IMG/VR virus record: IMGVR_UViG_3300007072_000041
Span: 1-24,475 of that record
Source of the DNA: a virus
DNA length: 24,475 nucleotides
Direction: 5' to 3' (one strand)
Position numbers and translations under genes: made by a program. The notes below the pieces were generated by a model, which was not told the DNA's origin, did not search any database, and worked only from the letters and a program-made list of their open reading frames with translations. Positions 1 to 24,475 of this stretch are shown piece after piece; position 1 is the first letter of the stretch, and every line of letters begins with the position of its first letter.

Positions 1-126
1 CGCGCCGCAGGCGCGACCGGACGCCCAAACGGAGCCGCGAGGGAGCAGCCCGAAGGGCTGCGACTGAGCGGTCAAAAACACAACATCCCCAACCTTTCCG
101 ACACCCCCCCTCGCGCCGCAGGCGCG
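1..126. repeat. Two identical 15-bp hairpin units plus a third hairpin
   Basis: CGCGCCGCAGGCGCG occurs at 1-15 and again at 112-126. Each copy is a 6-bp inverted repeat (CGCGCC/GGCGCG) around GCA. Between them, at 45-61, GCAGCCC and GGGCTGC form a 7-bp stem around GAA. No T-run follows any of them, so they look more like REP-type chromosomal repeats than simple terminators. The first copy touches the window edge, so it may belong to a longer structure. Confidence 0.5.
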
Positions 127-536
127 GCCAGTCCGCCGCCCTGCCCCCCGGGTTTCCCCTCGGCCTTGGCCGAGGGCTGCATCCCAACCGTGCCCCCTCC
201 CACCCCGCAAACCCTTGCCCCTCAACACCCGCCAAAACACGAAAAAGCGATTTTGCGAAACGAACCGAAACCCGTCCCATCGAAGCCGCGACGGCATCGA
301 TGCCGGCCGGAGCGCCGCTTAGGGCGCGACGGGCGGATTCATGACGAACGCCGCGGGCTGCACGCTGCGACCGACGGCGGCAGCCGCACAAAGCGTGCCG
401 TCACGCGCCCCTGCAAGGGGGCGGTGCCCGCAGGCGACCGGGTTTCGCTCGGTCTGTGATACTCCCTGAGGGTTGGAAATGCCCCCGCGGCTCCGTTTTG
501 TCGCCCCCGCGATGGAGTGCATCGGCGGCCGCGGAT

Positions 537-566
537 TTGCCGCCGCCTGCCTCCGCCGCTTACAAT
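537..566 (+). promoter_or_regulatory. Likely promoter of tRNA-Pro
   Basis: A -35-like TTGCCG (537-542) and a -10-like TACAAT (561-566) are separated by 18 bp. Transcription would start near 573, a few bases before the tRNA at 578. The -10 matches the sigma-70 consensus at five of six positions. Confidence 0.55.
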
Positions 567-577
567 GAAGATTGGCT

Positions 578-655
578 CGGGGCGTGGCTCAGCCTGGTTA
601 GAGCGCCTGGTTCGGGACCAGGAGGTCGGTGGTTCAAATCCACTCGCCCCGACCA
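578..655 (+). tRNA. tRNA-Pro (anticodon CGG)
   Basis: A complete cloverleaf is visible. The acceptor stem is CGGGGCG paired with CGCCCCG, the D arm is GCTC/GAGC, and the anticodon stem CCTGG/CCAGG closes the loop TTCGGGA, giving anticodon CGG, which reads proline CCG. The T arm has loop TTCAAAT. The first base C is typical of tRNA-Pro. The discriminator is A and the 3' CCA is encoded (653-655). A promoter sits directly upstream. No copy of its 3' end is repeated elsewhere in the window, so nothing suggests that it is the attachment site of the neighbouring element. Confidence 0.95.
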
Positions 656-965
656 TTCCCTCCATCCGTCTCACGCAGTCCCCCAACAATCCACGCCGCC
701 GCTCTCTATCGGTGCGCCGCCTCACAGGGGGGTGCCGCCCCGTGCATTCATCCAGAGAGAGCGGCTTTCGAGATCATGAGGCGTAGGTCGATCCCGTCGA
801 AGTCCGGGCTCGAAATCCGCGCCTCGTCTCCGCGATCGGCGGCTTGCGGTTGCATAGGTCCTATGCCAGCAAGTCCGGCTGCCGGGGGCAGCGGGCGGAC
901 AACTGAAACCGCAGAGCCGCGTGCTAGATTAGTGATTGAGCGGTCCTCCCGCTCTGAAGCAGTAC
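656..965. other. Spacer between the two tRNA genes
   Basis: No supported protein gene. A possible promoter for the next tRNA is CTGAAA (903-908), 16 bp, TAGATT (925-930), which would give a leader of about 30 bases before the tRNA. The -35 match is poor, so I hold this loosely. No terminator with a T-run is visible after tRNA-Pro. Confidence 0.4.
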
Positions 966-1039
966 TCCCCGGTCGTCTAATGGTAGGACAGCGGCCTTTG
1001 GAGCCGTGAATCGTGGTTCGAATCCATGCCGGGGAGCCA
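966..1039 (+). tRNA. tRNA-Gln (anticodon TTG)
   Basis: The acceptor stem is TCCCCGG paired with CCGGGGA. The D arm is GTC/GAC, and the anticodon stem GCGGC/GCCGT closes loop CTTTGGA, giving anticodon TTG, which reads glutamine CAA. The T loop is TTCGAAT. The discriminator is G and the CCA end is encoded (1037-1039). Length and folding are normal for an intact gene. Confidence 0.95.
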
Positions 1040-1179
1040 CACCCAAAAACCGTAACTTCCCGCCGCCCCATTTTGCTTGACGCCATCGCCGTTTGCGCCG
1101 GCGCGTTAACCCAAACATGCGCCAGTATTTGCGTTTCGGCGCGGTTCTCCAGTTGGAAACTCCTCCAACCGGGCCACGC

Positions 1180-1200
1180 GCTGAACCATCATGGTTCAGC
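1180..1200. repeat. Perfect 10-bp-arm palindrome
   Basis: GCTGAACCAT (1180-1189) and ATGGTTCAGC (1191-1200) are exact reverse complements around a single C. A weaker hairpin, GTTGGA/TCCAAC, lies just upstream near 1153-1169. No T-run follows, so this may be a protein-binding site or a weak terminator for the tRNA transcript. The rest of 1040-1376 contains no gene I can support; two TTGACAG motifs (near 1243 and 1261) lack a matching -10 box. Confidence 0.5.
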
Positions 1201-1270
1201 CCGTTGGCCTCTTTCAACCCTCCGAACTCTCCGTTTTCTCTGTTGACAGCTCCGCGTTTGTTGACAGGCC

Positions 1271-1310
1271 GGTTGAGAGCGTAGCCCGGTCTGGCGGTTT
1301 TCGAACTGTC
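1271..1310 (+). repeat. Direct repeat copy 1, before the toxin-antitoxin pair
   Basis: GGTTGAGAGCGTAGCCCGG (1271-1289) is identical to 2022-2040. About a dozen bases later both copies also share TTCGAACT. The two conserved blocks with a variable middle resemble the layout of a recombinase or protein-binding site. Confidence 0.65.
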
Positions 1311-1340
1311 GCCCAGAGTCATTGAGACACCGAGTGGTTA

Positions 1341-1359
1341 TACCATTGTGCTACCATTG
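1341..1359. promoter_or_regulatory. Probable antitoxin operator: tandem TACCATTG
   Basis: TACCATTG occurs at 1341-1348 and 1352-1359, an 11-bp period that puts both copies on the same face of the helix. The pair lies 18-36 bases upstream of the antitoxin start. Toxin-antitoxin operons of this kind are normally repressed by their own antitoxin, so this is a natural operator candidate. This is inference from position and repetition. Confidence 0.45.
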
Positions 1360-1376
1360 GACTGACGGAGGCCGCC

Positions 1377-1604
1377 ATGGTGAAGAAGCTGACCAAGCAT
1401 GGGAACAGCCTGGCATTGGTGATTGACCGGCCCATTCTTGACCTGCTGAAGATCGACGTGGAGACACCCCTTGAGATCAGCACGGACGGGCAGCGGCTGA
1501 TCGTGGCGCCGGCCGCTCCCTCCGCGCGCCGCGAGAAGTTCGACGCCGCCCAGCAGTGGGCGCACAAGCGTTACGGCAAAGCCTTCAAGCGGCTGGCGGA
1601 ATAG
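1377..1604 (+). CDS. AbrB/MazE-type antitoxin
   Basis: This 75-residue protein has the swapped-hairpin DNA-binding fold of the AbrB/SpoVT/MazE group at its N-terminus. The family signature is a start of the type KKLTKHGNSLALVID, then a hydrophobic strand and 'LLKID', with a charged C-terminal tail (from about residue 45) that would bind the toxin. The ATG at 1377 follows GGAG at 1367-1370 with six bases between. The Doc-type gene begins 18 bases after its stop, so the two form an operon. Its expected role is to neutralise the toxin and repress the operon through the tandem repeat at 1341-1359. Family membership is clear; the partner choice is inferred from adjacency. Doc is classically paired with Phd, so an AbrB-type partner is a known but less common pairing. 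Confidence 0.85.
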   Translation: MVKKLTKHGNSLALVIDRPILDLLKIDVETPLEISTDGQRLIVAPAAPSARREKFDAAQQWAHKRYGKAFKRLAE

Positions 1605-1622
1605 CGCCCGACCGGTTTCACC

Positions 1623-2027
1623 GTGCTACCTCTATTCCTGTCGCTTGAGGAAGTGCTGGAGATCCACCAGCAACAGATCGACTACTACGGCGGAGCTTCG
1701 GGCGTCCGGGATCTCTCCTTGCTCGAATCCGCGATCGCTCAGCCTCAGGCGACGTTTTCAGCCGAGTTTCTGCACACCTCCATTCCCGCCATGGCCGCCG
1801 CCTACCTGTTTCACATCTGCCGCAACCACCCCTTCGTCGATGGCAACAAGCGCGTGGCGGCGAACGCGGCCATTACCTTCTTGTTGATGAACGAGTGGGA
1901 ACCGGCGTTCAGCGAAGACGCGCTGGTGGACGCGGTGCTCGCCGTGGCGTCCGGCTCGATGACGAAGGAGAGCCTTGTTCAATTCTTCGAGACTCATTGT
2001 GTTCCTCGTGCGGACACCCAAGGTTGA
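1623..2027 (+). CDS. doc: Doc-type Fic toxin
   Basis: The protein has 134 residues, the usual Doc length. The Fic core motif is HPFVDGNKR at residues 69-77, with the Lys-Arg ending typical of Doc rather than the Gly-Arg of AMP-transferring Fic enzymes. The N-terminus 'FLSLEEVLEIH' and the 'GGASGVRDLSLLESAIAQP' stretch (23-41) are also family features. Doc enzymes phosphorylate elongation factor Tu and stop translation; the same activity is expected here by family. The start is GTG at 1623, with no good Shine-Dalgarno, so translation may be coupled to the upstream antitoxin. The gene ends immediately before the second copy of the flanking direct repeat. It appears intact, with the catalytic His and Asp present. 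Confidence 0.9.
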   Translation: MLPLFLSLEEVLEIHQQQIDYYGGASGVRDLSLLESAIAQPQATFSAEFLHTSIPAMAAAYLFHICRNHPFVDGNKRVAANAAITFLLMNEWEPAFSEDALVDAVLAVASGSMTKESLVQFFETHCVPRADTQG

Positions 2028-2061
2028 GAGCGTAGCCCGGCGGGACAATTTCGAACTCCCG
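2022..2061 (+). repeat. Direct repeat copy 2, after the toxin-antitoxin pair
   Basis: Shares 19 identical bases (2022-2040) and then TTCGAACT with copy 1 at 1271. It overlaps the last codons and stop of the toxin gene, so the toxin reading frame ends inside the repeat. A TTGACAG follows near 2074, mirroring the TTGACAG motifs beside copy 1. Confidence 0.65.
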
Positions 2062-2139
2062 TGAGTATCTATTGACAGAGCCAGACAGCGCGCCAGGCCG
2101 CGAAGCGGAAGCCGTTGTGGGCCGGAAGGACCGGCACCC

Positions 2140-2328
2140 ATGGATTTCCGAGATCGCACCACCTGCGATGCTGTCGCCGAGATTGCCCGGCTGCTGGCCA
2201 TCGCCTACCAGCGTTCCCGACACGCCCGGAGGATCGAATCGGCCTCCGAAGACACGCCCGAATCCGTCAACAGAGAACTTGATAAACCGCGCCCGGAGAG
2301 CCTTCATGTGAGTGAGGTTGACGCATGA
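2140..2328 (+). CDS. Small protein of the serine-recombinase cassette, unknown function
   Basis: A 62-residue, charged, probably helical protein with no motif I can name. The ATG at 2140 follows GGAAGGA (2123-2129). Its stop overlaps the start of the DUF2924 gene by four bases (ATGA), which argues that it is real and translationally coupled. Its position as first gene of the recombinase operon suggests a regulatory or accessory role in recombination, but this is only contextual. Confidence 0.6.
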   Translation: MDFRDRTTCDAVAEIARLLAIAYQRSRHARRIESASEDTPESVNRELDKPRPESLHVSEVDA

Positions 2329-2823
2329 AGAAGACGCTCCAGGACCGGATCGCAACCCTCGCCGCGATGAACGTGCCGGCGTTGCGCGAAGAGCATCGCA
2401 AGGTCTTCGGCAAGGAGCCGGCGAGCTCGCACCGGCAGTTCCTGTTCCGCAAGATCGCCTGGCGATTGCAGGCGGACGCGGAAGGCTGGCAGCCTGATGG
2501 GCTTCTTGAGCTGGCGCGCGGCATCGCGCGGAACTCGCCGCTGCGGAACCGCGTGGTCACCAACGCCAGCAAGCGCCACGCCGGCCTTCCGCCCGAGCAG
2601 ACCGCCGTGGCCACGATCGAGCCGGATCGAGATCCGCGGCTGCCCATGCCTGGCGGCTGGATCATGAAGCAGTACAAGGGACGGAGCCACGTCGTCCAGG
2701 TCCTCGACGACGGCCGATTCGCTTACAACGACCGGCGCTACACGTCGCTGAGCGCGATCGCCCAAGAGATCACGGGAACCAAATGGAATGGCCTGCTGTT
2801 CTTTGGCCTGACGGAGAAGGAGA

Positions 2824-2837
<14 letters not shown>
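2325..2837 (+). CDS. DUF2924 family protein
   Basis: The protein has 170 residues with the DUF2924 pattern: an N-terminal helical part resembling 'REEHRKVFGKEPASSHRQFL' (about 21-40), then a small beta-rich C-terminal part with 'RDPRLPMPGG' near 107-116 and 'ITGTKWNGLLFFGL' near 148-161. The C-terminal half, with 'GRFAYNDRRYTSLSAIA', looks like a small DNA- or protein-binding module. DUF2924 genes are commonly found directly upstream of serine recombinases, as here, where the reading frames overlap by 14 bases. The biochemical function is not known; an accessory role to the recombinase is a reasonable inference. Confidence 0.85.
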
Positions 2838-4383
<1,546 letters not shown>

Positions 4384-4391
4384 ATGCGACC

Positions 4392-4844
4392 ATGACACGG
4401 TTCGAGGTGAAGACGACGTTGCCGCATCGGGTGCGGCAGATCAGCCGCCCCGAAAGGCAGCCACCGGCGGGAGTCGAGGCGGCGCCCCGGCCTGGCCGAC
4501 CGATCCGGGCGGCGCAGGTGCTGGCGCTGGCGCTTCAGTTTCAGGAGATGATCGACCGCGGCGAAGTGCGCGATTACGCCGACTTGGCGCGCCTGGGATG
4601 CGTGAGCCGGGAGCGGATCAGCCAGATCATGATGCTCGTCTGGCTCGCGCCGGATATCCAGGAAGCCGTGCTGCGCTTGCCGCCTCACTGCGGGCGCGCG
4701 CCCTTCAGCGAAACGGCGTTGCGGCGAATTGCCAAGATCGTGCACTGGGACAAGCAAAGACAGGAGTGGCAGCGACTTACGGTCTATCCGAAACCGTTGG
4801 CCGATTTCCACAACGATCCACAAGGCGAAACCTGTCAAGCCTGA
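4392..4844 (+). CDS. Helix-turn-helix protein linked to the recombinase
   Basis: The protein has 150 residues. A helix-turn-helix is visible around 58-80, where 'DYADLARLGCVSRERISQIM' has the turn and recognition-helix pattern of a DNA-binding protein. The N-terminal 40 residues are basic and Pro-rich. The gene starts eight bases after the recombinase stop, so it belongs to the same operon. Proteins like this are often found directly downstream of DUF2924-associated recombinases. It could be a directionality factor or a repressor of the recombinase, but nothing in the sequence decides which. The ATG at 4392 has no strong Shine-Dalgarno and may be coupled. Confidence 0.75.
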   Translation: MTRFEVKTTLPHRVRQISRPERQPPAGVEAAPRPGRPIRAAQVLALALQFQEMIDRGEVRDYADLARLGCVSRERISQIMMLVWLAPDIQEAVLRLPPHCGRAPFSETALRRIAKIVHWDKQRQEWQRLTVYPKPLADFHNDPQGETCQA

Positions 4845-4896
4845 GATTTGCAGGCCGATCAAGCCGTTATCCTGTGACTGGATTCGCTAAATCTTC

Positions 4897-4912
4897 GCCA
4901 TGATAAAATGGC
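4897..4912 (+). promoter_or_regulatory. Extended -10 promoter inside an inverted repeat
   Basis: TGATAAAAT (4901-4909) fits the extended -10 pattern TGnTAnAAT, and it is enclosed by GCCAT (4897-4901) and ATGGC (4908-4912). A regulator bound to the inverted repeat would block the promoter. No good -35 box is present, as is usual for extended -10 promoters. AGCGTTTTT follows twice, at 4922-4930 and 4935-4943. The promoter would drive the two unknown genes at 5049 and 6190 with a leader of about 130 bases. The rest of 4845-5048 shows nothing further. Confidence 0.4.
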
Positions 4913-5048
4913 ACAGTCAGCAGCGTTTTTGTAGAGCGTTTTTCAGGCTCCGGCACCGTGGGGCCTCGCCTCGTCTTGCCGTTGTCCCCGGCTGCTGACC
5001 GCCGTACTGATCGCGCGGAGCCCTGATCAACTGTGAGGGATTCGTGTG

Positions 5049-6206
5049 ATGCAGTACAACGCCAAGGCCGTCCTCCGGCTCATCCCCAACGAAACACTGG
5101 CCCGGTTGTTCGCTCCCTACCCTGGCTTCGCGGACTTTGACTGGAATGCCGGCTCCAAAGGAACCGCCGATCGCATTTTCGAGCGCTGGCAAACAATGGG
5201 CGACGGCGACGTCCGCGCCGTGGGGCGCATCCTGCGCCAGGTCCATTGCCTGGCCACGCCGCGCGGCACGCGGGCGCTGATCGAAGCCGGGCGGGATCAG
5301 GGGCTGGACCTGGCCGAAGAACTCGCCGCGCTCGGCAATGCCCACGAACGCGCGCTTGCCTGCTATCTCGATCACCCCAAAGTCTTCAACGCCGCGCGGA
5401 TTCTCGATCACATCGAAGGTCTGAGGCGCACCTCGTGGGAGAAGCGCAACGGCTTCCCAAAGCAGGATCTCGCCTCGCCCGACGCCACCAGGGAGCAGCT
5501 TGGCCCACGCATCGGAGATTACTACCGCGCCCGTGATGGCCGTGGCTCGCCGTGCAAGGTCGAGCACCAGAAGCGCAGCAACGGCAGCCACTGGTTCTTC
5601 GCCTACCCGGCCGATTACGAAGACGAGGTTCTTGGCTACGACGAATCGGGAGAGCTGGGCCGGCGGCCCTGGAGCAAGGCCTTCGAAGTGGTCTTCATCT
5701 ACGACGGCGGGGCGGGGACCATTGATCTCTATGCGCAGGGCGGACGCGCGGTGCGCGACGAGTTGACGGGCATCTTCACGGAGGCCGCATTCGGCCAAGC
5801 CCAGGAATCCGAGCCGTGGAAGCCGGCGCCATACAATCTCGATCTCTTCAAGAACTCCTATGTCAAGTTGCCAACGAAGCCCGAACATCACATCACCTCT
5901 GTCCGCGTGAAGGCGCTCCGCTTCGATGTGCATGGGGCTGATAGCGGAACGATTACGGTCGATATCGGGCGATCCCACAAGCCCGTGTACGAGTTGATCC
6001 GGGCGCACCTGGCCGAGCAGACGGCAACGCTGGCGAACGTGACCATTCGCGAGGTGAGTCTGCAGGCGATCTTCGAGCCGCCCGGCAAGCGCAAGCGCAC
6101 TTTGACTTTCGAGATCACGCCGACGCACTGCAATCTGGACGACTCGGACGAGGCGGATATTCTTCGGGGATATCTCAAGGAGTGGACGATTGAGGCCTCC
6201 GGCTGA
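5049..6206 (+). CDS. Unknown protein A of a two-gene unit
   Basis: I do not recognise a named family for this protein of 385 residues. The N-terminal third is helical (about 1-135, with 'LRLIPNETLARLF' and Ala/Leu-rich helices). The middle third has 'HWFFAYPADYEDEVLGYDESG' (about 178-198) and then alternating strands 'AFEVVFIYDGGAGTIDLYAQGG'. The C-terminal third has regular strand patterns ('ITSVRVKALRF') and ends in a basic, beta-rich tail. No signal peptide, membrane segment or nuclease motif is visible. GAGGGA at 5034-5039 serves either the ATG at 5049 or a GTG at 5046. The next gene overlaps it by 17 bases, so the two are translated together. The pair lies between an integrase cassette and phage replication genes, where accessory or defence genes are often found. 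Whether it defends the host or serves the phage is unknown. Confidence 0.75.
   Translation: MQYNAKAVLRLIPNETLARLFAPYPGFADFDWNAGSKGTADRIFERWQTMGDGDVRAVGRILRQVHCLATPRGTRALIEAGRDQGLDLAEELAALGNAHERALACYLDHPKVFNAARILDHIEGLRRTSWEKRNGFPKQDLASPDATREQLGPRIGDYYRARDGRGSPCKVEHQKRSNGSHWFFAYPADYEDEVLGYDESGELGRRPWSKAFEVVFIYDGGAGTIDLYAQGGRAVRDELTGIFTEAAFGQAQESEPWKPAPYNLDLFKNSYVKLPTKPEHHITSVRVKALRFDVHGADSGTITVDIGRSHKPVYELIRAHLAEQTATLANVTIREVSLQAIFEPPGKRKRTLTFEITPTHCNLDDSDEADILRGYLKEWTIEASG
6177..6182 (+). promoter_or_regulatory. Shine-Dalgarno deciding a TTG start
   Basis: AAGGAG lies seven bases before TTG at 6190 inside the end of the preceding gene. No ATG or GTG in that frame is as well placed, so this site is what supports the TTG start and the 17-base overlap. 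Confidence 0.6.
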
Positions 6207-7656
6207 ACTCTGGCGTGCGGTCGTGCGCCGGTGCGCCTCAGGAGAGCGGGTGTTCTGCTTCGACGAAGTGCGAGAGTGGCCGCGGGAGCGCTTCGAGCAA
6301 CTGGTGGAGATGGGCATCCTGCGGGAAGGGCCGCTCGCCGCCTCCGTGGTGTGTGATGCCTGCGGGGGGATGCACCGTGAAGACGTGCTGTGGGAGCCAA
6401 GCGTGCGAGACCTTCTGGGCAAGCGAGCCTACATCCGCTGCCCGGACGAGGGTCCGGTGCATGTCCCGGAAATCCGTCTGCGGCAGTGGGTCGTCGATGG
6501 CGGCGTGATTGCCAAGGGACTCGCTGCGGCGATGGCCCTTTCGGGAACGATTGAAGAGGTCTTGTCCGGGAAGGTGTGGAAACTCGGGCGGCGGCGCCTG
6601 GCAGGCCGGTTCCGCGACGTGTTCCTGTCGATGAACGTGGCCGGCGAGTACGCGAGGATCACGGACGCCGCCACGCGACATCTGGCCGCCAAGGACGGAA
6701 TTCTGCTCGCCGGACAGCCCTCCCTTCATGACGGCAGTCTGGACCGGTTCACCGTCCTCGACTTGGCTGAAGTCGTGGAACTCGGCGAGGACGGACTCAC
6801 GGTGGATCTCGACTACATCGAAGACGCCCTCCCCAGGGACCGGGCCATCAAAGAGGATAAGATCCGCAGCTTGCCCATCCCGGAAGGGACTGCTTGGCCG
6901 GAGATAACGCTGGAGCCCGGCGAGTCGTCGCTGCGGGTTCTCGCGCGAGGCCAGTCATGGGAGATCGATCCGGAAGAGGCAGGCTTCGCCGATTCCCGGC
7001 GGAAAACGGGAGAAAGTGACAGACCATATCAGATCCTGCACCTCTTCGCCCTACGCAGGGGCCGCCTGACTATGGAAGAGGTCAAGGGCTGGGATCCCAT
7101 GACCAGAGAGGACCGTTTTCGCAAGCAGATCAGCAATCTCAGAAAGAGGCTCGGGAGCCTGCTCGCCGCCGAAGGCGAGTCGATTCGCTGGGATGCGGAC
7201 GAAGAAGCCTACACGTGCTGTTTCAAGATCCGGCGCGCGGGGGACACGGACCTCCCGCTGCCTTCCGACGGTTCGTGGATGAGCTACCAGATCATCGAGC
7301 GCCGCGATGGCCGCATTGCTGTGGGCGTCAAAGCGAATCTGATTCGACGCTCCCGGGATGTCCGTACGGGCGAGACCGGCACGGCCGAACATCACGAAAC
7401 ACTCTGGCAGGAGCATTCGCTGGTGGATCTGGGGCTCGCTCGGGACGTAGACCGGCTGTTACCAGAAGGCCAAACCCTGGTTGAACTGCTGCGTTCGGGC
7501 GGGCGGCTCGTGCGGGCCGGTGACGACATGGCCATCCTGAAACTCAACCGGTGGCTCCGTGAGCAGACCGGCCTGGACGGCAATCCTCTCCAGTTCAGCG
7601 AAGCGACCGGGGCCTGGATCGCCGCTTTCGACTGCTCCTCGGAGCGCCGCCGGTAG
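6190..7656 (+). CDS. Unknown protein B: zinc-knuckle plus winged-helix protein
   Basis: The protein has 488 residues from the TTG start. Near residue 56 it has 'VCDACGGMH', followed by a single Cys in 'IRCPDEG' (about 81-87), a C-C-H-C set that could bind zinc. The preceding 50 residues look like a small winged helix ('FDEVREWPRERFEQLVEMGIL'). Around residues 275-350, 'LHLFALRRGRLTMEEV' and 'FRKQISNLRKRLGSLLAAEGESIRW' followed by 'EAYTCCF' resemble the C-terminal DNA-binding domain of OmpR/SARP-type regulators. The C-terminal 130 residues match nothing I know. No enzymatic motif is visible, so a DNA-binding or sensor-regulator role with protein A is the best inference. Its stop precedes the twin palindromes by 12 bases, and these could be its own or its neighbour's operator. 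Confidence 0.75.
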   Translation: MRPPAELWRAVVRRCASGERVFCFDEVREWPRERFEQLVEMGILREGPLAASVVCDACGGMHREDVLWEPSVRDLLGKRAYIRCPDEGPVHVPEIRLRQWVVDGGVIAKGLAAAMALSGTIEEVLSGKVWKLGRRRLAGRFRDVFLSMNVAGEYARITDAATRHLAAKDGILLAGQPSLHDGSLDRFTVLDLAEVVELGEDGLTVDLDYIEDALPRDRAIKEDKIRSLPIPEGTAWPEITLEPGESSLRVLARGQSWEIDPEEAGFADSRRKTGESDRPYQILHLFALRRGRLTMEEVKGWDPMTREDRFRKQISNLRKRLGSLLAAEGESIRWDADEEAYTCCFKIRRAGDTDLPLPSDGSWMSYQIIERRDGRIAVGVKANLIRRSRDVRTGETGTAEHHETLWQEHSLVDLGLARDVDRLLPEGQTLVELLRSGGRLVRAGDDMAILKLNRWLREQTGLDGNPLQFSEATGAWIAAFDCSSERRR

Positions 7657-7668
7657 CCGAGCGGGTCG

Positions 7669-7686
7669 CCGTGGAATTTTCCACGG
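7669..7686. repeat. 18-bp inverted repeat, copy 1
   Basis: CCGTGGAATTTTCCACGG has 8-bp arms (CCGTGGAA/TTCCACGG) around TT. It starts 12 bases after the stop of the preceding gene and is identical to the copy at 7776-7793. It could act as an operator or as a hairpin; no T-run follows beyond the central T's. Confidence 0.75.
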
Positions 7687-7775
7687 CTCCGTTCGCGCCC
7701 GCCGAAAAATCTTCGCAACTCAATTTCCCCTGTTTCCAACGACATAGCATTTCGGGCCGGCGGGAAACCGCCTTC

Positions 7776-7793
7776 CCGTGGAATTTTCCACGG
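7776..7793. repeat. 18-bp inverted repeat, copy 2
   Basis: Exact copy of 7669-7686, with starts 107 bp apart, about ten helical turns, which would place both on one face of the DNA. It ends 19 bases before the first gene of the replication polycistron. The pair brackets the only A/T-richer stretch in this gap, where a promoter would lie, and so suggests repression by looping. Confidence 0.75.
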
Positions 7794-7812
7794 ATCGGGG
7801 CAGAGGCAATCG

Positions 7813-8145
7813 ATGAGCACCTTACCCTCTGCCACCAACCCAACGGTCCCGCCGGCGGCCGCTGCTGCTAACGCCGGTCCTCCGGCCAACGTGGAATCCC
7901 TCGTGCGCGAGGCGCTGGCCGACGTGGCGCTTGTCATCGGCAGCGCCGCCGCCCTGCACCAGCTTGATGACGATCTGGTGTGGACGGTGATGAAGCGGCT
8001 GGACCGCATCCGTGTCCGGCTGCTCCGCGAACTGAAAGGTCTCGCCCCGCGCGAGGAGTATGAACCGGGCGGAGCGCGCCCGCCGCGCATTCACGCCGCC
8101 GTGGACGAATTCCTCGTGCGCAACCGCGCCGGGATGGGGGAGTAG
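7813..8145 (+). CDS. Small hypothetical protein, first gene of the replication polycistron
   Basis: A 110-residue protein of unknown function. The first 25 residues are Pro/Ala-rich and probably disordered. Residues 28-75 look like two amphipathic helices ('VESLVREALADVALVIGSA' and 'VWTVMKRLDRIRVRLLREL'). AGAGG upstream (near 7801-7805) gives a reasonable ribosome site. It begins just after the second inverted repeat and is followed after three bases by the next gene. Nothing in it points to an enzyme; a small helical adaptor or regulatory protein is possible. Confidence 0.65.
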   Translation: MSTLPSATNPTVPPAAAAANAGPPANVESLVREALADVALVIGSAAALHQLDDDLVWTVMKRLDRIRVRLLRELKGLAPREEYEPGGARPPRIHAAVDEFLVRNRAGMGE

Positions 8146-8148
8146 GCC

Positions 8149-8478
8149 ATGCAGTTCGCCGACCTCTCTCCCTCCTGGCAGCGCCTGCTGCGCCTGTTCC
8201 AGACGATCCACTTCGGACGCGTCGAAGAACTCGAAATCCGCAACGGCGAGCCCGTGTTCAGCCCGGAGCCGCGAGTCTTCCTCGAGTTGAAACTCGATGC
8301 CGCCGACGGCCCGCGGCCGGAAGTCCGGCTCGGCAACTTCGAACTGCGCAGCCAGGTCGAGCGGTTCATCCAGCAGATCCGGCGGTTCAACAACGGCACG
8401 GTGGAGCGCATCGAGGTGCGCCACGGCCTTCCCTTCCGGATGGTGATCGAGGCGATGCCCGCGGAGGTGGAGCCATGA
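8149..8478 (+). CDS. Small protein with an internal duplication
   Basis: A 109-residue protein with no family that I recognise with confidence. It has two similar halves: 'FGRVEELEIRNGEPV' (about 22-36) and 'NGTVERIEVRHGLPF' (about 82-96), each preceded by a short helix ending in Ile/Phe. The repeated G-x-V-E-x-(I/L)-E-x-R-x-G-x-P unit resembles the short beta-hairpin of YezD/DUF2292-type proteins, though that link is only a resemblance. A run of Gs and GAG precedes the ATG. The stop overlaps the sigma-like gene start by four bases, so the two are coupled. Confidence 0.65.
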   Translation: MQFADLSPSWQRLLRLFQTIHFGRVEELEIRNGEPVFSPEPRVFLELKLDAADGPRPEVRLGNFELRSQVERFIQQIRRFNNGTVERIEVRHGLPFRMVIEAMPAEVEP

Positions 8479-9002
8479 GCGCCGCCGCCATCGACGCCCT
8501 TGTCCTCAGGCAGGCCGGGATCCGGGCCAGCCGCATCGTGGGCGCCACCGGCTACACGCGCGACGACTGGGAAGACCTACGGCAGGAACTGCTTCTCGAT
8601 TTTGTCCGCCGGCAACCCCGGTTTGATCCGGCGCGCGGAGATCAGCGCGGTTTCGTCTTCGGAGTTCTTCGCAACCATGCGGCGAAACTTGCGAGGGCAG
8701 GATTCCGCGCCGAAATCGCCAGCGAACTTCCCGACGAGGCGTGCGAACTCTGTGGCAGCGCAACCACAGACGTGGAGGCAAAACTTCATCTCCGTATCGA
8801 CGTCCAAACGGTTCTTTCGCGCCTGCCGGAGCATCTTCGCATCCTCGCCATTCAGTTGACGGAGATGAGCCCGGGCGAGGTGTGCCGGGAGTCGGGCCGG
8901 TCACGGTCCTGCATTTACCGGTGGATTGCCGAACTGCGCTGCGCCTTCATGGCGGCCGGCCTCACGCCGGCTGTCCTGGCCAGCCGGGGAGGCGCGCGGT
9001 GA
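8475..9002 (+). CDS. Sigma-70-family (ECF-like) factor
   Basis: The protein has 175 residues. Residues about 31-75 fit sigma region 2 ('DDWEDLRQELLLDFVRR', then 'GFVFGVLRNHAAKLAR'), and residues about 115-157 fit region 4 ('LSRLPEHLRILAIQ', then 'SPGEVCRESGRSRSCIYRWI'), with a helix-turn-helix at the end. The 40-residue linker contains 'CELC'. ECF-like factors direct RNA polymerase to alternative promoters; in phage elements they can time late gene expression. GGAGG (8463-8467) precedes the ATG. The ParB-like gene starts inside its stop (GTGA). It may instead be a degenerate sigma-like DNA-binding protein. The target promoters cannot be identified here. Confidence 0.75.
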   Translation: MSAAAIDALVLRQAGIRASRIVGATGYTRDDWEDLRQELLLDFVRRQPRFDPARGDQRGFVFGVLRNHAAKLARAGFRAEIASELPDEACELCGSATTDVEAKLHLRIDVQTVLSRLPEHLRILAIQLTEMSPGEVCRESGRSRSCIYRWIAELRCAFMAAGLTPAVLASRGGAR

Positions 9003-9943
9003 ACCGGGCGCTGGCTTTTGCCGAGATGCCATGCGATCAGATCCGCCTTGGCGAAAGGCACCGCAAAGACCTGGGAGATCTGGAGGTGGTGGCGGCGAGT
9101 ATCTCCACGGTCGGTCTGCTCCATCCGCCCGTGGTGAGCAAGGACGGCGAGCTCGTCTGTGGGGAACGCCGGTTCCGGGCCATGCGCGACATCCTCGGCT
9201 GGAAAACGATCCCGGTGATCGTGCTCGAAGTGCCGAGCATGGTCGAGGGCGAGTATGCCGAGAACGAGATTCGGAAGGACTTCACACCGAGCGAGCGTGT
9301 GGCCATCGGGAAGGCGATTGAAGCGGAGATCGGCAAGAGGCAGGGGCAGCGGACGGACAGGGGACTTCCGCCACATGTGGCGGAAGTCCCGCCAAGCGTT
9401 GAGACCCGCGACATCGCCGCCAAGAAGGCGGGGTTCGGAGGCCACACCACCTACGAGCTGGCCAAGAAGGTGGTCGAGAAGGCGGTAGCTGAAGTGGTCG
9501 CCCAGATGGATACGGGCGATCTGTCCATCAGCGCCGCGGCCGTGATCGCCGAGCAGCCGCCGGAGGCGCAGCGCGAGATCGCCCGGCTGCCGGAGGACGA
9601 GAAGAAGGCGGCTGTGCGCAAGCTGCGCCGCAAGGATCTGCCTACGCCGGCCGAAGCCCGGCGTCAAGCGCTCGAGAGCGGTATGGCCGTTCTCGACCGC
9701 AATCTGAACTATCAGTTGCCCACGCCGGAGTCGCAGCGGCCCATCGTCGAGCGGAACTATGCGGCCATGGCGGTGCTGGACGGGGTCCGGGATATCGCAG
9801 CGTGCAGCTACCAGGCAGCCGATATCGCCGCCGCCATCCTGAGCCTGGACACGCCGGACATGAACCTTGTGGGCATGTGTCGCAAAGCGGCTGCATTCCT
9901 TGAAGCCATCAACCAGGAGATCAAACGCTATGAGAGCCAGTAA
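8999..9943 (+). CDS. ParB/RepB-like nuclease-domain protein
   Basis: The protein has 314 residues from GTG at 8999. The ParB N-terminal domain shows 'VGLLHPPVV' (38-46), 'GERRFRAMR' (55-63) and 'ENEIRKDFTPSE' (88-99), which are the CTP-binding and box II-type motifs. A helix-turn-helix region follows ('TRDIAAKKAGFGGHTTYELAKK', beginning near 136). The C-terminal third is unlike chromosomal ParB. No ParA is adjacent, so it may act as a regulator, a plasmid-like partition protein with host partners, or a DNA-binding factor in replication. It carries a 30-bp perfect palindrome in its coding sequence (9361-9390) that encodes residues 121-131 in the linker. The start overlaps the sigma gene stop and the end overlaps the next gene by 14 bases. 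Confidence 0.85.
   Translation: MNRALAFAEMPCDQIRLGERHRKDLGDLEVVAASISTVGLLHPPVVSKDGELVCGERRFRAMRDILGWKTIPVIVLEVPSMVEGEYAENEIRKDFTPSERVAIGKAIEAEIGKRQGQRTDRGLPPHVAEVPPSVETRDIAAKKAGFGGHTTYELAKKVVEKAVAEVVAQMDTGDLSISAAAVIAEQPPEAQREIARLPEDEKKAAVRKLRRKDLPTPAEARRQALESGMAVLDRNLNYQLPTPESQRPIVERNYAAMAVLDGVRDIAACSYQAADIAAAILSLDTPDMNLVGMCRKAAAFLEAINQEIKRYESQ
9361..9390. repeat. Perfect 30-bp palindrome inside the ParB-like gene
   Basis: GGGACTTCCGCCACA (9361-9375) is followed immediately by its exact reverse complement, TGTGGCGGAAGTCCC (9376-9390), with no spacer. The flanking bases are both G, so the symmetry stops exactly there. It encodes residues 121-131 in the linker between the ParB domain and the helix-turn-helix. 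It lacks the consensus parS core, so a specific ParB site cannot be claimed from the sequence. Confidence 0.85.
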
Positions 9944-10448
9944 GCGGTCCGAACTGAACGAAGCGATCCGTGAGACGGTTGCCGGTTTTTGCGCGGCGGG
10001 ACGGCGCTTTCTGAACCGGGACATCGTCGACGCAGTGATCGAGCAGTACGGGGACCTGTTCAACGAATTGGGTCGCGAACTTGCGCGGGAGAAGCTGTTC
10101 GATCTCGCGCGCCGGGTGATGAAGACCGCGGCCGAGGTCACTGAGGGCGATGCCCGGGTGCAACTCGGTCTGGATCTGCCCGAGTTCGACATGCCGAACA
10201 TGATCGCCGTGCCGGTGGATTCGTCCAATCCGCTCAACGGCGACTGTGAGTGGGTGCCAGTGCTCAGTGCGACAGTCGCCGACCTCGATGCCAACTTGCG
10301 GATGCTCGACCTCCAGATCGCCGCCGACCAGCGCAAGCGTCGCAGTGTCTTTGCGCTGCGCCAGCGCGTCGTCGCCGTGATCGGCGAAGCCTCCGACCTG
10401 ACGGTCGCCGAGGCGGTCGCCCTGGCGCGGGAGGTGCAGCCGGTATGA
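9930..10448 (+). CDS. Hypothetical protein of the replication polycistron
   Basis: A 172-residue protein that I do not recognise. The first 70 residues are helical with 'GRRFLNRDIVDAVIEQYGDLFNELG', then a more polar middle with 'LPEFDMPNMIAVP', and a helical C-terminus ('NLRMLDLQIAADQRKRR'). No catalytic motif is visible. It overlaps the ParB-like gene by 14 bases and the nuclease gene by four (ATGA), so it belongs to the same transcript. A helper for the ParB-like or nuclease protein is possible, but unsupported. Confidence 0.7.
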   Translation: MRASKRSELNEAIRETVAGFCAAGRRFLNRDIVDAVIEQYGDLFNELGRELAREKLFDLARRVMKTAAEVTEGDARVQLGLDLPEFDMPNMIAVPVDSSNPLNGDCEWVPVLSATVADLDANLRMLDLQIAADQRKRRSVFALRQRVVAVIGEASDLTVAEAVALAREVQPV

Positions 10449-11470
10449 AGCGCGACACCCTGCCCATGGTGACCACCTACTCGATGTGGAACCTGTTCCG
10501 GAACTGCCGCAAAGCGGCCGAGCTGCGGTATCTCGATCATCTGGTTCCGATCGAGCGCGACCGCAACCTGCACTTCGGCTCCCTGATCCACGAGTGCCTG
10601 GAGTTGTGGCATCGGGAGCGTGACCTGGCGCGGGTGCTCGATCTCATCGACCGGCGCTGCGCGGCCCGCGCGCAGGACGAGGATCAGAAGCGCGACTGGC
10701 ACCTGGCCACGGCCATGATGCGCGGCTACGCCGCCCGGTATCCGGCCGAGGAGTTCGAGGTCATCGCGCTCGAGCACGTCTTCGAGGGGCCCATCGTGAA
10801 CCCGGCCACCGGCGCCGCCTCGCGCAGCTTCCGCCTGGCGGGCAAGGTCGATGGGATCATTCGGGCCGGCCAAGAGTATTTCATTCTGGAGCACAAGACC
10901 GCCTCGCAGATCGATTCCGACTATCTCGAACGGCTCTGGACCGACTTCCAGATCACGCTCTACGCCCACTACGTCGAGCAGACGATGGGCCTTCCCATCA
11001 CCGGCATCCTCTACAACGTGCTCGTCAAGGCGCGGCTGCAGCAGTCCAAGGGCGAGACTGAGGAGGAGTTCGAAGCGCGCCGTGCGGAGCTGCTCGCCAA
11101 GTCGAAGACCGGCAGGACGGCGGCTCGGCGGCGCGAGCCGGAATCGGACGAGGAGTTCCAGCGGCGCCTCAACGAGAAGTACGCCGATCCGGCGATGTTT
11201 CACCGCGAGCGGCTCATTCTCTCGCGCGACCGCTTCGACGTGTTGCGCAGCGAACTCTGGGAGTTGACGCAGGCCTTCCTCGACGCCCGCCGCCGCGGCG
11301 TCTTCTACCAGAACACATCCTTCTGCTTCAACTACCAGAGGCCGTGCCCGTACTTCGCGTTGTGCCGCTCCAACGGCAATCCCAACGTGATCGAGAACTT
11401 TTATCAGCGCGCCGAGCCGAACGAGGAACTCCGCGTCATCGCGGCCGGCGCGCCCGAGCCCGCTTTCTGA
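10445..11470 (+). CDS. PD-(D/E)XK nuclease with Fe-S-type cysteines
   Basis: The protein has 341 residues. 'FGSLIHECLELWH' (about 44-56) is the G-x-x-x-H helix; 'GKVDGIIRAGQEYFILEHKTA' (about 138-158) supplies the Asp and the E-x-K of the PD-(D/E)XK core. Cys21 near the N-terminus and Cys294, Cys301 and Cys307 near the C-terminus form the arrangement that binds a 4Fe-4S cluster in Cas4, AddB and related phage exonucleases. It would process DNA ends for single-strand annealing recombination. No helicase domain is attached. A RecB-type exonuclease role is therefore more likely than a Cas4 role in spacer acquisition, since no CRISPR genes are present. The ATPase follows 17 bases later, with AAGGAG in the gap. 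Confidence 0.85.
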   Translation: MKRDTLPMVTTYSMWNLFRNCRKAAELRYLDHLVPIERDRNLHFGSLIHECLELWHRERDLARVLDLIDRRCAARAQDEDQKRDWHLATAMMRGYAARYPAEEFEVIALEHVFEGPIVNPATGAASRSFRLAGKVDGIIRAGQEYFILEHKTASQIDSDYLERLWTDFQITLYAHYVEQTMGLPITGILYNVLVKARLQQSKGETEEEFEARRAELLAKSKTGRTAARRREPESDEEFQRRLNEKYADPAMFHRERLILSRDRFDVLRSELWELTQAFLDARRRGVFYQNTSFCFNYQRPCPYFALCRSNGNPNVIENFYQRAEPNEELRVIAAGAPEPAF

Positions 11471-11487
11471 ACCCAAGGAGACCCGCG

Positions 11488-12234
11488 ATGCCCATTCTTC
11501 CCACGACGAAAACCCCGCCCAAGCCGAGCCTGTCGGATCTGACCGTGCTGTGGTACGGGCAAACCAAGATCGGCAAGAGCCAGACGTGCGCGCAGGCCGA
11601 CGGCGCCGTCTTCTTCGCCACCGAGCCGGGTCTGAACGCCCTCGAGGTCTTCCAGGTGCCGATCCTCTCCTGGGAGGATCTGCTGGCCGCCTGCGCCGAG
11701 ATCGGCGAGGGCAAGCACCCGTTCAAGACGGTCATCATCGACACCATCGACAACGCCTACAAGTTCTGCACCGACTACATCCTGCGCAAGCACAAGGTGG
11801 AGCATGAATCCGACCTCGCCTACGGCAAGGGCTACGCGATCATCAACAACGAGTTCCAGCGCGTGCTGACGAAGCTTGCGTTCCTGCCCTACGGGCTCTA
11901 CCTCATCTCGCACGCCAGGGAGATCGAGGTCGACACGCGCACTGGCAAGTACACGCGCATCGTGCCGACGCTGCCGGAGAAGGCGCGCAAGATCGTGCTC
12001 GGCATGGTGGACATGGTGCTGTACTGCGACCTGGATGTGTCGGTCGGCGCGGACGGCGAGCAGACGATCCGCCGGGTGATCCGCACCAAGCCGAGCCTCT
12101 ATTACGAAGCCGGCGACCGGACCGGGCGGCTGCCCGAGACGATCGAACTCGACTACCGCAAGTTTCTGGAAGCCTTCCAGGCGGCGGCCGGCGCGCCGCC
12201 CAAACCGCAGCCGGGCCCCAAGCAGGCCAAGTAA
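11488..12234 (+). CDS. Phage RecA-like ATPase (Sak4/AAA_24 type)
   Basis: The protein has 248 residues. Walker A is GQTKIGKS at 24-31; Walker B is TVIIDTIDN, with Asp85. Between them is 'FATEPGLNALEVF', typical of phage nucleotide-binding proteins of the AAA_24 group, and further on 'YGKGYAIINNEFQRVLTKL' and 'YLISHAREIEVDT'. These ATPases (Sak4-like) anneal or pair single strands in phage recombination and usually occur next to a DUF669 gene, as here. AAGGAG lies upstream of the ATG at 11488. The next gene starts 21 bases after its stop. Confidence 0.85.
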   Translation: MPILPTTKTPPKPSLSDLTVLWYGQTKIGKSQTCAQADGAVFFATEPGLNALEVFQVPILSWEDLLAACAEIGEGKHPFKTVIIDTIDNAYKFCTDYILRKHKVEHESDLAYGKGYAIINNEFQRVLTKLAFLPYGLYLISHAREIEVDTRTGKYTRIVPTLPEKARKIVLGMVDMVLYCDLDVSVGADGEQTIRRVIRTKPSLYYEAGDRTGRLPETIELDYRKFLEAFQAAAGAPPKPQPGPKQAK

Positions 12235-12255
12235 CCCCCGACAGGAGACGACACC

Positions 12256-12714
12256 ATGAGCAGACATTCGATCGATCTATCGCAGTTCGATGACGGCTTC
12301 CGGGCCGAGCAGCCCGAGGAGCGCGGCGATTTCGAGAGCGTGCCCGACGGCAAGTACCAGGTCACGGTCGAAAGGGCTGAGCTGACCGAGGCGCAGTCGT
12401 CGGGAAACCCGATGATCAAGTGGACGCTGCGGATTCTCGGGCCGAAGTTCGCCAACCGCCTGATGTGGCGCAACAGCGTCATCACACAGAACACGCTCAA
12501 GTACGTCAAGACCGACCTGCACCTGTGCGGGCTCGATCTGGAGCGGCTCTCGGACTTGCCGAAGCATCTGGACCGGCTGCTCGACGTGAAGCTCGAGGTG
12601 ACCAAGCGCACCAAGGGCGACAGCGAGAACATCTACTTCAACCGCCGCATCGAGACCAGCCCGGGCGCGGGCAAGTTCCGGCGGGAGGCCGACGACGCCC
12701 TTGTGCCGTTCTAA
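12256..12714 (+). CDS. DUF669 family, SSB-like phage protein
   Basis: The protein has 152 residues with the DUF669 pattern: 'VPDGKYQVTVERAELTEAQSSG' (about 31-52), a conserved 'IKWTLRILGP', then 'VITQNTLKYVKTDLHLCG' and a final 'DVKLEVTKRTKGDSENIYF'. The family is found beside phage recombinases and is thought to bind single-stranded DNA. AGGAG precedes the ATG. The ERCC4-type gene begins 13 bases before this one ends, so translation is coupled. Together with the preceding ATPase it forms a standard phage annealing module. Confidence 0.85.
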   Translation: MSRHSIDLSQFDDGFRAEQPEERGDFESVPDGKYQVTVERAELTEAQSSGNPMIKWTLRILGPKFANRLMWRNSVITQNTLKYVKTDLHLCGLDLERLSDLPKHLDRLLDVKLEVTKRTKGDSENIYFNRRIETSPGAGKFRREADDALVPF

Positions 12715-13150
12715 CGCGGCGCGGGCCACCATCGTCATCGACTCGCGCGAGCAGGAACCGTATTCGTTCGATCCCCGGCTGGCGGGCGCCGTGCGGCGGG
12801 CGCTCAAGGCCGGGGACTACTCCATCGGCGGGCTCGAAGACCAGGTGGCCGTGGAGCGCAAGACGCTCGATGATTTCGTCTCGACGGTGATCCATCAAAG
12901 GCGGCGCTTCCGGGAGGAGTTGCGCAAGCTCGGCCGGTACTGCGCCGCCTGCGTGGTGGTCGAAGCCGGACTCCCGGACGTGCTCGGCAAACGCTATCGC
13001 GGCGAGGCGCGGCCGGCGGCGGTCGTGGGCTCGACGCTCTCGATCCTGCTCGACTATGGCGTGCCGGTCGTGTTCTGCGGCAACCGCCAGGCGGCCTGCC
13101 ACTTCACGCAGGCCTTCCTGCTGGCGGCGTGGAAGAGGTGGGGGCAATGA
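12701..13150 (+). CDS. ERCC4-domain nuclease
   Basis: The protein has 149 residues. It has the ERCC4/XPF nuclease core: 'IDSREQ' (13-18), 'AGDYSIGG' (37-44), and the metal-binding 'VERKTLDDF' (51-59), with E-R-K and a downstream Asp. XPF-family nucleases cut branched or flapped DNA; here the domain stands alone, without the usual helicase or helix-hairpin-helix part. It would resolve forks or flaps during phage replication and recombination. The only plausible start is TTG at 12701, inside the end of the previous gene. The stop (ATGA) overlaps the RecD-like gene start. Confidence 0.85.
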   Translation: MCRSNAARATIVIDSREQEPYSFDPRLAGAVRRALKAGDYSIGGLEDQVAVERKTLDDFVSTVIHQRRRFREELRKLGRYCAACVVVEAGLPDVLGKRYRGEARPAAVVGSTLSILLDYGVPVVFCGNRQAACHFTQAFLLAAWKRWGQ

Positions 13151-15324
13151 CGGATCAGCGCGAATCGGTCCGCGGCATCGTAGACGCGGTTTTCTACTCC
13201 GGCCCCACGTTCAGCGCCGGCCGCCTGGTCACGGCGGATGGGGGCGAGGTGAAATTCGCCGGCAAGGTGCAAGTCCGCGAGCATGACGCCGTCCGGCTCG
13301 AGGGCCGCTGGGTGAGGCATCCCAAGTACGGCCGCCAGTTCGAGGCCGAGTTCCTGGGCCACGACCTGGAACTCGACCCCGACGGTCTTGCCCGCTTCCT
13401 CGCCAACCATCCCGATGTCAAGGGCATCGGCCCGGCCAAGGCGCGGCTGATCGCCGAGGGCTTCGGCAGCGGCTTCGATGCGGCCATCCGGGACAACCCC
13501 CAGGCCATTGCGGCCGTGGCGAAGGTTCCGGTGGAGACCATTGTCGAACTGCGCCGGATCTGGATCGCCAATCGTGATTTCAACCAGGCGATGGCGCACC
13601 TTGCCGCCTACGGTTTGACCCACCATCAGGTCACGGCGCTGGTCGGTAAGTTCGGCAGCCAGGTCGTGCCGGTCCTGGAGCGCGATCCCTACGTGCTGGT
13701 GAGGGAGATTCCGGGCTTCGGCTTCAAGCGCGTGGACAAGATCGCGCGGAAGATGGGCGCGCCGAAGGACCTGCCCTCGCGCATCCGCGCCGGGATTCAG
13801 TACTGCGTGCTCGATGCGCTCGATGACGGCCACTGCTGGCTCGAGTACGAGGACCTCGTCGACCGCGCCAACACGCTGCTGGTGATGGACACGCTCGACA
13901 GCCGGGAGGTGATCGAGCGGCATCTGGAGGAGCTGATTGCCCAGGGCGTGCTGGTCTCGCACGCCTTCGAGCGGCTCGTGGTGGCCAATCCCGGCATCCA
14001 CCGCATGGAGTCCGAACTGGCGGCCATCTTCCGGCGATCGCGCCGGCGCAGCCCGCACGCCGTGACCGATCTCGAGGCGCTGCTCGACGTCGAGGGCGGC
14101 GAGCTGACGCCCGAGCAGCGGGAAGCCGTCAGGAACGCGCTGACCTATTCGATTTCGCTCATCACCGGCGGCGCGGGCAGCGGAAAGACCTACACCGTGT
14201 CCACTATCGTGAGCACCGGCGAACGGCTCGAACGGAAGGTCGTGCTCGCCGCGCCCACCGGAAAGGCTGCGAAGCGCCTCGAAGAAGTCGTCGGCCACGA
14301 GGCCAGCACCATTCACCGGCTGCTCGGCTTCAACGGCCACAGCTACGCCAAGCACGAGGAGAACCCGATCGAGGCCGACATCCTGGTCCTGGATGAGGTT
14401 TCGATGGTCGATGTCGCCCTCGCCTGGAGGCTGTTTCAGGCCATCGACCTGGCCAGGACTTCGGTTGTGCTGGTCGGGGACCACAACCAGTTGCCGCCCG
14501 TGGGCCCGGGCAACCTGATGCGGGATCTGGTGAAATCGCGGGCCGTGCCCACGGCCGTCCTTTCGCGGATCATCCGCCAGGCGGGCGTGCTCAAGGAGAA
14601 CTCAGCCGCGATCCTGTCCGGCGAAGTGCGGCCGACCGCGGACGCGCGCGGCGGCGCACGCCGGCCCTGGTATGTCATCGACCGCTTCAGCGACCGCGAG
14701 GACGTTCGCCGCATGCTCATTCTGCTGTTCGAGGAAGTGCTGGCCGAGCGGCTCGGCTACGACCTCGTCCGCGACGTGCAGGTGCTGACGCCCACGCATA
14801 AGGGCCCGCTCGGCACGGCCGAGCTGAACCTCGCGCTGCAGCGGGTGCTGCAACGGAAACTCCGCGGCGTGGAAGTGGCGCCCGTGGATGCTGGCCGGCG
14901 TCCAGGTCTTTATCCCGGCGACAAGGTCATCCAGACGCGCAACGACTACGAGCTGGGCGTCATGAACGGCGCGATCGGCTGCGTCGTCGAGACTTCGGCC
15001 CAGGGCGCGCTGCGGGTCGAATTCGACGGCGCCCTGGTCGAAATCGAGGCCGGCTCGGAGGCGGCCAGCCGCCTGCAACTGGCCTACGCCTGCTCGGTGC
15101 ACAAGGTGCAGGGCTCGGAATTCCCGTGCGCCATCGTCATCGCCCACAAGTCGCACGCCTTCATGCATCACCGCAACCTGCTCTACACGGCGGTGACGCG
15201 CGCCAAGGAGTCGGTGATCATTCTCGGCGACCGGTGGGGCATCGACAATTGCGCCGCCAAGCGCCAGGCGGACCGGCGCAACACCTTTCTTTCTTTCCTT
15301 CTGGAGCCGGAGGCACGCTCATGA
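13147..15324 (+). CDS. RecD2-like DNA helicase
   Basis: The protein has 725 residues, the length of RecD2-type helicases rather than RecBCD RecD. It has an OB-like N-terminus, a helix-hairpin-helix 'GIGPAKARLIAEG' (near 93-105) and further HhH repeats. Walker A is 'ITGGAGSGKT' (339-348). The Q/III region is 'AAPTGKAAKRLEEVVG'. Walker B is 'LVLDEVSMVD' with D416-E417. 'VLVGDHNQLPPVGPGNLMRDL' and 'VLSRIIRQAG' follow, and the C-terminal 'CSVHKVQGSEF' and 'LLYTAVTRAKESVIILGD' complete the UvrD/RecD core. It is a 5'-to-3' SF1B helicase by family. No recB or recC is present, so it works independently, probably unwinding DNA for phage replication or annealing. Its stop overlaps the primase start. 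Confidence 0.9.
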   Translation: MTDQRESVRGIVDAVFYSGPTFSAGRLVTADGGEVKFAGKVQVREHDAVRLEGRWVRHPKYGRQFEAEFLGHDLELDPDGLARFLANHPDVKGIGPAKARLIAEGFGSGFDAAIRDNPQAIAAVAKVPVETIVELRRIWIANRDFNQAMAHLAAYGLTHHQVTALVGKFGSQVVPVLERDPYVLVREIPGFGFKRVDKIARKMGAPKDLPSRIRAGIQYCVLDALDDGHCWLEYEDLVDRANTLLVMDTLDSREVIERHLEELIAQGVLVSHAFERLVVANPGIHRMESELAAIFRRSRRRSPHAVTDLEALLDVEGGELTPEQREAVRNALTYSISLITGGAGSGKTYTVSTIVSTGERLERKVVLAAPTGKAAKRLEEVVGHEASTIHRLLGFNGHSYAKHEENPIEADILVLDEVSMVDVALAWRLFQAIDLARTSVVLVGDHNQLPPVGPGNLMRDLVKSRAVPTAVLSRIIRQAGVLKENSAAILSGEVRPTADARGGARRPWYVIDRFSDREDVRRMLILLFEEVLAERLGYDLVRDVQVLTPTHKGPLGTAELNLALQRVLQRKLRGVEVAPVDAGRRPGLYPGDKVIQTRNDYELGVMNGAIGCVVETSAQGALRVEFDGALVEIEAGSEAASRLQLAYACSVHKVQGSEFPCAIVIAHKSHAFMHHRNLLYTAVTRAKESVIILGDRWGIDNCAAKRQADRRNTFLSFLLEPEARS

Positions 15325-18053
15325 GCGGTTCCGTGGATGTGCACGCCTACTATCGCCAGATCACCGAGGCCGACATCGGCGCAATCGCGCGCGAACTGCT
15401 GGGCGGCCGCATTGTTCAGGAGTCCCCGCAGACGCTGTTCTGCGATTGCCCGAACCACAAGAGCCAGTCGCGCCGCTCGCTCCACGTGATGCTCGACAAG
15501 CAGGGCTGGTACTGCTTCGGCTGCGGCGTGGGCGGCGACGTGCTGCAACTGGTCGAGTTCGTCCGCTTCGGCCGTGTGACGCGCGGGCAGTCGGGTCCGA
15601 TGCCGGAATCGCACCGCCAGGCGCGCGACTTCCTCGCCGCCCGCGCGGGCCTGCCGCCGCTCGCGCAGCTTGCCTCCGGTTCGCCGGAAGAGGCCGAGGC
15701 CGAGCACCGCCTCGCCCTGCGCGTGCGCGAGGCATTGACCGCGCTCGCCGGGATCTATCATGAGCGGCTCATGGGCAACGCCGAAGCGCTCGCCTGGTTC
15801 CGGGGCAAATACGGCATCCGCGAGGAGACGATCACGCGCCTGAAGATCGGCTACGCCGAGGACGGCACGCCGAGCGCGGCGCGCCTGCTCATGGATTCGC
15901 CCTCTGCCTTCACGCCGCGCGAACTGGCGGCGACGTCGGCCTTCCGGCCCACTGCGCAGGACGGCCTCGCTCCTTTCTTCGACCGCCGCATCGTGTTCCC
16001 GTACTGGAGCCGCGGCCATGTCGTCTTCCTGATCGGCCGGCGCACGCCGTGGACGCCCGAGGCCGATTGGGAGAAGCCGAAGTACAAGAAGTTGGCCGTC
16101 CGCAACGGCCGCAACCACAGCCACGTCGCTGGGTGCATCCGCAACGACGTGCTCTACAACGAGGACATCCTGCTCGCCCGGCCTGAGCGCGTCATCATCA
16201 CCGAGGGCGTCACCGACTGCATTTCGCTCATGGAGCATGGCTTCGCAGCCGTCTCGCCCGTCACGGTGCAGATCCGCGAGGCCGACTGGGAGCGGCTTGC
16301 CGGCAAGCTGGCGGGCGTCGGGACCGTCTTCCTCTGCCAGGACAACGAGGTCTCCGAGGCGGGCCTTCAAGGCGCGATGAAGACGGCGCGCCGGCTGGCT
16401 GGGCGCGGGATCGCCACGCGCGTGGCCGTGCTGCCGCTCGGCGAGAAACAGACGGCCGCCCGCGCCCGGCTCGCCGAACTTCCGAGCAATTGCCCGGAAG
16501 TGGAAGCGCTCCGGGCCGACGCCAAGATCGACGTCAACGAGTTCTTCGCTTCGGGCAAGACGGCCCAGGACTTCGAGGCCATTCTCGCCGCCGCGCAGAC
16601 GCCGCTCGAGATGGCGATCGCCAAGCTGCAGCCCGGCGCACAAGACCTGGCGCGATCTCTCGACCCGATCCTCGCCGAGGTGCATCAACTCGACCCAATC
16701 GAGCAGCCGCGCTACCTGAAGCTCATTCAAGAGAAGTGCGGCAAGGAGCGTCTGCCCATCTCGGCCTTGCGGCAACAGATGAAGGTCGTGCGGATCGACT
16801 CGAGGGCGGGAAGCAAGGGCAGGCGTGCTGGCGCGCAGCCACTGCGGGACGACAATTGCGGCGCGGCGTCGTGGCGCAACGATCTTCTGCTGAACCTCAA
16901 CGGCACAATCAAACCCGTGCTCGCCAACGCGATCACCGCGCTGCGCGGCGCGCCCGAATGGAACGGCGCTCTGGCCTACAACGAGTTCGCCAACTGCACC
17001 GTGCTGCGCAAGCCCGCGCCCTGGATGAAACCCGGCGCGGGCGTCCACGAGGAATGGACCCCGAACCACGACGTGCTCGCCACCGAGTGGCTCCACCACC
17101 AGGGCATCTTCGTGCCGGTCGACGTCACCGGCCAGGCGATCGAAGCCGTGGCCCGGGAGTGCGGCATCCATCCAGTCCGGGAGTATCTCAAGAGCATCAC
17201 TTGGGATGGCGCCCCGCGCCTGGAGTCGTGGCTGTCCGACTACCTCGGCGTCGATCCTTCGCCTTATGCAGCGGCGGTCGGCTCTCGTTGGCTGATCTCG
17301 GCCGTGGCGCGCATGTTCGAGCCCGGCTCGAAGGCCGACTGCTGCCTGATCCTGGAAGGTGAACAGGGCATCCGCAAGTCGACCGCCCTGCGCATCCTGG
17401 CCGAGCCGTGGTTCACCGACGAGATCGCCGACCTCGGTTCGAAAGACGCCGCACTCCAGACGCGCGGCGTGTGGGTGATCGAGATCGCCGAACTGGATTC
17501 GATGTCCCGCTCCGAGATCGGCCGGATCAAGGCCTTCATGAGCCGGGCCGTCGACCGCTTCCGGCCGCCCTACGGCAAGCGCCTGATCACCTCTCCCCGC
17601 CAGTGCGTCTTCGCCGGCAGCGTGAATCACGGCACGTATCTGAGGGATGAAACCGGCGGGCGGCGTTTCTGGCCGGTCGAGTGCCGGGCGGCGGTGATCG
17701 ACACCGACGGCCTCGCCCTCGTCCGCGACCAACTGTGGGCCGAGGCCGTCTACCTCTACTTCGAGGGCAAGCCGTGGTGGCTCGATTCGGTCGAGCTCAA
17801 CCGTGAGGCGGCCGAAGAACAGGCCGAGCGCTACGAGGGCGATCCGTGGGACGAGCTGATCCTCAATTGGGTCGAGGGGCGGGATTCGGTGTCGATCCCG
17901 GAGATCCTCACGCACTGCATCGAGAAGAAGACCGAGATGTGGACGCAGATGGATCGCAACCGCGTGGCGCGGTGTTTGAGGGCGAACGGGTGGAGGATGT
18001 ACAAGGCCAGATACGGCGAGCGTCGTGAATGGCGGTATCGCCGCCTGCAATGA
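15321..18053 (+). CDS. Primase-helicase: CHC2/TOPRIM with VapE-type ATPase
   Basis: The protein has 910 residues. A CHC2-like zinc finger holds Cys43, His46, Cys65 and Cys68 ('WYCFGCGVGGDVLQLVEF'). The TOPRIM region has 'IITEGVTD' with Glu295 and 'CQDNE' with Asp341 and Glu343; the second acidic pair is D-x-E rather than D-x-D. From about residue 610, 'VREYLKSITWDGAPRLESWLSDYLGV' and Walker A 'GEQGIRKST' (680-688) mark a VapE/D5-type helicase, followed by 'WVIEIAELD' and 'GTYLRDETGGRRFWPVEC'. The enzyme primes and unwinds phage DNA, so it can replicate the element in place of host DnaG and DnaB. The ATG overlaps the RecD-like stop. The iteron-like cluster begins four bases after its stop, which supports a role as origin-associated replicase. 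Confidence 0.9.
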   Translation: MSGSVDVHAYYRQITEADIGAIARELLGGRIVQESPQTLFCDCPNHKSQSRRSLHVMLDKQGWYCFGCGVGGDVLQLVEFVRFGRVTRGQSGPMPESHRQARDFLAARAGLPPLAQLASGSPEEAEAEHRLALRVREALTALAGIYHERLMGNAEALAWFRGKYGIREETITRLKIGYAEDGTPSAARLLMDSPSAFTPRELAATSAFRPTAQDGLAPFFDRRIVFPYWSRGHVVFLIGRRTPWTPEADWEKPKYKKLAVRNGRNHSHVAGCIRNDVLYNEDILLARPERVIITEGVTDCISLMEHGFAAVSPVTVQIREADWERLAGKLAGVGTVFLCQDNEVSEAGLQGAMKTARRLAGRGIATRVAVLPLGEKQTAARARLAELPSNCPEVEALRADAKIDVNEFFASGKTAQDFEAILAAAQTPLEMAIAKLQPGAQDLARSLDPILAEVHQLDPIEQPRYLKLIQEKCGKERLPISALRQQMKVVRIDSRAGSKGRRAGAQPLRDDNCGAASWRNDLLLNLNGTIKPVLANAITALRGAPEWNGALAYNEFANCTVLRKPAPWMKPGAGVHEEWTPNHDVLATEWLHHQGIFVPVDVTGQAIEAVARECGIHPVREYLKSITWDGAPRLESWLSDYLGVDPSPYAAAVGSRWLISAVARMFEPGSKADCCLILEGEQGIRKSTALRILAEPWFTDEIADLGSKDAALQTRGVWVIEIAELDSMSRSEIGRIKAFMSRAVDRFRPPYGKRLITSPRQCVFAGSVNHGTYLRDETGGRRFWPVECRAAVIDTDGLALVRDQLWAEAVYLYFEGKPWWLDSVELNREAAEEQAERYEGDPWDELILNWVEGRDSVSIPEILTHCIEKKTEMWTQMDRNRVARCLRANGWRMYKARYGERREWRYRRLQ

Positions 18054-18056
18054 GCA

Positions 18057-18356
18057 GGTCCACGTCCTGAGCCCGGTCCACGTCCGGGTCCATGAGTCTC
18101 CATGGCTGCAACTCATTGAAGTGTAGCGGTTTGTCCACGAGGTCCACGAGGTCCACGTCTTTGTCTTTCTTTTGAGGACGAATTGATCACACACATGAGA
18201 AGAGAGAGAAAAGAGAATTTTTATGGAAAGAGTGAGAACACCCATGGTCCCCGTGGACCCGGTGGACCTAAACGAGCAAGCTATTTCGTATCAACAGTTT
18301 CCAGGGACGACATCTCCGTCGCGGCCATGGACCTGGTCCACGTCTCGCCGTGGACC
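18057..18356. repeat. Iteron-like cluster of GGTCCACG / CGTGGACC
   Basis: GGTCCACGTCC is at 18057-18067 and again at 18075-18085, with the degenerate GGTCCATGAG at 18087. A tandem 9-bp repeat has GTCCACGAG at 18133-18141, 18142-18150 and a third unit from 18151. Inverted copies are CGTGGACC (18252-18259) and GGTGGACC (18261-18268), then GGTCCACG (18335-18342) and CGTGGACC (18349-18356). At 18195-18235 the sequence turns unusually purine- and A/T-rich. Directly after a primase-helicase gene this looks like a replication origin or a cluster of regulator sites. The last units lie inside the next gene. Confidence 0.65.
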
Positions 18357-18968
18357 GCCCTGTTTGTCTCGACCAGCCTCGACACTTGGACCACCGGCCA
18401 GCCCGAGATCTTCGCCCGCGATGTCCAGATCGATGACGCGGCCTACCGGCGGCTGGACCCGGAATACTACGCCTGGCTGCGCTCGCGAATGAACCTGGCG
18501 AAACTCGCCGCGCAGGCGGGTCGGCTCGGCGAGGAGGAGTTCGAGGAACTGCGCGGGAAGTTCAACGCCGTGCATGAGTGGGCGATGGCTCACTTCGGGG
18601 AGGACGCGCTACGCGAGGCCGTCCGCAATTTCGACGCGCGCAACTATGCGCCGCCCGTCGCGGAACCCGGTCGGCCGGTTCGTGTGGCGCGCGCCGCTGA
18701 GAGTTCCACAGCGGAAATCGTAGCCATGGTGGATGCGATCCGCGATCAGGCGCGATCACTGGGCTGGACCCACGAGAGTCTCTACGGAGCGGGCGGCCCC
18801 GCACGTGCGCTGTTTGGGAAAGCCTGTGGCCTGGCGGGCCTGCTCCGTGCCACCGACCGGATCGGAGAGGTCACACGTCAATCCATCGAGATCATCCTGT
18901 CGAGCGGCGTGCGCCAGCGGTTCTACAACCCGGATGTCGAACAGCCCTGGATCCGGCGGCAGAAATAA
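18327..18968 (+). CDS. Unknown protein after the primase gene
   Basis: The protein has 213 residues from ATG at 18327. It has no family that I recognise. The conserved-looking part begins 'IDDAAYRRLDPEYYAWLRSRMNLAKLAAQ' (about 36-64) and continues through helical, charged stretches to an Arg-rich C-terminus. The start is uncertain. ATG at 18327 lacks a good ribosome site, while TTG at 18183 follows GAGGA (18174-18178) and would add 48 residues, mostly low-complexity sequence from the repeat cluster. A second frame opens at ATG 18223 and runs to 18492, but I regard it as a chance frame. A replication accessory role is possible from position only. Confidence 0.65.
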   Translation: MDLVHVSPWTALFVSTSLDTWTTGQPEIFARDVQIDDAAYRRLDPEYYAWLRSRMNLAKLAAQAGRLGEEEFEELRGKFNAVHEWAMAHFGEDALREAVRNFDARNYAPPVAEPGRPVRVARAAESSTAEIVAMVDAIRDQARSLGWTHESLYGAGGPARALFGKACGLAGLLRATDRIGEVTRQSIEIILSSGVRQRFYNPDVEQPWIRRQK

Positions 18969-18972
18969 GTTT

Positions 18973-18986
18973 TCTCATTTGTGAGA
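18973..18986. promoter_or_regulatory. Small inverted repeat after the unknown gene
   Basis: TCTCA (18973-18977) and TGAGA (18982-18986) are separated by TTTG, five bases after the stop of the preceding gene. It could be a weak terminator or a binding site. Further on, TATAGT at 19009-19014 is a possible -10 box without a matching -35. No more can be said of 18987-19151. Confidence 0.3.
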
Positions 18987-19151
18987 CAGATCCGCGCCCG
19001 CGCGAGTATATAGTACACGGAAGCCCGGCTCGCCCGGCCGGCCGCACAGCGGACGCCGCCTGAGGGAATCCATCCGGCAAATGACGACGAGCGCCGGGAC
19101 GCTCGTGAATCTCCTTCCCGCAGGCTCCGTGCTCGTTGTGTGCCTTCCCGC

Positions 19152-19493
19152 ATGAATGCCAGCATCCCTGTCTACCGCGCCGATGGGCGCCTGTACGACC
19201 ACGTCACCGAACGTGGCCTGGCCCGGCTTCAAGCCGCGGGGCTCGTCGCGCGCATCGTGCGGCACCGAAAGGGGCACATCAACCGGGCGATCCTTTTCGC
19301 CCGTCCCGGCGAGGCGCCGCTGCCGCGGACGGCTTACCTGGGCACGCGGTACAGCTTCCAGGACCACCTCGAGCACGGGCTTTGCTGGGACTTGAAGCGG
19401 CTGGGTGGCGACCGTTGGGGCACGAACTACGCGCCCGAGGAGGTGCGGCCCCTCTTCTTGCAGGTGGTGACCGGCTGCCTGGTCGAGCGGTGA
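19152..19493 (+). CDS. Hypothetical protein
   Basis: The protein has 113 residues and no named family that I recognise. It has a compact N-terminus with strands and a helix ('DHVTERGLARLQAAGLVARIVRHRKG'), a middle 'RAILFARPGE', and a C-terminal helix ending 'LFLQVVTGCLVER'. The alternative GTG at 19140 would add four residues. No clear Shine-Dalgarno precedes either start. The gene sits alone in a loosely packed stretch, with a perfect palindrome just after its stop. The basic helix near residues 20-45 could contact nucleic acid, but this is speculative. Confidence 0.6.
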   Translation: MNASIPVYRADGRLYDHVTERGLARLQAAGLVARIVRHRKGHINRAILFARPGEAPLPRTAYLGTRYSFQDHLEHGLCWDLKRLGGDRWGTNYAPEEVRPLFLQVVTGCLVER

Positions 19494-19495
19494 GC

Positions 19496-19518
19496 CATCT
19501 TCGGAAATTCCGAAGATG
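19496..19518. repeat. Perfect 11-bp-arm palindrome after the hypothetical gene
   Basis: CATCTTCGGAA (19496-19506) and TTCCGAAGATG (19508-19518) are exact reverse complements around one A, beginning three bases after the stop. As RNA it would form a 9-bp stem with a five-base loop. No T-run follows, so a terminator is uncertain. Beyond it, TGACACGG occurs at 19606 and 19616, a 10-bp period; 19519-19772 otherwise has no gene I can support. Confidence 0.55.
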
Positions 19519-19772
19519 CGAGGCAATCCTGGGTCCTTCATGGGCGGCGCGGCGGCGGGTAGGACGATGGCACGTTGCGGCTAGCCCCAAGATCAAAAAC
19601 TCGGCTGACACGGGTTGACACGGCGTGATGCAAGTGGATGGTACGGAACGCGTTGCGCTGTCACCCGACCCGCTCGCCGTGGTTGACAGGCCCTGAGATC
19701 TCGCCCCGCTCACACATGGCGGGCAAAACCCTTGTGATTCGAAACCAACCTTCGAAGGGAGAACAAACAACC

Positions 19773-20210
19773 ATGCCTGAAGTTGCCACGCCGAACCAGG
19801 CCGAACGCGAGTTCGAGACCGGGACGGACGAATCGTTCAAGAACACGAGCGCCACGGCCGGGGCCGCCCACAGCGAGAACCAGCGCGTGACGTTCGCCAA
19901 CATCAAGCGGACCTACGACGTCTACCAGGACCTGGACATCCAGGCCGCGCGCCAGGCGCTCGTCGAGCAGACGCGGCTGAACCAGATTGCCTCGCAGGCG
20001 CTCCAGAACGCGGTCGAGACGGCCAATCTGGTGTCGAAGCAGGCCGTGCGCCATGGCGACATCGCCATCGACGGCCAGTGGAATCCCGTGCAGCAGGGCG
20101 CGGGCGACACGCTGACCGCGCGGGCGGTGGCGATCGACGATGTCTCGCTCAAGGCCATCGGCGCGGTGGTCGCCGCCGCGGTGGCCGACGCGCTCGGCAA
20201 GAGCAAGTAG
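19773..20210 (+). CDS. Hypothetical helical protein, strong ribosome site
   Basis: The protein has 145 residues. The N-terminal 40 residues are acidic and Ser/Thr-rich. From about residue 44 it is helical ('KRTYDVYQDLDIQAARQAL'). The C-terminus has 'VSLKAIGAVVAAAVADALGKSK', an Ala-rich helix. AAGGGAG (around 19756) sits at normal spacing before the ATG. A GC-rich hairpin follows the stop, so this may be a separately transcribed, well-expressed gene. No family is recognised; a structural or DNA-binding role for the phage is possible but not shown. Confidence 0.65.
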   Translation: MPEVATPNQAEREFETGTDESFKNTSATAGAAHSENQRVTFANIKRTYDVYQDLDIQAARQALVEQTRLNQIASQALQNAVETANLVSKQAVRHGDIAIDGQWNPVQQGAGDTLTARAVAIDDVSLKAIGAVVAAAVADALGKSK

Positions 20211-20233
20211 TCTTTCTCCTCCGGGCAAGTGAA

Positions 20234-20272
20234 GGGGCGGCTCCGCACTCCTCCGCGGCGCCGCCCCGCTTT
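20234..20272 (+). terminator. Probable rho-independent terminator
   Basis: GGGGCGGC (20234-20241) and GCCGCCCC (20260-20267) form an 8-bp GC stem around 18 bases, followed by GCTTT. The stem is strong but the T-run is short, and the loop is longer than usual. It lies 24 bases after the stop of the preceding gene and 11 before the next start. Confidence 0.5.
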
Positions 20273-20282
20273 GTGAAATCCG

Positions 20283-20552
20283 ATGATTCGCGAACTGCGG
20301 ATCTGGTGGCGGCTGCGGCCGCTCGTCAAGCAATTCCAGGAGCTATCGAAGATGAAGTTCTCCGTCAACGTTGCGATTCAGATGCTGGCGCTGGCCGCGC
20401 AGGGCTTGAACGCCACCATCGACCTGCTGCCTGGGCGCGGCAAGTTCTGGGCCATGGTGGGGCTGTCGGCGGTGCAGGGTATAACCGCCGTGCTCGCCCA
20501 CTTCGCCAATCCCGACGGCACACCCGCGCAAGCACCCTACATCAAAAAGTGA
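20283..20552 (+). CDS. Small membrane protein, holin-like
   Basis: The protein has 89 residues. The first 23 are basic with a short helix. Two hydrophobic stretches follow, about 26-47 ('SVNVAIQMLALAAQGLNATI') and 55-75 ('FWAMVGLSAVQGITAVLAHF'). The tail is 'NPDGTPAQAPYIKK'. Two closely spaced membrane segments in such a small protein match class II holins in outline, but small phage membrane proteins of other kinds look the same. The methyltransferase gene starts within its stop (GTGA). No endolysin is visible next to it in this window. Confidence 0.6.
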   Translation: MIRELRIWWRLRPLVKQFQELSKMKFSVNVAIQMLALAAQGLNATIDLLPGRGKFWAMVGLSAVQGITAVLAHFANPDGTPAQAPYIKK

Positions 20553-21925
20553 AGACGGATATCCAGATCGAGCGCTGGCCCGTCGACCGGCTGGTTCCCT
20601 TCGCCCGCAATCCACGCACGCATACCGAGGAGCAGGTTGCCCAGATTGCGGCCTCGATCGTGGAGTTCGGCTGGACAAATCCGATCCTTGCCGGCAGCGA
20701 CGGGGTGGTTATCGCGGGCCATGCGCGCCTGCAAGCGGCGCGGAAACTGGGCCTGAGCGAAGTTCCGGTGATCGTAATTGATCACTTGACCGACGCGCAG
20801 CGGCGGGCCCTGGTGATCGCCGACAACCAGCTTGCCCTGGCAGGCACGGGATGGGATGAAGAGCTGCTGCGCGGCTTGCTCGTCGATCTGCGGCAGGACG
20901 AGTTTAACCTGGACCTGCTTGGGTTCTCCGATGAGGAGATCAACGCCTGGTTGACCCAGGAGCCCGACGCGCCGCTGGAAGGTCTCACGGAGGAAGATGC
21001 TGTCCCTGAGCCGCTCGAGGAGCCTGTCACTCGCCGCGGGGATTTATGGATCCTGGGCAACCACCGGTTACTATGCGGTGACTCGGCGAACAGCGAAGAT
21101 GTGAAGCGCCTTGTGGAAGGCGCGCCGGTCGACCTGGTCAACACCGACCCTCCCTATAATGTGCGCGTCGAGCCGCGCTCGAACAACGCCATCGCCGCCG
21201 GGCTTTCCTCCTTTGCGGGCTTGCAACACCATCAGAGCTTCGACGTTCACCGGGGCGCATCCAAGGCCAAGGCCACCACGAAGAAGATGCGGCCGAAGGA
21301 CCGCGCGCTCGCCAACGATTTCATGAAGGATGGCGATTACGATGTCCTTCTCCGTAAGTGGTTTTCCAACCTGGCTGAGGTGCTCAAGCCGGGTGGCAGC
21401 TTCTATCTGTGGGGCGGCTACGCCAACTGCGCGAACTACCCGCCGGCGCTGGCCGAATGCGGGCTCTACTTTTCGCAGGCCATCATCTGGGTTAAGGAAC
21501 ATCCGGTGCTCACCCGCAAGGACTTCATGGGCAATCACGAGTGGTGTTTCTATGGCTGGCGTGAAGGCGCCGCTCACTGGTTCAACCCGGAGATCACGAA
21601 CGCGACGGATGTGTGGAGCGTGAAAAAGGTCAGTCCGAACGCCATGGTCCATCTGACCGAGAAGCCGGTGGAACTGGCCGTGCGCGCCCTGACGTATTCC
21701 TCGAAAGCGGGCGAGACGGTGCTGGATCTATTCGGTGGTTCGGGCTCGACGCTGATCGCCTGTGAGAAGCTCGGGCGCCGGGCGCGCCTGATGGAGATCG
21801 ACCCGCCCTACTGTGATGTGATCATCCGCCGCTGGCAGGAATACGCCGGAAAGGCAGCGACGCTGGAAGGCGATGGGCGCAGCTTCAATGAAATCCGTGG
21901 CGAGCGAATCCAGGATCGAGCGTGA
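20549..21925 (+). CDS. DNA methyltransferase with ParB-like N-domain
   Basis: The protein has 458 residues from GTG at 20549. The N-terminal part (about 1-115) is a ParB-like domain ('LVPFARNPRTHTEEQVAQIAASI', 'VIAGHARLQAARKLGLSEVPV'). The catalytic part has DPPY at 200-203 and F-x-G-x-G at 'FGGSGS' (from F395). The DPPY motif before the F-x-G-x-G motif gives the beta-class order of amino-methyltransferases (N6-adenine or N4-cytosine). No restriction enzyme lies beside it, so it is an orphan that may protect the element's DNA or regulate genes. The ParB fusion is a recurrent phage architecture. The target sequence cannot be read from the protein. Confidence 0.9.
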   Translation: MKTDIQIERWPVDRLVPFARNPRTHTEEQVAQIAASIVEFGWTNPILAGSDGVVIAGHARLQAARKLGLSEVPVIVIDHLTDAQRRALVIADNQLALAGTGWDEELLRGLLVDLRQDEFNLDLLGFSDEEINAWLTQEPDAPLEGLTEEDAVPEPLEEPVTRRGDLWILGNHRLLCGDSANSEDVKRLVEGAPVDLVNTDPPYNVRVEPRSNNAIAAGLSSFAGLQHHQSFDVHRGASKAKATTKKMRPKDRALANDFMKDGDYDVLLRKWFSNLAEVLKPGGSFYLWGGYANCANYPPALAECGLYFSQAIIWVKEHPVLTRKDFMGNHEWCFYGWREGAAHWFNPEITNATDVWSVKKVSPNAMVHLTEKPVELAVRALTYSSKAGETVLDLFGGSGSTLIACEKLGRRARLMEIDPPYCDVIIRRWQEYAGKAATLEGDGRSFNEIRGERIQDRA

Positions 21926-22079
21926 GATCGAACGATGCCGCCAGGAGATTGCGGAGATCGAACGGCAGATCCTTGCCGGACATCCGGACGTCGCCGGCTT
22001 GTGCCTGGCGCTGCAAGACTGGGCGCAGGAGTTGCGGATCTTGCAGCGGGAGCGTGAGGAATGGATGAGCGGATCTTGA
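21888..22079 (+). CDS. Small coiled-coil protein
   Basis: A 63-residue, highly charged helical protein: 'REIERCRQEIAEIERQILAG' and 'AQELRILQREREEWM' are heptad-like. The start is uncertain: ATG at 21888 has no good ribosome site, while ATG at 21873, five codons upstream, sits only two bases after GGAAGG. Both lie within the end of the methyltransferase gene. It overlaps the next gene by 19 bases. No family is recognised. Confidence 0.55.
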   Translation: MKSVASESRIEREIERCRQEIAEIERQILAGHPDVAGLCLALQDWAQELRILQREREEWMSGS

Positions 22080-22315
22080 CGGCCATCGTGCCCGCCATCG
22101 GGCTGGTCTCTGGGCTCATCGCGACCTACGTCAGTCTCCAGAATCGGGCGTTGCTGGCCGAGGTGCGGAAGGAGTTGGCTGAACTCGAGAGCCGCATCAT
22201 TTTGCGCCTCAATGGTCTGTACGTCAGGCGGGCCGAATGCGAGCTGCACAACGCGCTGCTGGAGGAACGAATCGAGGGGATGATGCGGCAGAAGAGAGAA
22301 GCCGCCAGCGACTGA
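22061..22315 (+). CDS. Small membrane-anchored coiled-coil protein
   Basis: The protein has 84 residues. A single hydrophobic segment (about 5-25, 'ILTAIVPAIGLVSGLIATYV') is followed by a charged helical tail ('LAEVRKELAELESRIILRL', 'NALLEERIEGMM'). Such a short N-anchored coiled coil resembles phage Rz/spanin-like or holin-associated proteins in outline, but there is no specific match. The TGAGGA before the ATG at 22061 provides a reasonable ribosome site. The convergent minus-strand gene ends 28 bases downstream. Confidence 0.6.
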   Translation: MDERILTAIVPAIGLVSGLIATYVSLQNRALLAEVRKELAELESRIILRLNGLYVRRAECELHNALLEERIEGMMRQKREAASD

Positions 22316-22343
22316 GGCTGGCGGCGGAGGGATGGTGATGGCG

Positions 22344-22922
22344 CTATTGCGGTGTGATGCGATACGCCCTGGCGCCTTCGGGCGTCTTGAACGATTCGAC
22401 CGCAAGACCCATCTTCTTGCCGAGCGCGCCGGAGAGGAAGCCGCGCACCGAATGTGCCATCCAGCCGGTGGCGGACTGGATGTCGGCGAGCGTGGCGCCT
22501 TCGGGCCGGCGCAGCAGTTCGAGCACGATGGCCTTCTTGCTGCCCTCGCGCGCCTCCTTGGGCCCGGCGGCGTTGCCTTCGGGCTGGGCCTCCTTGGTCG
22601 TCTTGGCCTTTTTCGGCGCGTCGTTGCTGGATGGACGGGCGGCCGCCTGGGGCGCAGGGGCGGGCATCAGGGCCTGGATGGCGCGCCAGATCCGCGCAAC
22701 GGCGGTCTTGCGGTCGGTGAACTTCTTCACCGGCTTCAGGTCGCCGAAGGGCGGCACACCGGCGAAGCTGTTCCAGATCTCGACCAGCCGCTCGGCGGGC
22801 CAGTGGGTGGCGAGCTTGGCCAGTTCCTTCTCGCTCGCGAAGTGCGCCTGGCCTTCGGGGACCGCCTCCCCGGCGAGGTAGGCGGTGATGGTGTTGTCGT
22901 TGTCGATGGCAAACGTCGTCAT
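22344..22922 (-). CDS. DUF3489 family protein
   Basis: The protein has 192 residues. The first 80 are of mixed character ('MTTFAIDNDNTITAYLAGEA'), then an Ala/Pro/Lys-rich linker (about 85-125). The C-terminal domain ('KKAIVLELLRRPEGATLADI' and 'GWMAHSVRGFLSGALGKKMG') matches DUF3489, a small winged-helix-like domain. The minus-strand ATG at 22922 is preceded by AAAGGA. DUF3489 genes often occur beside DUF2924 and serine recombinases; here the other members of that set lie 18 kb away. This gene is last in a four-gene minus-strand operon. A regulatory role in recombination is a reasonable inference. Confidence 0.8.
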   Translation of the reverse strand: MTTFAIDNDNTITAYLAGEAVPEGQAHFASEKELAKLATHWPAERLVEIWNSFAGVPPFGDLKPVKKFTDRKTAVARIWRAIQALMPAPAPQAAARPSSNDAPKKAKTTKEAQPEGNAAGPKEAREGSKKAIVLELLRRPEGATLADIQSATGWMAHSVRGFLSGALGKKMGLAVESFKTPEGARAYRITPQ

Positions 22923-22936
22923 GGTGGTTGTCCTTT

Positions 22937-23164
22937 CTATCGGGTCATGCCGGCGAGTTGATCGTCGGCGGTGATGCGCAGATTCTTGTAGTAGCCGCTG
23001 GCTACCCTCGCCCACCCGAACGGAGTTGCGAGCTCATGCCGGGCGGCGATGCGGCTGAGTTTCAGGCGGTGCGTGCCGTTCGAGAATTCCTTTTTGAGGT
23101 GGCCCCAGCGGTCGAGCTTCCAGCCGTTGCGGGTGGCCCAAATGATCAGTTCTTCGCGGGTCAT
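22937..23164 (-). CDS. Small hypothetical protein
   Basis: The protein has 75 residues. 'MTREELIIWATRNGWKLDRWGHLKKE' begins with a helix and a Gly-Trp turn, then 'HRLKLSRIAARHEL' and 'WARVASGYYKNLRITADDQL'. Such proteins, with a G-x-L-x-K turn and an RLKLS strand, recur in phage and mobile regions but have no known function. It lies 14 bases upstream of the DUF3489 gene in the minus-strand operon. Confidence 0.6.
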   Translation of the reverse strand: MTREELIIWATRNGWKLDRWGHLKKEFSNGTHRLKLSRIAARHELATPFGWARVASGYYKNLRITADDQLAGMTR

Positions 23165-23168
23165 GGCG

Positions 23169-23357
23169 TCAGTCCTCCTGGCGGCGGTCGATGAGACCGC
23201 TTGCGTCCTCGACCGACTGCCGGATGTCGTTCCAGCAGTCGCGGCAGAAGCGGGCTTGGTCGAGCAGCAGCCCGTCGCGGTTGGTCAACACAAGCTCGCG
23301 GTGGATCGGCTTCGCCTCATCGCAAAGCGAGCACTCGATGTAGGGTTGTGCGTTCAT
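23169..23357 (-). CDS. Small CxxC-CxxC zinc-binding protein
   Basis: The protein has 62 residues. Cys9-x2-Cys12 and Cys38-x2-Cys41 form a zinc-ribbon-like pair, with 'IHRELVLTNRDGLLLDQARF' between them. The size and pattern suit a small nucleic-acid or protein-binding zinc ribbon. It lies four bases from the next minus-strand gene, consistent with one transcript. No family name can be given. Confidence 0.6.
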   Translation of the reverse strand: MNAQPYIECSLCDEAKPIHRELVLTNRDGLLLDQARFCRDCWNDIRQSVEDASGLIDRRQED

Positions 23358-23375
23358 GGTTCGTCTCCTGGTGGT

Positions 23376-23624
23376 TCAGTACTCGAGGCCCTTGGCACGG
23401 ACCGCGCTCGTGTCGCCCAGGTCGGCGAGCACGTAAGCGAGGTGCTCGGTGATGCGGCCGAGGTCGCCGGCGTAGCCCCAGTCGGCGCTTCGCGCGGCCT
23501 GTCGCTCCTTGTGCTCGGCCAGGCGCGCGGCGATGCGCTTCAGCAAGTCCTGAGCTTCCGCGTACCGCTCGGCGTACAGGTGAGCGGCGGTTTGTGTCGT
23601 GGTCTGCGCTTTGGTGTTCCTCAT
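23376..23624 (-). CDS. Small helical protein, first of the minus-strand operon
   Basis: The protein has 82 residues. After a Thr/Gln-rich start it is mostly helical ('YAERYAEAQDLLKRIAARLAEHKERQAAR' in outline) with a second helix 'DLGRITEHLAYVLADLGDTSAV'. On the minus strand, GGAG lies six bases before the ATG at 23624. It faces the terminase small-subunit gene across a 90-bp gap, which must hold divergent promoters. TTGAAA on the minus strand near 23684 is a possible -35, but no clear -10 accompanies it. Confidence 0.6.
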   Translation of the reverse strand: MRNTKAQTTTQTAAHLYAERYAEAQDLLKRIAARLAEHKERQAARSADWGYAGDLGRITEHLAYVLADLGDTSAVRAKGLEY

Positions 23625-23714
23625 GGCGACTCCATTCATCGCTCGGGGGCGCGGTCGAAGCAAGCAGAATCGAACAACTGAATCTCGCGACGTTTCAAAC
23701 AGATAGGGCCATCA

Positions 23715-24203
23715 ATGTCGGACAGGCTCATGACCCAGGCCGAATACGCGCGGCACCGCGCCAAGAGCCGCCAGTACATCAGCCGCCTGGCCAAGGCCGG
23801 CGTGCTGGTGATGCGCGGCGGCAAGGTGGACGTTGCCGCATCGGACGCCGTGCTCGATGACCGGCCCGAGCCGGTTTCCGAGCGCGTGGCCGCCTCGCCG
23901 GCCGACAGTACGCCCACGGGCACGACGTTTGCCCAGGCCAGGACCGCCGACATGGTCTTCAAGGCCCGGCTCCGCAAGATGGAGTACGACCAGCGCATGG
24001 GCAAGCTGATGGAGACGGACCTGTTCCGCCAGCGAATCGAAGCGATCTTCGTGGCGGTCAAGGAGACCGCAATGGCGTGGCCGAACCGCGTTGCACCGGA
24101 GATCGCGCCGCTCACCGATGAACGCCAAGTGTGGGAAGTGCTGATGCGGGAGGTGCGCGTCCTGCTCAACGATACGCGGAGCGCCGTCCAGCATGCGCGT
24201 TGA
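23715..24203 (+). CDS. Phage terminase small subunit
   Basis: The protein has 162 residues. The N-terminal helix-turn-helix ('MTQAEYARHRAKSRQYISRLAKAG') fits the DNA-recognition domain of Nu1-like small subunits, and a helical oligomerisation part follows (about 75-155). It binds packaging sites and brings the large subunit to DNA. The next gene begins 11 bases before its stop and encodes a GpA-like large subunit, which strongly supports the assignment. The direction reverses here from the minus-strand operon, marking the start of the packaging and head module. Confidence 0.8.
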   Translation: MSDRLMTQAEYARHRAKSRQYISRLAKAGVLVMRGGKVDVAASDAVLDDRPEPVSERVAASPADSTPTGTTFAQARTADMVFKARLRKMEYDQRMGKLMETDLFRQRIEAIFVAVKETAMAWPNRVAPEIAPLTDERQVWEVLMREVRVLLNDTRSAVQHAR

Positions 24204-24475
24204 CGAGATCCAGATCCTGGCGGCCGATGTGCTGTTGCCGCCGCCGGACCTGACGGTTTCCCAGTGGGCCGATCAGAACCGGCGGTTGTCGTCGGAGTCC
24301 GCCGCGGAGAAGGGTGAGTGGCGGACAGATCGCGCCCCGTATCAGCGCGCCGTGATGGACGCCATGGGGCCCGCGAGTCCTTACGAAACGGTCGTGATGA
24401 TGTGGGCGGCGCAGTCGGGCAAGAGTTCGATGCTCGAAAACTTCCTCGGCTACATCATTGAGCTTGATCCTGGCC
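24193..24475 (+). CDS. Phage terminase large subunit, GpA type (partial)
   Basis: Only the first 94 residues are in view; the right edge cuts the gene. The visible part contains 'LTVSQWADQNRRLSSESAAE' (about 20-39), 'GEWRTDRAPYQRAVMDAM' and then 'VVMMWAAQSGKS', which is the Walker A-like region of GpA-family large terminases. The enzyme cuts concatemeric DNA and pumps it into proheads. The start at 24193 overlaps the small-subunit stop. The full-length protein, its nuclease half and the structural genes would lie to the right. Confidence 0.85.
   Translation, partial: MRVDEIQILAADVLLPPPDLTVSQWADQNRRLSSESAAEKGEWRTDRAPYQRAVMDAMGPASPYETVVMMWAAQSGKSSMLENFLGYIIELDPG

Follow-up and report, generated by a model that had tools for sequence, protein, structure and literature searches.

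Overlapping genes ahead of the early operon of a temperate phage form a conserved pair that may act in a Rex-like lysogeny switch

The window, meaning the whole stretch of 24,475 bases analysed here, is a viral record that we have taken as a prophage that retains some host sequence on the left, where genes for tRNA-Pro and tRNA-Gln lie at 578-655 and 966-1039. An open reading frame at 1623 appeared Fic/Doc-like when read by eye. Two overlapping genes, designated P1 and P2, are located between a serine integrase gene and an early operon. The features of the region are as follows.

2824..4383, + strand: serine integrase (Resolvase, Recombinase and zinc ribbon; PF00239 9e-38, PF07508, PF13408; phrog_95 integrase 1e-126), left neighbour
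4380..4844, + strand: small HTH-like protein after the serine integrase, outside the pair (phrog_14161 'recombinase' 1.4e-16)
4845..5048, + strand: P1 leader, the slot where cargo varies within the phage group, empty in the window and carrying cargo in relatives
4901..4909, + strand: extended -10 promoter element TGATAAAAT, kept in six relatives as TGnTA(A/G)AAT
5049..6206, + strand: P1, 385 aa from ATG
6177..6182, + strand: Shine-Dalgarno AAGGAG of P2, seven bases 5' of TTG 6190
6190..7656, + strand: P2, 488 aa from TTG, adjoining P1 in nearly all loci
6352..6441, + strand: putative zinc site of P2 (C55, C58, H62, C84)
6877..7245, + strand: P2 winged-helix copy 1, about residues 230-352 (CadC 5ju7, Z 7.7, 93 residues, 2.8 Å)
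7258..7638, + strand: P2 winged-helix copy 2, about residues 357-483 (hhalign with copy 1: 93%, E 3e-7)
7669..7686, + strand: candidate operator near-palindrome CCGTGGAATTTTCCACGG, copy 1
7776..7793, + strand: near-palindrome CCGTGGAATTTTCCACGG, copy 2, 107 b from copy 1 (start to start)
7813..8145, + strand: first gene of the downstream early operon
8149, 8475 and 8999: later genes of the early operon (conserved protein, sigma-like and ParB-like)
10445, 11488 and 13147: later genes of the early operon (PD-(D/E)XK nuclease, Sak4 and RecD2-like helicase)

An earlier interpretation made from the letters of the window (the sequence-only reading) had placed the pair beside an integrase and ahead of phage replication genes, and the Pfam and PHROG matches of the neighbours show this position to be correct. 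The two open reading frames of 385 and 488 residues that it described, overlapping by 17 b, were found at the coordinates it gave. It had also started P2 at a TTG served by AAGGAG seven bases away, and this arrangement is kept in five relatives: 'CTCAAGGAGTGGAC[GA]A TTG' is common to five of five close relatives, and the P2 N-terminus translated from TTG 6190 aligns with that of distant relatives. The dN/dS values between the window and its relatives, 0.10-0.16 for P1 and 0.22-0.28 for P2, support both as real genes, and both are under purifying selection, looser for P2. The promoter had been drawn inside an inverted repeat. The extended -10 element is kept in six relatives, but three of these six do not preserve the surrounding repeat (4897-4912), so that we accept the promoter as credible and discard the inverted repeat. 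A consensus scan near the pair detected no terminators and no sigma-70 promoters.

Scans of P1 and P2 against Pfam, NCBIfam and PADLOC yielded no family matches (E<=1 for Pfam and PADLOC), tblastn of both proteins against 50,697 named phages gave no match, and PDB sequence profiles compared with the P1 and P2 alignments produced noise only. No PHROG rose above noise for P2. P1 is a member of phrog_37634 (E 3e-22), whose profile covers nearly the full length of the protein (residues 29-381 of 385), and that family is itself without name or function. The suggestion that the proteins belong to no known family therefore stood for Pfam, NCBIfam and PADLOC but not for P1 as a whole, which has its PHROG and a model with the predicted fold described below.

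Viral and genome scans recovered five relatives at first, and later ten from viral records and nine from genomes. A P1 profile search of sampled phyla found P1 in 3 of 247 genomes from the phylum of an Acidobacteriota genome, in 9 of 237 from the phylum of an uncultured proteobacterium (G006) and in 12 of 246 Planctomycetota genomes; loci bearing the pair come from Planctomycetota, Acidobacteriota, Verrucomicrobiota and others. P2 was the next gene after P1 in nearly every locus with continuing sequence (about 33), with an overlap of mostly 4 or 8 b. The P2 of L013, missed by the gene caller, was recovered by tblastn. The clear exception to the pairing is L012, which has a truncated P1. A profile of the N-terminal part of P2 likewise detected 12 of the 246 Planctomycetota genomes, 10 of them shared with P1, compared with about 0.6 shared genomes expected if the two were independent. 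In a divergent P1 lineage (L035, L037 and L038), a P2-like gene adjoins P1, and the pair is oriented divergently to a serine integrase. The sequence-only reading had made its claim of a two-gene system depend beforehand on the proteins occurring together. The pairing in nearly all loci, with 10 of 12 genomes shared for each protein, excludes rare co-occurrence. In seeing a regulated two-gene unit, with lysogeny control among its options, the sequence-only reading was right. The P1-P2 pair is old and fixed.

Every member of the phage group of the window has P1-P2, the record of L016 ending inside P1, with within-group identities of 88-91% for P1 and 74-79% for P2. The gene at 4380-4844 is kept in the window, L002, L003, L014, L015 and L016. 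Between this gene and P1 lies a slot that is empty in the window, L003 and L014, is filled in L002 and L015 by a PIN-domain toxin with a small partner, and holds a cassette of cytosine methylase, DUF4928 and Vsr in L016. Upstream of P1 in other loci there are type I restriction genes in L065 and L070, a PLD-helicase in L069 and Cas9-Cas1-Cas2 in L056. Since the pair is present in all group members and the neighbouring slot varies, P1-P2 is phage core and not cargo. The cargo position previously assigned to the pair belongs instead to the slot just upstream of P1.

The AF2 model of P1, built from a 35-sequence alignment (pLDDT 84.7), consists of a helical N-terminal part (residues 1-123), a globular domain with seven strands plus two long helices (about residues 124-259), and a C-terminal domain with four strands plus two helices (about residues 260-385), in agreement with the helical half and beta-rich half read earlier from the sequence. 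The best twelve Foldseek matches of the model were Iml3/CENP-L or CENP-N chains, bar one unrelated chain (prob 0.23), and the best of all was Iml3 (E 8e-4, prob 0.99). VIA-align placed CENP-L at Z 7.6 (219 residues, 4.9 Å, model residues 74-385), below the tool's comfort line of Z 8, CENP-N at Z 7.4 (190 residues, 5.7 Å) and RdgC (2owl) at Z 7.2 (207 residues, 6.0 Å, model residues 124-385), where Z 7-8 is a commonly seen range. These were followed by single-domain matches of the TBP-like kind, and the solved RexA structure 8TWQ was absent among the best 50 VIA-align matches listed for P1. The RdgC of phage JS26 was among the viral-model matches of P1 (probability 0.85). The P1 domains do not carry a basic net charge.

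Sequence comparisons gave no signal joining P1 to the RexA, RdgC or CENP families. The P1 of the window had no PF15969 or phrog_12654 match at E<=1, and none of 35 P1 proteins matched PF15969 (RexA) or PF04381 (RdgC) in Pfam, with lambda RexA as a control matching PF15969 at 1e-97. An hhalign comparison of P1 with E. coli RdgC returned 0.1%. Profile against profile, P1 gave no signal with lambda RexA or with the RexA-like proteins of CarolAnn and Sbash, and neither did the accepted pair of lambda RexA and CarolAnn gp44; since the method is blind to that pair too, sequence profiles cannot decide the kinship of P1. DUF4747 (PF15931), which links RexA proteins in the literature, had no match in 96 genomes and none in control genomes either. 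We consider it likely that P1 has the RexA/RdgC/CENP-L/N fold predicted by the model, and we stop at likely because the Z 7-8 range includes unrelated folds.

The P2 model (pLDDT 87.2) comprises an N-terminal zinc domain, a middle alpha/beta domain and two tandem OmpR/CadC-like winged-helix domains. Across 29 homologues, C55, C58 and C84 are more than 90% kept and position 62 is H or C, a pattern expected of a zinc site; the C-C-H-C set noted from the sequence is thus conserved. The OmpR/SARP-like domain proposed at the same time proved to be present in two tandem copies. Residues 239-353, within copy 1, matched CadC and BaeR at Z 7.7 (2.8-3.1 Å), with PhoP and VanR also matching, and the first eleven VIA-align matches of this copy were all of the OmpR/PhoB class (Z 6.7-7.7, 84-93 residues, 2.5-3.2 Å). 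The same copy had no Pfam family at E<=1. P2 shares the winged-helix fold of these residues with the OmpR/PhoB and CadC/ToxR proteins but differs from them in having no receiver or membrane part and in carrying two tandem copies behind a zinc domain. The middle domain (103-219) was considered as an EndoMS or Can2 nuclease domain (Z 6.0-6.3) and rejected, as it has no conserved D/E-x-K.

Reading the sequences by eye, we found that the C-terminal part of P2 is exchanged among relatives. The N-terminal part is kept throughout, with one winged-helix copy behind it in L022, L059-L062 and L066, and unrelated HTH-like sequences in L009, L064, L065, L067, L068 and L070. A constant N-terminal part with an exchanged C-terminal part is as expected of a sequence-specific DNA-binding protein whose target depends on the phage and whose partner contact is constant.

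Operator-like sites lie within the 156-b gap between P2 and the early operon of the window. The two 18-b copies of CCGTGGAATTTTCCACGG are identical and occur nowhere else in the window, even at three mismatches (0.04 expected). The window, L002, L003, L014 and L015, the five group members covering the region, all retain both copies at the 107-b spacing. The core GGAATTTTCC is unchanged in 10 of 10 copies, and outer arm positions vary without compensation, which points to a site in DNA and not to an RNA stem. The near-palindromes are clear only in the group of the window; other groups have other weak palindromes or none.

Repressors of the LexA/S24 type and ImmR with ImmA are two common designs of temperate elements. 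Eleven relatives have a LexA/S24 or M78/ImmA-like gene directly upstream of P1. The LexA/S24-type gene lies on the same strand in L004, L005, L006, L010, L013, L018 and L019, with gaps to P1 of 8-26 b as called. In L019 the gene caller had begun P1 at an internal start codon, and measuring from the true start shortens the gap to about 3 b. The assignment rests on Pfam for L004 (S24 5e-33, LexA_DNA_bind 1e-19) and on blastp family for the other loci. An ImmA-like gene occupies the position in L054, L064, L065 and L067, with an Xre HTH protein before it in the family, as tested on L064 (Peptidase_M78 8e-10; HTH_3 2e-9). In the group of the window, whose records are incomplete, no LexA or ImmR relative was found next to the pair, nor was a LexA or ImmR-like gene found in the incomplete 37.9-kb record of L002. 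The layout of the relatives with an adjoining repressor is, by analogy, cI-rexA-like.

Lambda RexA has been shown by crystallography to share the RdgC/IML3/CHL4 fold, its globular domain having seven strands and its dimerisation domain four; the RexA dimer binds DNA without sequence specificity, its gene is co-transcribed with cI, and RexA tips the CI-Cro switch towards lysis without need of RexB (Adams et al. 2024, PMC11077077). The strand counts of seven and four match those of the two predicted domains of P1, which would place P1 in the same two-domain fold class as the products of lambda cI-rexA-rexB, Sbash gp30 and CarolAnn gp44. Like rexA, P1 in the eleven relatives above is by position the first gene of a two-gene unit adjoining the lysogeny repressor, and both proteins occur in temperate phages with integrases. 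The predicted fold and the repressor-adjacent position in many relatives together suggest that P1 has both the fold class and the position of RexA. In contrast, RexA has no sequence match to P1 and lacks its helical N-terminal part (1-123), and RexB is a four-helix membrane protein, whereas P2 is modelled as a soluble zinc and winged-helix DNA-binding protein with no clear membrane segment (best 19-residue hydropathy 1.36). RdgC (PF04381), a ring-shaped DNA-binding dimer, would have the two-domain fold in common with the P1 model over its 207 aligned residues, without a sequence match, and stands alone on the chromosome of E. coli, whereas P1 is nearly always paired with P2. The inner kinetochore proteins CENP-L/Iml3 and CENP-N/Chl4 gave the best structural matches, and CENP-N, like P1, has a helical N-terminal part ahead of its beta domains, but these proteins are eukaryotic and have no sequence similarity to P1. 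As CENP-L/N and RdgC fall within 1 Z unit, no special kinship of P1 with CENP is shown.

We propose, with about even confidence, that P1-P2 is a lysogeny-switch module of the Rex kind in which a DNA-binding partner replaces RexB, and that the pair probably tunes the choice of the phage between lysogeny and lysis. It would be a core module of the lysogeny region in a broad group of temperate phages, akin to the RexA part of the lambda immunity region. P1 would form a clamp of the RexA/RdgC type, two monomers pairing via the C-terminal domain, with the globular domains and helical N-terminal part lining a cavity in which DNA is gripped with little sequence preference. P2 would be made from the message of P1 by translational coupling. 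Its invariant zinc-containing N-terminal part may contact P1 while the exchangeable C-terminal domains read specific DNA, so placing the P1 clamp at phage control sites, such as the near-palindrome pair ahead of the early operon. The complex at these sites would then favour or stabilise either lysis or lysogeny. In which direction it acts is something that we infer, as are the P1 dimer, the P1-P2 contact and the identity of the protein that binds the near-palindromes.

The evidence also bears on other functions. The RexA-like predicted fold and repressor-linked position of P1 are what one would see in a prophage defence (superinfection exclusion) pair following the logic of RexAB, in which P1 would detect replication intermediates or the DNA of an incoming phage, and the cell would be stopped by P2 or by a host factor under the control of P2. 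Phage exclusion by the RexA-like proteins of Sbash and CarolAnn and by RexAB of P. putida adds to this, as do the genes just 5' of P1 in relatives (Cas9-Cas1-Cas2, type I restriction-modification, PLD-helicase, methylase-Vsr and PIN). However, those neighbours are variable whereas P1-P2 is core, P2 resembles a DNA-binding protein rather than a membrane effector such as RexB, and PADLOC has no defence-family match for P1 or P2. We consider the defence function unlikely, and the earlier suggestion of a defence system found no support in PADLOC.

The pair lies directly ahead of an operon with Sak4, a PD-(D/E)XK nuclease and RecD2, and two sites at fixed spacing precede that operon. Together with RdgC among the best structural matches, this is consistent with a replication or recombination module, P2 binding the phage origin and an RdgC-like P1 clamping DNA to modulate RecA or fork restart. 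But no iteron array was found, and relatives have the pair close to the repressor gene, at gaps of 8-26 b, whereas the replication genes are mostly 100-240 b away, which makes such a module quite improbable. P2 could itself be the repressor of the phage group of the window, with P1 as a co-repressor or chaperone sensing induction. The tandem winged helices, the operator-like sites directly after P2 and the lack of a LexA or ImmR relative in the group would fit, but the records of the group are incomplete, and L004 and L018, which have the same tandem-winged-helix P2, also carry a LexA/S24 repressor; we find this role very doubtful. We give equally little credence to a larger claim about ancestry, that P1 stands for an extensive and so far unrecognised branch of the RexA/RdgC/CENP-L/N fold carried by phages, whose helical N-terminal part and two beta domains bring it nearer in architecture to CENP-N/Chl4 than RexA or RdgC, and that P1 is a clamp loaded at chosen sites by P2 as an interchangeable DNA-reading partner. 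If true, mobile elements would be a candidate source of the inner-kinetochore module, and a sequence-directed Rex system would be defined.

Whether lambda rex serves in defence or in switch control is still debated seventy years after its discovery. A widespread family with a RexA-like fold, often in a RexA-like position and with a sequence-specific DNA-binding partner where rex has its membrane effector, would separate the roles of rex and make the switch role directly testable. The Rex-like switch module proposed here would also name and explain two genes found repeatedly among phages of Planctomycetota, Acidobacteriota, Verrucomicrobiota and others, and would add a phage branch to the fold common to RdgC, CENP-L and CENP-N.

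Two genes, one on each side of the P1-P2 pair, recur among its relatives:
2325-2837, immediately 5' of the serine integrase: a DUF2924 protein that matches RAMA weakly
8475-9002, in the early operon: a small sigma-like protein

The DUF2924 protein was retained in those relatives of the window's own group that cover the region, and also in locus L013. The family of the sigma-like protein was found again two to four genes after P1 at many loci, and the protein is strongly divergent among close relatives (50% for L003 versus 82-87% for L002 and L015). Defence genes have repeatedly landed in the DNA immediately upstream of P1. Such genes sit between the integrase region and P1 in L002, L015 and L016, and defence genes were also located upstream of P1 in L056, L065, L069 and L070; the types recovered 5' of P1 comprise a PIN toxin pair, an m5C methylase with DUF4928 and Vsr, type I restriction, a PLD-helicase and Cas9-Cas1-Cas2.

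In P2, the modelled middle domain (residues 103-219; window 6496-6846) suggests a likeness to the PD-(D/E)XK-type folds of EndoMS and Can2 (Z 6.0-6.3), and it lacks the conserved catalytic residues of such folds. The P1 copies of L072 and L019 are decaying, since the former is split into two ORFs and the latter carries an early in-frame stop.

L035, L037 and L038 represent a second, divergent P1 lineage, oriented divergently to a serine integrase and having its own P2-like neighbour. At four loci of the phylum of G006, an uncultured proteobacterium (L060, L061, L062 and L022), P1-P2 lies within a different conserved gene set encoding proteins of approximately 358, 205 and 165 residues, followed in three of the four by a sigma-54 type activator. 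The 205- and 165-residue proteins, the two that were scanned, gave no Pfam family match. This setting is perhaps another kind of mobile element.
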